Shown: piece after piece, positions 1 to 64,000 of the stretch
How positions within the stretch are numbered: position 1 is the stretch's first letter
Layout: each line of letters begins with the position of its first letter
Source of the DNA: Bacteroidota bacterium
Lineage (GTDB): Bacteria; Bacteroidota; Rhodothermia; Rhodothermales; Bin80
DNA length: 64,000 bases
Direction of reading: 5' to 3'
Assembly: GCA_026709065.1 (NCBI GenBank)
Contig: JAPOTS010000040.1
Location: 1 to 64,000 of the forward strand
Notes under the pieces: model-generated
The model's input: the letters and a program-made list of their open reading frames with translations, nothing else
Database searches by the model: none
Told to the model about the DNA's origin: nothing
Translations under genes and position numbers: made by a program

Positions 1-504
1 GCCCTGCCAGTCACAGTGAAAACTCAAAAGTTTAACCTAATTTTGAAACAACCCCTGAATAACTAACGGTTATAGATGATAGGAATTTAGATTTTCCTCT
101 ATGTTTACCGAATCCGATGCATGAAAGATTTGGCCAAGAAATGTCTTTGCAAACTCGCGTTATGTGAGTGCGCATCTTTAGCGAGACATCTTTTGTGTAT
201 CCATTCCACGACCCGTAGGAGTTCCTAACGGAAACGCTCCTCTATTCCCCGTAGGAACAGTTTGGGTCAGATTTATTAGAAGCCTTCTGAACAGGTGTTG
301 TGTCAAGTATAAGTTGATATTTGGGCAAGCAATAGGATAGATTCGCAGTCTATCCCAATGTGCCTTTAGATCTGTTCTACAATAAATGTTATCTTTTGAG
401 TGCTAACGTCTATAATTCCCCCAATTTACATAGCCGAATTATTGTGCAGACCAACAAGATCATCTTTTGGCACAACCTATCGTGAGCTGTTTTCAAACTA
501 AGAC
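1..504. other. Intergenic, no gene seen
   Basis: No open reading frame with recognisable protein character and no tRNA-like cloverleaf was seen on either strand. Two similar short stretches near 210-260 (both containing CCGTAGGA) are the only repeated text noticed. The stretch presumably carries the promoter of the decarboxylase gene at 505. Confidence 0.4.
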
Positions 505-1644
505 ATGACAACAACCGTTGCGTGGTGGGAAAGTAAATGTACCCAACTTCTCAAAGTTGGGAATCAATCCTCCCCCTGCTTTGTGTATGACATCCCCTGC
601 TTACAGGAAACAATCCAGCGGATAAAAACCCTTCAAAGTGCCGATCGCGCGTTTTATGCGATGAAAGCTTGTTACAATCCTGAGGTATTGAAAGCGATCT
701 ATAACTCTGGATTAGGATTTGAATGCGTCTCACCTGGCGAACTCTATGAGATACACCGACTATTTCCGGAGATTGAAGCTGACCAAATTCTGTTTACACC
801 AAACTTCGTTCCAAAAGAAGAATATATTTTAGGATATGAGCTGGCGTCCCATGTGACAGTAGGAAATGTCAGAGTCCTTGAGCTGTGGTCGGATGTTTTT
901 AAACAGCGTGATGTGATTCTGAGAATTGATCCAGGTCATGGCCGCGGGCATCACAAACATGTACGAACCGCTGGCTCGGCATCTAAATTTGGAATTGCGC
1001 CTGAGAGTTTACCCTTAGTTCAAGAAATCTGTGACTTATATGACATCCGAATCACTGGGCTTCATGCGCATGTGGGAAGTGGAATTCTGACCCCTGATAC
1101 ATGGAGTTCTACGGCTTATGCTCTAGCATCAATCGCTGAAATGTTTCCCTATACCACGCATCTCAATGTGGGAGGTGGATTTGGGGTTCCAGAGAAACCC
1201 GGATCAAGCCCTCTTGATCTTCATGTTCTGGAAGAAAGCCTTCAACAGTTTCGCAAAATTCACCCGCAATTTGAATTATGGATTGAGCCAGGTCGATACT
1301 TAGTCGCAGAGAGCGGTGTACTATTGACGCGCGTGACGCAGATCAAGTACAAAGGGGATAGATGCTATATCGGCGTTGAGACCGGTATGAATTCATTGAT
1401 CAGACCCGCACTCTATGGGTCAAATCATCGGATTTTCAATCTAAGCAGCCTTCATTCACCATTAAATATTACAGCAGATATCGTAGGCCCAATCTGTGAG
1501 ACGGGGGATATTATAGGACACGCCTGCCAATTACCTGAAACCAGTGAAGGGGACTTCTTGCTGATTGCAACAGCGGGGGCCTATGGTCGGGTCATGTCGT
1601 CCAATTATAACATGCGTGAGCCTGCCTGTGAGGTGGTGCTTTAA
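505..1644 (+). CDS. lysA: Diaminopimelate decarboxylase-like PLP enzyme (LysA family)
   Basis: A fold-type III PLP decarboxylase, expected to convert meso-diaminopimelate to lysine in the cytoplasm. At 379 residues it is slightly shorter than typical LysA. The PLP lysine is in FYAMKACYN (about K54). HVGSG (about 190) and the glycine loop NVGGGFG bind the cofactor phosphate. CETGD and the C-terminal GAYG...NYNMR are the usual decarboxylase end motifs. The wording around LFTPNF and LRIDPGHGRGHHKHVRT resembles the decarboxylase half of the fused aspartokinase-decarboxylase LysAC more than stand-alone LysA, but no kinase domain is present here. It is convergent with the potassium channel gene and overlaps its end by 4 bases. 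Substrate preference (diaminopimelate versus another amino acid) is not certain. Confidence 0.85.
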   Translation: MTTTVAWWESKCTQLLKVGNQSSPCFVYDIPCLQETIQRIKTLQSADRAFYAMKACYNPEVLKAIYNSGLGFECVSPGELYEIHRLFPEIEADQILFTPNFVPKEEYILGYELASHVTVGNVRVLELWSDVFKQRDVILRIDPGHGRGHHKHVRTAGSASKFGIAPESLPLVQEICDLYDIRITGLHAHVGSGILTPDTWSSTAYALASIAEMFPYTTHLNVGGGFGVPEKPGSSPLDLHVLEESLQQFRKIHPQFELWIEPGRYLVAESGVLLTRVTQIKYKGDRCYIGVETGMNSLIRPALYGSNHRIFNLSSLHSPLNITADIVGPICETGDIIGHACQLPETSEGDFLLIATAGAYGRVMSSNYNMREPACEVVL

Positions 1645-2465
1645 TGTTGGTGGAACTTATGGCCACAATGCTTACAAAATGCAGCTCCCTTCTCTAATCG
1701 CGTTTCTCGGCATCGAATACACGGCTTGCTCCGTTTAATGCTTCGGTCAGTAGAGACGCTGATCGACATCACGATAATGGCATAACCAATCACCATGACC
1801 ATGGCTGCGACAAATTTTCCTAAAGAGGTTTGCGGAGAAATATCTCCATACCCCACCGTGGTTAAAGTCACAACTGCCCAGTACATACTTAGAGGTATAC
1901 TAGTGAATCCATTCTCGGGACCTTCAATGAGATAGATCATTGATCCAAGAGTTGTAACCAGAAGAGAAAGCGCAAGAACGAAGACCCATATTCGTTGCCA
2001 ACTTTCTTGAAGCAAGTACAAAAGATGCGTTCCAGCCCTACTATATTGGACGAGTTTGAGCACACGAAATACCCGAAGTAAACGTAAAATTCGAATGACG
2101 ATCAAAGCCTGTGCTCCAGGCAATAACAAACTCAGATACGTTGGAATGACCGCCAATAAATCTACCACTCCAAAAAAACTACGTGCATACCGGGCATGGT
2201 CATGCGAACAGTAGAGTCGCAAGATATATTCAATTGTAAAGATGACAGTGAATATCCATTCAAGGGTAATGAGTAAATAGAGGTTCTCTGATCTGATCTG
2301 ATCAATACTTTCAAGCATCACCGCAACGACGCTTGACACAATGAGAATGAATAGCACAATATCACTTCCTCGCCCCAGAGGTGTTGTTGACTCAAAGAGA
2401 ATCTTGTTGAGAAACTCACGCCGAGGGCTCCAAAAATTGTATTTTTCTATGTGGTTATTGTCCAC
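1641..2465 (-). CDS. Voltage-gated-type potassium channel with C-terminal zinc ribbon
   Basis: A six-transmembrane ion channel subunit. It has an S1-S4 block with an arginine-spaced S4 segment (IRILRLLRVFRVLKLV), then S5, a pore helix with the potassium selectivity filter TTVGYGD, and S6. After the membrane part is a short soluble tail with CIRC and CKHC, i.e. a four-cysteine zinc ribbon rather than the usual RCK or cyclic-nucleotide domain. The frame is open upstream to 2534 inside the Nudix gene. The GTG at 2465 is preferred because it overlaps the upstream stop by only 11 bases and lies just before the first membrane region; ATG codons at 2513 and 2534 are alternatives. It is last in a four-gene leftward operon. 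Confidence 0.85.
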   Translation of the reverse strand: MDNNHIEKYNFWSPRREFLNKILFESTTPLGRGSDIVLFILIVSSVVAVMLESIDQIRSENLYLLITLEWIFTVIFTIEYILRLYCSHDHARYARSFFGVVDLLAVIPTYLSLLLPGAQALIVIRILRLLRVFRVLKLVQYSRAGTHLLYLLQESWQRIWVFVLALSLLVTTLGSMIYLIEGPENGFTSIPLSMYWAVVTLTTVGYGDISPQTSLGKFVAAMVMVIGYAIIVMSISVSTDRSIKRSKPCIRCRETRLEKGAAFCKHCGHKFHQH

Positions 2466-3003
2466 TTTTCTGATATAATTCGTAGTAGTACAATGCTGCA
2501 ATAATAATCCCATGGCGCAGGGTTCCTCGTGCAATCAAATCTGGGATCTGCTCTGGATCTAGAGTTAGAATATCTATATCTTCTGCAGAGTCCAATTCTC
2601 GTTGACCAGTTGGAATAGCATCTGGTGCAAGGAAAAAATGACAGCGATTTGATAGGATGGCTGGATTGGGAGCAATCGTTCCCAACTTTACCACTGGCTT
2701 GGATATATACCCCGTTTCTTCGCGGAGCTCTCGTGCTGCAGCGTGTTCGGGTAATTCTCCCTCATCAACGACTCCGCCCGGCAACTCAAGTTCTATAGAA
2801 TCAGTGCCAGGGCGCCACTGTTGAATAAAGACAATATGACCATCAGGTGTCACTGGAACAACCGTACTCCAATCAAGGGTATCAAGTATAAAGAATTCGT
2901 GATTATTCCCAGTTCGGGGAGAGGTGCAGGTGTCTTGGCGGACTGTGAATATTTTGTAATTACCTCGATTTTGAGTTTTTTCTCGTGTCCAACGTTTTCC
3001 CAT
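2455..3003 (-). CDS. Nudix hydrolase, ADP-ribose pyrophosphatase-like
   Basis: A cytoplasmic Nudix hydrolase of about 182 residues. The Nudix box is complete: GGVVDEGE, then AAARELREETGY, fitting G-x5-E-x7-REUxEExGU, so the Mg-binding glutamates are present. The preceding QQWRPGTDSIELELPGG is typical of ADP-ribose or nucleoside-diphosphate-sugar pyrophosphatases. The ATG at 3003 sits two bases after the upstream roxA-like stop; a TTG at 3009 would overlap that stop. It ends inside the start region of the channel gene. The exact nucleotide substrate cannot be read from sequence. Confidence 0.88.
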   Translation of the reverse strand: MGKRWTREKTQNRGNYKIFTVRQDTCTSPRTGNNHEFFILDTLDWSTVVPVTPDGHIVFIQQWRPGTDSIELELPGGVVDEGELPEHAAARELREETGYISKPVVKLGTIAPNPAILSNRCHFFLAPDAIPTGQRELDSAEDIDILTLDPEQIPDLIARGTLRHGIIIAALYYYELYQKSGQ

Positions 3004-3005
3004 GA

Positions 3006-4184
3006 TCAATGATTGGGATCCGATCCAATGAGTGCGCCTAATTGAAAGAGGTTCATGATGAGGTTCATGGCATCTTCATTTTCAAGATAGGGGCTAAGAG
3101 ATTTATAATTGAGTTCATCACGCCCAGTTAATAGCTGAGCAAGGGGTTTAAGATCTTTTCCAATGATGATTTCTTCTCCCATCGCATAGATAGCAACTCC
3201 ATCATCTAATTCATGATATACAATTACAGAAGGAGATTGGCGAAGTAGGATGACATCTTTGATCAGTTCAGCATGGATTAGATCAGCAGATGGGGAGTGC
3301 CAGAATAGACTGGAATCAAGGTCTCTCTGTGGGTGTGTGATTCCTGTACATAGAACTTGAGCGAGATAACAGCGGTCTTCTACGATGAGACGCATTTCGT
3401 TTTGAAACCAATCAAGTACAGTCTTACTGACTTTTCCAGGGTCATCAATCTGGGATGTATCAATATCGGGATACAACTCAGGCTTCCATTGCAGTCTTTC
3501 GGCCATTTTATGAAAACTGTGACCGATAGTTGCCTCATCGGGGATCTTAAAACCAATACTTGCGGTGATACATTGATTTTTTGCAAATCCCCAATGTGGA
3601 ATTTTAGGTGGAAGATAGAGTATATCTCCAGACTTAACGATCAATTCCTGATCAGGGTCAAAGGACTCAAGGACCTGAATATTCAAATCTTGAATAAATG
3701 ACCGTTTCTCGGTAATCGGTTGGGATTCAATTTGCCATACTTTTTCTCCGCTGAGCTGAACGAGAAATACATCATAGCTATCCACATGAGGGCCAGCACT
3801 TCCGTCCATGACTGAAAAGCTTAACTGAACGTCGTCCAACCGCCAGTTGGGGATAAAGCGGAAATGCTCAAGCAATTCGTGCATTGAGTCAATCTCCCAC
3901 TCTGTATTCTGAACAAGTAGAATCCAATTTGTATCCTCAAGTCTTTCAATGAGATCGTTTTTGTTAAACGGGCCAGGAGTTTGGATCCATGGTTCTTCTT
4001 CATCTAACTCCTGAATGAATCGCGAAACAAAATCAAAGCGGGTCGCTAAGTTAAAGATTTCATTCCGACACACAGGGAAATCGGATGTCTTGAATACATT
4101 TTGAAGAAAGAGTGGACGTTTCTGCCAATAATCTTGCATAAACGTTTTCAAGGATACGTCAGCAGAAAAAGGGAATTGGGTCAT
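3006..4184 (-). CDS. roxA: JmjC/cupin-type ribosomal oxygenase (RoxA/YcfD-like)
   Basis: A 2-oxoglutarate/Fe(II) oxygenase of 392 residues, a little longer than E. coli YcfD. Family members hydroxylate arginine 81 of ribosomal protein uL16. The N-terminal YWQKRPLFLQ, the central NWRLDDVQLSFSVMDGSAGPHVDSYDVFLVQ (positions about 3750-3860) and PPKIPHWG match the family. PHVDSYD supplies His and Asp of the iron triad and PHWG the distal His. The C-terminal third matches the dimerisation/winged-helix part. The start ATG overlaps the stop of the upstream 55-aa gene (ATGA), showing translational coupling. The uL16 substrate is inferred from family. Confidence 0.85.
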   Translation of the reverse strand: MTQFPFSADVSLKTFMQDYWQKRPLFLQNVFKTSDFPVCRNEIFNLATRFDFVSRFIQELDEEEPWIQTPGPFNKNDLIERLEDTNWILLVQNTEWEIDSMHELLEHFRFIPNWRLDDVQLSFSVMDGSAGPHVDSYDVFLVQLSGEKVWQIESQPITEKRSFIQDLNIQVLESFDPDQELIVKSGDILYLPPKIPHWGFAKNQCITASIGFKIPDEATIGHSFHKMAERLQWKPELYPDIDTSQIDDPGKVSKTVLDWFQNEMRLIVEDRCYLAQVLCTGITHPQRDLDSSLFWHSPSADLIHAELIKDVILLRQSPSVIVYHELDDGVAIYAMGEEIIIGKDLKPLAQLLTGRDELNYKSLSPYLENEDAMNLIMNLFQLGALIGSDPNH

Positions 4185-4348
4185 AAAATCAGCTTGATCA
4201 GTTCAAACAGAGGCCAGATTAAAAGCAATGCCATGACCCAAGCCATGAGCAAGCGACTTTTGGCTTGCCGGGGAAATTCATACCCACAATAGGGGCATAC
4301 GTCAATATTGCGCTCAACTTCCAATGCACATGACGGACATTCTTCCAT
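4181..4348 (-). CDS. Small zinc-ribbon membrane protein (55 aa)
   Basis: A short gene of 55 codons. The first 25 residues hold two CxxC pairs (CPSC and CPYCGYEF), the pattern of a zinc ribbon. The last 25 residues form one hydrophobic helix (LLMAWVMALLLIWPLF). The stop codon TGA overlaps the ATG of the roxA-like gene (bases ATGA at 4184-4181), so it reads as the first cistron of the operon. Function is unknown. Similar zinc-ribbon-plus-one-helix proteins are common and uncharacterised. The last gene of the operon, a channel, also carries a zinc ribbon. Confidence 0.7.
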   Translation of the reverse strand: MEECPSCALEVERNIDVCPYCGYEFPRQAKSRLLMAWVMALLLIWPLFELIKLIL

Positions 4349-4448
4349 TGGTGTAGGTTAATTCTTGAATTTAGGCGTATAAGTCCAAACTTGTAAGAAA
4401 CAAACTTACGTTCAACGTTTACACTATCAGTTAACAGTTTAGTTTATT

Positions 4449-5042
4449 GTGACTATTGATACTCCCATAGCGCTACCCGTTGTAGATGTTTCGCCATCGG
4501 TTGAAATATCAATTGCAACCCCCCAACACTTTCAATTTGCGCATGAAATTTGTCATCTCATTAAGACCGCCGCTGCACAGCGAGGGACTGGGATAGCAGA
4601 GCGCCATCCAGAATATATTCGTCAAAAAATGAGAGAGGGGAAAGCCGTGATTGCTCTTGGACCCAATGATGAAGTGGCAGGATTCTGCTACATTGAGACT
4701 TGGGATCACGGAAAATATGCCGTGAATTCTGGTTTAATCATCTCCCCAAATTTTCGTAGACAGGGCTTAGCCCGCCGCATCAAGCGCCGTGCGTTTGAAC
4801 TCTCCAAGCAACTTTACCCCAAAGCTAAGTTGTTTGGGATTACCACGAGCCTTGCAGTGATGAAGATTAATTCAGACCTTGGATATAAACCTGTAACATT
4901 CAGTGAATTGACCGATGATGAAGAATTCTGGCAAGGATGTCAGAGTTGTCCGAATTATGATGTTTTGCAACGAATGAATCGGCAGATGTGTCTCTGTACT
5001 GGGATGCTCTATGATCCCGAAAATCAATCCAACTCAGAATAA
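4449..5042 (+). CDS. GNAT acetyltransferase, N-acetylglutamate synthase-like
   Basis: A single GNAT domain of 197 residues. The acetyl-CoA loop is FRRQGLARRI (about residues 103-112), after a beta strand SGLIISPN. The C-terminal segment with LFGITTSLAVMKINSDLGYK, FWQGCQSCPNYD and CLCTGMLYDP matches a Bacteroidota subfamily that is usually found in arginine gene clusters and is thought to act as N-acetylglutamate synthase. No other arg gene is nearby, so the role is inferred from wording only. The start is a GTG; homology begins about 18 residues in. It is followed by priA after 7 bases and is probably cotranscribed. Confidence 0.7.
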   Translation: MTIDTPIALPVVDVSPSVEISIATPQHFQFAHEICHLIKTAAAQRGTGIAERHPEYIRQKMREGKAVIALGPNDEVAGFCYIETWDHGKYAVNSGLIISPNFRRQGLARRIKRRAFELSKQLYPKAKLFGITTSLAVMKINSDLGYKPVTFSELTDDEEFWQGCQSCPNYDVLQRMNRQMCLCTGMLYDPENQSNSE

Positions 5043-5049
5043 TTAAACC

Positions 5050-7518
5050 ATGTCGTGCGCTATTGGTGTTGCCTTGCCGATCCCTATCGATAAGGTCTAT
5101 GCCTATGAGCTGCCAGAAGAACTTGAGCACTCCGTTGGGGTCGGCTCTCTCGTACTAGTTCCTGTTCGGAACCGTAACTATACAGGTATTGTCACGGAGA
5201 TGAATATTCAAGTTCGTGAGGATATGGAACTCAGATCCGTGAGAGCCGCTGTGAGCGGTGAACCTCTACTGAGTTCTGAACTGCTTAGACTCACCCGTTG
5301 GATCTCGCGGTACTATGTGTGCGCTTGGGGGGAGGCATTAAATGCTGCATTGCCTTCTGGAATACAGTCCAAAGAACGCGTGGTCTATTACCTTGCCTCA
5401 GAATCATCCCACGACTGGAGAAATATCTCTCCCGAGTTACAGTTACATTTAATCAAGCATCGGAGCACAACTCCTGCACGACTGAAACGCTTTGGATTGC
5501 GAATTTCTGATCAGGAAATTGCTAAAGCCGAATCGCAGGGCGCGTTGCAGAGAACGGTTGAATTACAAGATCCTACTGTCGCCACCAAGACAGACAAATT
5601 TTTGTTAATTGCGCCAGCATTTCGGTCATCTGCTGCTCTGATAGATGTGAGTACACAAGTGCAGGGGAATAAGCAAAAAGAATTGATTCAGGAGCTGATT
5701 CGCCGCATCAAATCTGGGGAGGATGATCTTTCAATAACAGACCTGAAAAGATCATGTAATGTCAGTCTTTCAACCATCAGATCGTTAGAGAAGCGAGGAT
5801 TATTTTCAATAGTAGAAAAGGAATCGTTTCGGATTCCAGAATGGATGCGCTCCGAGAAACTTCCATCAAGTACTCCTCCAGAATTTCACCCATTTCAATC
5901 CAAAGCGGTTGATGCACTGTGTGAGGCAGTCAATGTTAAGGCATTCAAAACATTCGCACTTCATGGCGTAACAGGAAGTGGAAAAACCGAGGTGTATTTG
6001 GCTGCACTTGAGACGGCATTTTCTCTTGATCAGACCGCTATTGTACTTGTTCCAGAAATCTCACTCACGCCCCAGACCGTACGACGATTTCAGGAGAGGT
6101 TTGGTAATTCAGTTGCTGTTCTACATTCCCGCATGGCCAAGGGAGAGCGTCATGATGTCTGGCAATTGATTCGCGCTGGGAAGTATCGTGTAGTGATTGG
6201 GCCTCGGTCTGCAGTGCTTGCTCCGTTAAAGAATCTAGGATTAATCATCGTAGATGAAGAGCATGATGGATCCTATAAGCAGAGAGAAAAGGCTCCACGC
6301 TATCATGCCAGAGATGTGGCTGTCATGCGTGCAAAGATGAATCGGTGTGTGTGCGTCTTGGGATCTGCAACGCCGTCTTTGGAAACACTATCCAATGTGC
6401 AACAAAATAAATACACTCTGTTATCTATGCCAGAGCGTGTACCTGTCGAAGGCCGTACAGCTGCGCCCCTTCCAGCTATTCGGATCATTGATCTATGTTA
6501 TGAGCGTGAAGAACATGGACTTGAAGGTCCAATGTCCACTCCACTCCTTGAGGCCATTGAACAGAGGTTAGATCGCAAAGAACAAGTGATTCTGCTTCAG
6601 AACCGCCGTGGCTATGCTCCAATTCTTGAGTGTCAGAACTGTGGACATGTTCCTCAATGTATTGCATGCAGTGTCTCAATGACCTATCACCAGATTGATC
6701 GTAGTCAGCGGTGTCACTATTGTGGCTATCAATCTGCAGTTGTCATTAATTGCCCAAAATGTGGTGCTCCAGCATTTGCTCCAATGGGTAGTGGAACACA
6801 GCGAGTTGCAGAAGAGCTTGGTGAGTTATTCAAATCCGCGAACATTCTTCGTATGGATCATGATAGCACCCGAACCAAGGATGCACATCATGAGATACTG
6901 AGTGTCTTCGGGAGAGGCGATGCTGATATTTTGATTGGAACTCAGATGGTGGCCAAAGGGCTGGACTTTGAACGTGTGACTTTAGTTGGGGTGATCAATT
7001 GCGACCTAGGACTACGGCTGCCTGATTTTCGTAGTGAGGAAGGGACGTTTCAGTTACTGATGCAAGTGGCCGGTAGAGCCGGTCGGGCAAACCTTCCTGG
7101 AGAAGTATTGCTACAAACTAGACGGCCAGCACATCCACTTTTTGCATTCTTGAAGTCACATGACTTTGATGGATATGCACGGCTACTGATGACGCATCGC
7201 CAAAAATTGAACTATCCTCCTTTTGGCCGTATTGTTGGGATTCAAATTCGAGGAGCCCCCAAACCCACCGTTCTGGAGCTCGCCAATCAATGGAAGGCCT
7301 TATTACTAAATCAGTTACCATCTACTGTCAGTGTACTTGGCCCAGAGCAACCATATGTTGAGCGCGTTGAGCATCAATTTCGAAATTATCTGATCCTGAA
7401 AGCTCCGAAGTCATATACATCTCTGCAGGATGATATTCGCACTATTCAAAAAATTTCTCCATCAACGGGACGGGACCTTCATGTATCAATTAATGTTGAT
7501 GGGGTGGAGCAGGAGTGA
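5050..7518 (+). CDS. priA: Primosomal replication restart helicase PriA
   Basis: An 822-residue superfamily 2 helicase that reloads the replisome at stalled forks. The N-terminal fork-binding domain is followed by Walker A GVTGSGKT (306-313), the Walker B variant DEEHDGSYKQREKAPRYHARD, and helicase motifs GSATPSLET and GTQMVAKGLDF. A cysteine-rich zinc region lies between the helicase lobes (CQNCGHVPQC, CHYCGY, CPKCG), all eight cysteines being visible. The C-terminal QVAGRAGR and PPFGR motifs are also present. Length and domain order are those of a complete PriA. The SRP RNA follows 40 bases after the stop. Confidence 0.97.
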   Translation: MSCAIGVALPIPIDKVYAYELPEELEHSVGVGSLVLVPVRNRNYTGIVTEMNIQVREDMELRSVRAAVSGEPLLSSELLRLTRWISRYYVCAWGEALNAALPSGIQSKERVVYYLASESSHDWRNISPELQLHLIKHRSTTPARLKRFGLRISDQEIAKAESQGALQRTVELQDPTVATKTDKFLLIAPAFRSSAALIDVSTQVQGNKQKELIQELIRRIKSGEDDLSITDLKRSCNVSLSTIRSLEKRGLFSIVEKESFRIPEWMRSEKLPSSTPPEFHPFQSKAVDALCEAVNVKAFKTFALHGVTGSGKTEVYLAALETAFSLDQTAIVLVPEISLTPQTVRRFQERFGNSVAVLHSRMAKGERHDVWQLIRAGKYRVVIGPRSAVLAPLKNLGLIIVDEEHDGSYKQREKAPRYHARDVAVMRAKMNRCVCVLGSATPSLETLSNVQQNKYTLLSMPERVPVEGRTAAPLPAIRIIDLCYEREEHGLEGPMSTPLLEAIEQRLDRKEQVILLQNRRGYAPILECQNCGHVPQCIACSVSMTYHQIDRSQRCHYCGYQSAVVINCPKCGAPAFAPMGSGTQRVAEELGELFKSANILRMDHDSTRTKDAHHEILSVFGRGDADILIGTQMVAKGLDFERVTLVGVINCDLGLRLPDFRSEEGTFQLLMQVAGRAGRANLPGEVLLQTRRPAHPLFAFLKSHDFDGYARLLMTHRQKLNYPPFGRIVGIQIRGAPKPTVLELANQWKALLLNQLPSTVSVLGPEQPYVERVEHQFRNYLILKAPKSYTSLQDDIRTIQKISPSTGRDLHVSINVDGVEQE

Positions 7519-7560
7519 GAAAAGAAACCTCTCGTTGGGGAATGCGTAAACTCGCTTGAA

Positions 7561-7657
7561 GGGTGAGTCCCGTACGGTCAGCTCCCTCTGAACCCCGTCA
7601 GGGCCGGAAGGCAGCAGCGGTAGGAGGTCGTAGCGACGCGATGCGGTCAGCTTGCCC
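7561..7657 (+). ncRNA. ffs: Signal recognition particle RNA (4.5S, small bacterial type)
   Basis: The stretch contains the conserved SRP tip GTCAGGGCCGGAAGGCAGCA (7597-7616), i.e. the Ffh-binding loop with GGAA tetraloop. The ends pair: GGGTGAG (7561-7567) with CTTGCCC (7651-7657), allowing G-U pairs. A T-rich tract follows, as expected for termination. The size of about 97 nt fits the small bacterial form without an Alu domain. The ends are estimated from pairing. It lies between priA and yajC, so two components of protein export are adjacent. Confidence 0.9.
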
Positions 7658-7668
7658 TTCTTTTTTTT
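7651..7668 (+). terminator. SRP RNA 3' terminator
   Basis: The closing strand of the SRP RNA stem is directly followed by an eleven-base, T-dominated run (7658-7668), so the RNA's own long hairpin appears to act as an intrinsic terminator. Confidence 0.55.
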
Positions 7669-7696
7669 ACTTTAAATAATACTCCTTATCAAATTT

Positions 7697-8014
7697 ATGG
7701 ATTGGTCACTAATTTATTTGCTTCAGAGCGCTCCTAGTGGGTCACCAGGTGTTGGAGGATTTGTAACATTTTTGCCTCTTGTACTAATCTTTGTGGTGAT
7801 CTATCTTTTCATCATCAGACCCCAACAGAAGCGTGAGAAAAAACGTAAGGCGATGATCGCAGCAGTCAGAAAAGGTGATAAAGTCGTCACAGCTGGTGGA
7901 ATACATGGCAAAGTACATCAAGTTGAAGATGATGCAACAAGTATTTTACTTGATGTGGATGGAGGGCTTAAACTTCGTGTTGAAAAACAGTCAATCGCTT
8001 CGGTAAGGGAGTAG
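7697..8014 (+). CDS. yajC: Preprotein translocase subunit YajC
   Basis: A 105-residue membrane protein that accompanies SecDF in the Sec translocon. It has a short N-terminal periplasmic stretch, one transmembrane helix (FLPLVLIFVVIYLFII), the diagnostic RPQQKREKKRKAM motif just after it, then a compact domain with KGDKVVTAGGIHGKV, as in all YajC proteins. No secD or secF follows; the next gene is ribBA after 10 bases. Confidence 0.95.
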   Translation: MDWSLIYLLQSAPSGSPGVGGFVTFLPLVLIFVVIYLFIIRPQQKREKKRKAMIAAVRKGDKVVTAGGIHGKVHQVEDDATSILLDVDGGLKLRVEKQSIASVRE

Positions 8015-8024
8015 CTTCATTCAA

Positions 8025-9272
8025 ATGGGGACTTCCGTTACAGGTCCATTTGACTCAATTGAGTCGGCTGTAGAGTCGATTCGTTCTGGCAATTTGGTGA
8101 TTGTTGTGGACGATGAAGATCGGGAGAATGAGGGAGATTTTGTAGGGGCCGCATCCACGATTACACCAGATCTCGTCAATTTCATGGCCCGCGAGGGACG
8201 GGGATTGATCTGCGCTCCGATGTCTACTGAGCGCGCGACTGCCTTAGATCTTCACTTGATGGTTGAAGATAATACCAGTCTGTATAACACTCCCTTTACG
8301 GTTTCGGTTGACTTTAGTCATGGCACGTCAACTGGAATCAGTGCAGCAGATCGTGCGGCAACCATTCAGGCACTGGCCGATGAGTCTTCTAAGTCAAGTG
8401 ATTTTGCACGACCAGGGCATGTCTTTCCCCTCATCGCCAGAGATGGGGGTGTTCTTCGTAGAACGGGGCATACAGAGGCGACGGTTGATTTGGTCCGTCT
8501 TGCAGGGTTTCCTTCGGTTGGAGTCCTTGTGGAGATCATGAATGCCGATGGCTCAATGGCTAGAACTCCTGAGTTGTACAGGATCGCTAAGCAACATGGG
8601 ATGAAGATCATCACAATCAGTTCTCTGATCGCATTTCGCATGGCACGGCGCTCTCTGATTAAGCGTGAAGCCTCAGTGAGACTCCCAACACAGTTTGGTA
8701 CATTTACACTCACCGCATATGAGGATTCGTCAAACGGTGATGTCCATCTCGCTTTGACCATGGGGGAGTGGTCAGAGGACGAGCCTGTACTCACAAGGGT
8801 TCATTCTCAGTGTGTCACTGGGGATTTGTTTGCCTCTCTTCGGTGTGATTGTGGGGATCAGTTACACACTGCGATGCGCCGAGTTGCCTTGGAAGGTCAA
8901 GGGGTCGTTTTATATATGAAGCAGGAAGGGCGTGGGATAGGATTAGTCAATAAACTGCGTGCCTATGAGTTGCAGGATAAAGAGGGCCTTGATACCGTCG
9001 AGGCAAATAAGGCATTAGGATTTGATATGGATCATCGCGACTATGGAATCGGGTGCCAAATTCTTCGGGACTTAGGGATTAGAAAACTCAGATTGATGAC
9101 AAATAACCCAACTAAACGCGTCGGGTTAGACGGTTACGGATTAGAAATCATTGAGAGCGTGCCCATTGAAATTCCTCCCAATCAAGAAAATGCTAACTAT
9201 CTGAGAACCAAGCGGGATCGAATGGGGCATGATTTACCCAACCTTGAAGATGCAATAGCACATAAACTGTGA
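8025..9272 (+). CDS. ribBA: Bifunctional riboflavin biosynthesis protein RibBA
   Basis: A 415-residue fusion. The N-terminal half (about 10-205) is 3,4-dihydroxy-2-butanone-4-phosphate synthase, with the acidic metal motif [11 protein letters not shown] and the [16 protein letters not shown] signature. The C-terminal half (about 215-400) is GTP cyclohydrolase II, with zinc ligands in [18 protein letters not shown] and the catalytic stretch [19 protein letters not shown]. Both active sites look intact, so it should feed both branches of riboflavin synthesis. No FMN riboswitch is visible, as the gene follows yajC almost directly and may be cotranscribed with it. Confidence 0.96.
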
Positions 9273-9673
9273 GAGGACGAAGTCAGAAACTATCTCTTGT
9301 CTGGAAGTTTCGCATTGTTTCAATCGGGCAGACTTTATGTTGACGAAGCAACATGAATCATAAATCCAGATCAATCATCGTACTTTATCAAATTGGAGAC
9401 AGTAACACTCCCGTAAAGGTTCACGCGCGGTGTTGAGAGATTTGATGAGTGCGAGGAATTCCTTGTTGGTCTGTGACGATAAGTGGAATTTATTGTGATA
9501 GATCAAACCAGACCAGTGATCATCACTTCCGATTCCAGTGCAAGCTTCAATTGTCGTTGACCAAAAAAGTTATTGACGCTAGACAGCCTCTTAAAGAAAC
9601 AGCTAAGGCTATTTATTGTTATCTTTTGGAAACCTATCCTTAACGTACATTACTCTCAAATTATAGATTCCAA
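9273..9673. other. Intergenic, no gene seen
   Basis: A 64-codon open frame at 9449-9643 has no protein-like motif and is not supported. No RNA gene or clear hairpin was seen. It presumably carries the promoter for the gamma-glutamyltransferase gene. Confidence 0.4.
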
Positions 9674-11506
9674 ATGTTGATTCGTACTTTCCAATTGTTT
9701 GTTCTGAGTATTATTATGATCTCTCCAGTCCATGCCCAGCGTACAGCGAAACCCGTTTTACATGGACGTCACTGGGTTGCCATTACTGGAAAACCATTAG
9801 GGGCGACTGCTGGCGCAATGATGTTTGCCAAAGGCGGAAATGCCGTGGACGCTGCTTGCGCGATGCTTGGAGCTACCAGTACGATGTGGGATGTTCTGAG
9901 CTGGGGCGGAGAAACACAGGCCTTAATCTATGATCCAAATCAGAAAAAAGTGCTTGGAATTAATGCACTCGGTGTAGCACCAACAGGGGCAACTACCGAG
10001 TTTTTTACGGATCAAGAATTGAAATATCCACCTGAATATGGACCTTTGGCAGCGGTCACTCCTGGAACTCCCGGTGGATTAATGGTGATGCTTGCCGAGT
10101 ATGGGACATTGAGTCTCAAGGATGTTCTACATCCGAGTATTCAAATGGCCGAGGGCTATCCAATAGAGCGATCGGCCGTTCGTGCCATTGAAACTCACGC
10201 GGAGCGCATTGAGGATTGGCCCTATTCAAAGTCTGTCTATCTCCCAAATAGTGATGACGATAATAAAGCTCCGAGAGAAGGCCAGTTGTTTATTCAAACA
10301 GACTTAGCAGAAACTCTTCAAAAACTAATTGAAGCAGAGACAAATGCGCTTGAGGCTGGAAAGTCACGCAAGGAGGCAATCTATGCCGCCTATGATCGAT
10401 TTTATCGAGGCGATATTGCAGAAGAAATCGTAAGAAGCACCCAAGAGCAGGGAGGATTAATGACGATGAATGATCTTGATCAATGGCAGGTTTATATTGA
10501 AGAACCAGTCATGACGGACTATAAAGGGATTGAGGTGTACAAACTGACTTCGTGGGTTCAGGGCCCTGTGATGCTCCAGGCGTTAAATATGCTTGAACCT
10601 ATGGATCTCAAAGCAATGGGATACAATACCACCCGTTATATTCATGTTCTTTATCAGGTGATGAATTTAGCGTTTGCTGACCGAGATTTTTATTACGGTG
10701 ATCCCTATTTCCCACCCGCTGAGCCAATTGAGGGGTTATTATCCAAGGAATATGCGCACGCAAGAGCAGAAACCATTAATTGGCAAGAAAACGATCCTCA
10801 TGTCATTCCAGGAGATCCTTACCCATTTCAGGGGGAGGAAAATCCATATTTGCATTATATAGATCAATGGTCAACCGATGAAGGTGAATTCGGTAGTGAG
10901 ATTTCTTATGATTCTGATTTTTACAGGGGAACCACCTCAATTCAGGCAGCCGATGCTGAGGGTTGGGTGGTATCAATTACGCCGAGCGGCGGATGGATTC
11001 CAGCGGTGATTGCTGGCAAGACAGGAGTCGGGCTTAGTCAGCGAATGCAGAGTTTTGTGTTGGATCCTGCTGAAAATCCATACAACCTGCCAGAACCTGG
11101 GAAGAGGCCCCGTGCGACCTTGACTCCTGGAATGGCACTCAAAGATGGAGTCCCTTATTTGTCTTTTGCAGTACAGGGTGGAGATAGTCAAGATCAAAAT
11201 CTTCTACAATTCTTCTTAAATATCGTTGAATTTGATATGAATGTACAGGAGGCGGTTGAGGCTGCAAACATAAATAGTTTTCAGGTGCGAGAATCCTTTG
11301 GTGATCATGAGATCAGCCCTGGACGGATTTTACTTCATGATCAAATTCCAGATTGGATTCGGCGAGATCTTCGGAATATGAATTACACCCTACGATTCGG
11401 AGCACGCACCAGTGGGCCGATTACAGCGATTGAATTTGATCGGAAACAGGGAACGATGTGGGGTGGAGCCAGTGATCATGGCGACGATTACGGAATTGCT
11501 TGGTAG
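9674..11506 (+). CDS. Exported gamma-glutamyltransferase family protein
   Basis: A 610-residue N-terminal nucleophile hydrolase of the gamma-glutamyltranspeptidase family, which cleaves gamma-glutamyl amides such as glutathione. Residues 1-22 are a signal peptide ending in VHAQ. The large-subunit part has KGGNAVDAACAM, a family hallmark. The small subunit would start at the Thr of RGTTSIQAAD (about T420), the self-cleaving nucleophile, followed by RMQSFVLDP and TLTPGMALKDG. It diverges from classical GGT in the loop after the nucleophile (SITPSGGWIP), which suggests a GGT-like subfamily whose substrate may not be glutathione. It stands alone. Confidence 0.85.
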   Translation: MLIRTFQLFVLSIIMISPVHAQRTAKPVLHGRHWVAITGKPLGATAGAMMFAKGGNAVDAACAMLGATSTMWDVLSWGGETQALIYDPNQKKVLGINALGVAPTGATTEFFTDQELKYPPEYGPLAAVTPGTPGGLMVMLAEYGTLSLKDVLHPSIQMAEGYPIERSAVRAIETHAERIEDWPYSKSVYLPNSDDDNKAPREGQLFIQTDLAETLQKLIEAETNALEAGKSRKEAIYAAYDRFYRGDIAEEIVRSTQEQGGLMTMNDLDQWQVYIEEPVMTDYKGIEVYKLTSWVQGPVMLQALNMLEPMDLKAMGYNTTRYIHVLYQVMNLAFADRDFYYGDPYFPPAEPIEGLLSKEYAHARAETINWQENDPHVIPGDPYPFQGEENPYLHYIDQWSTDEGEFGSEISYDSDFYRGTTSIQAADAEGWVVSITPSGGWIPAVIAGKTGVGLSQRMQSFVLDPAENPYNLPEPGKRPRATLTPGMALKDGVPYLSFAVQGGDSQDQNLLQFFLNIVEFDMNVQEAVEAANINSFQVRESFGDHEISPGRILLHDQIPDWIRRDLRNMNYTLRFGARTSGPITAIEFDRKQGTMWGGASDHGDDYGIAW

Positions 11507-11616
11507 GTAAGAGTCAATGTAGGATTGATTCCAATGCGAGAATCGTCAGCGTCTACCCTGTCATCTCTTGAAGGTTGAGTAACTTGGATTATTGGACTCA
11601 TGGAAGTATGTGGTAC

Positions 11617-11877
11617 TTAAAACATCTCGATACTGATGTGTAGTTCATCGGTATCTAATTCAATCGCTTTATGATCATCTCGCAATCGGAAAGAGTTGAT
11701 ATTTTCAGGCAAAAACTCTTTGGGGGTATTCATTTGAAACAGGGTATCTGCAACCACATACCAATCTTCAGTTGTTAGATGGACAACAGCCTCATTGCCA
11801 GCAGCGACCATTGGAGCATATTGTAAGACCTTGTTTAAATGATTTATTCCTTGCTTTTGATGCAGATTTGGATCCAT
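11617..11877 (-). CDS. Small hypothetical protein (86 aa)
   Basis: An 86-codon frame with an ATG start and balanced, soluble-looking composition: an amphipathic N-terminal part with HLNKVLQYAPMVAAGNEAVVHLTTEDW, then a beta-rich acidic end (ELDTDELHISIEMF). The family is not recognised. It reads away from the gamma-glutamyltransferase in a gene-poor stretch, so it may be a remnant or a real small gene. Confidence 0.45.
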   Translation of the reverse strand: MDPNLHQKQGINHLNKVLQYAPMVAAGNEAVVHLTTEDWYVVADTLFQMNTPKEFLPENINSFRLRDDHKAIELDTDELHISIEMF

Positions 11878-12482
11878 TAATTTTAGAGTTAGATAAGTGA
11901 GATATTGAAGAAAATACTCATCTATGACCGTAATGACAGATGAGAAATATTGGGAGATGTTTGCAACACAGATTGAAGTTTAATCGGGGATAAGTTTTCG
12001 GTAGATCAAGTTTCAGATGGCTATTCGTTCTTAAGCGAATGTAATGATTGGTGTCTTAGAGCCAACTTATATCAGTCTAATGTTCGGTTAAAGATGCAGA
12101 TTCATTCATATCCATACTGAGATATGACTAATGTGGATGTTTCGGGAATATACGAGGAGTAATCAATGATTGTTCGTAATTATAGAAGGTGATATATGAT
12201 CAATGAAGATGACGAATTCAGTTTCAATATCAGCGATAATTAGATAGATTTACTCCATATTCAGGGAGTTCATATATAAGCTCGGGGATTGGTTCTGATA
12301 TGGAGTGAGTATCAAAAATTTAATTAAATTGTAGCAGAAAACGCAGTAGAACCAAAAAAACTATCAATTGGTATAGTTTGGGAGTACATTCCAACAATAA
12401 AACAATTGCAATGAGCGAAGTCAATTGATTGCGAACCAAGGGAGATATATAGAGTTGACTTAGGTTACTATGCACCACTTAG
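11878..12482. other. AT-rich intergenic stretch, no gene seen
   Basis: No supported gene. It contains a 14-bp perfect but very AT-rich palindrome, AATTTAATTAAATT, at 12317-12330, and scattered short direct words. It separates the small unknown gene from the interrupted AAA ATPase gene. Confidence 0.35.
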
Positions 12483-13604
12483 ATGTCTCGTTTTATGGAC
12501 TTCAATTTTATTGACGATCGCGGCCCAGCCAAATATTTTCATGGTCGAAAAGAGATTATTGACACCTTCACCGGTCTACTCAGGTTTTATCAAGCCAATA
12601 ATCGCGGGACCACCTTTCTGATTCAAGGAGCACCCGGTGCTGGGAAAACGGCACTTTTAGATGTGTTACTCACCCAAGCACGGGACGGAGAATGGGTGAC
12701 TAAAAAGATCAGGGTCCGAGACTTGCATGATCCTGCTAGTATGATTCGTGCTCTGGGTCACTCCTACGTTGCACGCAGGCATTCTTCAACTACTGGGGAT
12801 GGGCGAGTGGTGCAACATGCACGCGGCAAGGAGTATACTGGGCACCCTACAGTGGAGGATGTGATTGCGGAGCATTTGGAGAAGCGAGGGCTGATTTTGT
12901 GGCTTGACGAGGCGCAACACCTCGGTAATCTCTCATCACTACCTGATGCCAAAGCTCTCGCCACAAGCACCTTAGATGTGATACACAATGGTGGTTTCGG
13001 TCGCCCCGTCATGCTCATAGCTGCGGGACTAGGAACGACAGAGCGTGAATTGAAATCGCTGGGCATTTCGCGGTTTGTGCGAACATGCCCAGTGTACCTT
13101 GGGGGGTTAGATAAAGCGTCCGAGGTATCTGTGATCCGTGACTGGCTCACGCTGGAAGGTAGCGCACAGGATGAGACGAAGATGTGGGTGGATTCCATAG
13201 CGGAGCAAACGCATGGCTGGCCACAGCATATCATTTCCTATATTGCCCCCGCAGTGGAGTACCTCAAGTCTAACCATGGGGTAATGACGAATGAGGGATT
13301 ACGTTTTGCACTCAAATAGGGCGATGTAGCGCGGACGAAGTATTACCAATCACGCGTGAAAGGTATTGAGAAGCGGAAGCGTCAGGCACTTGCACGAATA
13401 TTCGCTGGTGTAGAGATAGGGATATACAAGGAACGCGACAACATCTTGGATGGACTCAAGGAGGATTTTACACAAAAAGAGGCTGACAAACTGTTTAACG
13501 ATTTACTTGAGCGAGGAGTGATTGATGAGCGCATAGACGGGGACTATGGAATCCCCATCCCTTCCTTCCACACATGGCTGATTGAAGAATACGGGGAAGA
13601 TTAA
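12483..13604 (+). pseudogene. AAA ATPase gene interrupted by one in-frame TAG
   Basis: One continuous frame from the ATG at 12483 to the TAA at 13604 is broken only by TAG at 13317-13319. The first part (278 aa) has a Walker A GAPGAGKT (about 56-63), a Walker B-like LILWLDEAQH, and sensor-type residues. The second part (about 95 codons) continues as GDVARTKYYQSRVKGIEKRKR and a helical, winged-helix-like C-terminus. A CAG (Gln) to TAG change would explain the break. The GC-richer text differs from the AT-rich flanks, suggesting acquisition by transfer. The ATPase type resembles ORC/STAND-like phage or mobile-element ATPases, and no partner gene is seen. A truncated 278-aa protein could still be made. 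Confidence 0.75.
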
Positions 13605-13888
13605 GATAAGGCTGGGAGTCGCTACACTCTAAGAGGATAGAGCAATGGTGGACTGCTCAATAGGCGGACAAGACACTAAAAGCTCTAATGGGCTATCAAC
13701 ACTCACGAGTATTATGCCCAAAATTATGGGGTTGGCCAACGATTGACAATGCCTGACCAAAACGCAGGCTTATATAATCTTGAGACCGCATCAAACTTCA
13801 TTTTATCAGTGGTGATAATCATTTCATCTCATTTCGGACCGACCTTGTATCTAATTCGTTAAACGGAGTTTAGGTGATTGTCAGTTTT

Positions 13889-14782
13889 ATGCATCAGTAT
13901 TTGGATCTACTACGTCATGTTCTCAATCATGGTCACGAGCGACGTGATCGTACTGGCACTGGAACACGTAGTGTCTTTGGATACCAAATGAGATTTCCGT
14001 TAATGGATGGGTTTCCAATTGGTACAACAAAAAGAGTCTGGTTCAAAGGTCTAGCATGTGAATTGTTATGGTTTTTGTCTGGTTCAACGAATATTAAGCC
14101 ATTAGTGGACCAAGGAATTTCGATTTGGACGGCTTGGCCTCTCAAAAAATATCTACTAGATCATAATCTTGATCTTCCGCCATCAGATTCTGATAAGTGG
14201 GTAGCCCATCAGTCAGAATTTGAAGAATTGATTCAAAATCAAGAAGGATTTGCTCAACAATGGGGAGACCTTGGCCCTATCTATGGGAAACAATGGCGTG
14301 ATTTCATGGGGGTTGATCAAATTTCTGAGGTCATAGAAGCAATTAAGCATTCTCCATGGAGCCGCCGACATATTGTGAGTGCATGGAATCCAACTGAACT
14401 GCGTCAGATGGCACTTCCTCCGTGTCATATGTTTTTTCAATTTTCAGTATCGGATCACACATTATCATGTCAGCTCTATATTCGTTCCAATGATCTTTTC
14501 TTGGGAGCCCCGTTTAATATTGCCCAGTATGCTCTGTTAACTCATTTGATCGCACATCAGACGGGCCTTGAACCGGGTGATTTGATCTATACCATTGGAG
14601 ATGCACATATTTATCTGAATCATGTTGATCAAGTAACTGAGCAATTGTCGCGTAAGCCTTATCCACTGCCTCAACTCAGGATATTAAGAAAACCTAAAAC
14701 AGTGTTTGAGTATCAGTTTAGTGACTTTGACCTTCAGGGTTACCAGTGCCATCCTGTGATCAAAGCCCCCGTAGCTGTCTGA
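13889..14782 (+). CDS. thyA: Thymidylate synthase ThyA
   Basis: Converts dUMP to dTMP using methylenetetrahydrofolate. The catalytic cysteine is in [10 protein letters not shown]. Other family motifs present are [52 protein letters not shown] and the C-terminal [10 protein letters not shown]. At about 297 residues it is longer than E. coli ThyA because of an insertion between the W-TAW region and [10 protein letters not shown], as in lactobacillus-type enzymes. The ATG at 13889 aligns with the E. coli start; a GTG five codons upstream (13874) is also open. folA lies three genes downstream, joining the two steps of the folate/dTMP cycle. Confidence 0.96.
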
Positions 14783-14790
14783 CGATAATT

Positions 14791-15762
14791 ATGATAAATC
14801 GTAAACGTCAGAAAAAGACACTTCTACAAGAAGTATACAATGATAATCAAAGGCTTCTTGGAAGAGATGTCTCAACTCCCAAAAAGAGAGTGAGGCTGAT
14901 TACTCTCATACTGTTTTTATGTCTTGGTACAGGATCAGCTTTCTACTTTGGACTTGATCAAATTGACTTATCCCCTCCTGCTCCCATTTCGGAAATCCAA
15001 CCCTCTTCTGCTGAGCAAGAGATTCGCACATCCAACCAGCAGATCGCAAGTTCAGATGCGAATGTTGAAGCGACATCATTGTCCGATGTTTATGGGCTTC
15101 GTGTCAGAACGATTGCGCTGGATCCAGGGCATGGAGGTCGCGATCCGGGTGCGGTTGGGCAGATGGGTTTATTTGAAAAAACGTTAACACTGGATCTTGC
15201 ACTGCGATTGGAGCGACGATTGAAGGCCAAGGGATTAAATGTATTTCTGACGCGCAGAGACGATACATATTTAAGTCTGAGGCAAAGAGTCCAACTCGTA
15301 AAACAGAGTCAAGCGGATCTGTTTATTTCCATCCATCTCAATGCCCTCCCCGTTGACACGGTTGCGTTCATTGAAACGTTTTACTTTAGTCCTCGCGGTG
15401 ATGCCCGTGCTGAGATGGTCGCTGCTCAAGAAAATACTGGATCAGACTACAGTATTGGTGAATGGCAAAATAGGCTTGAAGCCGCAGGTCAGACCGTCAG
15501 GATAGAAGAAAGTCGACTCCTTGCTTCGCATATACAAGATGCGATGGTTGTTCAGATGAGGGACATCAATAATAAACTTGCTGATTGGGGAGCCAGATCG
15601 GGCCCCTTCATGCTATTGATGAATACCGATGTGCCCGCAATTTTGGCCGAAGTTACAGCGATTTCAATGCCAGAAGAAGAAAAGCGTCTCATGGATATTG
15701 ATTATCGCGAAATGCTTGCCCATGGCTTGGAGATTGGAATTCTATCTTATCTTTCCCAATAA
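14791..15762 (+). CDS. N-acetylmuramoyl-L-alanine amidase (Amidase_3)
   Basis: A 323-residue cell-wall amidase with an N-terminal membrane anchor (LITLILFLCLGTGSAFYFGL), a low-complexity linker, then a zinc-dependent Amidase_3 catalytic domain from about residue 110. Zinc ligands are visible: the His of DPGHGGRDPGAVG, the following Glu in FEKTLTLDLALRL, and the His of SIHLNAL. A Glu in the ILAEVTAIS end motif completes the site. It has the AmiABC-like helical insert between the last two. It probably splits daughter cells at the septum. It starts 8 bases after thyA, and an actin-like gene follows. Confidence 0.92.
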   Translation: MINRKRQKKTLLQEVYNDNQRLLGRDVSTPKKRVRLITLILFLCLGTGSAFYFGLDQIDLSPPAPISEIQPSSAEQEIRTSNQQIASSDANVEATSLSDVYGLRVRTIALDPGHGGRDPGAVGQMGLFEKTLTLDLALRLERRLKAKGLNVFLTRRDDTYLSLRQRVQLVKQSQADLFISIHLNALPVDTVAFIETFYFSPRGDARAEMVAAQENTGSDYSIGEWQNRLEAAGQTVRIEESRLLASHIQDAMVVQMRDINNKLADWGARSGPFMLLMNTDVPAILAEVTAISMPEEEKRLMDIDYREMLAHGLEIGILSYLSQ

Positions 15763-15790
15763 ACCACAACTTATTTTATTTGAATATAAC

Positions 15791-16816
15791 ATGTCACAGA
15801 ACTCTGATTCATTTAACGGAAGCCTTCGTATCGGGATTGATCTTGGTACATCGCGCAGTGCGATCGCTGCTAGTAATGGCAAAAAAAGATGGGTTCACAG
15901 TTATGTAGGCTGGCCCCAAGATTTTGTTGCCCGTAGAATGCTAAAGCAGGATGTACTCATTGGCATGGATGCAATTGAACATCGCAATTCTGTTAATCTC
16001 GTTCGGCCCCTTGAATATGGTGTGATTCGAGACGGAACTGAGAGAGATGAAAAAGCAGTCCGTGAGTTAATCCGTCACTTGATAAACCTTGCCCAACCTG
16101 AGGAAGGTCAGAAAATTTTTGCCGCCGTTGGCGTTCCAGCCGAAGCACTTCGCGTTAATAAACTTGCCATACGTGATGCTGTTGGAGAATGGGCAGACAC
16201 CCTGATGTTGGTTTCAGAGCCATTCGCAGTTGCTTATCGACTCGGGGCCCTCAATAACACTTGCATCATTGACATTGGTGCTGGAACGATTGATTTTTGT
16301 GTCATGCATGGGACGATGCCTAGCGAGGAAGATCAACGCTCACTGCGTACAGCAGGTGACTATATTGATGAACAGCTGTTTAATCTATTGTCCGAGCGCT
16401 TTGTAAATACGCCATTCAGTGAAACATTCGCACGTGAAATCAAGGAAAAGCATGGAAGCGTGACGGATGCATCCGATCGAATTCAAGTTAGCATACCAGT
16501 GTCCGGAAAATTTGAAACGCATGACCTGACAGAAGAAGTTTGGCGTGTTTGTGATTCTTTGGTTCCATCAATTGCCGAAACCCTTATTGATTTATTGAGC
16601 ACCTACGAACCGATGTTACAGGAACGGATTCGGCATAACATATACCTCGCGGGTGGCGGTAGTCAGATTCAGGGACTTGGCAGAGCTTTGAGTTCTGCGC
16701 TGGAAGAGTATGGTCAGTTTACAATTACTCCAATTCAAGATCCGTTATTCAGTGGTGCGGAAGGGGCCCTGAGTCTAGCGGAAGATATGCCAGAAGAATA
16801 TTGGGAAAATATGTAA
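15791..16816 (+). CDS. MamK-like bacterial actin
   Basis: A 341-residue actin-fold ATPase. Phosphate-1 is GIDLGTSRSA (15-24), the catalytic Glu region is VSEPFAVAY (141-149), phosphate-2 is IDIGAGTIDF (160-169) and the adenosine motif is LAGGGSQIQG (286-295). The length and several stretches (GVPAEALRVNK, GDYIDEQLFN, GALSLAEDMPEEYW at the end) resemble MamK, the magnetosome filament protein, more than MreB, FtsA or DnaK. No magnetosome genes are nearby; it is between a cell-wall amidase and folA. A role in cell shape or intracellular positioning is inference. The ATG at 15791 is chosen because residues before it belong to the end of the amidase gene in another frame. Confidence 0.8.
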   Translation: MSQNSDSFNGSLRIGIDLGTSRSAIAASNGKKRWVHSYVGWPQDFVARRMLKQDVLIGMDAIEHRNSVNLVRPLEYGVIRDGTERDEKAVRELIRHLINLAQPEEGQKIFAAVGVPAEALRVNKLAIRDAVGEWADTLMLVSEPFAVAYRLGALNNTCIIDIGAGTIDFCVMHGTMPSEEDQRSLRTAGDYIDEQLFNLLSERFVNTPFSETFAREIKEKHGSVTDASDRIQVSIPVSGKFETHDLTEEVWRVCDSLVPSIAETLIDLLSTYEPMLQERIRHNIYLAGGGSQIQGLGRALSSALEEYGQFTITPIQDPLFSGAEGALSLAEDMPEEYWENM

Positions 16817-16827
16817 ATCGCCCCCGA

Positions 16828-17322
16828 GTGATCATTATCGCAGCGGTGGCCCGAGATAATCTATGTATTGGTAAGGACTCGCATCTTCCTTGGCACATCC
16901 CTGAGGATATGCGCCGATTCAAACGGCTCACCTATGGGCATCCGCTTATTATGGGGCGCGTCACCTGTCAAGGGTTGATTCGTGATTTTGGCGGGCCATT
17001 GCCTGGTCGTCAATTGATTGCATTGTCTCACAGAGTGGGTACTGACATTCATCCAGATATTCAGGTGTGCGGGTCGTTAATCTCTGCAATAGATCATGCA
17101 AAGCCTGCCAAACAAGTCTTTATTGCTGGTGGGGCAATCATCTATCAAGAGGCTTTGGAGTTCGCAGATAGACTTGAATTAACTCTTGTTGACGGTGCGT
17201 ATGATGGGGATACCTTCTTTCCGCCGTTCAAGCATTTGATTGGGACAACATTCGCACTGACGCATGAAGATGTCCACGAAGGGTTCTCCTTTGTGACCTA
17301 TGACAGAATCCGTCCGACATAA
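16828..17322 (+). CDS. folA: Dihydrofolate reductase
   Basis: Reduces dihydrofolate to tetrahydrofolate, recycling the product of ThyA. Motifs seen: IIAAVARDNLCIGKDSHLPW (N-terminal NADPH/folate loop), PEDMRRFKRLTYGHPLIMGR, and VFIAGGAIIYQEAL with the GG of the cofactor site. The length of about 164 residues from the GTG at 16828 matches the family. A TTG at 16801, overlapping the end of the actin gene, is an upstream alternative. It is last in the thyA-amidase-actin-folA set and convergent with bshA. Confidence 0.94.
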   Translation: MIIIAAVARDNLCIGKDSHLPWHIPEDMRRFKRLTYGHPLIMGRVTCQGLIRDFGGPLPGRQLIALSHRVGTDIHPDIQVCGSLISAIDHAKPAKQVFIAGGAIIYQEALEFADRLELTLVDGAYDGDTFFPPFKHLIGTTFALTHEDVHEGFSFVTYDRIRPT

Positions 17323-17349
17323 AGCTGAAAATCAATCCGAATGGTTGGT

Positions 17350-18483
17350 TTATACTTTGTTGATGATTTCTTGGTAATACGCTTCATACTGTGTAACGAT
17401 GGCATGGGTATCATAGTTTGTGACCACATAGTCCCTAGCGTGTTTGGACATTTGAGCACGTAATTGATCGTTTGTAAGAATCTCAATTGAGGATTTGGAG
17501 AATGCATCAATATCACCGACGGGGCAAAGATAACCTGCTCCACTGTCGTTGACAAGTTCAGGTAAACCACCAATATCGCTACATACCACAGGCACATTAC
17601 ATGCCATAGCTTCAAGTGGAGCAAGGCCAAAGGCTTCCGACCCACTTGTCAATAGAAACAGATCAGAAATAGATAGAATTTCTTGAATAGGGTCTTGTTT
17701 TCCGAGAAATCGAACGGAATCCTGAATTCCCAAATCACGTGAGAGTTGCTCAACATTTGAGCGATCAGGCCCGTCACCGACCAATAGCAACTTTGCCGAC
17801 AAGACTTCTTGAAGAATCCTGTGAAAAATCTCAACAACATGCGAAACATTCTTTATTCGCCTGAAATTAGACACATGTACCACGACCTTTTGATCTGCCT
17901 CGCAAATAGCTTTTCTAAAGTGCTCCTTTTCCAGTCTTCGAAAGTGCTTGGTATCAATGAAATTCGGAATGACTTCAATGGGGACTTCAATGTCAAACGC
18001 TTCATAGGTTTCCTTTCTCAGAAAATCTGATACAGCCGTTACTCCGTCCGAAGCATTGATTGAGTATGTGACAACGGGGGTGTATGAGGCATCTTGGCCA
18101 ACAATTGTAATATCGGTGCCATGGAGGGTTGTGACCACTGGAATCGACAGAGATTGCTTTTTTAGAATGTCACGTGCTAAAACAGCACTGGTCGCATGTG
18201 GGATCGCATAGTGGACATGGAGCAGGTCCAAATTTTCATATTTGGCCACATCAACCATCTTACTGGTTAGAGACAGCGCATAGGGGGGGAAGTCAAAAAG
18301 GGGATATCTGTTGACACTTACTTCATGGAAATAAATGTTTTCTGTAACTTTGTTGAGGCGAAAGGGTAAAGAGTACGCTATGAAATGAATCTCATGACCT
18401 CGATTTGCCAGTGCTCGGCCAAGCTCAGTAGCTACTACGCCACTTCCACCATAAACGGGATAACAAGTGATGCCTATGCGCAT
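17350..18483 (-). CDS. bshA: N-acetyl-alpha-D-glucosaminyl L-malate synthase BshA
   Basis: A GT4 glycosyltransferase of 377 residues that makes GlcNAc-malate, the first step of bacillithiol synthesis. The N-terminus GITCYPVYGGSGVVATELG, the YALSLTSKM and HVHYAIPHATSAVLA stretches and GTDITIVGQDASY are diagnostic for BshA within the family. The C-terminal domain has the retaining-transferase motif ESEAFGLAPLEAMAC-like text (SGSEAFGLAPLEAMACNVPV). Bacillithiol occurs in Bacteroidota relatives as well as Firmicutes. bshB and bshC are not adjacent. Confidence 0.93.
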   Translation of the reverse strand: MRIGITCYPVYGGSGVVATELGRALANRGHEIHFIAYSLPFRLNKVTENIYFHEVSVNRYPLFDFPPYALSLTSKMVDVAKYENLDLLHVHYAIPHATSAVLARDILKKQSLSIPVVTTLHGTDITIVGQDASYTPVVTYSINASDGVTAVSDFLRKETYEAFDIEVPIEVIPNFIDTKHFRRLEKEHFRKAICEADQKVVVHVSNFRRIKNVSHVVEIFHRILQEVLSAKLLLVGDGPDRSNVEQLSRDLGIQDSVRFLGKQDPIQEILSISDLFLLTSGSEAFGLAPLEAMACNVPVVCSDIGGLPELVNDSGAGYLCPVGDIDAFSKSSIEILTNDQLRAQMSKHARDYVVTNYDTHAIVTQYEAYYQEIINKV

Positions 18484-18557
18484 ATTGAAAATTCTTGGTT
18501 GATTGTGGAAACACCTAAGGTAAATTCAAGGTTATACTCTCATCTAACAAAATAATC

Positions 18558-19172
18558 ATGAATCGTCATTATGTGATCATTTTAGTCTGCTTTTTTCTTG
18601 TATCTGGTGTCAGTGCACAAAACTTTGGGGTTTCTGTGGGTGCGAATTTTCAGCGGTTGAACGATATTGCGCTCAATGAATTGGAAACGAAATTCGAGAG
18701 TCAGAATGGATGGCATGTGGGAGCTTGGATTGAACTTCCTCTCGGACCAGCGGCGTTGCGTGGGGGTGCACGGTATATGGCAGCAGGGAAATTATTTGAG
18801 GGTATACAGGAGTCACATTCCTCTGTTCGCGATAACTTTGATGTTTCTTTGGTTGAAATTTATTTAATTCTTCGCTTAGGATTTCCCTCTCCTGTCGTGA
18901 GTCCATATGTTTTTGCAGGACCTGTTTTTCGATTACCTGCCCAGAATGATGCGGACATTAGCAATGATCTTAAAATACTCTCTTATGCTGGAGAGATTGG
19001 TGGGGGACTAGAGATTGGTCTCGGACCAGTCACGCTTCATCCAGAGCTCGCGTATGTATTTGGAATTACACGATTTATTGAAAATGAACTCATTCTTCAA
19101 CAGATTAAACTGCAGGCTGGCGATCCTCAGAGGCTCAACGTTGCAATGTTACGCCTTTCGGTTGGGTTATAG
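18558..19172 (+). CDS. Outer-membrane beta-barrel protein
   Basis: A 204-residue exported protein with a signal peptide ending in VSAQ (about residue 21), followed by alternating hydrophobic strands and Gly/aromatic turns (GVSVGANFQRL, GGGLEIGLGPVTLHPELAYVFG) and a final strand LNVAMLRLSVGL. This is the pattern of small OmpA/OmpW-like barrels common in Bacteroidota. No specific family or ligand is recognised. It diverges from bshA across a 74-base promoter region. Confidence 0.7.
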   Translation: MNRHYVIILVCFFLVSGVSAQNFGVSVGANFQRLNDIALNELETKFESQNGWHVGAWIELPLGPAALRGGARYMAAGKLFEGIQESHSSVRDNFDVSLVEIYLILRLGFPSPVVSPYVFAGPVFRLPAQNDADISNDLKILSYAGEIGGGLEIGLGPVTLHPELAYVFGITRFIENELILQQIKLQAGDPQRLNVAMLRLSVGL

Positions 19173-19655
19173 GAAAAAGGTGCTCAGGAATCTAAGGCGC
19201 TTATCAGAAGGAAGATGGTATGCGGGGATTAGATTCAGTGTGTGGATATGAAAATTCCATACAGACTGGTGACTCATAAGAATAAAATAGGGTACGTATT
19301 GTAGATGTCTTGTACATTTCTGCGGAATTCACGGTTTTTCAACATATTTTATCACTTGTTCGTATCCTCATCAGCGACTAGTCAGCCAACAATATTCGCC
19401 CATCATTATGTCAACTTTGGAGCTATTGCTTTTGGGAATTATATCGCAAAGTAACAACGGATATAATTCCCAAAAAATCTTCAAATGAGATTCATAGATT
19501 TAGACGTACCATTTCTAAGGAGAGATAGTATATGGTGAATGAATCAGGAAGAATGATGATTCATCTCAATGTTGTTGATCGGAGCATGGAATAAAAATCT
19601 TATTAAATGGCTTAAGTCTATGGATTCCATTTTGAGAGGATCAAGTTAACAATCA
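19173..19655. other. Non-coding stretch before the gene remnants
   Basis: No gene is supported. The notable content is a 16-bp perfect inverted repeat listed separately. The stretch runs into a chain of decayed gene fragments, so it may itself be eroded coding sequence. Confidence 0.35.
19430..19475. repeat. 16-bp perfect inverted repeat with 14-nt loop
   Basis: TTTTGGGAATTATATC at 19430-19445 is the exact reverse complement of GATATAATTCCCAAAA at 19460-19475, with a 14-base spacer. No T tract follows on either strand in the usual terminator position. It is a strong hairpin or a binding site/element end in otherwise empty sequence. Confidence 0.75.
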
Positions 19656-19760
19656 ATGAATATAGCTGTTTGTGTGAAGCAGACACCAGACACCCAGTCA
19701 AAACCGATTCTCAGTCCTGACCATAGTCGGATCAGTGACGAGGGGGCGGAATTACGTTAG
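19656..19760 (+). pseudogene. etfB: Truncated 5' stub of an electron-transfer flavoprotein beta subunit gene
   Basis: An ATG-started frame of 34 codons reads MNIAVCVKQTPDTQSKP and continues SPDHSRISDEGAELR before a TAG. This is the canonical N-terminus of EtfB (IAVCVKQVPDT...). Everything after residue 34 is missing; the next bases belong to a leucine-rich-repeat remnant in another frame. The stub is therefore a deletion or rearrangement scar. No etfA is present in the window. Confidence 0.7.
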
Positions 19761-20097
19761 AGAAGGCAACCTTGAAGTTCTTAACCTGTGGGGAAACGAA
19801 CTAACGGCCACCATCCCCCCAGAGGCGGGGAACCCCACGAACCTCAGCAGGATGAATTGCAGGGCTACCAACTAACGGGAAACATCCGAGCAGAGATAGA
19901 AAACCAGACGAACCTCCAAAACCTCATACTGATGAAAACCAACTGTCGGGAGAACTCTCACAGGGGCTAAAAGAGCAATGCATCTGAGATCTCTGAAATC
20001 CCTCACCAACGCTGGGCTCTGTGCCCCCGCAAACGAAGAGTTCCTAACATGGTCCAACAGCATAGAAGAAATAGAGCGGTTTACCTGCTCCGAATAA
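19759..20097 (+). pseudogene. Decayed leucine-rich-repeat protein, C-terminal part
   Basis: Three pieces of one LRR protein are readable in alternating frames. 19759-19875 gives LEVLNLWGNELTATIPPEAG and NLSRMN. Then a shifted frame gives LTGNIRAEIENQTNLQNLIL. From 19981 the first frame returns with LRSLKSLTNAGLCAPANEEF and WSNSIEEIERFTCSE, ending at TAA 20095. The last piece is the cysteine cap (LCAP...F..W...C) also seen in the intact subtilase at 52566-55574. At least two frameshifts separate the pieces. The N-terminal part of the gene is absent. Confidence 0.7.
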
Positions 20098-20464
20098 TCC
20101 GAATGCAACCTCTCTCCAAACCACCGATCCATAGCCTCACGGACATCACTCAAAAAATCGCACAGAAACGGAGTAACTTTCAAAGAGGGGCAGGCCACTA
20201 ATGGAAACAACACTCCAGAAACACGGGAAACGACCCATTTTCACTGGTAACCGCCTCAAACGGCAAACAGCCATTCTGAGCACCAGCAAACCCGTCTCCG
20301 CAGCATTTCACAAAGGCAAGGAGACCAACCAGCAACATCCCAGACTAATCCAGTAGCGAAATCGCGGATCTTCTGCCAGCCCACGAACCAGCCTCTACTT
20401 CAACCAGCAAAACAAACTGCGGAGCACCGGCCGTTAACGCCCTCCATTTTCGGTTCTATAATTG
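20098..20464. other. C-rich non-coding stretch
   Basis: The + strand is markedly C- and A-rich and G-poor, continuing the composition of the LRR remnant, with no intact frame. It may be further decayed sequence of the same acquired segment; no domain was recognised. Confidence 0.3.
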
Positions 20465-20508
20465 ATGTTTTAAAACATAGTAGTGAGTGAGTCGTAAGAG
20501 TCACTCAC
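20465..20508. promoter_or_regulatory. Palindrome plus inverted repeat upstream of the heptad-repeat gene
   Basis: ATGTTTTAAAACAT (20465-20478) is a perfect 14-bp palindrome. Four bases later GTGAGTGA (20483-20490) and TCACTCAC (20501-20508) form an 8-bp perfect inverted repeat with a 10-base loop. Both sit 15-60 bases before the ATG at 20524 and look like an operator and/or 5' UTR hairpin for that gene. Function is inferred from position only. Confidence 0.45.
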
Positions 20509-20523
20509 CAATCATATAATTTC

Positions 20524-21114
20524 ATGGACAATATACCAGATATCATCGTTGCTGTGACGATTGTTAGCAGTTATTTTGCGATTTTCTTCCCTTTGATTAG
20601 AATGATCATTGGATTCAGAAAGGAGTTTCGGGCTGAAATGACATTCATTAAAACCGATATTTTACAAGTGAAAACCGATATCACGGTCATGAAGTCTGAC
20701 ATTTCCGAACTGAAGACCGACGTTTCCCAACTGAAGACCGACGTTTCCAAACTGAAGACCGACGTTTCCCAACTGAAGACCGACGTTTCCGAAAATAAGT
20801 TTAGACTCACTACTGTGGAAAACTGCTTAGAAAACTTAACTGCTGATGTCAATCATATCAAGGTTGATGTGTCAACAATTAAATCTGAGATTACAGAAAT
20901 AAAAATGAATGCTATTAGTTTGGAGAAAGATGTCTCACACATTAATAGCCAAGTCAATGAAGACAGGTTGATTTCCCAAAAAGAGCATCTGGATCTTGAA
21001 AAAACTATTGAGGAACTCACTAAAAAAGTTTTTGACCTCAATGGGGACATGAAAAGAGTCTCAGGGCGTTTATTTGGAGTTGATGAACAAATTATATCTG
21101 AGTTGACAGAATGA
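20524..21114 (+). CDS. Membrane-anchored heptad-repeat coiled-coil protein
   Basis: A 196-residue protein with one N-terminal hydrophobic helix (IIVAVTIVSSYFAIFFPLI) and then an almost uninterrupted coiled coil. Residues about 62-89 are four near-identical heptads LKTDVSQ/LKTDVSK, preceded and followed by looser versions (IKTDI, MKSDI, LKTDV, IKVDV, IKSEI). Such proteins resemble DUF1640-like and phage-tail-like coiled coils, but no family is firmly recognised. It is the only intact gene between two pseudogene stretches, and its upstream palindromes suggest it is expressed. Confidence 0.7.
   Translation: MDNIPDIIVAVTIVSSYFAIFFPLIRMIIGFRKEFRAEMTFIKTDILQVKTDITVMKSDISELKTDVSQLKTDVSKLKTDVSQLKTDVSENKFRLTTVENCLENLTADVNHIKVDVSTIKSEITEIKMNAISLEKDVSHINSQVNEDRLISQKEHLDLEKTIEELTKKVFDLNGDMKRVSGRLFGVDEQIISELTE
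20707..20790 (+). repeat. Four tandem 21-bp repeats encoding heptads
   Basis: The 20-base core AACTGAAGACCGACGTTTCC recurs four times at exact 21-base spacing, differing only in the first base of each unit (G, C, A, C). Near-identity at the DNA level indicates recent expansion by slippage, keeping the frame and the heptad register. Confidence 0.85.
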
Positions 21115-21205
21115 TTGAGTGATTTAATTCATTTTTGAATTTCAGATCCATATCCATGACTCCAAATCGTCAAAATCACAATCAATAAACTTCTCTATCA
21201 ATCAT

Positions 21206-22269
21206 TTAAATCAATAGCAATCCAAGATCTGCACCCCCTGCGACCAACCATACAGAGTTGATTTTATACCGCAGAGTTGCGATTGCTGCGAATATCAAGA
21301 TGGTGACGGGTGCCCAATCAGTGAGAATATTGATGCCAAGTTGAATAGTGACAATGAGCATGAGAGTTACAGCACTCACATTGACGGCATCAAGAAAAGG
21401 CCCCTCATTAATGTGTATTTAGAGACGGGGAATCAATTCAGTATACTGGCAAATACAGACGAAGGCAGGAATATCGCCACAGTTGCAATCATGCCGCCTT
21501 GCCAGCCACCCACTAAAACCTCAATAATAGTAGCCGTGATGAGGACCGGTTCAGGTGTGAATTGCCCAATAGCAATAACATCAAGGAGTTGCTACTGTGT
21601 CAGCCATGCACAGGCCTGGACAAGACTACCCTCCATAGAGGACAGCGCCCACCTTGAAAAAAACCATCCGAGCATCCAGATGTAACTCCACTCAGGGGTT
21701 GTAATAGTCCATAAAGAAAGGGAAGCATAGCGGTGATCGTAGATGTCGTGTCTTCAATAATAGAGGCCCTTAAACCTAAGATTCCTTTTCCCAACATAGC
21801 AAGCAATTCGTTAATTCAATGTAGTAGAGCAATGGAAACAGCAACACCTATTGGAATCAAAGACCATGATTTCACAGCTGATTTCCCTACACGCCACAGT
21901 GCACCCATGATGGCCATGACGGCGGGTTTGATTCCTTGAAGAAATGGTTCCACCTCAGGGATTGACCATACTCAGCATACAGCCAACCGAATGTACCTGT
22001 AATCAGTACTGCTGGTAGATCGAACAAAGACCAGCGACAATCATTCCTCCAATCCCCTGTCTCTCATAACTCACATGCATAGCGATTTCCGAAGAGTTAG
22101 GACCAGGTTTCAGTATGTGGCTTCAACTCAAATCCAGAAAATGTTCTCTGGTTAGCCATTTGCGTCTTGTAAAGATTTCATCATCAATCATGGCTATGAC
22201 AGCCGCAGGGCCACCAAAACTAACAAAACCTAATGGTTCTATCAGGAATCGTGACGGTAGATCTTTGGA
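21206..22269 (-). pseudogene. chrA: Decayed chromate-transporter family gene (chrA-like)
   Basis: On the minus strand, fragments of a CHR-family transporter appear in order. Near 22265-22125 it reads DLPSRFLIEPLGFVSFGGPA and AMIDDEIFTRRKWLTREHFL. Around 21950-21750 it reads QGIKPAVMAIMGALWRVGKS. Near 21580-21440 it reads AIGQFTPEPVLITATIIEVL then GGMIATVAIFLPSSVFASIL. The C-terminal end is LTDWAPVTILIFAAIATLRY and INSVWLVAGG, stopping at 21206. Several stops and frameshifts separate them. The intact family exports chromate or related anions. Confidence 0.7.
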
Positions 22270-22583
22270 CTACCAAAGGTCTAATGAATAGCAAATCTGA
22301 AATATTCAAATTTGTTGCACCCTATCAGGATAATTTTTACCTCTTGGATCTTTCCGTTTCTTTATCCACTTTCGCGCTGGACTGTGGATAATATAATGCG
22401 TTGCAGAATCCATATTTAACTAATGGATGTAGCCTCACATCTATTTTCATATCTTAATAGATCTGCAAGATCCTTCTTCAGCAATTGAAGAAACACAGAT
22501 TCTTAGGATCTATCATGCATGGAAAAATTTGGTGGAATCAAAATAAAACAATTCCACACAAAAATCGGTAGAATCAAAAGGAT
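22270..22583. other. Intergenic, no gene seen
   Basis: The stretch between the chrA-like remnant and the end of the SleB-like gene has no readable protein fragment and no strong hairpin. Confidence 0.35.
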
Positions 22584-23237
22584 TTATCGGACATCCGAAT
22601 AGAAGCGGAACCTGCGTTCATTCAATTGAAAATTCCTGTAAGGAACGATTGGAGTTAAATCTCCGACCCATTCAGGAGCAATTTCTTCATTCAGCATAGA
22701 CTGTTCGCTGTAAAAATGGCGAACTTTATATCCGAAGGGGCGCAGTTGTGATTCGGCATGGCGGATATGGAAGGCCAATGCAATGGTTTTTTGCCAACTC
22801 GCAAGTTCGGTCATTTCTGTCAAGTTGGTGAAATAGCGATACTTATTTTGATTAGGTATAAATGCGCTGAACTGAAACGGATCCAGCACACAATCTTTAT
22901 AGGTCGTACACCCGCGATAGTTAGTTTCTAAGCGGTTACGAACTGTCCAACCAATTAATTCTTGCTCATCGTATCGCTTACTTTCAGAAAACATGGCGCG
23001 TGCAAGCCACAAGGTCTCAGAATCAATATTGGAGATGTGGATCGGTTTAATGGACCACGGGTTCCAAAGGACAGATTTCTTTTCTTGTAGTGTAGGAATA
23101 GATAAAGGTGGCGGACTATCAATTGACCGGCTACCTGCATCAAAAGGGGGCGCAAAAGCCGTCAAACTTGGTAAAATACAGGCGAAAAGCACCCCAAGTG
23201 ACATACAAACCAAGAGTTTTGGTAATCGTACAGACAT
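22584..23237 (-). CDS. Exported SleB-like cell-wall hydrolase
   Basis: A protein of about 217 residues with a signal peptide (LPKLLVCMSLGVLFACILPSL), a linker, then a compact domain beginning LARAMFSESKRYDEQELIGW and VRNRLETNYRGCTTYKDCVL, the pattern of the SleB/Hydrolase_2 family. The Glu in FSESK is the likely catalytic residue, and PFQFSAF matches the usual P-x-QFS loop. The frame is open upstream to 23435, but that part overlaps pdxB on the other strand, and the ATG at 23237 gives a clean signal peptide. It is divergent from pdxB. Confidence 0.7.
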   Translation of the reverse strand: MSVRLPKLLVCMSLGVLFACILPSLTAFAPPFDAGSRSIDSPPPLSIPTLQEKKSVLWNPWSIKPIHISNIDSETLWLARAMFSESKRYDEQELIGWTVRNRLETNYRGCTTYKDCVLDPFQFSAFIPNQNKYRYFTNLTEMTELASWQKTIALAFHIRHAESQLRPFGYKVRHFYSEQSMLNEEIAPEWVGDLTPIVPYRNFQLNERRFRFYSDVR

Positions 23238-23313
23238 TAATTTTAGTAAGTCTGGTAAAGTGATTATACACATTAACGGGATATAATACGCAATTTTATA
23301 TAAAAGGATACAG

Positions 23314-24456
23314 ATGTTATCCATTGTTGCAGACATCAATATTCCCAGAATCATTGACGCATTTAGCTCCATAGGACATGTTGAGGTCATGGCTGCGGAA
23401 TCAATTACTGCGGAGATCTGCAGGGAAGTTGACATTCTGTTAGTGAGAAGTGTTACAAGGGTTAATGCCTCTCTTTTGGATCAGTCAAATGTTGCCTTTG
23501 TCGGATCAGCGAGTGCTGGCTCAGATCATATCAATCAATCTTATTTGAGACAAAGAGAAATCGCATTTGCCCATGCCTCTGGATCAAATGCGGATTCTGT
23601 CGTAGAGTATGTACTCACTGCATTGGTTCGCTTGAGTGCTATGAATAGGAAGAAATTAGAAGGTTTAACGCTTGGAATTGTTGGTTGTGGGAATATTGGA
23701 GGGAGGCTGGCAAGGCGAGCGCCTGCATTTGGATTGAATGTTTTGAAAAATGATCCGCCTGTTGCAAACAGCGGTGGTCAGGGGTTTGTTGATTTGGAGA
23801 CAGTTCTGGCGGAATCAGATATTCTCACATTACATGTTCCTAAGCATACAGATACCTATCATTTGATTTCCGATGCCGAGTTGGAAGCAATCAAGCCTGG
23901 GGCATGGATCATCAATGCCGCTCGGGGTGATGTGGTTAATAATCAAGCCCTTAAAAAAGCAATCATGTGTGGACATATTGATGGATGCGTTCTTGATGTA
24001 TGGGAAAATGAGCCCACTCCCGACATGGAGTTGTTAGATATTACAACGTTGGGAACGCCCCACATTGCAGGGCACTCAGTAGATGGAAAATTATGGGGTA
24101 CCATCATGTTGTATCAAGCCGTGACAAAGCATTTTGAGATTCAACCAACCTGGGATTATGAGGCGTTACTTCGTCTGGATCTGCCCGAAATCATGACAGT
24201 CCCTCTTGGGGCTAACTGGTTAGATAGATTCGTCAAACACCTGTATAATATTGACTCTGACAGTAAGCGAATGAGAGAACTTCTAAGTGTCCCAGAAACC
24301 AAGATTGCAGATGGATTCCGAAGACTACGACGCACGTATCCACCCCGGAGAGCGTTTGATTGGCATATCCTTAAAGAAGTGCCGCCGTCTTATCTGGATA
24401 TTATTCGTGATGGATTATGCGTCAGCTATTTGTATCCGAAAGACCGTAAAAAATGA
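23314..24456 (+). CDS. pdxB: Erythronate-4-phosphate dehydrogenase PdxB
   Basis: A 380-residue D-2-hydroxyacid dehydrogenase acting at the second step of deoxyxylulose-dependent vitamin B6 synthesis. It starts with VADINIPRI. The NAD-binding motif is GIVGCGNIGGRLARRAPAFG and the catalytic Arg is in INAARGDVV. Glu is in VLDVWENEPTPD and His in GTPHIAGHSVDGK. The C-terminal dimerisation domain specific to PdxB is present, with residual PPRRAFD text. Its 3' end overlaps era on the other strand by about 31 bases. pdxJ is close by. Confidence 0.93.
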   Translation: MLSIVADINIPRIIDAFSSIGHVEVMAAESITAEICREVDILLVRSVTRVNASLLDQSNVAFVGSASAGSDHINQSYLRQREIAFAHASGSNADSVVEYVLTALVRLSAMNRKKLEGLTLGIVGCGNIGGRLARRAPAFGLNVLKNDPPVANSGGQGFVDLETVLAESDILTLHVPKHTDTYHLISDAELEAIKPGAWIINAARGDVVNNQALKKAIMCGHIDGCVLDVWENEPTPDMELLDITTLGTPHIAGHSVDGKLWGTIMLYQAVTKHFEIQPTWDYEALLRLDLPEIMTVPLGANWLDRFVKHLYNIDSDSKRMRELLSVPETKIADGFRRLRRTYPPRRAFDWHILKEVPPSYLDIIRDGLCVSYLYPKDRKK

Positions 24457-25307
24457 TCACGGTTTCGCCAATCCTTGCGAACCCTGACAAAGAGCTTTAG
24501 ATAAACCTCTCGGTTTAGAAATGCTTCAATATCGCGACGGGCAGCAATACCAATAGATTTTAGCGCGTGACCTTTGGCTCCTATGAGGATCCCTTTTTGA
24601 CTTGGACGTTCTACCACAATATCTGCTTCTATTAGATCTTTATTTTCAGCGCGTTCCTCAAAATTTGCGATGGTAACAGTTGAACAGTAGGGGACTTCTT
24701 GTCTAAATTGTTCAAATACTTTTTCGCGAATAATTTCGGCAACAAAGAAGCGTTCTGGATGCTCACTGATCATTTCGGGGGGATAGAATGGGGGGCCTTT
24801 AGGGAGGAAGGATTGAATTTCTGCCTGAAGGGATTGAAGATTTTCCCCCGTGAGTGCACTGATGGGGATCAGGGCTTCAAATGAGCGTAATTGGTGATAT
24901 GCTTCTAGGACGGGGAGCATCGTTTCTGGCCGGACTATATCAATTTTATTTAACACCAGGATAGTGGGTTGATCAACAATGGTTTCTAAGCTTTGAAGGT
25001 CTGGCTCTGGGGCTCTGGCATCTGCAAGAAAGACAACCAGATCGGTGTCTGCAACCGATTCTTTCACCTTCTGCATCATGAGTTGATCTAGGGACGTGTG
25101 GGGTTGCATGATCCCAGGCGTATCTAGAAAGATTGTTTGAGAATCTTCATCAGTCAGGATCCCCAGTACGCGGTGGCGGGTCGTTTGGGCCTTTCGGGTA
25201 ACAATGGATAGTTTTTGTCCGATGAGGGCATTCATCAGAGTGCTTTTGCCCACATTCGGTTTTCCAATCAACGCGACATAGCCACTTTTATGGTCATCCT
25301 TAATCAT
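24426..25307 (-). CDS. era: GTPase Era
   Basis: A 293-residue GTPase needed for 16S rRNA maturation and 30S assembly. The G1 motif is GKPNVGKS, switch text KAQTTRHRVLG, G3 DTPG, G4 NKID and G5 ISALTG. The C-terminal KH domain is seen as VERPSQKGILIGAKGHALK and the end LKLFVRVRKDWRN. All motifs are intact and the length is normal. It begins one base after the stop of pdxJ, so the two are coexpressed. Confidence 0.96.
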   Translation of the reverse strand: MIKDDHKSGYVALIGKPNVGKSTLMNALIGQKLSIVTRKAQTTRHRVLGILTDEDSQTIFLDTPGIMQPHTSLDQLMMQKVKESVADTDLVVFLADARAPEPDLQSLETIVDQPTILVLNKIDIVRPETMLPVLEAYHQLRSFEALIPISALTGENLQSLQAEIQSFLPKGPPFYPPEMISEHPERFFVAEIIREKVFEQFRQEVPYCSTVTIANFEERAENKDLIEADIVVERPSQKGILIGAKGHALKSIGIAARRDIEAFLNREVYLKLFVRVRKDWRNRDHFLRSFGYK

Positions 25308-25308
25308 G

Positions 25309-26046
25309 CTAATGTTTGACCAACTGTGCCATTTCAGCTACGGCATTACCGAGTCCAACAAATATAGATTTTGCGATCACTGCAAATCCAATAGATACCT
25401 CACAGACATGTGGAACCGATTCAGCAAAGAGTCTATAATTTTCATAATCTAGGCCATGTCCTGCGTGAATCTTGAGTTGGGATTCATGGGCAAATTGTGC
25501 GGCAGCATTTAATCGTTCAAGTTCTTGAGCCTGATTTTGATGTAGGGTTGCATTTGCAAAATCTCCGGTATGGAGTTCAATACAGGTTGCTCCAGTATCT
25601 TGGGTTGCTTTAATTTGATCTATGACGGGGTCTACAAACAGAGCAACCTCGGCGATACCAGCATTTGTAAGCCGGCTGACCGTGGAGGTTATATGAGACT
25701 GATATTTGATGACATCAAGTCCACCTTCGGTGGTAATTTCTTCTCTGCGTTCAGGAACAAGTGTTGCTAATTCTGGACATGTGTCGCAACAAATATCTAC
25801 AATTGAATCATTGGTTGATAGTTCAAAATCAAGTTTTCCTTGAACGATTTGTTTGAGTTTTGCTACATCAAGATCATTGATATGCCGACGATCTTCCCGC
25901 AAATGAAAGACAATTCCATCAGCTCCTGCCTCCTCGCATAGTCGTGCAGCCTCTATAGGATCGGGGAAGGATTCTTGCCGTGCATTTCGCAGTGTAGCAA
26001 CATGATCAATATTTATGAGTAGATTTACCAAATTAAATCGTACCAA
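25309..26046 (-). CDS. pdxJ: Pyridoxine 5'-phosphate synthase PdxJ
   Basis: Condenses deoxyxylulose phosphate with aminoacetone phosphate to make pyridoxine phosphate. A TIM barrel of about 245 residues with LLINIDHVATLRNARQ, GADGIVFHLREDRRHI, the LFVDP region, ELHTGDFA, HAGHGLDYEN and EVSIGFAVIA at the end; these cover the catalytic His and Glu residues. No ATG is available near the N-terminus; TTG at 26046 or TTG at 26031 must be used, the latter aligning better with relatives. With pdxB across the strand boundary it supplies two of the pathway's enzymes. Confidence 0.95.
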   Translation of the reverse strand: MVRFNLVNLLINIDHVATLRNARQESFPDPIEAARLCEEAGADGIVFHLREDRRHINDLDVAKLKQIVQGKLDFELSTNDSIVDICCDTCPELATLVPERREEITTEGGLDVIKYQSHITSTVSRLTNAGIAEVALFVDPVIDQIKATQDTGATCIELHTGDFANATLHQNQAQELERLNAAAQFAHESQLKIHAGHGLDYENYRLFAESVPHVCEVSIGFAVIAKSIFVGLGNAVAEMAQLVKH

Positions 26047-26184
26047 TATGGAAATGATAAATGCAATGTACAGGGAGAAGTCAAATTCAAAACAAATCGT
26101 AATGATCCGAGTTTCAATCAGATCATTAAGTTATTTTGTGAATAAACATTATATTTAGATATATTAAACAGTTACTTTTAGGTT

Positions 26185-26640
26185 ATGGTCAATCAAAACG
26201 TTAAAATTGCCATTCAGGCTGTCATGGGAATCCTCATAGTGGCGCTTGGCTATTGGCTTTATCTCTCAATTACAGGGCCGTGGCAAGCCGTTGAGCGTCA
26301 GCAGGCGTTGACACAGTTGACACGGCAACAGATGGTTCAGGTTCGGACCGCTCTAACCCACTATGAACGCTTAGAAGATAGTTTTCCTGCATCTTTGGAT
26401 TCTCTTATGATGTGGATTGATGTGGACTCCCTCATTTCCGCAGATCCTCTCAGTGTTTTTGATTCAGAATTAAATTTAGATTCGTTGATCTATTCTCCAC
26501 GCACAGGGAATATATTTGAATATGCTTTGAACGATACGGGAAGAGTTGCCATTTATAAGTTGGAAGATCCAGATTCGGACGATTATATTGGGTCTAACAT
26601 CCCTGATATTACTCTTCTCAACGCCGCTAGCTGGCAATAA
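26185..26640 (+). CDS. Membrane-anchored hypothetical protein (151 aa)
   Basis: An N-terminal transmembrane helix (IQAVMGILIVALGYWLYLS) is followed by a soluble domain with LTQLTRQQMVQVRTALTHYE and SFPASLDSLMMWIDVDSL. The helix-then-'DSFPASLDSL' layout is reminiscent of pseudopilin-like or prepilin-associated proteins, but no processing site is visible. The family is not recognised. It is followed by a strong terminator, so it forms its own transcription unit, divergent from pdxJ-era. Confidence 0.65.
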   Translation: MVNQNVKIAIQAVMGILIVALGYWLYLSITGPWQAVERQQALTQLTRQQMVQVRTALTHYERLEDSFPASLDSLMMWIDVDSLISADPLSVFDSELNLDSLIYSPRTGNIFEYALNDTGRVAIYKLEDPDSDDYIGSNIPDITLLNAASWQ

Positions 26641-26654
26641 TTTTTGAGTTACAC

Positions 26655-26690
26655 TCGGATCTTCGGTGGTACGAAGATCCGATTATTTTT
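26655..26690 (+). terminator. Intrinsic terminator
   Basis: TCGGATCTTCG (26655-26665) pairs perfectly with CGAAGATCCGA (26672-26682) around a 6-base loop, followed by TTATTTTT. It ends the 151-aa gene and shows that the next gene starts at the ATG of 26717, not further upstream. Confidence 0.88.
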
Positions 26691-26716
26691 GTCGGAAGAT
26701 AGGCGTTGGTGATAGT

Positions 26717-28360
26717 ATGTTCCGCTTGATGTGTCCCTTATTGTTTCTACTTGTAGTGCTACCACTGGTAAGCAGTACTGATGCACAGACACAAGAGACT
26801 TGGATTCCTTCCACATTTGAACCTGGAGCAAGTATAAATTTGTTCACTCAATGGCAAGGCATCCCATCAGAGGATGGTTTTTTGGTTGTCATACCAGTTG
26901 GCTGGGAATTCAATGAAGCAATCGCTGTGCGTCAGTCCTATAGCCATATAAATCTTGATGTAAAGCGTCTCTCTGAAGGAGAATTTCTGTTATCATCACC
27001 TCGGACTCTCGGGGGAAATTATGACCTGATCCTAAAGGTCACTACAGATTCTGGAAATATATTTGAACCTCAAGATGTCTCAATAGCACCAGCCATCAAG
27101 TCCGGAACAACCTATCTTCAACATCAAGGGTATCTTCGCTACGGTCAGTTACAAGCACGTGATAATTTTGATTACGGTAGAATCCTAGCATTTGATGGGC
27201 AAACCTCTCCTCTACATCTTCAATCGCAGTGGCTTGAGCGTCTTAATGAGGGGCATACCTTAGAGTGGTGGATTCAAACCACGACTCTTAATGCGGTTGT
27301 TCTCTCAACTTGGGATGGCTCTGACACGACTCCATACCCGATGGAATTTGTCCTTGATGCTCGTGGGCGCATGCGCTACTACCGTAAAACATTAGGGCAT
27401 CATGTCACACTGGTTACGCCATTTCCTGTGGCTGATGGGAACTGGCATCACATTGCACTGGTGAATAATCCAGAAACCAACTGGACGAAACTTTACCTCG
27501 ATGGTTTGATTGCGGATTCTTTACTGGATCCCTCAGCGACCCAATTCAATGACCCACAATCGCTGGCAATCGGAGGGTGCGACGGTTTAAAAAGGGGCAG
27601 TCTAAGTCAAAATTTTTCAGGAAATCTTGATAATATTAGATTGTGGAATTCCGTTCGTAATGTGACACAGATTCAAGCATCAATGGGACATTCCATTGAA
27701 GCTTCAGAGATGATTCAACTTGATTTTGAATCAATGGAGAGTGCCAGATATCTTCAGGAGTCAAATATCAGAGAGTATCTTGATGCTGGTGGACCGGTCA
27801 GCGAGCCACTTGAGTATAATTTTCGGGGAATTGTGTTTGATGAAGGAGTGATGCTTTCTTGGAGAAATACTATTTCAATAGCTTCATCGTTTCTTATTGA
27901 ACGCTCTGAGGATGGGCAGATTTTTGAGGAACTCGCAAGAATTAATAAATCCATTGATACAGATCAATGGTCATATACTGATTTCACACCTCCTGATCAA
28001 ATTGTGTTTTATCGATTAATTGAGAATTCACCTGGCAGGGCCTCACAATTGGCGGGGACAATTAAATTAGGGTTAGCTACAGAAGCCGCACCACCTGCGG
28101 TTGAAATCATCGGAAACTATCCCAACCCATTTAATCCAAGAACGGTTATATCTTATGAAGTCCGCGAGCCTCAGCCCTTGATGTTATCCATTGTAAATAT
28201 TTCGGGCCTCGAAATTGCCATTCTCTCCGATCGATTCCATGAATCAGGTATCTTTGAAGCTTTTTGGGACGGCACTGAGCTCCCCAGTGGGACTTACTTT
28301 ATACGATTACAGGGACGAGATGGAACTGTACATACTCGACAAATTTTACTTGCAAAATAA
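26717..28360 (+). CDS. Secreted LamG-domain protein with type IX-type sorting domain
   Basis: A 547-residue exported protein. The signal peptide is FRLMCPLLFLLVVLPLVSS plus TDAQ. A LamG/concanavalin-like domain is centred near residues 160-340 (LEWWIQTTTLNAVVLSTWDG, DGNWHHIALVNN, NLDNIRLWN). A fibronectin-like stretch follows (FLIERSEDGQIFEELARIN), then a C-terminal sorting domain with GNYPNPFNPRTVISYEV and GTYFIRLQ. The terminal domain is the kind recognised by the type IX secretion system. The adhesive or glycan-binding target is unknown. Confidence 0.82.
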   Translation: MFRLMCPLLFLLVVLPLVSSTDAQTQETWIPSTFEPGASINLFTQWQGIPSEDGFLVVIPVGWEFNEAIAVRQSYSHINLDVKRLSEGEFLLSSPRTLGGNYDLILKVTTDSGNIFEPQDVSIAPAIKSGTTYLQHQGYLRYGQLQARDNFDYGRILAFDGQTSPLHLQSQWLERLNEGHTLEWWIQTTTLNAVVLSTWDGSDTTPYPMEFVLDARGRMRYYRKTLGHHVTLVTPFPVADGNWHHIALVNNPETNWTKLYLDGLIADSLLDPSATQFNDPQSLAIGGCDGLKRGSLSQNFSGNLDNIRLWNSVRNVTQIQASMGHSIEASEMIQLDFESMESARYLQESNIREYLDAGGPVSEPLEYNFRGIVFDEGVMLSWRNTISIASSFLIERSEDGQIFEELARINKSIDTDQWSYTDFTPPDQIVFYRLIENSPGRASQLAGTIKLGLATEAAPPAVEIIGNYPNPFNPRTVISYEVREPQPLMLSIVNISGLEIAILSDRFHESGIFEAFWDGTELPSGTYFIRLQGRDGTVHTRQILLAK

Positions 28361-28362
28361 CC

Positions 28363-29049
28363 ATGAATATTACATATTTTGGACACTCAGCATTTCAGGT
28401 TGATACCTCTGGTAAAACGCTACTTTTTGATCCATTTATTACGAGTAATCCTCTGGCGGAGGAGGTGATCTCGGTGGATGCACTCCACCCAGATGTGATC
28501 ATTTTGACACATGCACATTTTGATCATTGGGGAGATACGATGGAGATAGCACGCCAAAGTGAGGCCTTGATAGTTTCGAATCATGAAATCAGCCAGTATA
28601 TCCAGAGGCAGGGGTATGAAAATGTGCTGTCAATGAATATTGGAGGTTCCGTTGAGTTTGAGTGGGGAAAACTGATGATGACTTATGCAAGGCATTCGTC
28701 CTCTTTTTCGGATGGAACATATGGTGGCACTGCGAACGGTTATCTTCTGTATTCTGAGGGGAAGTGTGTGTACAACTCAGGTGATACGGATGTCTTTTTT
28801 GAAATGCAATGGATTGGAGAAAATAATGAGATTGATCTTGCACTGCTTCCAATTGGCGACCTGTTTACGATGGGATTGGTCGGATCTATCAATGCAGTAA
28901 AGCTACTTGAACCCAAACTGACAATTCCAATTCATTACAATACATTTCCACCGATTGCAGTGGAAACTAAGAGGTGGTTAGAGATGATGGAAGCCGGACA
29001 GTACAGTGGTAAGGTCTTAAAACCAGGAGAGTCGTTAGAGTTGAATTAG
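28363..29049 (+). CDS. UPF0173-type metal-dependent hydrolase
   Basis: A 228-residue metallo-beta-lactamase-fold enzyme of the UlaG-like/UPF0173 family. It begins NITYFGHSAFQ, with metal ligands in THAHFDHWGD, a GTANGYLLYSEG strand, a metal-bridging Asp in NSGDTDVF, and the distal His in IPIHYNTFPPI. All ligands are intact. Substrates for this family are not established. It starts three bases after the LamG gene and six before the phosphatase gene, and may share a transcript with the latter. Confidence 0.9.
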   Translation: MNITYFGHSAFQVDTSGKTLLFDPFITSNPLAEEVISVDALHPDVIILTHAHFDHWGDTMEIARQSEALIVSNHEISQYIQRQGYENVLSMNIGGSVEFEWGKLMMTYARHSSSFSDGTYGGTANGYLLYSEGKCVYNSGDTDVFFEMQWIGENNEIDLALLPIGDLFTMGLVGSINAVKLLEPKLTIPIHYNTFPPIAVETKRWLEMMEAGQYSGKVLKPGESLELN

Positions 29050-29054
29050 AGTAT

Positions 29055-30740
29055 ATGCAGGATGTAACCCCGAAGGTTGAGCAATCGCAGAGACAAGATT
29101 TACAGGCGCTATTTCAGACCAGTCAGGTTATCAGTGGCTCCTTGGAGTTATATTCTATCTTTAACAACTTATTGCTCACCACAATGGGAAAGCTCCTCGT
29201 CTCAAAGGGGCTCGCTCTGCTTTATGATCAGCAGCATCTTCATTGGCATGTCGCATTGGCAAAAGGAGTCTCTACGATTGAAGAGGGGGCATCGCTTGAA
29301 TTACCTGAGCTCACTTCTGGTGCTTTAATTGCGGGTAAAGAGTTACCAGAAAAACTTCATTCAATTGGAATGCATTTGCTCTTCCCATTGCGTGATGATC
29401 AATCCACTATAGGTGCAATTGCTCTTGGCAAGAAGGTCACTGGTGGAGCGTTTGAGGAAGACGAACTCCAGTTTGTGCAGTCGCTGGTAAATATGTCTTC
29501 TACATCAGTTCGTAATTCCTTGATCATGGACGAGTTGCGTCAAACAAATATTGATTTAGATAGCACCGTTCGGCAACTCAATACCCTCTTTGAATTATCG
29601 ACAGAATTCAACAAGACAGTCGATCGTGCACATGTCCTTAAGATTTTCTCTTTTGCGCTGATGGGCCAGATGGTAGTCCAAAAATATTTGTTTTATTTAA
29701 GGCGACCAGATCATTCATTTGAACTCGTTTCAGGCAATGAAAGTAACTTACTGGGTTTACCTCAGGAGTTTCTTATAGGGATTGAGGACTTAGTGTTATC
29801 ATCGTCGGAGAATATTCTTGAAAAGCATGGCATTGTCCTTGCACTTCCGATCCGTCAACAAGATATCGTGCACGGAGTTCTCTGTCTTGGACCAAAGCCT
29901 GATGCTTCAATTTATGATCAAAAAGATATTGAATTTCTCTATGCGCTTGGAAGCCTAGCGGTAACATCAATTCAAAATGTGGAGCTTATTGAGTCAAGAA
30001 TCGCAAAACAGAGGATGGAAGAAGAGTTGCGTACGGCCCGCGATATTCAGAGGAGATTGCTTCCAGACAAGATACCCGATATACCAGGCCTTGAAGTATC
30101 AACACTCTCACTCTCAAGCCGAGAGGTTGGCGGCGATTACTATGATGTTGCACTTCTCAACCGAGATCGAACGATGTTTATGATTGCGGATGTTACAGGC
30201 AAAGGGGTGCCAGCTGCTCTATTGATGTCAAGTATTCACGCCTGTACACATATTATGCTACCCATGCAGTTATCACTTCAAGAGGCCATTGAACATACCA
30301 ATCGTGTATTGTATGAGAACACCGATCCAGATATCTTTATTACCGCTTTTGCAGCAATTTATTATCCAGATAAATCTGTTTCATTTGTTAATGCAGGACA
30401 TGAACCGCCTTTGCTTGTCCGCGCAAATGGAAATATAGAGTATCTTCGTGAGGGAGGGACATTGCTTGGGATTTTACCTAATACCTCGTATGATTCTGGT
30501 GAAATTACATTATCATCAAATGATGTGATTGTGATGTTCACCGACGGAGTTACCGAAGCGATGGGTGAAGCTATGGAAGAATATTCGCCAGAGCGACTGG
30601 TGAGTCTCGTTAAAAGTAACTATCACATTTCAGCATCTGCATTGACTGAGTTAATTCAAAATGATATTCAAGATTTTACGGGCCCCGTTGAGACACTCAG
30701 TGATGATCGTACACTTATTGTCATCAAAGCGACCGCTTAA
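29055..30740 (+). CDS. GAF-domain PP2C-type (SpoIIE/RsbU) serine phosphatase
   Basis: A 561-residue signalling protein with one or two GAF sensor domains (residues about 15-160 and 180-320), a short coiled linker (QRMEEELRTARDIQRRLLPD), and a SpoIIE-type phosphatase domain. Metal-binding Asp residues are in GGDYYDV, FMIADVTGKGVPAAL and IVMFTDGVTEAM; NAGHEPPLLV is also typical. RsbU-like enzymes dephosphorylate anti-sigma-factor antagonists, but no partner is encoded nearby. The ligand sensed by the GAF domains is unknown. Confidence 0.9.
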   Translation: MQDVTPKVEQSQRQDLQALFQTSQVISGSLELYSIFNNLLLTTMGKLLVSKGLALLYDQQHLHWHVALAKGVSTIEEGASLELPELTSGALIAGKELPEKLHSIGMHLLFPLRDDQSTIGAIALGKKVTGGAFEEDELQFVQSLVNMSSTSVRNSLIMDELRQTNIDLDSTVRQLNTLFELSTEFNKTVDRAHVLKIFSFALMGQMVVQKYLFYLRRPDHSFELVSGNESNLLGLPQEFLIGIEDLVLSSSENILEKHGIVLALPIRQQDIVHGVLCLGPKPDASIYDQKDIEFLYALGSLAVTSIQNVELIESRIAKQRMEEELRTARDIQRRLLPDKIPDIPGLEVSTLSLSSREVGGDYYDVALLNRDRTMFMIADVTGKGVPAALLMSSIHACTHIMLPMQLSLQEAIEHTNRVLYENTDPDIFITAFAAIYYPDKSVSFVNAGHEPPLLVRANGNIEYLREGGTLLGILPNTSYDSGEITLSSNDVIVMFTDGVTEAMGEAMEEYSPERLVSLVKSNYHISASALTELIQNDIQDFTGPVETLSDDRTLIVIKATA

Positions 30741-30773
30741 CAGTTAACCATTATAATTAACAAAACCATTTAC

Positions 30774-31457
30774 ATGAAATTTTTTATTGACACTGCTGAT
30801 TTGGCTGAAATTCATGAAGCCAAAGACATGGGAGTATTAGATGGGGTTACGACAAACCCCTCGTTGATGCGAGTTGCATCTGAACGTGCTGGGAAGCCTC
30901 TAGATTTTTTTGATCATATCGCAAAGATCTGTAACCTCGTTTCTGGAGATGTTTCTGCTGAGGTGACGGCTGTTACCTTTGATGAAATTATGAAGCAGGG
31001 ACGAGAACTTGCTACCATTGCTGATAATGTGGTCGTAAAGGTTCCTTTAATACTCGACGGACTCAAAGCAATCAATGCTCTCTTACAGGAGGGTATCAGA
31101 TCTAACTGCACACTCTGCTTCTCTCCAACGCAGGCGCTATTGGCAGCAAAGGCGGGTGCGGCATACATTAGCCCCTTTATTGGGCGGGTAGATGATATTT
31201 CTTCAGATGGCATGAAGCTTGTGCAAGAGATCATTGAGATTTATACAATTTATGGCTATGAAACCGAAGTGCTTGCCGCCTCCATCCGTCATCCAATGCA
31301 TGTTTTAGAATCGGCATTGATGGGCGCACATGTGGCCACGATGCCGTTAGGTGTGATCAAAAAGCTTGTCTCTCATCCTCTCACAGATATTGGGCTCAAT
31401 AAGTTTATGTCTGACTGGGAGAAGTTTGAGCAGCAATCTGACACACCACAATCATAA
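30774..31457 (+). CDS. fsa: Transaldolase/fructose-6-phosphate aldolase (TalC/Fsa type)
   Basis: A 227-residue TIM-barrel aldolase. The N-terminal MKFFIDTADLAEI and DGVTTNPSLM match, and the Schiff-base lysine is in VVKVPLILDGLKAI (about K89). CTLCFSPTQALLAAKAGAAY and SPFIGRVDD are conserved in this short transaldolase subfamily. Whether it acts as transaldolase in the pentose phosphate pathway or as a fructose-6-phosphate aldolase cannot be decided by eye. The stop TAA overlaps the next start (TAATG). Confidence 0.93.
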   Translation: MKFFIDTADLAEIHEAKDMGVLDGVTTNPSLMRVASERAGKPLDFFDHIAKICNLVSGDVSAEVTAVTFDEIMKQGRELATIADNVVVKVPLILDGLKAINALLQEGIRSNCTLCFSPTQALLAAKAGAAYISPFIGRVDDISSDGMKLVQEIIEIYTIYGYETEVLAASIRHPMHVLESALMGAHVATMPLGVIKKLVSHPLTDIGLNKFMSDWEKFEQQSDTPQS

Positions 31458-32821
31458 TGGAGTTTATTTCGCTTGGAAGAGACAATGATATTGGAGCAAG
31501 CTGTCACTATCTTAGAGTGGGTAATGTAGGGATTACTTTGGATGCCGGTGCTGATCCCAATGAGGAGGGACCTCGGTCATTACCTGATTTTACTCCAATT
31601 CTAAATCGTAGAGTTGATCATGTGATGATCACTCATGCTCATCATGATCACATTGGGGGGCTTCCAGCAGTGAATGCGAATTGGCCCATGGCGCGCTTAC
31701 ATCTTACCCATGCATCAAAGACTTTAACAACCTTGATGTTGTATGCGTCTGCTCGTCTTCAGCGCCGAAAGTTTTATGAGGGTTCATCACCGTATCGTCC
31801 GTTATTTGAAGATGAGGACTTGGATGATATCTTTGACATGTATCATTCACATGACTTTAATCAGCGAATCAATTTAGGATCTGGTGGGACGCATGCTGAA
31901 TTCATTTATTCTGGTCACTTGCTTGGTGCAGCGGGGGTATTGTTGACCACTGATGACAATCGGAAAGTCTTCTATACTAGCGACACGCGTTCTGAGGATC
32001 AAACAATTATACCAGGTGGACAGTATCCATCTTCTCCTGTGGATGTATTGATTATGGAATCCACATTGGGTGCAGATCCAGTCGCGGAACAGGTGACGCG
32101 TTCGGAGGAAGAGATTCGCTTTGCTGAGCGGCTTAAAGCGGTTCTAGATCGGGGAGGATCGGTACTCATTCCGGTATTTATGCTGGGCCGTGCCCAAGAA
32201 ATTCTGGCGTTATTAGGACGCTTCAAGGCGAAAAAATTAATTGATCCAGAGACCCCAATTTACTCTGCGGGTGGATTGCGTGAGGTGTCCAAGATCTATG
32301 ATGACTATCGTGAATCTTCGCCACGAATAGATCCTGATTTCAGGGTATATTCGGTTGAGCAGAGACGATTTCCCAGAACTCATAAGGCTCGGGCGAGGGC
32401 ATTAAATCAGCCTGGAATTCATGTATTAGCGAGTGGGATGATGATAGAAAATACGTTATCTCATCTGATCGCCATGGAGTTGTTAGAACATGAGCAACAT
32501 GCCATCTTTTTTGTTGGATTTGCAAAAGATGATCTACCTGCAGGTCGGCTTATTCATGCAGCGCAGAGTGGAGCAGAGGGCATTATCCTTGATAGTCGGC
32601 GTGGGATGCAGACGATTAACTGTGAGGTGGATCGATTTCGTTTCAGTGGACACGCTCATCGAAGGGAGTTGCTTGAGATTGCCTCAGGGCTTGCGCCCAG
32701 TACAATTATCTTGGTTCATGGCCAGACAGAGGCCAAAAGATGGCTTAAAGAGGCTCTTTACAAGGAGTGTCCCAACGCACAAATTCTTACACCAAGTCAG
32801 GGAGAGTTAGTGAAGGTCTAA
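31457..32821 (+). CDS. Beta-CASP metallo-beta-lactamase ribonuclease-like protein
   Basis: A 454-residue MBL-fold nuclease. The metal motif is ITHAHHDHIGG (about residues 55-65), with YSGHLLGAAGVLL and YTSDTRS further on. The beta-CASP part carries PVFMLGRAQEILALLG and a distal His in FSGHAHRRELLE, ending in ILVHGQTEAKRWL. This is the layout of RNA-processing exonucleases of the KH-less YSH1/CPSF73-like bacterial type. Coupled translation with the aldolase gene is suggested by the one-base overlap. A hairpin follows at 32886. Confidence 0.9.
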   Translation: MEFISLGRDNDIGASCHYLRVGNVGITLDAGADPNEEGPRSLPDFTPILNRRVDHVMITHAHHDHIGGLPAVNANWPMARLHLTHASKTLTTLMLYASARLQRRKFYEGSSPYRPLFEDEDLDDIFDMYHSHDFNQRINLGSGGTHAEFIYSGHLLGAAGVLLTTDDNRKVFYTSDTRSEDQTIIPGGQYPSSPVDVLIMESTLGADPVAEQVTRSEEEIRFAERLKAVLDRGGSVLIPVFMLGRAQEILALLGRFKAKKLIDPETPIYSAGGLREVSKIYDDYRESSPRIDPDFRVYSVEQRRFPRTHKARARALNQPGIHVLASGMMIENTLSHLIAMELLEHEQHAIFFVGFAKDDLPAGRLIHAAQSGAEGIILDSRRGMQTINCEVDRFRFSGHAHRRELLEIASGLAPSTIILVHGQTEAKRWLKEALYKECPNAQILTPSQGELVKV

Positions 32822-32885
32822 AGAATTGATGTTATCGAAAAACAGAATTGGAATCGCCAAAAATGTCGCGGTCCATTCGGTGGGG

Positions 32886-32909
32886 AAGTGGCTTTTCAAG
32901 GTGCCACTT
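32886..32909 (+). terminator. Probable intrinsic terminator
   Basis: AAGTGGC (32886-32892) pairs with GCCACTT (32903-32909) and is followed by ATTTTCC. It lies 65 bases after the last gene of the rightward run, before the convergent ABC operon. The T tract is short, so confidence is moderate. Confidence 0.4.
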
Positions 32910-33053
32910 ATTTTCCTTGGCAAAGACGCTCTTTAGATCAATATAGTATAATCAGGTCTTAGTTTTTAGATATTCTTATCTCAATCTTTCTAAATATTCT
33001 TCGGACGTATTCCCTCATAGAAGGATGATATTATAAGCGCCTCTTATTCAAAA

Positions 33054-33878
33054 TTAGTTTCTTGCTTCACCTCTGCGCTGTAACCATCCCACTGTGAGAA
33101 GTAGAAGCATTGCAAACACAATCAGAAATGTTGCGACGGCTAAGATTGCAGGGCTTATCTGCTCTCTGATTCCTGCCCACATCTGACGGGGAATCGTACG
33201 CTGGTCAATACCCCCCATGAATAAAATCACAACGACCTCATCAAATGATGTAGCAAATGCGAATAGACTACCAGACAGTACGCCAGGGGCAATTAACGGA
33301 AATTGAACTCGACGAAAGATTGTCCACGGGCCCGCACCCAAACTTGCAGCAGCATTATTAAATGTAGTATCATAGGAGGCAAGCGTTGCCGTGACGGTAA
33401 CCACAACAAAAGGAACCCCTAAGACGGTGTGAGCCAAAATGATACTGAGATGCGTCTGACCCAAGCCAAGCCCAGAATAGAAGAAGAACATGCCTGCCGC
33501 GGCAATGATCACTGGCGTAATCATGGGGGAAATGATGATTCCCATGATGGCACGCCGTCCTGGGATCGCTGAACTCGCAAGTCCTAACGCAGCCAGTGTG
33601 CCTAAGATAGTTGCAAGAATTGTTGCACTGATGCCGATCACAAGGCTATTGATTAAACTCTTGATCCAAGCCTCGCTGGTAATGATTTCACGATACCACC
33701 TTAGTGACCAGGCCTCTGGATCCAATCGTAGCATGCCTTCGGTAAATGTGAAATAAGGCTCTGCGTTGAAACTTAATGGAACGATGACAATGATCGGTGC
33801 CATCAAAAATATAAATATTGATGCACAAATCACTAAATAGACAATACGCCCAACTCTTGGACGTTTGGATCTCATCAT
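33054..33878 (-). CDS. Spermidine/putrescine-type ABC transporter permease (PotC-like)
   Basis: A 274-residue inner-membrane permease with six predicted helices. The cytoplasmic EAA loop reads YDTTFNNAAASLGAGPWTIF and continues RRVQFPLIAPG, which docks on the ATPase. The end carries positively charged residues (LQRRGEARN). It overlaps the partner permease gene by 4 bases. Family members import polyamines or related small compounds. Confidence 0.9.
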   Translation of the reverse strand: MMRSKRPRVGRIVYLVICASIFIFLMAPIIVIVPLSFNAEPYFTFTEGMLRLDPEAWSLRWYREIITSEAWIKSLINSLVIGISATILATILGTLAALGLASSAIPGRRAIMGIIISPMITPVIIAAAGMFFFYSGLGLGQTHLSIILAHTVLGVPFVVVTVTATLASYDTTFNNAAASLGAGPWTIFRRVQFPLIAPGVLSGSLFAFATSFDEVVVILFMGGIDQRTIPRQMWAGIREQISPAILAVATFLIVFAMLLLLTVGWLQRRGEARN

Positions 33879-35092
33879 CTTAAGCCAATTCTGTCAAGTC
33901 CAATGAGTCTATCATAGACGACGTAAAGAATTAGCACACCAATCAACAAAACGCCTCCCAATGCTGCTGCTAATCCCCAATTGAGGGAGGTCTGCATATG
34001 ATAGGCAATCATATTTGATATCAATTGTCCTTCACTACCGCCAACAAGTGCAGGTGTAATGTAATAGCCGATAGCAATGATGAATACAAGCAGTGATCCT
34101 GCTCCCACTCCTGGAAGAGATTGAGGCCAGTAGACTCGCAAAAAAGCTTGCACAGGTGTCGCTCCAAGTGACGCGGCAGCATTCATATGGGTTGGAGGGA
34201 TCCCGCGCATCACAGAGTAGAGAGGCAAGACCATGAATGGTAACAGCACATGCGTCATAGCGACGATCGTGCCTGTCATATTGTAGATCATCGCTAAGCG
34301 CCCATCTTCGGTAATTAATCCAATCAAAACAAAAAGATCATTCAGAACTCCTTGGGTTTGAAGCAATACGATCCATGAAGTGGTTCGCACAAGAAGTGAA
34401 GTCCAAAATGGGATTAAAACTAAAATTAATAGCAAGTTTGCACGGCTAGGTGGAGAATTGGCAATGAGATGTGCGATAGGGTATCCAAGAATCAAACAGA
34501 GTAATGTGATGATTCCACTGACAAGTAGAGTCCGCAAAAACAATTTGATGTAGATACGCCTCTCTTCTGGTTGTTGACCAATAGAGCCATCCGATAGAAC
34601 CTGAAGATCCATAGCATTCCAATAATGGCGGGCTGTGAAGCGCTGACCAGTAAGTTTGATTGCATTCCAAGTAGATAGATCGGCCCATACAGAATCAATT
34701 GAGATCATTGATTCACGCGTTGCCTCTATTGGTTGAGAATGTAGCTCCCGAGCCGTACGAGTGACTGCACTACGAAATCCACTCTGAACACGATTAATTC
34801 TTCCAGCAATTTGGCCGAGTGTCCGCTCCGACGAGGCCTGTTTTATTTCTTCTGCCAAAGTGATATAAATTGATTCATTCGGAAGCTGTTGGCCATCCCA
34901 CTCTTCAAGTAATGTAAGCGTTTGAGGCAGTGTATCCGCAACCACTGGGTCGTGTATACTGCGCATTAACATCGTCCCCAAAGGAGTAACAAACGTTACT
35001 CCAACGAAGATCACAAGTGGAGCGACAAGCCCTAAGGCTCTGAGTTGTGATCGTCTTACAGCCCCACTAGACGATGTTAGAGGGCTAGCCAT
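33875..35092 (-). CDS. Spermidine/putrescine-type ABC transporter permease (PotB-like)
   Basis: A 405-residue permease, longer than E. coli PotB. A large hydrophilic loop of roughly 130 residues lies between the first helix (LGLVAPLVIFVGVTFVTPLG) and the second (GIITLLCLILGYPIAHLI). This extended loop is common in the group of PotB homologues outside enterobacteria. The EAA loop is MNAAASLGATPVQAFLRVYW-like text. It overlaps the binding-protein gene by 16 bases and potC by 4. Confidence 0.9.
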   Translation of the reverse strand: MASPLTSSSGAVRRSQLRALGLVAPLVIFVGVTFVTPLGTMLMRSIHDPVVADTLPQTLTLLEEWDGQQLPNESIYITLAEEIKQASSERTLGQIAGRINRVQSGFRSAVTRTARELHSQPIEATRESMISIDSVWADLSTWNAIKLTGQRFTARHYWNAMDLQVLSDGSIGQQPEERRIYIKLFLRTLLVSGIITLLCLILGYPIAHLIANSPPSRANLLLILVLIPFWTSLLVRTTSWIVLLQTQGVLNDLFVLIGLITEDGRLAMIYNMTGTIVAMTHVLLPFMVLPLYSVMRGIPPTHMNAAASLGATPVQAFLRVYWPQSLPGVGAGSLLVFIIAIGYYITPALVGGSEGQLISNMIAYHMQTSLNWGLAAALGGVLLIGVLILYVVYDRLIGLDRIGLR

Positions 35093-36177
35093 GCGCTAAA
35101 CCGCTCGTTCATGTCATCTTGATTGTCGACCCACCATTTCCAGTCATATTGCAAAGCATTTGCTACATTGGCAGGACTCGCTGGCAGATGAGGTTCCATC
35201 TCAACACCAGCCACAATATGAGTATTGACTAATGCCATTCCCGATTTTCGTGCAGGAGAATAAGATATTCGACTAGAAATTCGTGATAAGGATTCTGCAC
35301 TAGTTGCAAACGATATATAGTCTAATGCATCTTGAAGTCGAGGCGTATCTTTCACAATGCCAATCTGTCCAATATCTAATAGTTGACCATCCCATACGAT
35401 CACAAATGGTTGTTGCTCAAGAATTTGTGCATTGAAGATACGTCCATTGTAGGCCGTACTCATCACGACTTCACCGTCTGCAAGCATTTGAGGTGGTTGA
35501 GCACCAGCCTCCCACCAGATGACTTCATCCTTGATCGTATTAAGTTTTTCAAATGCTCGGTCAAGCCCTTCAGGTGTGCTCATCAGAGGATAAACTTCGT
35601 CTAACGGAACCCCATCAGCAATCAGGGCGAATTCAATATTCACTTGGGGAACTCGGCGCATGCCTCTGCGGCCTGGAAATTGCTCCAAGTCAAAAAAGTC
35701 TGCCATTGTAGAAGGGTTGATATCAGAAACATCGCTAATCGTATTTTCATTATAGGCATAAACAGTAGAATAATAGAGACTACCCACACCACATTCAGTC
35801 TGAACTTCTGGGGGGAAATCTTCAGAGGCGGGCGTTCCATCTGGACCATCGGGTAAGGAATTTATAGCGATGGGCTCCAATAGTCCTTCATCACATCCAC
35901 GGACTGCATCGGCGATTTCCAAGTCAACAATATCCCAGTGAATATTTCCTATTTCGACTTGGCCGCGAATTTGAGCGAGGCCGCCATTGTAGTCTTCAAC
36001 ATTAACGATAATTCCGGTTGAGTCGCTGAAGGGAATATTCACACCCTCATTGACGGCTTTTCCATATGAGCCACCCCAAGAAATCGCGGTAATTGAGCGT
36101 GGCTCTTCTGTTCCACACGACGATGAAAATAGGGTAAGTATCAATAAAATGGGTGTCAATTTAATGAGATGATTCAT
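35077..36177 (-). CDS. ABC transporter substrate-binding lipoprotein (PotD-like)
   Basis: A 366-residue solute-binding protein. The N-terminus has a lipoprotein signal (LILTLFSSSC, the Cys being the acylation site), then AISWGGSYGKAVNEGV and FSDSTGIIVNVEDYNGGLAQ, as in PotD/AfuA-type proteins. The ligand may be a polyamine or another small cation; family placement alone does not decide. It follows the ATPase gene after 12 bases in the same operon. Confidence 0.88.
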   Translation of the reverse strand: MNHLIKLTPILLILTLFSSSCGTEEPRSITAISWGGSYGKAVNEGVNIPFSDSTGIIVNVEDYNGGLAQIRGQVEIGNIHWDIVDLEIADAVRGCDEGLLEPIAINSLPDGPDGTPASEDFPPEVQTECGVGSLYYSTVYAYNENTISDVSDINPSTMADFFDLEQFPGRRGMRRVPQVNIEFALIADGVPLDEVYPLMSTPEGLDRAFEKLNTIKDEVIWWEAGAQPPQMLADGEVVMSTAYNGRIFNAQILEQQPFVIVWDGQLLDIGQIGIVKDTPRLQDALDYISFATSAESLSRISSRISYSPARKSGMALVNTHIVAGVEMEPHLPASPANVANALQYDWKWWVDNQDDMNERFSAWLAL

Positions 36178-36189
36178 GATAAAATAGGT

Positions 36190-37281
36190 TTATGAGAGTT
36201 CATAGTTCAGTGCTCGGCAGTCAACAATTGTCCATCCAATTTGAATGGAGTCCCCGGTTACCAACCCACCATGTCCGACAATATTTGGGATTGTAGCAAT
36301 GAAATCGTTTCTTCCGCAGGCTGCCAAGCGTATTCGCAATTGATCTCCCAAAAATGTCATATCCTCCACAGTTGCCTGCACTTGGTTGGTATAATGTCCA
36401 GCTTCTGGATTAATCTTTATTCGCTCGGGGCGAATGGAGAGAGTTACATCATCGCCAACTGAACATGGGGTGATTTTCAGTGCACGAATTTCTTCTCCTC
36501 CAGTGTCTACGACACACACATTATCTTGCTCAATTAAAGAAGTGACGCGTCCGTGTAATTGATTACTTTCGCCAATAAATCGTGCAACAAATGCGCTGGT
36601 GGGGGCTTCATATAACCCTTCTGGTACTGCAATTTGATCAACGATACCATTACGTAATACTGCAATCCTATCGGACATGACCATGGCTTCCTGCTGATCA
36701 TGGGTAACATAGACAATGGTGACATCTAAGCTACGATGAATACGACGAATTTCGTATTGCATTTCTTCTCGCAGGTTTCGATCAAGAGCCCCTAAGGGTT
36801 CATCCATCAGAACTAAAGATGGCTCAAAGACCAAGGCTCGCGCAATGGCGACCCTCTGCTGCTGACCTCCTGAGAGTTGGTTTGGGCGGCGGTTGGCAAA
36901 TCCCTCTAAGCGTACCAACTGTAATACTTGATTCACGCGCTGTTGACGCTCTTGGGCTCCCATGCCGCGAACTTCTAATGGAAACGCGAGATTATCTCCA
37001 ACACTCATATGAGGAAAGAGAGCGTAGTTCTGGAACACCATACCAATACCACGCTTGCGGGCAGGAAGATCTTGAATCGGTTGGCCGTCGAGTAAAATTT
37101 CTCCAGAACTAGGAGATTGGAACCCTGCAAGCATCATCAAAATAGTGGTTTTACCAGATCCTGATGGTCCTAATAAAGTCACAAACTCACCAACACGAAT
37201 ATTGAGATTGAAATCGTTGACGACCGTTACCCGCCCATCATAACTTTTGCTAACTCTCTTGAACTCAACATGTGAGTTATT
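36190..37281 (-). CDS. ABC transporter ATPase (PotA-like), start codon unclear
   Basis: A nucleotide-binding subunit of the PotABCD-type importer. It has Walker A GPSGSGKT, Q-loop VFQNYALFPHMS, signature LSGGQQQRVAIARAL, Walker B SLVLMDEPLGALD, and the His switch VYVTHDQQEA. A C-terminal TOBE-like domain contains LSIRPERIKI. The first ATG/GTG-type start in frame (GTG at 37182) is only five residues before Walker A. However, the expected N-terminal strands read on upstream, as VEFKRVSKSYDGRVTVV and LNIRVGEFVTLL, to about 37270. No ATG, GTG or TTG exists in that frame back to TAA at 37375. An ATT at 37323 is a possible rare start. Confidence 0.85.
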   Translation of the reverse strand, partial: NNSHVEFKRVSKSYDGRVTVVNDFNLNIRVGEFVTLLGPSGSGKTTILMMLAGFQSPSSGEILLDGQPIQDLPARKRGIGMVFQNYALFPHMSVGDNLAFPLEVRGMGAQERQQRVNQVLQLVRLEGFANRRPNQLSGGQQQRVAIARALVFEPSLVLMDEPLGALDRNLREEMQYEIRRIHRSLDVTIVYVTHDQQEAMVMSDRIAVLRNGIVDQIAVPEGLYEAPTSAFVARFIGESNQLHGRVTSLIEQDNVCVVDTGGEEIRALKITPCSVGDDVTLSIRPERIKINPEAGHYTNQVQATVEDMTFLGDQLRIRLAACGRNDFIATIPNIVGHGGLVTGDSIQIGWTIVDCRALNYELS

Positions 37282-37377
37282 TTGATCAAGTTCTGATGAG
37301 CTATGGAGTGTATTGGTAGGAATGACTTTTCTGGTGTTTATTAAAAAATTGGTAAGGTTTACAACTAAAACGACTTA

Positions 37378-38373
37378 GTTGTGGTTCCATGAATTAAGGA
37401 ATTGCAGTGTAATTTAGTGAATGACTGGGAATCTGAAAATGTATCAAAGAAAAGATTCAATCCTCTCCCAATCAATATGATCACAATCAATGTTACTTAG
37501 AGGCATCTGATGATGATCACGTATTCGCCATTTTCAAACAATTGAGCAGATCGGATTGCAGAAAGCATTTTCAGTCAAGAACTAAGCGAAGACTCGTATT
37601 TTGATGGGTCAATTGCTCAAAGTTATGGTGAATTATATCTCCAAAATCACGACCGTAGAAATAATTATGAAATACATTCTTCTGGGTTAATACCCACTCA
37701 AATCAGTCTTTAACTAGGCTTATGCCTGACAATTTTAATTCAAACGCATGACATAAAGACTCGTTACTAATCGTGTGGGTTGATCCCCAGACGATTACCG
37801 AAGAAGTGACCAGCAACTCAGAAATTTTCAAAATTATTGCATTCTATCCCGATTGTTTTGGTCTCTTGAATCTTTCCCTCATTTTCTCCGCTTTGGTGTT
37901 GGACTTGGATCATCATGCCTTGTGGACTGAATATATTAACACGACCATTATGACCTCACAACTAATTCCATGAGCGAAGCTCTACCCGTTTAAATCATGG
38001 GAATCCCAGTTTCTGGCTGTGATATACATGGATAACTTAACTGTGGAACTAGTCAATTTTAGAGAGTAAGACAGACACAATCAAGCGGGATTGTACCTGC
38101 TTCAGATTCACTTGCCTACGCGGGAATTGAGGCTATTGAGAGAGTCATGAATGCAGACTTTCATATACATTATAGATCGGCCTTTCCATACCCCTCTTTC
38201 TCAATCAAAGTCTATCGGAGATAATAGAAAGTATCCCATCATTCATTGATGGAGTGGTATGTGAACCTTATGATGGGTATACAGGGTAAACCTTGATGGA
38301 AAGTCACAACACCACTGATTGTGGTGCGTTTTAAATGATTCCGTAGTAGAACTGTAATAATTAATTCAAATTT
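37378..38373. other. 1 kb intergenic stretch before the restriction locus
   Basis: No supported gene on either strand. A 66-codon frame at 37773-37973 has no protein character. Close to the hsdM start is a small hairpin, CACCAC (38310-38315) with GTGGTG (38321-38326) followed by CGTTTT, which could be a terminator or attenuator. The stretch marks the left edge of the defence island. Confidence 0.4.
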
Positions 38374-39954
38374 ATGTCACAAAAAAGTAAAGAATCTGGG
38401 CAGAGTCAAGTTTTAGACAATCGCTCAATGATGGCGGAGTATGAGGTTAAACTCTGGGAAATGGCCGATGCATTAAGAGGCACGATGGATGCATCAGAAT
38501 TTAAGCATGTAGTTCTTGGACTACTCTTTTTGAAGTATATCTCGGATGCATTTGAAGAAAGACGGCAAACTCTTGAGGGTGAACGTTCAGATGGTGCTGA
38601 TCCAGAGGATCCAGATGAATACCGAGCAAAGAGTATTTTTTGGGTTCCTCAGGAAGCACGTTGGGAACACCTCATGAAAAAGGCCCCTCAATCTAGCATC
38701 GGCAAAGAGGTTGATAATGCAATGAGAGCAATTGAAAGAGAGAATGATAGCCTAAAAGGAATACTTCCAAAAGACTATACCCGCCCTGCAATCAATACAG
38801 AGCGTCTTGGCAAACTCATTAATTTGATCAGTAATATTCAAGTGGGAGGTGCAGAGGCGCGTTCAAAAGATGTATTAGGCCGTGTTTACGAGTATTTTTT
38901 ATCTCGGTTTGCCAGTGCTGAGGGAAAAAGAGGGGGTGAGTTTTATACTCCGAGATGTATAGTGCAACTTTTGGTTGAAATGATAGAACCCTACAGAGGG
39001 CGTGTCTATGATCCCTGCTGTGGTTCTTCTGGAATGTTTGTTCAGTCCGTAGAATTTATCAGCTCCCATGCAAATAATAATGGAGATCAATCACGGGGAG
39101 ACATATCTATTTATGGTCAGGAGTCAAATTATACGACTTGGCGTTTGGCGAAAATGAATCTAGCAATACGAGGAATTGATGGTCAGATTGCACAGGGCGA
39201 TAGTTTTCACGAAGATAAACATCCAGATTTAAAGGCAGATTATATTCTAGCAAATCCTCCATTCAATGTTTCGGATTGGGGGGGAGAGAGATTAAAAGAA
39301 GATGGGCGCTGGAAATATGGTGTGCCACCTAAGGGTAATGCTAATTTTGCATGGGTGCAACATATCCTCCATCATTTATCCTCGAACGGAATTGCTGCAT
39401 TCGTATTGGCAAATGGATCAATGTCTTCTGGTCAGAAGGCTGAAGCTGAGATACGGAAAAATTTGATTGAAAATGGTTTAGTAGATTGTATGGTAGCTTT
39501 ACCGGGTCAACTTTTTTATTCAACTCAAATTCCAGCATGTTTATGGTTTCTGGCGCGTAAGAGCAAGCGAAAGGAAAAAATTTTATTCATAGATGCACGT
39601 AAAATGGGCCGAATGCTGAGTCGGACACTAAGGGAACTTATTGCCGAAGAAATCAGTCGTATAGCGAATACATACCACTCTTGGCAGAAAGGAGCAGATG
39701 GTAATGGGTATGAAGATGTTCCAGGGTATTGCAAGAGTGCTTCCATTGAGGAGGTTCAAAAGAACGAACATGTCCTAACTCCAGGTCGTTATGTAGGTGT
39801 AGAATCTCAGGAAGAGGATTCAGAGCCGTTTAGCGATAAGATGAAGCGACTAGTTGTACAACTTGGCCAACAGCAGTCTGAAAGTGCAAAGCTTGATCAG
39901 GCAATTAAAGCGAACTTAGAGATGCTGGGATTTTCGATAGGGGAGAAAGAATAG
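38374..39954 (+). CDS. hsdM: Type I restriction-modification methyltransferase subunit HsdM
   Basis: A 526-residue N6-adenine methyltransferase. The N-terminal helical HsdM_N domain ([20 protein letters not shown]) is followed by the catalytic domain. The SAM motif is [10 protein letters not shown] (213-222), with Ser in place of the second Gly of the usual DPxxGSGG, and the catalytic motif is NPPF (294-297). A C-terminal helical region assembles with Hsd[15 protein letters not shown] is also typical. It is first in the locus; 108 bases separate it from the HEPN gene. Confidence 0.95.
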
Positions 39955-40062
39955 ACAAGTTGATACTGTGTTTCAAAATCCATGTATAGCAAATTATTAT
40001 CATCATCTTGAATGATTCTTAATATGATTAGATCTTTATGATGCCACTTCGGTTTAGTAAAA

Positions 40063-40485
40063 ATGTCACTTGATTTAGAAAGTTTGAAGAAATCTTTCAA
40101 TGCTCTGAAAGAAGTTTTCGCTGTAAGCGAGGATACTGAGCGTATGAGTCAGCGCACCCACTTTGAAGTGATTGCTATTCGTGCAGGTGTATTGAAACAT
40201 TTTGAGATGACTTATGAGTTAAGTTGGAAGATGATTGCACGTTGGCTCAACAACAATGTGACGACAGGCATTGCCGATGGAATTTCAAGGAGAAATCTAT
40301 TCCGATTGGCTCTTGAGAACCGCTTGATTCAAGATTTTGATAGATGGGACAATTACCATGATGCTCGAAATGATGCCGTTCATAGATATAGTTTTGAAAG
40401 AGCCGAAATGATATATATGCTGATAGGTGAATTTATTTCTGATACTCAGGATTTGATTCGTGCCTTAGAGGCTCAAAATCATTGA
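40063..40485 (+). CDS. HEPN protein, HI0074/NTase-substrate-binding family
   Basis: A 140-residue four-helix HEPN-fold protein of the 'nucleotidyltransferase substrate binding' family (HI0074 type). The text HFEMTYELSWKMIARWL is diagnostic. The HEPN motif RNDAVHRY gives R102-x4-H107-x-Y109, which is the active-site signature of HEPN ribonuclease toxins together with the tyrosine that partner nucleotidyltransferases can modify. It is encoded 13 bases before a gene whose first 100 residues are exactly such a nucleotidyltransferase. I infer a toxin-antitoxin pair inside the restriction locus. The activity itself is not shown by sequence. Confidence 0.85.
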   Translation: MSLDLESLKKSFNALKEVFAVSEDTERMSQRTHFEVIAIRAGVLKHFEMTYELSWKMIARWLNNNVTTGIADGISRRNLFRLALENRLIQDFDRWDNYHDARNDAVHRYSFERAEMIYMLIGEFISDTQDLIRALEAQNH

Positions 40486-40498
40486 ACATTAATCTGAA

Positions 40499-42202
40499 AT
40501 GAGTTCTTTTTCTCCTGTGATTGATCTCAGTCCTGACCATTGGAAAATTGTGCGAGAGGCACTTCGTCTCCATGTTCCAGATTACCAAGTTGTTGCGTTT
40601 GGATCGCGGGCAACTTGGACTGCAAAGGACTACTCTGATTTGGATCTTGCTATTTTAAGTGAGGATCCACTACCGGTTTCAACGCTTGCTGCTTTGAGGG
40701 AAGATTTGGAAGAATCTATTCTCCCATTTAGAGTTGATGTTATTGATCTTGCCAGTGTTGAGGAAGGTTTTCGGCTTATTATTAAAGAGCAAGGAGTTAC
40801 GCTACAAAATCACAATCATATTCAAAATTCAACAAATAATGCATATACAGATCATGGGCATGATATTGGTTTGAAATTGATTAACGGAGACTCTAAGTCG
40901 GAGACATACAAAAATAGTTGGAAAACTTTTAAAATTGGTGATCTCGGCCGAATTGTGACTGGAAAAACTCCTTCAACCGCAGATGCTGGTAACTATGATG
41001 GTATCTTTCCATTCATTACAATTCCAGACCTCAAAAATCATGCTCTTATTCATGAAAGCCAAAGAACATTGAGTGATAAGGGTGCGTCCAAAGTTCACTC
41101 CAGCCGCCTTCCTACTGGTGCTGTTATGATGTCCTGTATTGCAACCATAGGCGAATGCGGCATAACAACTCGCCCGAGTTTCACAAATCAGCAGATAAAT
41201 AGTCTCGTTCCTATAAGTGGGATAGACTCACGCTTCTTGTACTATGTATTTACTCAACTAGGAGCTGAGTTGGATTCAAGAGGGGGGGGAGGTTCAATCT
41301 ATACAAATGTTTCAAAGGGGCGTTTTTCTGATATTGAGATTACTATTCCAGTTGATTTATCTGAGCAACGCGCTATTGCTTATATTCTTGGCTCATTAGA
41401 TGACAAAATTGAACTTAATCGTAGAATGAACAAGACACTAGAAGAGATGGCTCAGGCACTATTCAAATCTTGGTTTGTTGATTTTGAGCCTGTCCGTGCT
41501 AAAATGGAGGGGCGAGATACAGGATTACCAAAACATATTGATGATATGTTTCCAGATCGTTTGGTCAACTCTGTGCTAGGGGAAATTCCAGAGGGTTGGG
41601 AGGTGACAACTTTAGGGGAAATGTCATCAAAACCCCAGTACGGATACACAGCCTCTGCAACTCCAGAGCCAAAAGGTCCGAAATTTCTGAGAATCACGGA
41701 TATCAACAAGTCGTTTTGGATTAGTTGGAATCAAGTACCCCATTGTCAGATTAGCAGTGATGAATTTGTTAAGTACAGACTTCAAGAAGGAGATCTATTA
41801 ATTGCTAGAATGGCTGATCCAGGTCACTGCATTCTTGTGGAGGAAGATATTAATGGTGTGTTTGCATCTTATCTCATAAGATTTCGTCCAATAAAAAAGT
41901 TCCACCGTCATTTCCTCCAATATTGGTCGCGATCTGTATTATACTGGCAGCTTGTAAGAACCACATCAGTTGGTACAACACGTAAAAGCTTGAATGCAAG
42001 AGCTCTTAGTTCATTTAAACTAACGATCCCTCCAGATTGCATAGCAGAAATTTTTCAATCAATTGTTAGTTCATATAGAAGTCAAGTATTGAGTCATGCT
42101 AATCAGATTTCGTTGCTGTCACGAATTCGCGATACTCTTCTCCCTAAGCTGATTTCTGGGGAAATTCGCACAGTTATATCCCCACCCAATAAACACATTT
42201 AG
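40499..42202 (+). CDS. hsdS: Fusion of minimal nucleotidyltransferase (MNT) and HsdS specificity subunit
   Basis: A 567-residue two-part protein. Residues 1-105 are a minimal nucleotidyltransferase: FGSRATWTAKDYSDLDLAIL gives G35-S36-x10-D47-x-D49, with the third acidic residue in FRVDVIDL (D80). A polar linker (106-138) leads to a complete HsdS. Target-recognition domain 1 starts at SWKTFKIGDLGRIVTGKTPS, a central conserved helix includes LNRRMNKTLEEMAQALFKSW, domain 2 starts at LGEIPEGWEVTTLG, and the second helix ends LLPKLISGEI. No stop, frameshift or internal start lies at the junction. Normally the MNT gene is separate. All catalytic residues are retained, so the MNT part is probably active. 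Confidence 0.92.
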   Translation: MSSFSPVIDLSPDHWKIVREALRLHVPDYQVVAFGSRATWTAKDYSDLDLAILSEDPLPVSTLAALREDLEESILPFRVDVIDLASVEEGFRLIIKEQGVTLQNHNHIQNSTNNAYTDHGHDIGLKLINGDSKSETYKNSWKTFKIGDLGRIVTGKTPSTADAGNYDGIFPFITIPDLKNHALIHESQRTLSDKGASKVHSSRLPTGAVMMSCIATIGECGITTRPSFTNQQINSLVPISGIDSRFLYYVFTQLGAELDSRGGGGSIYTNVSKGRFSDIEITIPVDLSEQRAIAYILGSLDDKIELNRRMNKTLEEMAQALFKSWFVDFEPVRAKMEGRDTGLPKHIDDMFPDRLVNSVLGEIPEGWEVTTLGEMSSKPQYGYTASATPEPKGPKFLRITDINKSFWISWNQVPHCQISSDEFVKYRLQEGDLLIARMADPGHCILVEEDINGVFASYLIRFRPIKKFHRHFLQYWSRSVLYWQLVRTTSVGTTRKSLNARALSSFKLTIPPDCIAEIFQSIVSSYRSQVLSHANQISLLSRIRDTLLPKLISGEIRTVISPPNKHI

Positions 42203-42809
42203 TCAGACAATAGCCTGAAAATTTACTGGAGTTGAATAAATAATGTTAAGACTAATCCAAAATTTATTGGTGAAGGGTTTTCTTAGGGACAATACCCTAA
42301 TATTGAATTGGAAGTCAGGTGGATTTCGGGATAACAAATCCACTTCAATACACAGTGATTAGTCCGTGCTTGGTTCACGAATTCGCCTAAGTATATTTCA
42401 AGATCCGACAGAGATGTATTCACTATGTGGAGTATCTAATTCCATGGGGACTAAAGATATACGATTTAGCGATTTGAACCTAATGAACTAAGTGCTTCAA
42501 AATTTGGGTAGCATCCAATTGGAGCAAACATATAAGAATCAAATAGTCACAAACCTTCATCACGCATAGGGGCGAGGGAGTTGCATCATGTAGTCTGAAA
42601 ATACATTTTCTGTGCACAGGCCATCTTTTTTGAAGATCAATGATCATGAATTCCTCGTGGTAATTTCAGCCTCTCAAACCACAATTACATATTTTCAAAC
42701 TTATGTGAATCAGAAATACCTCAAGCATTGTTGAATCTATGTAATCTTACCCTAAACCAGATTAGTTATATCACGAGTGGTTAGATTGAATATTTAAATA
42801 TTGATTTAG
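42203..42809. other. Untranslated 0.6 kb within the restriction locus, with hairpins
   Basis: No gene seen on either strand between hsdS and the ATPase gene. Two perfect stems lie near its start: TTAGGG (42293-42298) with CCCTAA (42305-42310), and GTGGATTT (42319-42326) with AAATCCAC (42336-42343), the latter extendable by GAA/TTC across a bulge. Neither has a T tract. The stretch may separate two transcription units or hold a small RNA. Confidence 0.4.
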
Positions 42810-43967
42810 ATGGCACGCATAGATCATTTTTCTGTAAGCGGTTTTAAGTCAATTCGTAACGTTGATAAATTTGAACTTGGTCCCGTGACCATTCTGATTG
42901 GTGATAACGGAACTGGAAAAAGTAATCTGCTAAGTTTTTTTAATATGTTCGCTGCTCTATCTCAGGAGCGCCTTCAAGAGTTTGTCCATGATGAGGGTGG
43001 ACCGGACGCATTACTTTTTGGTGGACGAAAACATACTTCAAGAATTCAAGCCGGGCTATCATTTAATAATAATAATTGCGAATACGAATTTTCACTTGAA
43101 TCAAAAGATAACTCATTAATTTTTTCCCACGAGAAGACTATACCCGGAATTGAAAGCGATGACGATGACGCAGATTTGAGCTATTTAGACTTTTTAATTG
43201 GTGGATATAGAACAGACAATGAAGCCTCAGTATGGCCAGGCGGCAATAAAGAGACATTTCTAGCAAAAACCCATGAAAGCCTATTTACTTCGTACGTATT
43301 ACCCCAGATGAAAAGCTGGCAAATTTTTCATTTTCAAAATATGTGTCATACGGCTCGAGTTCGCAATCACTCGGATATATGTGATAATCTCTGGCTTAAA
43401 CCAGATGCAAGTAATCTATCGCTCAATTTATTTTACCTTAAAGAAAAGTATCCGAATCATTATCGGAGAATCGTGCAAGTAACCAATGTTTTTGCCCCAT
43501 TCTTTGTAGATTTTGTTTTAAATGGGGAGAATAGTACAAGAGATAGCCTACAATTAGAGTGGTATCACGCATCAGGGGGGCAAGAATCGTTATATAGCCC
43601 TCAACAACTTTCAGATGGTTTATTACGATTCATATGCCTTTCAACTCTGTTAAATCAGCCACATTCCATGCAGCCTAGCTTAATCCTCATTGACGAACCT
43701 GAGCTGGGACTAAATCCATATGCACTTGCGCTCCTGTCCGAAATGATTCAAAGTGCTGCCAACTATAAACAGGTCATCATCTCAACCCAATCTCCAGAGC
43801 TTATTAATAATTTTGATCCACAAGATATTGTGGTTGTGAGCAGGCAGAACGATGAAACCGTTCTAGATAGGCTGGATTTAGATAGGCTGGATATTTGGTT
43901 TGAGAATCATTCACTCGGAGATTTATGGAAAATGAATGTTATCGGGAGTAGGCCTCTACCATGTTGA
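42810..43967 (+). CDS. AAA/ABC-type ATPase of a restriction-linked defence pair
   Basis: A 385-residue ATPase of the AAA_21/OLD-like group. It begins IDHFSVSGFKSIRNVDKFEL, with Walker A GDNGTGKS (31-38), an ABC-like signature region LSDGLLRF (267-274), Walker B LILIDEPELGL (291-301), and a D-loop/His region ISTQSPELINNF. It has no nuclease domain of its own. The next gene overlaps it by 7 bases and encodes a Toprim-like DUF4276 protein, so the two resemble a split OLD-type nuclease. Proteins of this sort (RloA/RloB, AbiL-like pairs) are known inside or near type I restriction loci. Confidence 0.88.
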   Translation: MARIDHFSVSGFKSIRNVDKFELGPVTILIGDNGTGKSNLLSFFNMFAALSQERLQEFVHDEGGPDALLFGGRKHTSRIQAGLSFNNNNCEYEFSLESKDNSLIFSHEKTIPGIESDDDDADLSYLDFLIGGYRTDNEASVWPGGNKETFLAKTHESLFTSYVLPQMKSWQIFHFQNMCHTARVRNHSDICDNLWLKPDASNLSLNLFYLKEKYPNHYRRIVQVTNVFAPFFVDFVLNGENSTRDSLQLEWYHASGGQESLYSPQQLSDGLLRFICLSTLLNQPHSMQPSLILIDEPELGLNPYALALLSEMIQSAANYKQVIISTQSPELINNFDPQDIVVVSRQNDETVLDRLDLDRLDIWFENHSLGDLWKMNVIGSRPLPC

Positions 43968-44641
43968 CAATTATTGTCCTGTGTGAAGGAAAAACTGAAG
44001 TTGAATTTGTGAATAAAATTATATATAATGAACTTTTCCCAAAAGGGATTTATGTACAACCACGCCTAATTCCTACCTCCACTAAATCAAGTGGAGGTGC
44101 ACTAAATAAACAGCGTATTTTCTATTATCTTCGGGATGCTCTCAGGGAGAGAAGAAATACTTATGTAACAACATTTTTTGATCTATATTGCTTGCCACGA
44201 GATTTCCCAGGACTTCAAAGCGTTGATACAATAAGGGATCCTGTTGATCGCGTGGTAAAAATTGAGGAAGCGTTTCACCAAGCGGTAATCAGTGAGATCG
44301 GTTGTAGACCGGATCGCTTTTTACCTTACATTCAACCATATGAATTTGAAGCCTTATTATTTTCTGATCCAAAATGTTTTTCCAGAATTGAACCTAGATG
44401 GAAGAAATTTGATGATTCACTCGTTTCAATACGTCACAAATTTTCAAGCCCTGAGCATATCAATAATGGAATTCATTCGCATCCATCTGCTCGACTTCGT
44501 AAACTTTTAGATCCTGAATACAAAAAGGTAGAACATGGTTCTAAAATATCAGCGAGGATTGGTATTATTCGTATTCGTTCAGAGTGCAAGCATTTTGATC
44601 TCTGGCTTAATAATATTGAAAACCTTTCCGAATTAGAATAA
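43961..44641 (+). CDS. DUF4276 Toprim-like protein, partner of the upstream ATPase
   Basis: A 226-residue protein. The N-terminal [10 protein letters not shown] has the Glu-Gly motif of Toprim-like folds, followed by the DUF4276 hallmark [15 protein letters not shown] (70-84), then [13 protein letters not shown] and [16 protein letters not shown]. In this family the acidic residues of the first and second motifs are the likely metal ligands. It overlaps the ATPase gene by 7 bases and precedes hsdR by 13. Nuclease activity is inferred from fold similarity only. Confidence 0.82.
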
Positions 44642-44654
44642 CAGAAATTTAATC

Positions 44655-47600
44655 ATGACATTAATATCAGAAGATCTAGTAGAAGAAGAAGCTCTTGGAT
44701 GGTTTTATGAGCTTGATTATGGTAAAATTAACGCTACACCTAGTGAGTACATACTACGTCCGTCATCTAAAGATGTGTATTTCAAAACAATTTTGACTGG
44801 AGACCTGAAACGAATCAATCCCACGCTTCCTTCAGAAGCAATTCAAAATGCTCAGTTCAAAATACTTAATCTAAGAGGCCATTCCATTGTCTCTAAAAAT
44901 CGCCAGTTTCATCAGATGGCCATTGAGGGCGTGTCAGTTGAATATCAGGGGGATGATGGCAAACCTCGTTACGATCGTGTTAAGATTTTTGATTTTGATA
45001 ATCTTGATAATAATTCATGGTCTGTCGCCAATCAATTTCTTGTATCGGAGGGTAAGCACAAACGGAGACCCGATATTGTGATATTTGTAAATGGACTTCC
45101 GCTTGCCGTGATTGAGTTAAAATCACCCTCTGATAGAAGCGCCACACTTAAGACTGCATGGAATCAATTACAAACCTATAAAAATCAGATTCCATCTCTT
45201 TTTGTCTATAATCTAGCGTTAGTGATTTCAGATGGAACGCAAGCGACTATCGGTTCGCTTACAGCTGGCATTGAATGGTTCAAATTTTGGCGGACAATTG
45301 ATGGAGAGACCTTCGCTTCAAACACCGATCAAAAATTAGAAGTTCTCATCAAGGGCGTTTTTGAGAAAGGTCGCTTACTTGATTTGATGCAGAATTTTAC
45401 TGTTTTTGAAGACGATGGTATAGAAGTATCAAAAAAATTGGCCGGATACCATCAGTTTCATGCAGTCAGAGCCGCAATCTCTGAAACACTTCGCGCCACT
45501 CAAAAAATACAATCTGACACTCATACTGTCACGGGTCGTCCCGTTAATTATGGTGGTGCGCTCGGTGATAAACGGGTTGGAGTTGTATGGCACACTCAGG
45601 GATCAGGGAAAAGCCTCACAATGGTGTTTTACACCGGAATGATCATCCGACATCCCGACATGGAGAATCCTACAGTGGTGGTTTTGACTGATAGGAATGA
45701 TCTTGATGATCAACTCTTTACAACATTTTCCAGATGCAAAGGGCTTTTACGTCAGACTCCAGTCCAAGCGGAATCTCGCATCGACCTAAGAGAAAAATTA
45801 TCTGTGAAAGCGGGAGGAATCGTATTTACAACGATTCAGAAATTCTTTCCAGATCATCAGGGTCATGATCATGCGCTTCTCTCTGAGCGACATAATATTG
45901 TCGTAATTGCAGATGAGGCCCACCGAAGTCAATATGACTTTATTGATGGATATGCCAGACACATGCGAGATGCGCTACCCAATGCATCATTTATTGGATT
46001 CACTGGAACACCAATTGAACGGGCTGATACGAATACACGCTTGGTATTCGGTGATCATATCAGTATATACGATATTCAGAGATCAGTTGATGACAAAGCA
46101 ACAGTACCTATTTATTACGATTGTCGACTTGCCGAGCTAAGTTTAGATGAAAGCGAACAACCCAAACTTGACCCCAAATTTGAAGAAATTACCGAGAATC
46201 AGGAATCTGGGGAGCGAGAGAAGACAAAATCAAAATGGTCGAAACTTGAGGCAGTTGCTGGTTCCCCCCAACGGACCAAGATGATTGCCGAAGATATTTC
46301 TTCTCACTTTCAACAACGTCTGGAAGTGCTACATGGCAAGGCGATGATTGTCTGTATGAGTAGAGAAATCTGTATTGATTTATATCAAGAATTGGTTCGT
46401 CTTAATCCCCAATGGCATAGCGAAGATGATCATAGTGGGGCGATTAAGGTGGTCATGACAGGGTCAGCATCTGATCCTAATGACTGGCAACCACATATTC
46501 GGAGTAAGTCCAGACGAGAGATGCTTGCAAAACGATTTCGTGATCCTGATGATCCTTTCAATATAGTCTTAGTCCGGGATATGTGGTTGACTGGTTTTGA
46601 TGCCCCAAGTCTTCACACTATGTATATAGATAAGCCAATGCGGGGCCATGGGTTGATGCAGTCGATTGCGAGAGTGAATCGGGTGTTCAAAGACAAGCCT
46701 GGTGGATTGATTGTTGATTACCTTGGACTGGCTAATCACCTTCAATTAGCATTAGCTAGCTACACGGAAAATGGTGGTCAAGGAAAGTCTACTTTAAATA
46801 AGAATGAGGCAGTTGAGGCAATGCTAATTAAATATGAAATTTGCGTTACCATTTTCCATGGATTTGACCGGTCTGTAAATTCTTCAAAAGAATTACTAGA
46901 TATACTACCAGCAGCAATGCAACACATTTTAGCACAGAAAAATGGGAAAGAACGATTCATCAAGGCAGTACGAGGACTCAAGAAAGCTTTCACATTAGCC
47001 GTTCCGCATGAAGAGGCTGACCGTATTAAAGATGATGTTGCTTTTTTTCAGACTGTGGCGACTGCACTGTCAAAACGTGCGCCAGATGAGCTCCACGCTG
47101 ATGAGAAAATAAATCGTGCTATGCGTCAGATCGTCTCGCAAGTTGTCGTATCAGATGGAGTAATTGATATCTTTTCTTCTGCAGGATTGAAGAAGCCCGA
47201 AATATCAATTCTTTCTGAAGATTTTCTCAAGCAGGTGCATGCTCTTCCTCAACCCGACCTCGCAGTAGAAGTCTTACGAAAACTATTGAAAGGAGAGATA
47301 TTAAACCGCAGAAGAAAGAATATTATCCAAGCTAAATTATTTTCGGAAATGTTGCAAGATACGGTCAATCGCTATCAAAACGATGCATTTGACACACTAT
47401 TTATTATTGAGCAATTGATTAATCTTGCAAATGAAATGCGGGACGCTAATGCCCGCGGAGAAGCACTTAATCTTTCTGATGATGAGCTTGCATTTTACGA
47501 TGCACTCGGAGATAACGATAGTGCAATTAAAGTCTTGGGAAATGAAAAGCTCAGCGAAATCGCACGCAAATTGACTCAAACGATTCGCGAAAAAGTCAAA

Positions 47601-47762
47601 ATTGACTGGATATATCGCGAGGATGTTCAAGCCGAAATACGAAGTTTAATTAGACGAGATCTTCGAAAATTTGGTTATCCTCCAGATAAACGAGAAAAAG
47701 CAGTAAAGACAGTCATTAAACAGGCGGAAGTATTATCTGCTGACTGGGCAAATGCGCAATAG
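44655..47762 (+). CDS. hsdR: Type I restriction endonuclease subunit HsdR
   Basis: A 1035-residue motor-nuclease. The N-terminal PD-(D/E)xK nuclease reads [20 protein letters not shown] (D140, E154, K156). The helicase lobe has Walker A TQGSGKS (314-320), DEAH (420-423), and IGFTGTPIE (motif III). The second lobe has [22 protein letters not shown]-terminal helical region (about 800-1035) binds the methylase core. All motifs are intact, so the restriction enzyme should be active provided hsdM and the hsdS fusion work. It closes the island. Confidence 0.96.
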
Positions 47763-47904
47763 AATACAATCCAAATTCCAAGAACTGCTCAACCAAATCT
47801 CAATCAATTGAAATTTCGCAGAAATCAAAGGGCTTAACAGGAGTGGAGAGCGTTCAGTGCGATCAACTACATTTGACTGGTCTTAGGATTTAACACGTTT
47901 TACC

Positions 47905-48801
47905 TCACGTATCTACATCTTCAGATAGTTCAGAGAATAATTGTCCAGCCATGCGCTCAATCCATTGACTCACTTCTGAATGTGGCAATAATCCTTTACC
48001 GTTAGATTCATAAGTCAATCCATCAAGAACTTCTGCGTAGGGGCCAAAACCAAATAATCGAAATGGTAGCACAATAACACGGTTCCCATTTTCGGAGTGC
48101 TCAACTACAAAATCACGGATACCCTGCTCGGCTTTTGGACGTTTGTCTTCCCAATCCTCTCTCAAACTATGGACCCCAACGCTACGAAATAGGCCAGTTT
48201 CCCTTAAGGTTTCCGATAGCACATCCAGTTTTTGAAGCCACTGTTCATTGACTTGATCATCTCCTGCTCCATGTGCAATAACTAAAACTGATTCATTGCC
48301 AGAACTGTCACTGAGTGCAAGGGCATTTGTGGCTAAAATATTGCCGACCTCAGGAGCATCCAATAACGCTGTTTGGCTGATCGCTATTTTACCATTGAAT
48401 TCCACCGGAGTCGGGGGCTCAGCATGATGACCAGGCCCATGATGAGATATAAAGAAAGGAGGTTCATCTTCTCTTAATCCGAGTAGATACTCAGTTTGAT
48501 GCAGAAAAGATTGAGCAGACATAAATAATCGTACGACAGCAATACAGTCAATATTCTGTTTCTCCAATTCAGAGATTGATGCCTTTAATGTTTCATGATC
48601 TGCCATTCCGAAAGCGATTGAAGTAGGAAATTTTTTCATGACTGGGGCAACGACATCCTCTATTGCTTCATTCCACTGCTCTGAGCCTCCATGCGCCATG
48701 ATCATCAAGCCACAAGAATTGGATTGCTGTGCATGACTCGTAGATACACAACACAATAAAAGAAAAACAAATAACGAAAGTATCCTTGTAAGTTGAATCA
48801 T
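47905..48801 (-). CDS. Exported CbiX-like (sirohydrochlorin chelatase family) double-domain protein
   Basis: A 298-residue protein with a signal peptide (LTRILSLFVFLLLCCVSTSHA) and two consecutive CbiX-like domains, each beginning with the metal-binding AHG motif (MIMAHGGSEQW near residue 33 and VIAHGAGDDQVNEQW near 177). Cytoplasmic CbiX/SirB enzymes insert cobalt or iron into sirohydrochlorin; an exported form is unlikely to do so and may bind or deliver metal. No cobalamin gene is nearby. It is divergent from the carbohydrate cluster at 49160. Confidence 0.72.
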   Translation of the reverse strand: MIQLTRILSLFVFLLLCCVSTSHAQQSNSCGLMIMAHGGSEQWNEAIEDVVAPVMKKFPTSIAFGMADHETLKASISELEKQNIDCIAVVRLFMSAQSFLHQTEYLLGLREDEPPFFISHHGPGHHAEPPTPVEFNGKIAISQTALLDAPEVGNILATNALALSDSSGNESVLVIAHGAGDDQVNEQWLQKLDVLSETLRETGLFRSVGVHSLREDWEDKRPKAEQGIRDFVVEHSENGNRVIVLPFRLFGFGPYAEVLDGLTYESNGKGLLPHSEVSQWIERMAGQLFSELSEDVDT

Positions 48802-49159
48802 GATTGTAAAAATGAAAAGGTTTTTAGAAATTGAAAAAAGTAAATCATCGAGATTTATTTAGATTTAGTCTAAATATAAACTATTTTCTACAAATTATCA
48901 CCATTTGATTGATAAATATCTCAAAATCAACACAACATGAATAAAACTCATCGTAAAACCCGTTCCAGGGGAGCAGGATTTAATTATTTGTGATATCAAG
49001 GTTTGACGTGTTGGCTCTATCTCATTGAACTGAAAAACGAGTGATCAATGCTATGCTATATCTCAGCGAGGAAGACCAATAGACTGCTATGAAATCATAT
49101 TAATTTTGATATTAACTTTATGCTTATTAAATTCTTACTCAACAAATGATTGATGAATC
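48802..49159. other. Divergent promoter region
   Basis: The AT-rich stretch between the exported CbiX-like gene and the CBM9-like gene holds no reading frame or strong hairpin. It must carry both promoters, but none can be named with confidence. Confidence 0.35.
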
Positions 49160-50005
49160 ATGATGAAGCGCCTAGTATGTATCATAATTTTAGCTCTACA
49201 AGGATATGTAGCGATAGGTCAGGATGCTCCCCGTCCGACAGAAACCGTCAAGCTACTGGTTCCTAAACTTGCTGTTGCTCCAGAGATTGATGGAGATTTA
49301 GCCGAATGGAAGGATTTGGCTTTCACTGATGGGGTATGGGATATCTATCGCTTACGCCACACGTTTTGGTATGATGACGGTCGGCGTAATCGACTGACTG
49401 ATCATGGGAATGAACCCCACCCAGAGGATGATCTTCAAGCGCGATATTATGTGGGATGGGATTCGGAATATCTATACTTTGGAGCAGAGGTGAAAGATAA
49501 TGTTAATGATGTAGAGGCTCCAGGAGATGAACCATTTGCATGGTATCTGCGTGATAGTATTTGTTTCTTTCTTGAAGCTCCTAGAGACGAAGCTCCAGAG
49601 TATTGGGGTCAGGGAGATAATGCATTCTGCTTTGTAGCCGATGCCTCCAAACCCGATTATGCAGCCTGGTGGAGACATGGAACAGCTTCAGAACAACGTA
49701 TAGAAGAACCAATTCCAGAAGAAGCCGTGTCCTACGAGTTTAGATTCAATCCATGGGGAGTTTCTGTAGCCGACTATATTTTAGAGGCTCGGGTTAAGTT
49801 AATGCCTACTTTTGGTAAAAGCGATCCACGGTGGACACCTCCACAGGTTGGAGATGTTTATGGATTTGAAATCGTTCACTGTGATCCAGATGGGGGCCCC
49901 TATGGCGGGCATTTCATGATATACGGCACTGGAGATGATGATGCAACTTGGGGGAGAATGATCCTCACTGGAACCCAAATGCCAATGGAACGCCGTGCTG
50001 AATAA
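49160..50005 (+). CDS. Exported carbohydrate-binding family 9-like protein
   Basis: A 281-residue secreted protein with a signal peptide (LVCIIILALQGYVAIGQ) and a single CBM9-like beta-sandwich: VAPEIDGDLAEWKDL at the start, LQARYYVGWDSEYLYFGAEV in the middle and ILEARVKLMP near the end. Family members bind xylan or other glycans or occur as stand-alone sugar-binding proteins. It leads a three-gene set with DUF1080 and oxidoreductase genes. Confidence 0.8.
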   Translation: MMKRLVCIIILALQGYVAIGQDAPRPTETVKLLVPKLAVAPEIDGDLAEWKDLAFTDGVWDIYRLRHTFWYDDGRRNRLTDHGNEPHPEDDLQARYYVGWDSEYLYFGAEVKDNVNDVEAPGDEPFAWYLRDSICFFLEAPRDEAPEYWGQGDNAFCFVADASKPDYAAWWRHGTASEQRIEEPIPEEAVSYEFRFNPWGVSVADYILEARVKLMPTFGKSDPRWTPPQVGDVYGFEIVHCDPDGGPYGGHFMIYGTGDDDATWGRMILTGTQMPMERRAE

Positions 50006-50051
50006 TATATCGAAAGGTTTTTTATATTAACCCAAATTAATTCAACTCACA

Positions 50052-51050
50052 ATGTTTTACAGATTATTGTTTTGCTACATTCTGACCTTATGCATCTATC
50101 CAGTGAATGCTCAAGAGATTGTAGATTCATTCAAAGGTCGATGGGCGCTCCATCTTCCAGGAGGGGCTGGCTGGCTTGAAGTTTCCGATCATCAAGGAAT
50201 TCTTGATGCGTCCCTACTCTGGTATGGGGGTAGTGTTCTGCCAGTTTCCAGTGTGAATGTCACCAACAATTCACTCATCGTTACGCGGATTCAGCCCGTC
50301 AATCGACAATTGGAAGATGGGACTTCACGTAGATTTACGGTCACAAACACATTAACACTCAAACCGGAAGGGGACCGTTTGAAAGGAATTGCTCATTTGC
50401 CAGATCATTCGGGAATGGGGACGCAAGTTATTGAATTTGAGGCAGAGCGAATTCCAGAATTGTCACCTGCTCCAGACCTCTCAATGATCAGTTATGGGGA
50501 GCCAATTGAGCTATTTAATGGAACTGACCTGACTGGATGGCATCTCATCAACGACCAACAGGTCAATGGTTTTAAGGCCGAGGATGGGCTTCTCGTCAAT
50601 GATCCAGTCCAACATGATGAAGAGGATCATATCAGTTATGGTAACCTTCGCACTGATGCAACATTTGAGGATTTTAGATTAACGCTTGAAGTCAATGTGC
50701 CTGAGGGAAGCAACAGTGGTGTATATCTTCGTGGTATCTATGAAATTCAAGTCGCAGATACCTATGGTAGAGATACCAACCCTCACCACATGGGAGCACT
50801 ATATAGCAGAATTGAGCCATCAGTGAATGCAGAGAAGCCTGCTGGTGAATGGCAGTCAATGGACATTACCCTCCATCAACGCCATCTTACTGTAATTTTA
50901 AACGGAACCACAATCATTGATAACCAACCAGTTTTAGGTATCACAGGTGGAGCAATGACAGCAGATGAGTTCTCAGAAGGACCTATTTACCTACAAGGCG
51001 ATCATGGTCGCATTTTATATAGAAACCTTGTTTTAACCCCAATCCTTTAA
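50052..51050 (+). CDS. Exported DUF1080 (3-keto-disaccharide hydrolase) protein
   Basis: A 332-residue secreted protein. A signal peptide ends in VNAQ; a first domain (about 25-140) of uncertain type precedes a DUF1080 concanavalin-like domain. This contains ELFNGTDLTGWHLI, FRLTLEVNVPEGSNSGVYLR, YEIQVADTYGR and the final YLQGDHGRILYRNLVLTPI. DUF1080 proteins hydrolyse 3-keto-glycosides in related bacteria. The next gene (6 bases on) is a Gfo/Idh/MocA dehydrogenase, which would make the keto-sugar substrate, so the two fit one pathway. Confidence 0.85.
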   Translation: MFYRLLFCYILTLCIYPVNAQEIVDSFKGRWALHLPGGAGWLEVSDHQGILDASLLWYGGSVLPVSSVNVTNNSLIVTRIQPVNRQLEDGTSRRFTVTNTLTLKPEGDRLKGIAHLPDHSGMGTQVIEFEAERIPELSPAPDLSMISYGEPIELFNGTDLTGWHLINDQQVNGFKAEDGLLVNDPVQHDEEDHISYGNLRTDATFEDFRLTLEVNVPEGSNSGVYLRGIYEIQVADTYGRDTNPHHMGALYSRIEPSVNAEKPAGEWQSMDITLHQRHLTVILNGTTIIDNQPVLGITGGAMTADEFSEGPIYLQGDHGRILYRNLVLTPIL

Positions 51051-51055
51051 TCATC

Positions 51056-52384
51056 ATGGCTAAGCATTTTACAGTAACACGTCGCGATTTTTTACGATCC
51101 AGTGCGATTAGCACTGCTGGACTTGCCTTTGGAGCACGTCCTGAATTTGTACCTCCAAGTGACCGTATCACCGTTGGAATGATTGGAGCAGGTGCTCGGG
51201 CACATGGGTTAGTTGAATCCCTGAAAGCATTTCCTGAGGTAGAGATTGTTGCTGCATGCGATGCCTATACGGGGCGATTGGAGCGAATTAAAAGCCGCAC
51301 CGGAGGAAGAGCGGATACTATGGCAGACTATCGCGAAATTATCTCACGTGACGATATTGATGCAGTGGTCATTTCAAGCCCAGATCATTGGCATTATCAG
51401 CACTCGGTTGATTCATTAAATGCGGGTAAACATGCATATATTGAAAAGCCTCTGACCTATTCTATTGAAGAGGGTGAGGGCATTATTCAGGCTCAGAGAA
51501 ACAATAATCTTGCCGTGCAGGTAGGGAGTCCTGGTCCAAACAGTATTCTTGTTCAAAAAGCCCGCCAGATGATTCAGGAGGGAAAGTTGGGGCAAGTAAC
51601 AATGATAAGAGCCAGTACCAATCGTAATACTGCTTCTGGTGCATGGATTTATCCAATTCCTCCTGATGCTTCGCCTGCTACCGTGGATTGGGATTTATTT
51701 CTTGGCTCTGCCCCTAAGCTCCCATATAACCCAGAGCGCTTTTTTAGATGGCGATGCTACAAGGACTATTCTGGTGGGCTCTCAACTGATTTATATGTGC
51801 ATACGTGTACGACAATCAACTACATCATGGCATCTCAAATTCCTGTGAGCGTCTTTGCCATGGGCGATCTTTATCGCTGGATTCATTCGCGGGATGTTCC
51901 AGATACCATTAATGCATCATTAAAATATGCTGATGGGTTCATGGTCAATCTCAGTGGTACATTCAATAATCAAGGAGGTAATTCTGGGGGAATGCGAATC
52001 TTAGGAACCGAAGGCTCGCTGGTATTTGGTGGAGGTCTACGATTTATTCCTGAACGCGTCAATGAAAGCAATGGATGGGTGACGGCCAGTTGGTCTAAGG
52101 AATTGGAGGATGCATATTTTGAAGATCCTGAAATCCGCCATGCTGAAATCCCCTCAAGTAGACCACAAGGGACGGTGGCTGGTGAGGAAGTGTATCATTC
52201 TGAGGGAAGAGATTCTATGTCAGTACACATTCAGGAATGGCTTGAAGCGATTCGGAGTGGAAGTTCAACAAAAGAAGATGCAGAGATTGGGCATCATGCA
52301 GCTGCATGTGCACACATGATCAATGCTTCAATTGAAACGGAAACGATGGTTCATTGGGATGGAAAAACCCTGACTCAAAGGTAG
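51056..52384 (+). CDS. Tat-exported Gfo/Idh/MocA family oxidoreductase
   Basis: A 442-residue NAD(P)-dependent sugar oxidoreductase. The twin-arginine signal is TRRDFLRSSAISTAGLAFGA. The Rossmann motif is GMIGAGARAHGLVESL, the substrate/catalytic region is SPDHWHYQHSVDSLNAGKHA then IEKPLTYS (the Lys of EKP), and the C-terminal domain is the usual beta sheet. Tat export with bound cofactor is the pattern seen in periplasmic members of this family. It probably oxidises a glycoside at C3 for the neighbouring DUF1080 enzyme. Confidence 0.9.
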   Translation: MAKHFTVTRRDFLRSSAISTAGLAFGARPEFVPPSDRITVGMIGAGARAHGLVESLKAFPEVEIVAACDAYTGRLERIKSRTGGRADTMADYREIISRDDIDAVVISSPDHWHYQHSVDSLNAGKHAYIEKPLTYSIEEGEGIIQAQRNNNLAVQVGSPGPNSILVQKARQMIQEGKLGQVTMIRASTNRNTASGAWIYPIPPDASPATVDWDLFLGSAPKLPYNPERFFRWRCYKDYSGGLSTDLYVHTCTTINYIMASQIPVSVFAMGDLYRWIHSRDVPDTINASLKYADGFMVNLSGTFNNQGGNSGGMRILGTEGSLVFGGGLRFIPERVNESNGWVTASWSKELEDAYFEDPEIRHAEIPSSRPQGTVAGEEVYHSEGRDSMSVHIQEWLEAIRSGSSTKEDAEIGHHAAACAHMINASIETETMVHWDGKTLTQR

Positions 52385-52565
52385 GTTTCTCACCGTTGTA
52401 GATCGGTGTCTATCGCAGGTGACGACGAGTTATAATATTGGTTGAGCATTTAAGGCCTATTTGTGAAGCATAGACCAGAAAAGCTGATCGCTGTTTGTAA
52501 CCTATAAGGACAGACAGTTTTTGATTATCGCATCAATTTTCTTGATGAGAACGGGGCAGTCATGA

Positions 52566-55500
52566 TCACTGAAGCCGAACAAAATTTCCATGATGGACTG
52601 ATCTCCCTGTGACTGATGAGACATTGAGTTTATAGATATAAATTCCATTAGATAGTGATGCACTGTTGATTTTCACCGTCTTCCCCCATCCTGCTTCAAT
52701 GTCTTTTGGAATGACGGTCAATACATTTCGTCCATTAATATCATAAATCTGAACATTGACCGTTGCCCGCCATGGTAGATCAAACACTAAATGAGTGTTC
52801 TGCGAAAAAGGATTTGGATAATTACCATGTAGAACAAATATTTCTGGAATACCATAATCCTGATTAGACACAGGTGAGACTACTTCAACTGTGAAAGTGA
52901 GACTATCCACCAATAAATTAGAGTCGGTGGCTGTGTAGTGATATTGAGTTGGACTCGCTGTGACAGCAGGAATTCCTGTGATCGTTCTGGAGTTATCATT
53001 AAATGCCAGTCCTCGGGGAAGTATGCCTTCAAGTGTATAGGTGATTGGGGGTGTTCCACCGAATGCTTCGGGCAAGATAAGAGGAGTGATTTGATTACCT
53101 AAAGTGAATGATTGATCTTCTATTGTGCTACTGAATGCAATTCCAGAGCAATGAGGGCCGCTGACATCGGGGATTTGTTCAAGCCATTTCTGAAACTCAG
53201 GATCTGATGGCGCACAGAGATCTTGACCATCAAATTTCAACGACTTCAAGTTATTGAGTTTCATCATACTTCTAGACAACTTACCAACCAATAAATTATT
53301 TGACAGGTTTAGATCCATAAGTTTTGATAATTGACCGATCTCTGGTGGAATGCTACCAGAGAATTCGTTCCCAGAGAGATTCAATTTCCTTAAATTAGAA
53401 AGCTGCCCCAGTTCCTTTGGTAATGTCCCTGACAGTAAATTATTTTGAAGATACATAAACAATAAATTAGACAAATTCCCCAGTTCAGAGGGGATAGATC
53501 CTGACAATGAATTATTTTCCAAGGAAAGCAGATTCATGTTTTTGAGATTTCCCAATTCTGTAGGTATTCTGCCAGTAAGAGAATTGGTGTTTAGCCCCAT
53601 CACTTGGAGTTGGGAGAGATTTCCTAATTCTTTGGGGAGAAATCCTTTAAGGTTGTTTCTCTCCAGATTCAAATGGGTCAGTGATAATTTTGTATAGCTG
53701 ACTCCTTTCCATTGGTCTAATGACTCAATCGTTGGAATGCTAGTCAAATCCCAGTTTTTATTATTATGCCAGTGATCCCCGTTGGTAGAATTGTATAGCG
53801 CCTCAAGAGCATTGAATGTTGCATTCAAGCGAAGATTGATCCCGAATGTCAAAACTTCTATATCATCAACAAACGCCCCTTCACGAATGCGAGGATAAAA
53901 TTGAACAACTTTACTTAAACCAGCATCAGTCGCGACTTTGAGACGAAACTCTACATCCATAGAATCATTATTGGCCAATGAGCCAATAGATATCATTGCA
54001 GGACTTACAGTAATAAAAGAATAGAAATTTGCTGGGACGAGTTCAAGTGTAAGTTGATGGGCATCAACGAGATCATTGACGATCTGCATGTTGATTGTCA
54101 CCTCGTCGTGTGAATCAATTTGACGGTCGCCGTCACTATCGCTCCAAGACCATTTACGAAGGCGGATACCTGGAAATTTTTGGGGTGTCAGGCTTGCAAA
54201 TGCATTGATAAATCCGCGCCCTAATTGCCCATTGTATCTGGGAAGATTATAGTGATCCATATTTTCACTTGAAAGGCGTAATTGCTGACGAAGTGCATCA
54301 GGGCTTATATCTGGAAAGCGGGTCTTTACTAGTGCGGCAACCCCCGCGGTCAATGGCGCTGAGTAAGATGTTCCGTTGTAGCTGCGGTATTGATTATTGA
54401 AAGTTGTTGAGAGAATATCAACCCCCGGTGCAAATACATCCACGGTCTTTCCATAGGATGAAAAAGATGCTATTTTTTGTGAATCACGTTCTGTTGCTCC
54501 TACGGACAATACTCGGGGGTGCTGGGCTGGATATCGGGGCGTATCATTTGAATTGATTCTATTATTGCCGGCTGATGCGACGACTAGTGAGCCCAAATCA
54601 GTAGCGAGATCAAGAGTTTCCGAGACATATTTGGGAGGGGGTACAGTAATAAACTGAGTTTTTCCCCAACTGGTATTGATAATATCAGCCCCATTCATGG
54701 CTGCATACATGACTCCTTCATAGTGAAAATCATTGTTAGGATCTGGGCAATTTGCCTTGATATGCATTAATTTTACATTCCACGCAGCACCAGTCAGTCC
54801 AATTCCATTATCGCTGACTGCCCCAGCAACACCCGACACTGCAGTTCCATGATCGCTACCATTCATTTGGGAATTGATGGCATTAGGGGCATGGTTCAAT
54901 GCATCTTGATCACAAAAATTAACCCCATATACATCATCAACGAATCCGTTTTGATCATCATCAATATTATTTCTGGGAATCTCATCCTCATTGATCCATT
55001 GATTATCAAGAAGATCCTCGTGATTCAATTCGGTCCCGCTGTCAACAATTGCAATGATGACGGGTGGTTCTTGATCGGATCCCTTAACAACATCCCAAGC
55101 CTCTGGTAGCCTGATGAGTTGGAGATATGACTGTTGATCATAGTATGGATCATCTGGTTCATTGCGATCTTGTTCAAATGTATTGGGCTCATTAATTTGC
55201 TCAGGTTCTGCATAGGCAACCCCATGTTCTTGCATTAAATCATGTGCAACGATTACAGGTAATGTATCTGCTTCATATTGGACATAATAGGTTCTACGTA
55301 GCGAGGATAGATTATTGGAGATTTTTTCGTTAGATTTTACAAAGTCCAAAAATGGATACAGCCGAGTAATGGACTGAACATTGTATTTCAATGCTTTCTG
55401 ATCAAATCCAAATAAGCCTGTCTTGGCTAAACCCTCACTAACGAAAACATCTGGTTCAAATTGAACGATGACTCGGTGGGTAGTTCTAATATGTGGTTCT

Positions 55501-55574
55501 TGGGCTAGTACATGATGTATGCCGAAATAAAAAAATAAACCCGACCAAAGTAAGGAAAGAAATACCGGATGCAT
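52566..55574 (-). CDS. Secreted subtilisin-family (S8) protease with LRR and sorting domain
   Basis: About 1002 residues. The signal peptide is FLSLLWSGLFFYFGIHHVLA. A pro-region is followed by the S8 catalytic domain: Asp in IIAIVDSGTEL (about 178), His in GSDHGTAVSGVAGA (about 242), Asn in VASAGNN, Ser in NGTSYSAPLTAGVAAL (about 403). Then come a beta domain, an LRR array (roughly 630-790; NLERNNLKGFLPKELGNL, SGSIPSELGNLSNL), a cysteine cap (LCAPSDPEF...W), a cadherin/Ig-like domain (about 800-900), and a sorting domain with GNYPNPFSQNTH and NGIYIYKLN. ATG 55574 is preferred over GTG 55616 because it gives a normal signal peptide. Confidence 0.9.
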   Translation of the reverse strand: MHPVFLSLLWSGLFFYFGIHHVLAQEPHIRTTHRVIVQFEPDVFVSEGLAKTGLFGFDQKALKYNVQSITRLYPFLDFVKSNEKISNNLSSLRRTYYVQYEADTLPVIVAHDLMQEHGVAYAEPEQINEPNTFEQDRNEPDDPYYDQQSYLQLIRLPEAWDVVKGSDQEPPVIIAIVDSGTELNHEDLLDNQWINEDEIPRNNIDDDQNGFVDDVYGVNFCDQDALNHAPNAINSQMNGSDHGTAVSGVAGAVSDNGIGLTGAAWNVKLMHIKANCPDPNNDFHYEGVMYAAMNGADIINTSWGKTQFITVPPPKYVSETLDLATDLGSLVVASAGNNRINSNDTPRYPAQHPRVLSVGATERDSQKIASFSSYGKTVDVFAPGVDILSTTFNNQYRSYNGTSYSAPLTAGVAALVKTRFPDISPDALRQQLRLSSENMDHYNLPRYNGQLGRGFINAFASLTPQKFPGIRLRKWSWSDSDGDRQIDSHDEVTINMQIVNDLVDAHQLTLELVPANFYSFITVSPAMISIGSLANNDSMDVEFRLKVATDAGLSKVVQFYPRIREGAFVDDIEVLTFGINLRLNATFNALEALYNSTNGDHWHNNKNWDLTSIPTIESLDQWKGVSYTKLSLTHLNLERNNLKGFLPKELGNLSQLQVMGLNTNSLTGRIPTELGNLKNMNLLSLENNSLSGSIPSELGNLSNLLFMYLQNNLLSGTLPKELGQLSNLRKLNLSGNEFSGSIPPEIGQLSKLMDLNLSNNLLVGKLSRSMMKLNNLKSLKFDGQDLCAPSDPEFQKWLEQIPDVSGPHCSGIAFSSTIEDQSFTLGNQITPLILPEAFGGTPPITYTLEGILPRGLAFNDNSRTITGIPAVTASPTQYHYTATDSNLLVDSLTFTVEVVSPVSNQDYGIPEIFVLHGNYPNPFSQNTHLVFDLPWRATVNVQIYDINGRNVLTVIPKDIEAGWGKTVKINSASLSNGIYIYKLNVSSVTGRSVHHGNFVRLQ

Positions 55575-56251
55575 ATAGAATCGTATGGTTACTATTAGCT
55601 CCAACAGCGACACCACACTTAACTCATTATGATACGATAGGTATCAAAATCCACTATATCAATTTCTAATCTTGACGGAATTCAAGTCAAATGGAATATC
55701 CACTGCTACAACCATCATAAATGTTTAACCCAAGGTGCATTAAAGAATCAGATGCAAGGAACTAAATGGAGGGTTCAATCCACAATTATGTTCCATTTAA
55801 TTTCTTATGCATAAATTAAGTTTATGATATGTAGGGTGATTTGTTGCAGGGCACGCTCAGAATTGATTGGACGGATTAGGGACTATGATCTCTTTTTCCT
55901 CTAAAAGCTCAATACATTGTGGCTAGAGGTCGTCAGGATCTCGTTTGACTCCATTAAAACCATTCTCAACTGTTAAAATTTCATTACGACCAAAACAGAA
56001 CTCGCCGCCACGAGTGAAGTCCTAAACAAAGTCTATCCAAGATGGATCAAAATCAGTACGAGGAAATGGAGCAATTCAATCTTGATTGAAATGAGACCTT
56101 ACCACAATGGAATTACGCACTGAAACCCTATTCATCAAATGAAAAACGAGATTGGGAAGAACTTTTATTGGATCAGTTGTTTTTTTGAGAGCCCTTAAAT
56201 CTGATGTTCAAACTCGTGCCTACTCATGGATTAATGGCCCATTAAGGGGTG
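55575..56251. other. Intergenic with possible coding remnant
   Basis: No intact gene. The minus-strand text between about 55865 and 56010 reads protein-like (RGGEFCFGRNEILTVENGFN, then after a stop PQCIELLEEKEI), hinting at an eroded gene that I cannot name. TGATAC (55629-55634) and GTATCA (55640-55645) form a short inverted repeat just upstream of the protease gene. Confidence 0.3.
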
Positions 56252-56676
56252 AGCTTCACTGATCCGGTCCATCCTTCATACACCATCTTAAAGAGTGCTA
56301 TAAAAGATCGGCCAAGTATAGTATGATAGGGGTTCCTCCACTGAGATGTACTCCTAAAAAACTGCCAAGAATAGTATGTCTAAACCTTGGAACATAAACT
56401 TGTGCCATATAAGAACTAAATTCTTGAACTCCCCTAATTCCAGATAAAGATGCCTTATTATGCATTTGCAATCCGAGACTAACTGCAAGATCCGAATCAA
56501 TACTGCTTACACTTGCTCCTGTATCAATAAGTGCACAATATTTTTGTTGGTTCAAATTAGAAATTAAACTTGGGGTCAAATCCTATTTGGACATCTATGA
56601 CTGGACCCTCAATAATGAGGCTCCGGCAACCAACAGCCTCATCTGAATGTGGAAAACCACATTCTACATCATGCAT
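56252..56676 (-). pseudogene. Retropepsin-like aspartic protease gene with two frameshifts
   Basis: It starts at ATG 56676, one base after the stop of the DUF5678-like gene. Three frames carry one continuous protein: first CRSLIIEGPVIDVQIGFDP; then, after one extra C in a CCCC run near 56570, LISNLNQQKYCALIDTGAS with the catalytic D-T-G and SSIDSDLAVSLGL; then, after a tandem 5-bp duplication (AGTAT twice, 56315-56324), ILGRSFIALFKMVYEGWTG to the TAA at 56252. Reverting both changes gives a normal-length clan AA protease. As it stands no full protein can be made. Confidence 0.75.
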
Positions 56677-56677
56677 A

Positions 56678-56944
56678 TCAAACACCGAACTGAATATGCG
56701 AAGACATTCTAGTTGGCATATTCTGCCCTACTTGACGAATGAGAAAGGGCTGGCTTCCAAATTTCTGTGTCGCTTGGTAGGCAGCAATGTCAATAGAGTC
56801 GTAAACACCCACGAATTTTTCATTGTGGAATGTGACCCATTTATACATGTACAGTGCCTCAAGAATAGCCTGCATTTTCTCATATGCAACGATATTAGCT
56901 TCTAGTGGAGAAGCCGATTGAATTGATGTGTCTGGTGAGATCAT
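56678..56944 (-). CDS. DUF5678-like small protein, partner of the retropepsin gene
   Basis: An 88-residue protein containing LEALYMYKWVTFHNEKFVGV and QATQKFGSQPFLIRQVG, i.e. the short beta-alpha-beta pattern of DUF5678 proteins. These are usually encoded directly before a retropepsin-like aspartic protease, as here. The function of the pair is not known to me. This gene appears intact although its partner is broken. Confidence 0.6.
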   Translation of the reverse strand: MISPDTSIQSASPLEANIVAYEKMQAILEALYMYKWVTFHNEKFVGVYDSIDIAAYQATQKFGSQPFLIRQVGQNMPTRMSSHIQFGV

Positions 56945-57515
56945 TTTCTTGTCTTAAATATTACGAATAAGATGAGAAACTAAGTGACTATTTGAGTAAT
57001 TTTTTTTAAGTGAACAATATTTCAAACTCTCATGGGTATTCAATGTTCTCCGAATGTATCAACATCAAATAGAACTAAGACAATTATCATAAGGGCGGGC
57101 GAAAAAATAAAGTTGACATATTTATATCTACGCTCGCCCTACGGCCTCAATGCAAAGGTCGCGGTTAACTTTGTGGTTTCATGGCGTTTTTGGTGGCTGG
57201 ATTAGTTGTTGGTGACTATCGGTTCCATGTATTAAACTAGGGAGTTTGTTTCTGCTCTACGAGATGTCTAACGCGACGATGTGGTGTTCTCGGAGTGGCT
57301 TTTGCCCCCTGTATGCCATCTTCCATCCGAATGGCTCGTTATGCGATTTAAGTTGTTTTTATTCATCAGGTCGATTTTGATGTGTGGAACCGATAGGGGT
57401 TGGTTGCGCTTGAATTTGCCCTCGCAATGCTACGGATCAGGTTGTAAGCTTCTGCAACTAACGAACGGTCTTGCTTGCCTCTGCTCCCAGAGCGAACCTA
57501 CTTGTTGCGGGAGGT
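56945..57515. other. Intergenic with a GC-rich inverted repeat
   Basis: No supported gene. AGGGCGGGCG (57092-57101) and CGCTCGCCCT (57131-57140) are complementary apart from one G-T position, around a 29-base spacer. The following 57150-57515 is GC-richer than its surroundings, and short open frames there have no protein character; it probably derives from an inserted, decayed element. Confidence 0.35.
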
Positions 57516-57677
57516 TTATTGGTCTTTTAATTGGTGGGTTCGGACTCGGAAGATGTCCCTTGCGATGGTATGGATAGTTCCTTGGGTCAGGCCATACTTA
57601 TCTTGGAGTTCCCTGTTGGTGGCTCCCTCACTTGCTTCTTTCCGAAGCGCCGCATTGCGGGAATAAGCGCTTACTGT
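57516..57677 (-). pseudogene. Helix-turn-helix fragment
   Basis: A stop-to-stop frame of 53 codons on the minus strand without ATG, GTG or TTG start reads RNAALRKEASEGATNRELQD and KYGLTQGTIHTIARDIF. This is a trihelical DNA-binding pattern like those ending Mor-type activators or recombinases. The rest of the gene is absent. It is probably a remnant of a mobile element. Confidence 0.4.
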
Positions 57678-57879
57678 TTATCTATAATTGATGTAACTTT
57701 CTTGTATTCGGGGTATGTGGGAATAATCTCTAACAAAATATATAGTCCACATACTTGCTTTTTACCTTTTATTTTGTTACTTTAGGAAAGGTTCGTCTTC
57801 AACAAACAGATTTACCTAATATCGTGAGAGTTTCTTTTATCAATGCGCTTGCTTCTTTGGCCTGATTTTTGGACTTGAA

Positions 57880-58074
57880 ATGCTACACTCTCCATCAGGG
57901 CAACCGACTGCACAATCTTACTCAGAAATCAGCTGTCAAGTAAATCTAAAGAAAGATTGCTGTAAGGGCGGCGGATGGAAGTGTTGTGGTGATAATGGAT
58001 GTGAGGTTAGTTCATTAGGGTGCAAATCCTATCCTCCACCAAGTGATAATAATTCAGGCGAGGACATGGAATGA
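57880..58074 (+). CDS. Small cysteine-rich peptide (64 aa)
   Basis: A 64-residue peptide with a short unremarkable N-terminus and a Cys-rich core: CQVNLKKDCCKGGGWKCC, then GDNGCEVSSLGCKSY, seven cysteines in all, followed by a Pro/Asn/Asp tail. No signal peptide is visible with this start. The TGA stop overlaps the ATG of the beta-propeller gene (ATGATA at 58071), indicating translational coupling. In Bacteroidota, NVEALA-type Cys-rich peptides precede 6-bladed beta-propeller lipoproteins; the arrangement is alike but the leader sequence is not recognisable. Confidence 0.55.
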   Translation: MLHSPSGQPTAQSYSEISCQVNLKKDCCKGGGWKCCGDNGCEVSSLGCKSYPPPSDNNSGEDME

Positions 58075-59216
58075 TATCGCCATTTGGTATGATCGTTTCC
58101 AGAGTAAATTTCTATCAGCGAATCCTTATACTGTTTGCTGTAATTCCTTTATATTCTCCGATTGAGTTGACGGCTCAGTCCGATGGGCTTGGTGTGCCTG
58201 CAACTCTAACAGAGTTATGGAGATTGGGGGAAGAGGACAATCAAAATATCTTGTTTGGAGATATTCAGAGCGTACAGATTGACAGTCAGGGACAATTGTA
58301 CGTATATGACCATCCATGGGGTAATTCAGGGATTATCTATAAAATTTCTCCCGGAGGAAATCTTCTTCATCAAATAGGTAGCGAAGGTAGTGGTCCAGGA
58401 GAATTTGAGTTAATATCAGGAATATATGTTGGTATGGGTGATACTGTTTATGCCATGGATAATAGTCATGAGCGTATATATAAATATGCCCCTCCAGAGC
58501 ACGAGTTCTTTGACATGAGAAGGATACAAAGAGTTGAAGACTCCTTTTCTGATCCCTGGAGATTAGTTGGCGCTAACACAATGGGGTTTATAGTTGGCTA
58601 TATGACTCCTTTTATGAACTGGATTCCAGAGACGATGACATCTGAAAACACCTATGATGTTTATTTGATCAATCAGGGGGGCATTAGAGCGGATTCTATA
58701 ATTTTACGAGAACCCGACATTGAACGGATTATTTATGACGGAGGTACTGGCTACACGCATATGATTTTTAGTCATAGTCCTGTAGTTTTTGTGGGAAAAA
58801 CTGGAAAGATTTATTCTGGAAGTGGCAAGGAAAGTGAGATTCGTATTATGACGGTTAATGGGGAAATAGAAAGGACGCTCAGTTTGGATATAGAGGCCAT
58901 TCCTGTTACTAGACAAGATATTGAGAAATCGCTTGAAAACGCAGATGAGATGAGGCGCAGATTGACTTATGCCTCAGATATTCCCGAGAACAAGCCCTAT
59001 TACCAGCACTTTACTGTGGATGATCTTGGCCATACATGGGTGCAATTAAACGAGCGTTATGGTGCAACGGAAGTAAATTGGCTAATAATAGATCAGAATA
59101 ATGATGTAGTCAACAATTTCATGCTTCCTTCAAATATTCGCTTGTTGTCTGTAGATCGTGGGAAAGCTTATGGGGTGAAGGATGACATAATTCTTATTGC
59201 ATATAAGATCAATTAA
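58071..59216 (+). CDS. Exported 6-bladed beta-propeller protein
   Basis: A 381-residue protein with a signal peptide (ILILFAVIPLYSPIELTAQ) and NHL-like blades: DIQSVQIDSQGQLYVYD, ISPGGNLLHQIGSEGSGPGE, FELISGIYVGMGDTVYAMD and HFTVDDLGHTWVQLNE. It belongs to the 6-bladed beta-propeller group (BF3164/DUF4934-like) common in Bacteroidota. No lipobox is seen. It overlaps the Cys-rich peptide gene by 4 bases, and a decayed DsbA-like gene follows, suggesting a former three-gene unit for a disulfide-rich peptide. Confidence 0.8.
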   Translation: MISPFGMIVSRVNFYQRILILFAVIPLYSPIELTAQSDGLGVPATLTELWRLGEEDNQNILFGDIQSVQIDSQGQLYVYDHPWGNSGIIYKISPGGNLLHQIGSEGSGPGEFELISGIYVGMGDTVYAMDNSHERIYKYAPPEHEFFDMRRIQRVEDSFSDPWRLVGANTMGFIVGYMTPFMNWIPETMTSENTYDVYLINQGGIRADSIILREPDIERIIYDGGTGYTHMIFSHSPVVFVGKTGKIYSGSGKESEIRIMTVNGEIERTLSLDIEAIPVTRQDIEKSLENADEMRRRLTYASDIPENKPYYQHFTVDDLGHTWVQLNERYGATEVNWLIIDQNNDVVNNFMLPSNIRLLSVDRGKAYGVKDDIILIAYKIN

Positions 59217-59244
59217 AGGCGCTGCGGGTGTTGAGGTAAGTACC

Positions 59245-59820
59245 ATGCAATTCATTAAAACTGCTCTATCCATAGTTCTCATCTTTTGTGGAATCTTAGT
59301 AACTATTCTGGTTGTTCCCCGATCAATGACCTACTCGTCCGCTGAACAAATATTACCAGATTCACTGTGGCAATTAGCTCCAGATTTTGATACAGCCGTA
59401 GATTCTAAATCCGCACCGGTCAGAATCGTTGAGTATCTTGACTATGAGTGCCCATTCTGTCATCAGTACTGGACTCAATACGTGCAAAATACCCTAAACA
59501 TGTGGCCATAGTTTACAGGAACCTTCCATTAAAGTATCATCGTGAGGCTTACACGTCAGCAGTGGCCGCAGAATGTGCTTTCCAATAATCTAAACTGGAA
59601 TCATATCAAAACCTTCAGTTCCAAAACTTGGATGCATTATCCATGGTACGACTGATAGATATGTTATAGCAGAATCTGCTCAAATATCAGATATGAGTTT
59701 ATTCCAAGAATGTATGATCACGTAGAGCAAAAGATTAATTCCGACACTGTACTTGCGGATAAATTGGATCTACATAGCATTCCGACATTGTTCGTAAACG
59801 GTGATATGTATTCTGGGTAA
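59245..59820 (+). pseudogene. Decayed DsbA-like thiol oxidoreductase
   Basis: The first 89 codons are intact: a membrane anchor (ALSIVLIFCGILVTILVV) and VRIVEYLDYECPFCHQYW with the CPFC active site. A frameshift near 59485 leads to a TAG at 59509. The other frame then continues KYPKHVAIVYRNLPLKYHRE and AVAAECAF before TAA. Further pieces follow (IAESAQISDMSLFQEC; EQKINSDTVLADKLDLHS with IPTLFVNGDMYSG), where IPT is the cis-proline loop. At least four breaks are visible. Intact relatives introduce or fetch disulfides in exported proteins. Confidence 0.75.
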
Positions 59821-59879
59821 TGACTTTCTAGGAGTTAGATGCCATCGTTAAACATGAGTTGGAAAAAAATTTGTATCTT

Positions 59880-60535
59880 TAGGTCAAACTCCTATTTTTG
59901 TGTGGGTTTGCTCAACCTTTCTTCTACAAAAAGGCTTCACTAACCAGTATTTCTCTCAGGAACCCTTAAAGCTCAATCTTTTGAATATTGAGGGTTCAAA
60001 CCAACCCCACAAGATCCGGCAACTGCTGATCAAAGGGTTGGGCAATCAGGATAAGCCCACTGTCATGATCACCAATCAGATGGATCGATCGCCAACCCAA
60101 CTCATTGAACGAAATGCACGCAGAATGGTGATTGAAAATGTGATCAGCGATTCCATCAAATTCTTCCATATGGACGCGCTGAGCTCTGTCGTCCCGATGC
60201 GAATCAATGTCAATACGCAGTTGACTGTCATGGATAGCGAGCTCTACAGGCTTCTCGGTGTAAGCGTGGGGAATGGGTATGAATGTGCAGAAGCAGACAC
60301 CATCTTCCGTGATCTGGTACGACTTAGTAGCACCATCACTATCTCAGAAGATGACACTCTGGTGAAATTGCACTTGCGCGCAAAAAGCGGGTTACTGAAA
60401 AAAGCCGGCTACAATGAATTCAATCAAGAATCCCCTGGCTTGATAATAAAGTGCTACGCATTCACTTCACGAAACGACCATGATTTTCATATCATAAAAT
60501 CCGCGCGGGAATTCAGGATAGGATACTGTGATTAA
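59880..60535 (+). pseudogene. Transposase remnant (C-terminal ~200 residues)
   Basis: The frame to 60535 carries the C-terminal part of a DDE-type transposase: TVMITNQMDRSPTQLIERNA, RRMVIENVISDSIKFFHMDA, LSSVVPMRINVNTQLTVMDS and TIFRDLVRLSSTITI. The Glu in RRMVIEN is the last catalytic residue. The N-terminal two thirds, including the first Asp residues, are missing, and no flanking repeats could be defined. The IS family cannot be named reliably. Confidence 0.65.
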
Positions 60536-60537
60536 CT

Positions 60538-60573
60538 CCCCCAAACACATAAGTAGAATTTCGTGTTTGAGGG
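60538..60573. terminator. Hairpin between converging units
   Basis: CCCCCAAACAC (60538-60548) pairs with GTGTTTGAGGG (60563-60573) with one mismatch around a 14-base loop. It sits directly after the transposase remnant and before the end of the leftward isomerase gene. It could be a bidirectional terminator without a T tract or the end of the old IS element. Confidence 0.45.
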
Positions 60574-60599
60574 AAGTTCAGAATCAGAGATGAGAGGAA

Positions 60600-61511
60600 T
60601 TAATCCATCTCAGCCATCAGCATTTCGTGGACAGACTCTAAGGTCCTTTTGACTTCTTTAATCTCTTCACTTTCACGACCTGCGGGGCTATGTTCAATTC
60701 CGACATATCCATTATAACCTGCTGCAAGTACGATGCGCATCATCCGCTCATAGTCAAGTGGACCTGAATTCCCGTCATCATCAAATACTGTCGTCTTTAG
60801 ACTCACTCCCGTTGCATAGGGCATGAGTTCCTCAACGCCGCGGTATGAATCATAGGTAGTAGTTTCATCAATACGGAAATTGCCAAAATCTGGGAGAGTA
60901 CCTGCGCGGGGATGATCGGCCATTTTAATTGTGTCGGCGAGCCATTTACCATTGCTTGAATAGCCTCCGTGGTTCTCAATGATGACATGGAGTTCATGCT
61001 CATCCGCAATTTCACAAAGTTGATGAAGTCCATCAGCAACGAGTTTCATTTGCTCTTCATAGCTTCCTTCACTATAACCATTGACACGAATTGAATGGCA
61101 TCCCAAATGCTTTGCGGCGCTTAACCATTTCACATGTCTTTCAACAGATTCGCGACGAAGTGCTGCATCGGGATCTCCTAAGTTTCCCTCCCGGTCGCAC
61201 ATTACGAGAATATTGGTTGCCCCAACATCTTCAGCACGCTGATTCATTTCATTGAGGTACTCGGTATCCTCAGCTTTGTCCATAAAAAATTGGTTCACAT
61301 ATTCCAAGCCAAGAATTCCATGGTCAGCTGAAACCGAAGCAAAATCTAAGTTGTCCATCGTCCCGTCAAAGAGTAATCGATGTAGTGACCACTGAGCAAG
61401 TGAAATCTTAAACAGCTCTTTAGGGGGTGAGCTCCAAACACGTTTGGTTAGGGGCAGTGAGGCGACTGCTAAGGCACCAGTCTTTAAAAAATTTCTACGA
61501 GTTGTATGCAT
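60600..61511 (-). CDS. Tat-exported sugar phosphate isomerase/epimerase-like protein
   Basis: A 303-residue AP-endonuclease-2/xylose-isomerase-like TIM barrel. The Tat signal is TTRRNFLKTGALAVASLPL. Metal-site text includes LHVIIENHGGYSSNGKW (Glu), GTLPDFGNFRI (Asp) and GYVGIEHSP (Glu), so the metal ligands are present. Family members epimerise or isomerise sugars. It follows the ThuA/glucose dehydrogenase gene by 21 bases, and its export by Tat matches the oxidoreductase at 51056. Confidence 0.85.
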   Translation of the reverse strand: MHTTRRNFLKTGALAVASLPLTKRVWSSPPKELFKISLAQWSLHRLLFDGTMDNLDFASVSADHGILGLEYVNQFFMDKAEDTEYLNEMNQRAEDVGATNILVMCDREGNLGDPDAALRRESVERHVKWLSAAKHLGCHSIRVNGYSEGSYEEQMKLVADGLHQLCEIADEHELHVIIENHGGYSSNGKWLADTIKMADHPRAGTLPDFGNFRIDETTTYDSYRGVEELMPYATGVSLKTTVFDDDGNSGPLDYERMMRIVLAAGYNGYVGIEHSPAGRESEEIKEVKRTLESVHEMLMAEMD

Positions 61512-61532
61512 TAATTTGAATGATTAAGGTTA

Positions 61533-64000
61533 TTAATTTAGGGCTGGCCCGTCAAATCGCATCCAGTCCAGCTCCAATACGGAATCTTCATCTGTAGATA
61601 TAAAGGTAAGCATTAACGAAATACTATTTTCAATCGGTGCAATAGCAAATGAAATTTCTCTCCAGTTATCGTAAGCACCATTAGGTAAAGTTTCCAGTCC
61701 TGGATAATCAGTTGAAAGGTCAGCCAGGGCATCTGACTGCCTTGGAGTGACGGGTGTTCCTATGTCAGGTGTGATCTCTAATTCTACAATCTTTGAGGCA
61801 CCGTCATGCGTTGCAAAATGTAGGGTACCCGTTCCAGTGCTTCGAAAACGAAGCGTAAGCCCATCAATTCCTGTAAGATTAATCGGAGAGTAAATGAGCT
61901 GTGATTCATTCTCAAGAGGCATCACGCTCAGATCTGATAATCTCCAATGTTCACTGGCGGGATGAGTAGAAAAGGTTTTCCGAGTAGATTGAACGCTACT
62001 GGTAACATGTTCGGCTTCCTTGTGGCGAGGTTGTAGTTTCACCTGGTCGCAGGATGTTTCAATACACGCTTCAACCAGTGCATACCGATCAACGTAATTC
62101 ACTTCAAGAGCATTCGCAAAAGCACGAGATACTACAAACTCTCCATCGGGCCCCGAATGTGAGGACAAAGGAATGGGAGAGGTATCAATTCCGGTGTAAA
62201 TCTGGACAGAGGTCTGATTGGATATGGCTTGGTCGTGGACGGATACACGGTAACTATACGTTGAATCAAAATCAAAGATTGATCCGTCGGGAGGCCAGTC
62301 AATCTTTAGAGGGAGGGCTGCGGGAGGTTCTTCTGCGACAACAGTTGATCGGGGCGAGTCGCCGTAATAATCTAATCGCACGAGTTGGGCATTCGCATTG
62401 CTTCCCCAGAATAAGTCGCCCCATTCAACAATATAAAGCCGACCATCAGGTCCCATCTCAATATCCATTGGACTATAATAGTCATTGCCTAACAGGAATG
62501 GATCAATTTCTAGGACATCCCCATGTTCATCAATGGTGACAATCTGTATCCAATTACGCATCCATTCATAGATCATGACTTTTCCGTTATAGTATTCTGG
62601 GAAAGCCGTCATTAAGGGGTTTGAGGCATCAATGCGGAAGGCCGGCCCAGCCATAGGATTGATTCCTCCTGCACCAAGTTCGGGATATTCTTCGCTGGGG
62701 CCGTAATAATATTGGATCCATGCAGGAAGTGCAGGGGGGAGTTGTTGAGCTCCAGTATTGTACTGAGAATCATTGATTGGATTCAGAGGATCAGATTCTT
62801 TATACTCTTGTTCTGCCAGATGATAATGCGGATAGGGCACATTGTATCCAGTAAAATACGGCCACCCATAAAAGCCAGGCTTCTTGGCTTGATTGAACTC
62901 ATCCCAACTATCGATTAGGCCAGGTCCTATATCTCCCCAATAGACCCAACCCGTTGAATCATCTATGGCGAGCCTGAATGGATTTCGGTGTCCCATTGAG
63001 AAAATTTCTCCACGATGTAAAGAGTCTGCTTCAAATAAATTTCCTTCGGGAATTGAGTAGGCTCCCTCAGGTTCAGGTTTAATTCTGATGATTTTTCCTC
63101 GTAAGTCATTGGTGTTTGATGCAGTGCGGCCTTGATCAGACATTCGCCTTAGGTCGGGATCCAAAGAGTTACGGATACCACCAGAATTATCGCCAGTAGA
63201 TAGGTAGAGCAAACCGTTATGATCAAACTGAACGGATCCACCTGAATGACAACACTTTGTGCGCTGAACGGGAATTTCCAACAATGCTATTTCACTATCG
63301 AGATCCAGCATTTTTCCATCATAATTAAACCGTGACAGGCGATTGATTGGCGGATCGCTGATCACTGAGTAGTAGATATAGATCCATGAATTTTCATCAA
63401 AATTTGGATCAAGGGCCAATCCATGAAGCCCATCTTCAATTTTCTTATCCACGGGGAGCCATCCGATCACGCGAGAAACGCCCGTATCTGGCTCCCAAAT
63501 TTTGATTGCACCTGCCCATTCAGTTATAAATACGCGCCCATCAGATGTGATGTCAATTTCCATCGGGTCGGTTAGATCGCTGGTCAGGATCACTTCATCA
63601 AATGCGGAGGCAAGAGTTGCAGTAACATCAGCGTCTACCGCACCAGCAGCCCATTCAATTCCGCCCAATAGATGAGAGAGCATGTATGGATCTGAGAAAC
63701 TTTCTACTGAATGTCCAAGTCCAGTATACCATGCGCGCCCGCCATCGTAATTATGAGCCCAGGCGATGGGGTGATCGTCTCCCATTTCACCGCCTTCATA
63801 GGTAGATTCTTTGACGACAGCCAGAACATGAACCTTTGATCTCGGATTAACAGTATAGTTGAACCATTCGGTTGTATGATTCCATCGGATAGGGAGATCT
63901 TTCGTAGACGGATGTTGACGATCTGTGACGATAATATCTGCGGGCTGAGGTTCGGGATGGGATGAAAAATATGCCCCTACTAGCCCCCCATACCATTCCC
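61533..64000 (-). CDS. ThuA plus PQQ-type sugar dehydrogenase fusion, 5' end outside window
   Basis: The frame stays open from 61533 to the window edge. Reading in order, there is the end of a ThuA-like domain (EWYGGLVGAYFSSHP, then AWAHNYDGGRAWYTGLGHS). Next is a GSDH/PQQ-type beta-propeller (DGRVFITEWAGAIKIW, LHGLALDPNFDENSWIYIYY, YLSTGDNSGG, GHRNPFRLAIDD, NKPGFYGW-like text) and a short Ig-like region. The C-terminal CBM6-like domain ends ELDWMRFDGP. An ATG at 63785 is internal to the ThuA domain and is not the true start. It probably oxidises a sugar outside the cytoplasm. Confidence 0.88.
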   Translation of the reverse strand, partial: EWYGGLVGAYFSSHPEPQPADIIVTDRQHPSTKDLPIRWNHTTEWFNYTVNPRSKVHVLAVVKESTYEGGEMGDDHPIAWAHNYDGGRAWYTGLGHSVESFSDPYMLSHLLGGIEWAAGAVDADVTATLASAFDEVILTSDLTDPMEIDITSDGRVFITEWAGAIKIWEPDTGVSRVIGWLPVDKKIEDGLHGLALDPNFDENSWIYIYYSVISDPPINRLSRFNYDGKMLDLDSEIALLEIPVQRTKCCHSGGSVQFDHNGLLYLSTGDNSGGIRNSLDPDLRRMSDQGRTASNTNDLRGKIIRIKPEPEGAYSIPEGNLFEADSLHRGEIFSMGHRNPFRLAIDDSTGWVYWGDIGPGLIDSWDEFNQAKKPGFYGWPYFTGYNVPYPHYHLAEQEYKESDPLNPINDSQYNTGAQQLPPALPAWIQYYYGPSEEYPELGAGGINPMAGPAFRIDASNPLMTAFPEYYNGKVMIYEWMRNWIQIVTIDEHGDVLEIDPFLLGNDYYSPMDIEMGPDGRLYIVEWGDLFWGSNANAQLVRLDYYGDSPRSTVVAEEPPAALPLKIDWPPDGSIFDFDSTYSYRVSVHDQAISNQTSVQIYTGIDTSPIPLSSHSGPDGEFVVSRAFANALEVNYVDRYALVEACIETSCDQVKLQPRHKEAEHVTSSVQSTRKTFSTHPASEHWRLSDLSVMPLENESQLIYSPINLTGIDGLTLRFRSTGTGTLHFATHDGASKIVELEITPDIGTPVTPRQSDALADLSTDYPGLETLPNGAYDNWREISFAIAPIENSISLMLTFISTDEDSVLELDWMRFDGPALN

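Follow-up and report, generated by a model that had tools for sequence, protein, structure and literature searches.

The window, by which we mean the whole 64,000 nucleotide stretch of Rhodothermales DNA analysed here, carries a gene for a MamK-like actin directly downstream of a gene for a membrane-anchored wall amidase, and the two are flanked by thyA and folA (Table 1). A gap of 28 bases separates the amidase and actin genes, and an alternative GTG start for the amidase is open at position 14746. When we compared the predicted actin with profile models, Pfam MreB_Mbl gave 82.7 bits and the actin was complete, while the NCBIfam MamK model (NF040964) matched residues 12-340 of 341 at 384.2 bits (E 4.8e-115), a score that narrowly misses the curated cut-off of 400 bits. 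The closest PDB sequences were MamK (1.3e-73, full length), BeeR (1.1e-37) and MreB (4.3e-15). The AlphaFold2 model (mean pLDDT 92, pTM 0.89) had the MamK filament 5ljv as its top PDB fold match (TM 0.92), and the protein keeps the actin fold together with the conserved glycine and aspartate positions. The first-pass annotation had described a MamK-like actin with thyA, an amidase and folA as its neighbours, and this description held throughout: MamK is nearest by profile, by PDB sequence and by fold, and the neighbours were recovered by profile (thyA, Amidase_3 and DHFR). On such likeness, the protein would be expected to form ATP-dependent filaments as MamK does.

Table 1. Features of the amidase-actin locus, in window positions.
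Feature	Position	Strand	Basis or remark
thyA, thymidylate synthase	13874-14782	+	local neighbour, outside the two-gene unit
Membrane-anchored N-acetylmuramoyl-L-alanine amidase (Amidase_3), 323 aa from ATG	14791-15762	+	Pfam, fold
Putative docking motif core, amidase residues 7-22, QKKTLLQEVYNDNQRL	14809-14856	+	tail alignment, motif model
Single membrane helix, amidase residues 36-54 by hydropathy (AlphaFold2 helix 33-48)	14896-14952	+	
Periplasmic Amidase_3 catalytic domain, amidase residues 108-317	15112-15741	+	conserved H114, E129, H182, E287
MamK-like actin, 341 aa	15791-16816	+	ATG start, TAA stop; profile, structure and tree matches
folA, dihydrofolate reductase	16801-17322	+	local neighbour, outside the two-gene unit

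Three other features were observed near the locus. Between a gamma-glutamyltransferase-like gene and thyA lies an AAA ATPase-like ORF followed by a second, small one (12483-13604); it is missing at the same place in several relatives and by eye looks like the remnant of a mobile element. The protein at 20524-21114 has a membrane segment followed by numerous repeats of an LKTDVSQ-like heptad, and at 22584-23435 on the reverse strand lies another candidate wall hydrolase, which by eye resembles SleB/CwlJ and is kept in close relatives.

Among bacterial actins, MreB directs wall synthesis and FtsA division, and the window actin belongs with neither family. On it the MreB model TIGR00904 scored 66.8 bits against a cut-off of 365.75, the FtsA profiles also stayed below their cut-offs (Pfam FtsA, 29.9 against 31.8; TIGR01174, 28.5 against 175.85), the BeeR model NF053558 gave 182.1 bits against a cut-off of 530, and Alp7A_like_C matched weakly, at 23 bits for a cut-off of 22. 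In an actin tree of 117 rows with MreB included, MreB separated from the window actin with 100% SH-aLRT support on a branch of 3.68. A firm place within MreB or FtsA, which would have spoken against the annotation, is accordingly countered by the tree for MreB and by profile score only for FtsA. The amidase-linked actins formed one group (27 rows from the order and 20 others; SH-aLRT 93), and the other MamK-like actins, AMB-1 MamK included, formed a second (SH-aLRT 99), so that the window actin does not group with AMB-1 MamK; these are two sister groups, and the root between them depends on the very long MreB branch; the ancestral status that the annotation suggested is accordingly no more than possible. 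Two loci, L084 and L087, fell at the base, in neither group. When all 48 linked rows were held in one clade, the likelihood was slightly above that of the free search (AU test, p-AU 0.56). The tree left out the near copies L005, L009, L010 and L058, the MreB loci L028, L029 and L064, the MreB fragment locus L022, and L070, which is the same record as G014.

Elsewhere in the same genome (3.34 Mb, 139 contigs, 98% complete) we found one MreB above the family cut-off, and the window actin is therefore an additional actin. The possibility that it replaces MreB was rejected, since the MreB model matched in all 39 genomes searched, above cut-off in 37 of them. The MamP and MamM models had no match anywhere in the window's genome, which extends to the whole genome, for these two models, the absence of magnetosome genes that had been noticed locally.

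Among the relatives searched, the window's own genome included, the actin was present above 400 bits in 21 of 39 genomes, and at E<=1e-40 it occurred in 34 of 244 class genomes searched, all from Rhodothermales. Further afield, a scan of titled genomes gave at least 167 confirmed loci, the best 80 of which include Gammaproteobacteria, Desulfobulbaceae, Nitrospirota, Acidobacteriota, Schekmanbacteria, Planctomycetota, Poseidoniales archaea and magnetotactic lineages; phylum counts from these best 80 are not a census. An Amidase_3 gene was found upstream on the same strand in 31 of 31 Rhodothermales loci (30 from relatives and the window; these gene-context counts leave out the actin matches in G174, G195 and G196 and the second copy in G214). 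The same arrangement was found in 21 of 79 other loci among the best 80 of 167 (L071-L086, L088, L090, L093, L095 and L148; L070 duplicates G014), which by their record titles belong to Gammaproteobacteria, Desulfobulbaceae and other 'Deltaproteobacteria', Nitrospirota, Acidobacteriota and Schekmanbacteria. All linked cases outside Rhodothermales in this set come from uncultured genome bins. In most loci the two genes abut or overlap (gaps of -32 to +74 bases), with three wider gaps of 136 (L049), 284 (L041) and 366 bases (L040). The tie between actin and amidase, which the annotation had drawn from adjacency, is thus kept in relatives and extends far beyond this locus. The annotation's wider grouping of cell wall and folate genes did not survive: thyA and folA stand on either side of the pair in the window's close family alone, and both lie nearby in one further genome (G026); a folate and cell wall gene set was rejected as a unit because this neighbourhood is merely local.

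The partner enzyme matches Amidase_3 (PF01520) at 145.8 bits (cut-off 27, E 1.8e-42), and structure comparison gave it an AmiA/AmiC-like fold. Pfam found no second domain in it; E. coli AmiC has an AMIN domain. What sets it apart from E. coli AmiA and AmiC, with which it shares the catalytic fold, is a tail motif and a membrane helix. Linked amidases consist of a short motif-bearing tail, one hydrophobic helix and then the enzyme. In the window the tail motif reads KTLLQEVYNDNQRL, and AlphaFold2 placed a helix at residues 2-22 with moderate confidence. When we aligned 19 sequences (alignment A4), Asn19 (codon 14845-14847) was unchanged in all rows, as were H114, E129, H182 and E287 of the enzyme, which we take to be the zinc and catalytic residues; between tail and enzyme the sequence is highly variable. 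Four of the 52 linked amidases (L044, L051, L059 and L079) are clipped by contig ends, and 47 of the 48 with a complete N-end had a motif score of at least 20, the exception being L084 with a weak motif (10.8). The tail of the L045 amidase (G022) carries the motif twice, which suggests a binding unit open to duplication.

By hydropathy, a membrane helix follows the tail in 44 of 47 linked amidases, and the tail side is more positive than the far side of the helix in 46 of 47. According to the positive-inside rule the more positive side of a membrane helix is cytoplasmic, and the tail would for this reason be cytosolic. Hydropathy said little about a second helix within the enzyme, with 14 of 47 below the cut. 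It is also conceivable that the N-terminal hydrophobic segment is a cleaved signal, which would separate the tail from the enzyme. The motif was rejected as a general feature of Amidase_3 proteins, since eight unlinked paralogues lacked it (scores <=3.5), and a tree of the amidases separated these eight fully (100%) from the 52 linked enzymes and that of G012.

Co-occurrence across genomes followed the same line. In the search of 39 genomes, a linked amidase was found at E<=1e-57 in all 21 actin-positive genomes, and the best amidase in the 18 actin-negative ones reached 9e-47 (G012), the next 6.5e-24. In each of the 12 actin-positive genomes tested, the motif model gave a single strong match (E<=3.2e-7); six of these genomes had supplied rows to the model and six had not. 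It gave no strong match in five actin-negative genomes (best E 0.34); the next-best match anywhere in the genomes of the tested relatives was at E 0.125. The match in G020 lies on a separate short contig and is taken to be the missing front of a contig-clipped amidase. In the window's genus (G000-G009), the linked amidase is the sole amidase match at E<=1e-5.

A natural loss was found in G012, a member of the window's family with no actin match in its genome. Its amidase still lies directly before folA and bshA, with the actin gene gone from between, and when we scored its tail for the motif, none was found. This enzyme is nested among the linked amidases (98% SH-aLRT) on a branch of 1.23, several times those of its neighbours. 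It is the only joint loss of motif and actin seen, and counts as one event.

A similar peptide was found in other proteins encoded beside MamK-family actins. Using a tail model built from 43 of the 52 linked amidases, we scanned all 7,971 stop-to-stop ORFs of at least 40 aa in the 58 loci without amidase among the best 80 of 167. The top nine ORFs included seven on the same strand that ended just upstream of the actin, a class that makes up 191 of the 7,971. With a 16-column matrix made from amidase tails alone, 17 of the top 20 ORFs lay directly upstream (hypergeometric p 1.5e-25). In 200 shuffles of the upstream ORFs, a mean of 0.25 loci (at most 2) reached at least 13 bits, against 17 of 57 observed, although these 17 loci are not 17 independent events because the planctomycete upstream proteins are partly homologous. 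Once iterated, the matrix passed 14 bits in 36 of 58 loci, and in 33 of these the motif lay no more than 30 residues from the C-terminus; this count is not independent, and only iteration 0 gives unbiased figures. In the other 22 of the 58 the upstream motif was below the final threshold, and the matrix scan found none upstream of classical proteobacterial mamK or Poseidoniales genes. Among 16 MreB loci scored as a comparison, 15 had best scores of 1.5-10.5 and one, at 16.5, was above threshold. When the motif was masked and 37 upstream proteins were clustered, they fell into ten clusters, none joined to the one amidase included. In the reverse scan, a matrix of the C-terminal motifs placed the amidase ORF at the top in 38 of 51 amidase loci, a result that is partly circular, the C-terminal motifs having been chosen by their likeness to amidase tails; in two of the 38 (L044 and L051, with contig-clipped N-ends) the best-scoring segment was not the tail.

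Several proteins in these loci were observed individually. In L107 (5344-5862), L112, L115 and L126 (5473-5994), homologous small proteins directly before mamK end in the motif, two of these loci, L107 and L126, being magnetosome clusters in which MamM occurs together with MamP or MamN; these small proteins are candidate MamK adaptors of deep-branching magnetotactic bacteria. Two GGDEF (diguanylate cyclase) proteins, L094:10388-11563 and L098:4141-5904, carry the same C-terminal motif near MamK-like actins and are a possible c-di-GMP client of the filament; both belong to planctomycete-type loci, where the L098 protein is encoded upstream of the actin and that of L094 by a further gene. A MamK-like actin of about 41% identity was also seen in marine Poseidoniales archaea and a related euryarchaeote (L134, L135, L138, L139, L141, L142 and L123), downstream of a cysteine-rich protein, with no docking motif found upstream.

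On balance we lean towards the view that the helical peptide (K/R)xx(I/L/M)(L/M)xx(I/V/L)(Y/F/V)x(D/E/A)Nxx(L/I/M) acts as a docking code for MamK-family actins in general, gained by unrelated proteins at either end. The wall amidase, the GGDEF cyclase, coiled-coil or membrane proteins and the proteins of deep-branching magnetosome clusters would then be cargo or anchors of the filament encoded beside them.

Known systems offer several points of comparison. MamK filaments carry cargo via the MamJ adaptor, encoded beside mamK (PMC10653835). The window pair resembles MamK and MamJ in having an actin of the same family by profile, sequence and fold, and a partner gene directly upstream, the position reported for MamJ (PMC10653835). 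It differs in that the partner is a wall amidase and not a magnetosome adaptor, the actin lies in a separate clade, the genome has no MamP or MamM match, and the scan for the tail-type motif gave nothing upstream of classical proteobacterial mamK. A second parallel is the bactofilin BacA, which recruits the one-helix endopeptidase LmdC, whose short cytosolic tail binds the polymer; the lmdC gene overlaps its cytoskeletal neighbour, and the tail was shown to localise the enzyme (PMC10945521). The window pair combines the build of the MamK and bactofilin systems. Like BacA and LmdC, it has a wall hydrolase that crosses the membrane once and carries a short tail on the cytosolic side, with an adjoining cytoskeletal gene, in many phyla. 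In the window, however, an actin takes the place of the bactofilin, Amidase_3 that of M23 and a helical motif that of a beta-hairpin; tail, helix and pairing are present, and polymer binding is a prediction.

MamK-related actins outside magnetosome bearers have been described before. Bbp, the 'big bacteria protein', is a MamK/MreB-like actin of organisms without magnetosomes (PMC10580974). Judged from the organism name only, L147 (Beggiatoa) may belong to this group; its upstream protein has the C-terminal motif, and it differs from the window pair in having no amidase partner and in lying on another branch of the tree. BeeR, which polymerises with ATP, is a further MamK-related actin from bacteria without magnetosomes (PMC11929497), and the window actin shares this setting but is distinct from BeeR by score (182 bits against the cut-off of 530). 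Coiled-coil Mad proteins form a chain-organising network with MamK (PMC12748827), and the word 'motif' is absent from the main text of that paper. In open-licence literature we found no link between MamK and an amidase, the sole co-mention concerning locust immunity, and nothing that combines MamK, N-acetylmuramoyl-L-alanine amidase and actin. For MamK together with Rhodothermales, that literature offered a passage on planctobacterial MamK actins.

We consider it quite probable that amidase and actin make up a two-gene transmembrane unit in which the tail docks on the filament and the filament positions the amidase. The actin would polymerise in the cytoplasm as MamK does, and the amidase would span the inner membrane, its N-tail in the cytoplasm and its enzyme part in the periplasm. 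The tail helix KTLLQEVYNDNQRL would dock on the actin filament, presumably by direct binding, and the filament would cluster or track the amidase and decide the site of wall cutting, whether septum or side wall. The septum, implied by the annotation's septal-type amidase, is one of two candidate sites, and a role in cell separation is plausible because the amidase fold is AmiA/AmiC-like. At the C-terminus of unrelated upstream-encoded proteins, a like peptide would dock other cargo to MamK-family filaments. Pairing across phyla, the tail motif, the topology signals, the co-loss and the motif shared across families all support this model at the sequence level, and the annotation's suggestion of a non-magnetosome filament, read as serving the wall amidase, is the one that the evidence favours.

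The amidase could instead be an anchor only, its tail tying the filament to the membrane or wall while the filament carries other cargo (protein complexes, the chromosome or inclusion bodies) and wall cutting is incidental. The motif is indeed common to non-enzymatic coiled-coil and membrane proteins, but the enzyme is complete, with its four conserved residues intact in 19/19 rows, the partner in the clade is always an amidase, and in the window's genus no other amidase was matched at E<=1e-5, which makes such a role rather unlikely. That the two genes are merely co-regulated and their proteins act apart would be in keeping with the shared regulation often found among neighbouring genes; it predicts neither the loss of the motif along with the actin nor a motif in unrelated MamK-neighbour proteins, and we regard it as very improbable.

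The actin might also be a true magnetosome MamK remaining after loss of the magnetosome island, as its 384 bits with the NCBIfam MamK model and its closest fold would allow. This was already disfavoured and now appears scarcely credible, since the amidase-linked clade spans phyla and stands apart from the clade of AMB-1 MamK (99% SH-aLRT), and since neither MamP nor MamM was matched in the genome. Somewhat less likely than the anchor role, and still improbable, is a reversed flow of information, in which the tail nucleates, caps or depolymerises the actin and the state of the wall signals to the cytoskeleton. The doubled motif of L045 would suit such signalling, as would MamJ, encoded beside mamK and reported to be needed to tune MamK turnover (PMC10653835); the sequence features, for their part, do not separate reverse signalling from docking.

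The locus thus presents an actin outside the MreB and FtsA families that is tied to a wall hydrolase by gene order, by co-loss and by a shared peptide. If the model of an amidase docked on and positioned by the filament is true, the pair would be the actin counterpart of the bactofilin-LmdC system, and the widespread MamK-like actins of bacteria without magnetosomes would gain a function. The peptide would then predict clients of the filament from sequence, including partners of MamK in deep-branching magnetotactic bacteria, and, should the general docking code hold as well, the positioning of magnetosomes in those bacteria would be a single instance of a broader cargo system with the cell wall among its users.

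Follow-up and report, generated by a model that had tools for sequence, protein, structure and literature searches.

How might a cell come to depend on its own restriction system staying intact? The question is raised by a locus in the 64,000-nucleotide stretch of DNA analysed here (the window), in which a HEPN gene lies within a type I restriction-modification operon and is followed by a minimal nucleotidyltransferase (MNT) that shares one reading frame with the specificity subunit, HsdS. A coupling of immunity and suicide was proposed in 2012 (Makarova et al.) on the grounds that immune systems lack antitoxins, so that their own subunits must hold the toxins, with PrrC named as the well-studied case. 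The MNT::HsdS architecture, in which a recognisable antitoxin enzyme sits covalently within an immune complex, repeatedly and in several phyla, is a direct case for testing this coupling, with small parts of understood structure; among them is a fused relative (locus L157) of a pair with known chemistry and structures. HEPN/MNT pairs and the presence of HEPN genes in restriction loci are already known: at least 16 HEPN clades associate with such loci, and the HEPN fusions reported there involve nucleases, helicases and other ATPases, not methylases (PMC3710099). The joining of MNT to HsdS or HsdM is apparently undescribed, as no description of either was found in the literature searched (open-licence papers; absence is not proof).

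Gene content and domain architecture of the locus

The gene order in the window is hsdM, HEPN, MNT::HsdS, an AAA_21/DUF4276 pair and hsdR (Table 1). All subunit genes of a type I restriction-modification operon are present on one strand, with hsdM, an hsdS with two TRDs and hsdR each giving full-length Pfam and NCBIfam matches. The AAA_21/DUF4276 pair (HEC-01A/B in PADLOC; 42810-44641 in the window) also occurs directly 5' of hsdR in L108 (Truepera), L168 and L171, and therefore looks like a recurrent second module of such operons.

Table 1 Features of the type I restriction-modification operon, with positions in the window.
Feature	Position	Strand	Evidence
hsdM, N6-adenine methyltransferase subunit (526 aa)	38374..39954	+	PF02384 364.7 bits, PF12161 103 bits; NPPF motif
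HEPN toxin candidate, HI0074/NTase_sub_bind family (140 aa)	40063..40485	+	PF08780, TIGR01987, fold
MNT domain, minimal nucleotidyltransferase, antitoxin candidate (fusion residues 1-105)	40499..40813	+	PF18765/PF01909; 1no5 E 8e-20
Linker (fusion residues 107-138), predicted disordered	40817..40912	+	pLDDT <50; codon scan
HsdS part (fusion residues 140-567): two TRDs and two long helical conserved regions	40916..42202	+	PF01420 124.4 bits, two stretches; fold 1yf2, 2y7c, 7vs4
AAA_21 ATPase (HEC-01A-like)	42810..43967	+	PF13304 90.1 bits; PADLOC HEC-01A 384.7 bits
DUF4276 protein (HEC-01B-like), partner of the AAA_21 gene	43961..44641	+	PF14103 150.7 bits; PADLOC HEC-01B 229.1 bits
hsdR, restriction and translocase subunit (1035 aa)	44655..47762	+	TIGR00348 586.8 bits; PF04313, PF18766, PF11867

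The HEPN gene starts 108 bases after the hsdM stop and encodes a single domain, without a PrrC-type ABC-ATPase in the same protein. Its RX4HXY motif is intact (R102-x4-H107-x-Y109), and it matches PF08780 at 89.6 bits (cut-off 31.8) and TIGR01987 HI0074 at 67.8 (cut-off 55.8). The best PDB relative is 1jog (HI0074), and the predicted structure (pLDDT 92) has a TM score of 0.90 to 1jog and of about 0.8 to the Legionella HEPN 8xdj.

Thirteen bases after the HEPN gene, a single uninterrupted frame of 567 aa (40499-42202) encodes a protein with an intact MNT motif (G35-S36-x10-D47-x-D49) and D80, which matches PF18765 and PF01909 at approximately residues 17-105 and, from residue 140 on, gives two matches to Methylase_S (124.4 bits). 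Its best PDB relatives are 1no5 (HI0073, residues 2-105) and the S subunits 1yf2, 2y7c and 7bst. The AlphaFold2 model, based on an alignment of 34 sequences, consists of two ordered parts and a linker (mean pLDDT 86; residues 107-138 <50), and a Foldseek search with this model retrieved HI0073 1no5 (TM 0.93 by target) together with a number of S subunits, among them 1yf2, 2y7c and 7vs4. The coordinates, motifs, 13-base gap and uninterrupted frame reported in a preliminary description of this DNA proved exact, and its division of the frame into a nucleotidyltransferase (residues 1-105), a linker and a complete HsdS is borne out by Pfam, the PDB relatives and the AlphaFold2/Foldseek analysis. 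Between the two domains, a codon scan of the linker revealed only two TTG codons (125 and 127) and no in-frame ATG or GTG, which makes a separate HsdS product from an internal start unlikely.

Class I of type VII toxin–antitoxin systems (HepT/MntA) comprises PF08780/PF01909 pairs with RX4HXY and GSX10DXD (PMC7641770), and the window pair has this composition, a PF08780 HEPN with RX4HXY adjoining an NTP_transf_2 MNT with GSX10DXD. Its earlier identification as a HEPN/MNT pair, a class shown to be type VII toxin–antitoxin (PMC7641770), stands, with both motifs intact. In such pairs, the HEPN is neutralised through AMP that the MNT attaches to the RX4HXY tyrosine (PMC7641770, PMC11586414). The closest characterised HEPN is that of the type VII pair of Legionella pneumophila (PDB 8xdj, 8xeh, 8yuf, 8xeo), an RNase whose Tyr105 is AMPylated by its MNT, with one MNT bound to a HEPN tetramer (PMC11586414). 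This pair, homologous to that of the window by profile (8.7e-17) and fold, likewise combines a PF08780-type HEPN carrying RX4HXY with an MNT that has GSX10DXD and no C-terminal alpha-4 helix, but the Legionella MNT is a small free protein, whereas in the window a 567-aa HsdS contains the MNT as one of its domains, a departure from the two small free proteins of the type VII class. A further difference concerns the RNase site of the Legionella HEPN, formed by Q44/E47: RNase activity and toxicity both require Gln44, while R98A/H103A hardly matter (PMC11586414). By alignment columns, the window HEPN has a lysine (K45) at the Gln44 position and keeps a glutamate (E48) at the Glu47 position, and because of this lysine the window toxin may be weak or altered. 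The same substitution is found in the same-genus fusion locus L165, whose RX4HXY is intact; most HEPN relatives have both Q and E, and L052 has neither.

HI0073 and HI0074 of Haemophilus (1no5, 1jog) are the closest solved structures for both domains and are two free proteins. HepT of Shewanella is a HEPN of the DUF86 type. The Shewanella pair (SO_3166/SO_3165; PMC7641770) resembles that of the window in combining an RX4HXY toxin with a GSX10DXD adenylyltransferase antitoxin, but differs in that its MNT lies upstream of HEPN and is unlinked to any S subunit. In genetic setting, the likeness is to PrrC, a HEPN RNase that EcoprrI keeps latent until the T4 Stp peptide releases it (PMC3710099, PMC3874165), whose gene lies in a type I operon and whose latent state is proposed to be held by the restriction complex (PMC3710099, PMC3874165, PMC3506569); the window HEPN gene has a PrrC-like placement, between hsdM and hsdS. 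Unlike the window locus, with its separate, putatively toxin-modifying enzyme fused to HsdS, PrrC is an ABC-ATPase/HEPN anticodon nuclease and has no antitoxin.

Distribution of the fusion and related arrangements

A scan with an MNT alignment over ~85,000 species genomes, from which the best 80 loci were taken, provided together with earlier loci a first set of 43 MNT::HsdS fusions. The phyla labelled in their records are Gemmatimonadota, Rhodothermota, Pseudomonadota, Chloroflexota, Deinococcota and Poribacteria. Such labels may be wrong for bins: in these domains, L053 (Gemmatimonadota) does not differ from L054 (Gammaproteobacteria). When 245 genomes of the class to which the window belongs were surveyed, nine further fusions emerged, among them L163 and L168 in single-contig genomes and L166 in a four-contig genome. 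The resulting 52 loci, about 50 of them distinct, span at least 6 phyla, although these counts are not frequencies because the genome scan was seeded with window-like MNTs; the less biased survey is that of the window's own class and phylum. Linker sequence and length differ from fusion to fusion. The recurrence of the single frame in about 50 loci upholds the earlier claim that an antitoxin-like MNT is part of the specificity subunit. A check suggested in the preliminary description, whether proteins with NTP_transf_2 and Methylase_S have a HEPN gene immediately upstream, gave a positive result, with a HEPN gene directly 5' of the fusion in 47 of the 52 loci. Most of the five exceptions are mundane: two loci lie at contig edges (L056, L167), one has a 0.9-kb gap (L104), one is a decayed multi-copy array (L171) and one, L068, keeps the fusion with apparently just a short HEPN 3' remnant (its last codons) before it. 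Two candidate fusions were rejected, L031 because its open frame is a read-through of another gene's frame and L029 because its product is not an S subunit, and L064 was dropped from the stand-alone MNTs because its contig ends inside the MNT.

Fusion to HsdS is one solution among several, and separate MNT genes fill the same operon slot. On Acetobacter plasmids, hsdM, HEPN, MNT, hsdS and hsdR are five adjacent separate genes in the same order, mostly overlapping (tblastn of plasmids). On the Magnetococcales contig L058, HEPN-MNT::HsdM, in which the MNT is on the N-terminus of HsdM and has its own HEPN upstream (3575-5692), is followed by HEPN-MNT::HsdS with a truncated S. Many close MNT relatives occur without any restriction system. 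No relative was found among the viral contigs scanned with the MNT alignment, and the best matches among annotated phages cover the HsdS part of the query only; on plasmids, no MNT::HsdM was present among the best matches listed, none of which begins before query position 121.

In existing annotation, these proteins are classed by their HsdS part. The fusion on the Zymomonas mobilis plasmid pZMOB01 is annotated plainly as 'restriction endonuclease subunit S', and positions 1-103 of the PADLOC model PDLC03138 (Specificity_I, length 485) match the MNT domain; therefore, MNT::HsdS fusions belong to the source set of this model, which is labelled merely as a specificity subunit. None of the PADLOC models matched the three HEPNs tested. 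Defence-annotation tools thus count MNT::HsdS as plain specificity subunits and may overlook the adjacent toxin gene.

Conservation, phylogeny and exchange of parts

The catalytic residues of the MNT are strongly conserved, GSx10DxD being kept in 43 of 43 first-set fusions and G35, S36, D47, D49 and D80 being invariant in the 34 aligned fusions. RX4HXY is kept in 39 of the 40 neighbouring HEPNs of the first set (38 by pattern and L025, whose domain match ended short, by eye), the exception being L062 with Asp for Tyr. Values of dN/dS are well below 1 for both domains (approximately 0.05-0.2 in close pairs with usable dS; overall HEPN median 0.15, saturated pairs included), and both the HEPN and the fusion are under purifying selection. 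In family f54, comprising the fused L168, L169 and L170 and the unfused L172, the HEPN has lost RX4HXY (RNHTENNS, RNHAENDA and similar) while three of the four loci keep the fusion, and on this basis the f54 HEPN may not be an active toxin.

Phylogenetic analysis of 85 MNT sequences showed that fused, adjacent-but-separate and stand-alone MNTs interleave. The fused or unfused state changes 20 times on the best tree of this MNT-only analysis, with at least 9 changes forced by well-supported branches, although the tree gives no direction to these changes (fusion vs split), and a single fused clade is rejected (p about 1e-70). Joined HEPN and MNT trees were set aside for counting changes, because the histories of the two genes disagree. 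Fusions occur in three MNT subfamilies: the HI0073-like subfamily, which includes the window, the 'VLRGP' group (L168-L170) and the Legionella group. The last of these includes L157, with a HEPN and an MNT identical to the Legionella PDB proteins at 82/135 and 56/99 positions, respectively, which forms a bridge to the characterised pair in that it belongs to the Legionella subfamily but has its MNT fused to HsdS.

Exchange of parts affects both flanks. HEPN identity is <50% in 7 of the 29 pairs of loci whose MNTs are at least 80% identical, as where fused MNTs are 86% identical and their HEPNs 32%. In L047/L050, L052/L051 and L061/L099, fused MNTs of 80-86% identity are preceded by HEPNs of just 28-41%, apparently through replacement of the toxin gene ahead of a conserved antitoxin-HsdS gene.

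On the Acetobacter plasmids (L039, L041-L045), hsdM, HEPN and MNT residues 1-80 share 86-97% identity, while MNT residues 81 to the end and hsdS are mostly <45% identical (64% for the hsdS of L042/L043). In the unfused MNT, the C-terminal ~20 residues vary with the hsdS allele, the rest of the operon being near identical. The sole pair sharing the MNT tail (71%) is the pair with related hsdS alleles (69%). Judging from this agreement between tail identity and allele relatedness, the MNT tail tends to move with hsdS, even where the two are separate genes.

Possible coupling of the toxin to the methylase complex

We propose that a type VII (HEPN/MNT) toxin–antitoxin pair has been wired into a type I restriction-modification operon, with the presumed AMP-transferring MNT flexibly tethered to the specificity subunit as its N-terminal domain. 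A type I methylase contains one S subunit, and each assembled M2S methylase would carry one MNT. This would be a workable ratio to a HEPN tetramer, since one MNT is bound per tetramer in Legionella (PMC11586414). The tethered MNT would bind HEPN and AMPylate Tyr109, leaving HEPN latent, until the cell loses the S subunit or M2S, or one of them is degraded or blocked, whereupon free or unmodified HEPN would cleave RNA and growth would stop. Plasmid or gene loss, failed recombination or a phage anti-restriction protein could act as triggers. Such an arrangement would back restriction up in the way that PrrC does with EcoprrI, and would hinder loss of the locus as well. The AMPylation and RNase activities ascribed to the window pair are those of its characterised relatives, and we infer that the release of HEPN would be controlled by the state of the complex, in which case an intact defence complex may be a condition for cell survival. 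We lean, if narrowly, towards this reading, that is, a type VII pair with its antitoxin on M2S and a latent HEPN freed when the complex is lost or blocked. A broader view is more tentative: M2S could be a guarded hub in a widespread class of type I systems, its S subunit carrying an enzymatic antitoxin joined to it repeatedly, so that block or removal of M2S by any phage protein would stop HEPN AMPylation and lead to growth arrest.

Recurrent fusion, conserved catalytic residues and the presence of MNT::HsdM in one locus support a coupling of the pair to the M2S complex, and the interpretation in the preliminary description, which ties survival to an assembled HsdMS complex, is borne out in part. 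Also in favour of the proposed mechanism are the position of L157 in the Legionella subfamily, HEPN-MNT::HsdM in L058, the fusion with a HEPN remnant in L068, and the split operons, which keep the order hsdM-HEPN-MNT-hsdS-hsdR with abutting or overlapping genes. It is disfavoured by K45 at the position of the essential Gln44, by the loss of RX4HXY in L168-L170 and L172, by the near-identical fused MNTs with very different HEPNs, which would require the MNT to tolerate several toxins, and by the many close MNT relatives that act without a restriction system. The long variable linker also counts against it in disfavouring tight conformational sensing; a flexible, variable tether fits co-localisation and shared fate better.

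Because the tether is flexible and variable, addiction alone stays a serious rival, although we consider it unlikely. The pair would then be a usual toxin–antitoxin pair, with the fusion making the antitoxin inseparable from hsdS and the locus or plasmid hard to lose, and with the MNT sensing no complex state. Stand-alone MNT relatives, long, variable and disordered linkers, split versions on Acetobacter plasmids and the retention of the fusion in L068 despite the loss of HEPN are consistent with such a role, but the MNT has been joined to S repeatedly, in three subfamilies, and also to M in L058, which exceeds what addiction would need, as translational coupling already links the genes, and the MNT 3' end travels with hsdS alleles. 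The absence of RX4HXY from the HEPNs of L168-L170 and L172, the lysine that replaces Gln44 in the window and L165, and the report of Anantharaman et al. that HEPNs in one polypeptide with MNT are usually inactive (PMC3710099) would instead agree with a domesticated regulator. In that case, HEPN would no longer be a toxin and would serve to bind the substrate, while restriction would be controlled by the HsdS-borne MNT through nucleotidylation of HsdM, HsdR or some other protein. This appears improbable given that RX4HXY is retained in 39 of 40 first-set HEPNs, most of which keep Q/E, and that HEPN stays a separate gene, with purifying selection on both.

The physical tether to the DNA-reading subunit, and the fusion of MNT to HsdM as well in L058, could also be explained if the tethered MNT recruited latent HEPN to complexes on unmodified phage DNA, where nearby phage transcripts would be cut. 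We regard this as decidedly improbable, since the MNT is an inhibitor in characterised pairs, so that tethering should restrain rather than deploy HEPN, and split operons have no covalent tether. The chance that a frame error in sequencing or assembly joined two adjacent genes in the window is negligible: separate MNT and hsdS genes do lie side by side in Acetobacter, but there are about 50 fusions with varied linkers, several in single-contig genomes (L163, L168) or the complete plasmid pZMOB01. For the family, the same fused frame in about 50 loci excludes chance or an assembly slip.

Additional HEPN/MNT pairs were observed in several of these genomes. The window's genome contains a second, stand-alone pair of a different subfamily (G000:C82; L158 2301-3096), which is related to the MNT part of MNT::HsdM in L058. 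In L165 (6242-7398) and L171, second pairs of another subfamily adjoin the MNT::HsdS gene, and the fused MNT of L171 looks decayed, with SVLDL in place of SDLDL.

Follow-up and report, generated by a model that had tools for sequence, protein, structure and literature searches.

On its plus strand, the analyzed stretch of DNA (the window, 64,000 nucleotides) contains an entire type I restriction-modification locus with the gene order hsdM-HEPN-hsdS-ATPase-DUF4276-hsdR (Table 1). The genes hsdM, hsdS and hsdR are all present with intact motifs, among them NPPF in HsdM and PD..ELK (residues 139-156), GSGKS (316) and DEAH (420) in HsdR. The reading frames of the ATPase and the DUF4276 protein overlap by 7 bases (43961-43967), and the end of the DUF4276 gene is followed after 13 bases by the ATG of hsdR (44655), exactly as given in a preliminary description of this DNA.

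Table 1. Genes and features of the type I locus, with positions in the window.
Feature	Position	Strand	Evidence and remarks
hsdM	38374..39954	+	type I N6-adenine methyltransferase; Pfam N6_Mtase 5.6e-109, HsdM_N; NPPF motif at residue 294
HEPN protein (HI0074 / NTase_sub_bind family)	40063..40485	+	PF08780 2.1e-25; TIGR01987 8.5e-19; RNDAVHRY
hsdS with N-terminal MNT nucleotidyltransferase domain	40499..42202	+	Pfam NTP_transf_2/Polbeta and Methylase_S
Intergenic stretch between hsdS and ATPase gene	42203..42809	.	607 bases, 35% GC, no notable gene; position of variable cargo in sister loci
HEC-01A, OLD-type ABC ATPase	42810..43967	+	385 aa; PADLOC HEC-01A 1e-115; AAA_21 3.5e-25
HEC-01B, DUF4276, Toprim-like presumed two-metal nuclease	43961..44641	+	226 aa; Pfam DUF4276 7.3e-44; PADLOC HEC-01B 1.4e-68
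hsdR, type I restriction/translocase subunit	44655..47762	+	HSDR_N, SWI2_SNF2, T1RH-like_C; PADLOC REase_I

The preliminary description placed the ATPase-DUF4276 pair between hsdS and hsdR and regarded restriction, HEPN/MNT and the pair as three functions in one transcriptional set. The gene order and the tight junction with hsdR bear out this position, and the genes for all three functions are there, but the pair is not tight on hsdS. Since 607 bases without a cargo remnant part hsdS from the ATPase gene, the assumption of a single transcriptional set is weakened. Using tblastn, no remnant of cargo was found in this gap, the inspected matches being the HsdS C-terminus and the ATPase N-terminus at its edges. 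A promoter scan of the gap yielded 2 sigma-70-like sites compared to 3.1 expected from shuffled sequences, the scan covering a promoter type other than that of the host. Coupling is plausible by distance only between the ATPase-DUF4276 pair and hsdR.

The motif RNDAVHRY of the HEPN protein corresponds to the R-x4-H-x-Y of HepT-type toxins. In HsdS, the first ~105 residues form the MNT domain (residues ~8-105) with a GSR-x9-DLD motif, fused to the Methylase_S target-recognition domains. The motifs of HEPN/MNT (type VII) toxin-antitoxin systems are thus both present, RNDAVHRY in HEPN and GSRATWTAKDYSDLD in MNT, and the MntA model matched MNT-HsdS with 6.8e-13, which is below the model cut-off. 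The HEPN/MNT function attributed to the locus earlier is real and odder than claimed, as MNT is the N-terminus of HsdS. This fusion recurs in most loci of this type I subfamily, across phyla and with or without the ATPase pair; the GSR...DLD motif is usually kept and the upstream HEPN gene mostly encodes R-x4-H-x-Y. A limited literature search revealed no description of an MNT-HsdS fusion. HEPN-MNT/HsdS was found without the pair in six loci (L124-L126, L128, L140, L141) and the pair without HEPN-MNT/HsdS in two (L084, L092), so the two modules are separable. With this fusion, HsdS could be the antitoxin of the HEPN toxin, and this arrangement may be a stranger feature of the locus than the pair itself.

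For the identification of the pair, both proteins were searched against profiles of defence systems. Using PADLOC, both matched HEC-01 over their full length and in adjacent genes, and HEC-01A and HEC-01B far outscored all other defence models (Table 1). The defence character assumed in the preliminary description is supported by these profiles. HEC denotes the "Hma-embedded candidates," which were mentioned as discovered through embedding (PMC12988326), Hma being a helicase-methylase-ATPase locus. The Hma embedding was taken here as the context of discovery and not as a requirement for HEC-01 membership. The window pair agrees with HEC-01 in both genes, their order and their profiles, and a relative lies in an Hma-like embedding within a WYL-SNF2-methyltransferase locus on the Aeromonas plasmid pMC64A (L145). 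In contrast, the host locus in the window is not Hma but a type I hsdMSR locus with HEPN and MNT-HsdS. According to its profiles, the pair is an HEC-01 module and as such an already catalogued defence candidate. In the literature searched, no functional study of or experiment on HEC-01 was found, and the term DUF4276 occurred in no paper. The DUF4276 protein gave no match in PHROGs, and a search of phage records gave no match either, so the pair is not evidently phage-borne.

The relationship to PARIS, AbiL or RloAB proposed earlier was not supported, since at 1e-3 none of the partner proteins in these systems is matched by the DUF4276 protein; within PADLOC it matches HEC-01B alone, and in Pfam DUF4276. 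PARIS (the ABC ATPase AriA with the Toprim nuclease AriB) shares the split into separate ATPase and Toprim genes, but by profile the nuclease in the window is DUF4276 and neither AriB nor DUF4435 (E 1e-3). For AbiL and RloAB, the ATPase matches AbiLi weakly (5e-19), and the DUF4276 protein has no AbiLii or RloB match. The methylation-associated defence system MADS also combines a restriction-like locus with an AAA ATPase; here the ATPase reached 79.3 bits against MAD3, far below the family cut-off of 420, and the DUF4276 protein matched no MADS model. The OLD family and Gabija GajA resemble the pair in combining an ABC ATPase with a Toprim, here a likely Toprim-like protein, and in an active site running E, E, D, xxE, K (PMC6755086). 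The pair differs from these, and from single-polypeptide OLD proteins of classes 1-3, in consisting of two overlapping genes instead of one, in having no UvrD-like partner and in a DxY in place of DxD.

AlphaFold2 models of both proteins, based on 34 aligned relatives, had a pLDDT of 93 for DUF4276 and 87 for the ATPase. The six best structural matches of the DUF4276 model using VIA-align were PH0156 (Z 9.4), a protein without an assigned function, as well as four OLD Toprim entries (Z 9.0-8.2) and PARIS AriB (Z 8.0), aligned over 171-182 residues. The next entries had a Z of 7.6 and lengths of at most 131 residues, so that the values of 8-9 for OLD and AriB are only slightly above those of unrelated proteins, although the OLD and AriB alignments are longer, with 174-182 residues. 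Foldseek gave no significant match for the model (best E 0.015), and a sequence search of the PDB gave only weak ThyX matches (E ≥ 0.02), which were taken as chance. Based on the model, DUF4276 likely has a Toprim-like fold near that of OLD proteins and AriB; the assignment is graded as likely and not as proven because Foldseek alone did not reach significance.

The active site of class 2 OLD proteins consists of E400, E404, D455, D457, T506-x-E508 and K562 (PMC6755086). The counterparts in DUF4276, assigned by motif order and spacing rather than by superposed coordinates, are in the same order E9, E13, D74, Y76, E128-x-E130 and K189, and both the distance of 4 between E9 and E13 and the spacing within E128-x-E130 are as in OLD. 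Of these residues, E9, D74, E128, E130 and K189 are invariant in all 34 relatives and E13 in 33 of them. The distances between the motifs are similar in length (D to E 56 in DUF4276 vs. 53 in OLD; E to K 59 vs. 54). Almost throughout the DUF4276 family, the second Asp of the Toprim DxD motif is a tyrosine (Y76; DxY), which is why catalysis could differ. In the aligned sequences, most positions of the OLD two-metal active site are conserved in DUF4276. A candidate enzyme chemistry with named residues can now be assigned to HEC-01.

The ATPase contains a Walker A motif (G31-K37), the signature LSDG (267-270) and a Walker B motif (D295, E296), and its model matches the heads of SMC, Rad50, PtuA and AriA with Z 18-21 (AriA, 8v46, Z 18.2). 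Together with the AAA_21 match, these structural matches and those of the DUF4276 model support the earlier description as an AAA_21/OLD-like ATPase with a Toprim-like partner. The two residues emphasized there, K37 and E9, are the Walker A lysine and the presumed Toprim glutamate, each found in 34 of 34 homologues. In the GLHP motif following Walker B, residue 302 (43713-43715) is an Asn in the window ATPase and a His in the other 33 of 34 sequences. The window copy also has long end branches in the trees of the ATPase (0.67) and of HsdR (0.69). Together with the lone Asn302, these branches suggest that this copy may be evolving fast.

DUF4276 was found in 33 of 196 related genomes searched, and in nearly all regions fetched from relatives the ATPase gene lies directly 5′ of it. 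A scan of the genome collection with four embedded members as queries resulted in 38 loci. In 14 loci (the window, L078-L088, L091 and L092), the order ATPase-DUF4276-hsdR is flush, with a distance between DUF4276 and hsdR of −7 to +16 bases. These loci belong to five phyla, namely Rhodothermota, Pseudomonadota, Deinococcota (Truepera), Acidobacteriota (Bryobacterales) and Chloroflexota. In L094 and L115, hsdR also follows the pair, but at a greater distance. Given this recurrence of the flush order, the gene order in the window is not due to chance, and the arrangement between hsdS and hsdR pointed out earlier is a recurrent one. The ATPase-DUF4276 junction ranges between −7 and +2 bases in all 14 loci, whereas the distance between hsdS and the ATPase gene ranges from −32 to 5089 bases with varied cargo (KAP NTPase, M78 peptidase, DUF1828/1829, DEAD helicase, KwaB-like). 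Since the hsdS side varies in distance and the hsdR side is fixed, the stable unit consists of the pair and hsdR.

The embedded pairs fall into two supported clades of the ATPase tree, one with 11 members (97/96) and the other with two (100/100). The embedded state requires 2 changes on this tree, compared to a mean of 11.9 after shuffling, and none of 500 shuffles was as low. Embedding of the pair before hsdR thus arose at least twice. Among 12 embedded loci, the pairwise divergence of the ATPase and of DUF4276 is correlated with that of HsdM (r 0.66 and 0.86, respectively) and of HsdR (r 0.71 and 0.75; all p < 0.001), and not with that of HsdS (r 0.18 and 0.20). This fits a long joint inheritance with hsdM and hsdR and a recombining HsdS, and is compatible with function as well as with linkage as its cause. 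One HEC-01 lineage therefore appears to have long been associated with a type I restriction backbone and inherited with it across five phyla, which is new. The HsdR tree implies at least five gains or losses of the pair. In L078-L087 and L091, the embedded pair and HsdR cluster MAGs of Rhodothermota, Deinococcota and Gammaproteobacteria together, against taxonomy. This suggests block transfer of the pair and HsdR between phyla, which, judging from isolate names, may have taken place in shared habitats (sponges?).

The slot before hsdR is also used by other genes. In the sister loci L124-L143 it holds GmrSD, Fic, RhuM, Shedu SduA, KwaB, Abi_C, an M78 peptidase, a subtilase with an AAA protein or AAA_14/DUF4143, and in L128 it is empty. 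These unrelated defence genes are as close to hsdR as the pair is. L133 has a subtilase-family (S8) peptidase and an AAA ATPase (complement, about 3799-7275) directly before hsdR and after GmrSD, possibly a protease-based cargo pair. Comparable defence cargo inside type I operons was described for DarTG2 and TgvAB, whose effectors differ from ATPase-DUF4276. In E. coli, DarTG2 occupies the interval from hsdS to hsdR, and a pair of an AAA-like ATPase and a "putative RNA-binding protein" was found in the same slot in four genomes (PMC12255303). TgvAB lies inside a type I operon of V. cholerae, and its protection is independent of HsdR activity (PMC11411939).

Outside the embedded clade, the pair usually occurs without neighbouring type I restriction genes. 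In L100 and L106 it is flanked by obgE and proB, which in L106 are 6 and 3 to 4 bases away. Other free pairs adjoin, among others, a threonine synthase and a PIN gene (L095), PEP carboxylase (L046, L074), an S9 peptidase (L039, L042) or an aminotransferase (L063), and L102 is likewise found by housekeeping rather than restriction genes. Such pairs are close to their neighbours and mostly co-directional; by an eye count on crude gene calls, about 36 of 41 readable cases have an upstream neighbour in the same direction (binomial p about 0.01 vs. an assumed 70%). Further copies on plasmids were found in a DEAD helicase-methyltransferase-Mrr locus and, alone beside VapBC, on a plasmid of 10.9 kb. 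At the site following PEP carboxylase in the genus of the window, the pair is present in three genomes and absent from the genome of the window (L161) and others. The pair is therefore gained and lost as a complete module of two genes, which argues against a strict requirement for HsdR. In one of the three genomes with the pair (L158; G003 C80), it is duplicated in tandem right behind PEP carboxylase. In L159 (G002 C4), the DUF4276 frame is seemingly broken after about position 1494 by a short insert whose ends are inverted (CCTTTTGCAAAACCTC ... GAGGTTTTGCAAA) and which may be a small mobile element.

With a probability of about 0.6, we interpret the pair as a split OLD-type HEC-01 system, in which an ABC ATPase would control a separate Toprim-like nuclease in a phage-triggered, abortive response, one lineage having settled before hsdR and been co-inherited with hsdM and hsdR. 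The fold resemblance, the conserved motifs, the pairing, the position and the co-divergence with HsdM and HsdR are observed; from these and by analogy with PARIS and OLD, we infer a defence function with the following biochemistry. The ABC-family ATPase would be both sensor and cage of DUF4276, binding the nuclease and keeping it inactive until a phage signal engages the ATPase. The released or activated DUF4276 would then use two-metal catalysis to cut nucleic acid of the host or the phage, and this cutting would abort the infection. The pair itself can live alone, and one of its lineages settled directly before hsdR in the type I backbone.

A more specific form of this explanation, and the model of the preliminary description, is that the pair guards restriction: it would monitor its own type I system, for example an HsdR bound by a phage anti-restriction protein such as a DNA mimic, and fire on a block of restriction, in the way that PARIS responds to Ocr. 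The flush order in five phyla and the divergence that tracks HsdM and HsdR agree with this, and PARIS-like OLD-ABC/TOPRIM modules in BREX loci were interpreted as a countermeasure to Ocr-type anti-restriction (PMC12839542). However, the pair has relatives without any restriction genes, the slot takes unrelated cargo with equally tight junctions, and the pair was repeatedly gained or lost on the HsdR tree. As sister slots hold other cargo and many free pairs adjoin metabolic genes, proximity to hsdR alone is no proof of a guard, which we regard as conceivable but doubtful. Alternatively, the hsdS-hsdR interval could be a general cargo bay and the pair an independent defence module held in place by nothing more than co-expression and joint transfer, which is compatible with the split OLD-type explanation for the pair itself. 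The chances of this are about even: the diverse cargo and the empty slot of the sister loci, DarTG2 and the HsdR-independent TgvAB, and the free pairs near metabolic genes or beside VapBC all point to it, but the pair is fixed at hsdR and co-diverges while the hsdS side varies, which is steadier than a free passenger needs.

A regulator or repair module outside defence, formed by a RecF/Rad50-like ATPase and an inactive Toprim, appears improbable. The resemblance of the ATPase to SMC/Rad50 heads, the incomplete DxD motif and the many free copies among housekeeping genes would fit such a module, as would the cell-cycle role reported for an archaeal OLD-family ATPase (PMC12796447). The patchy presence among relatives, the presence or absence at one site within a genus, the occurrence in restriction or Hma-like loci and on plasmids, and the conserved metal-site residues of DUF4276 speak against it. 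Embedded and free relatives, as well as filled and empty slots, provide a natural comparison for asking whether such pairs guard their host system.

For the locus as a whole, a rather unlikely arrangement would be a type I system with two fail-safes, in which HEPN is freed on loss of MNT-HsdS and the split OLD/Toprim pair at hsdR fires when HsdR is blocked. Its pieces recur in several phyla in the order M-HEPN-MNT/HsdS-cargo-ATPase-DUF4276-HsdR.
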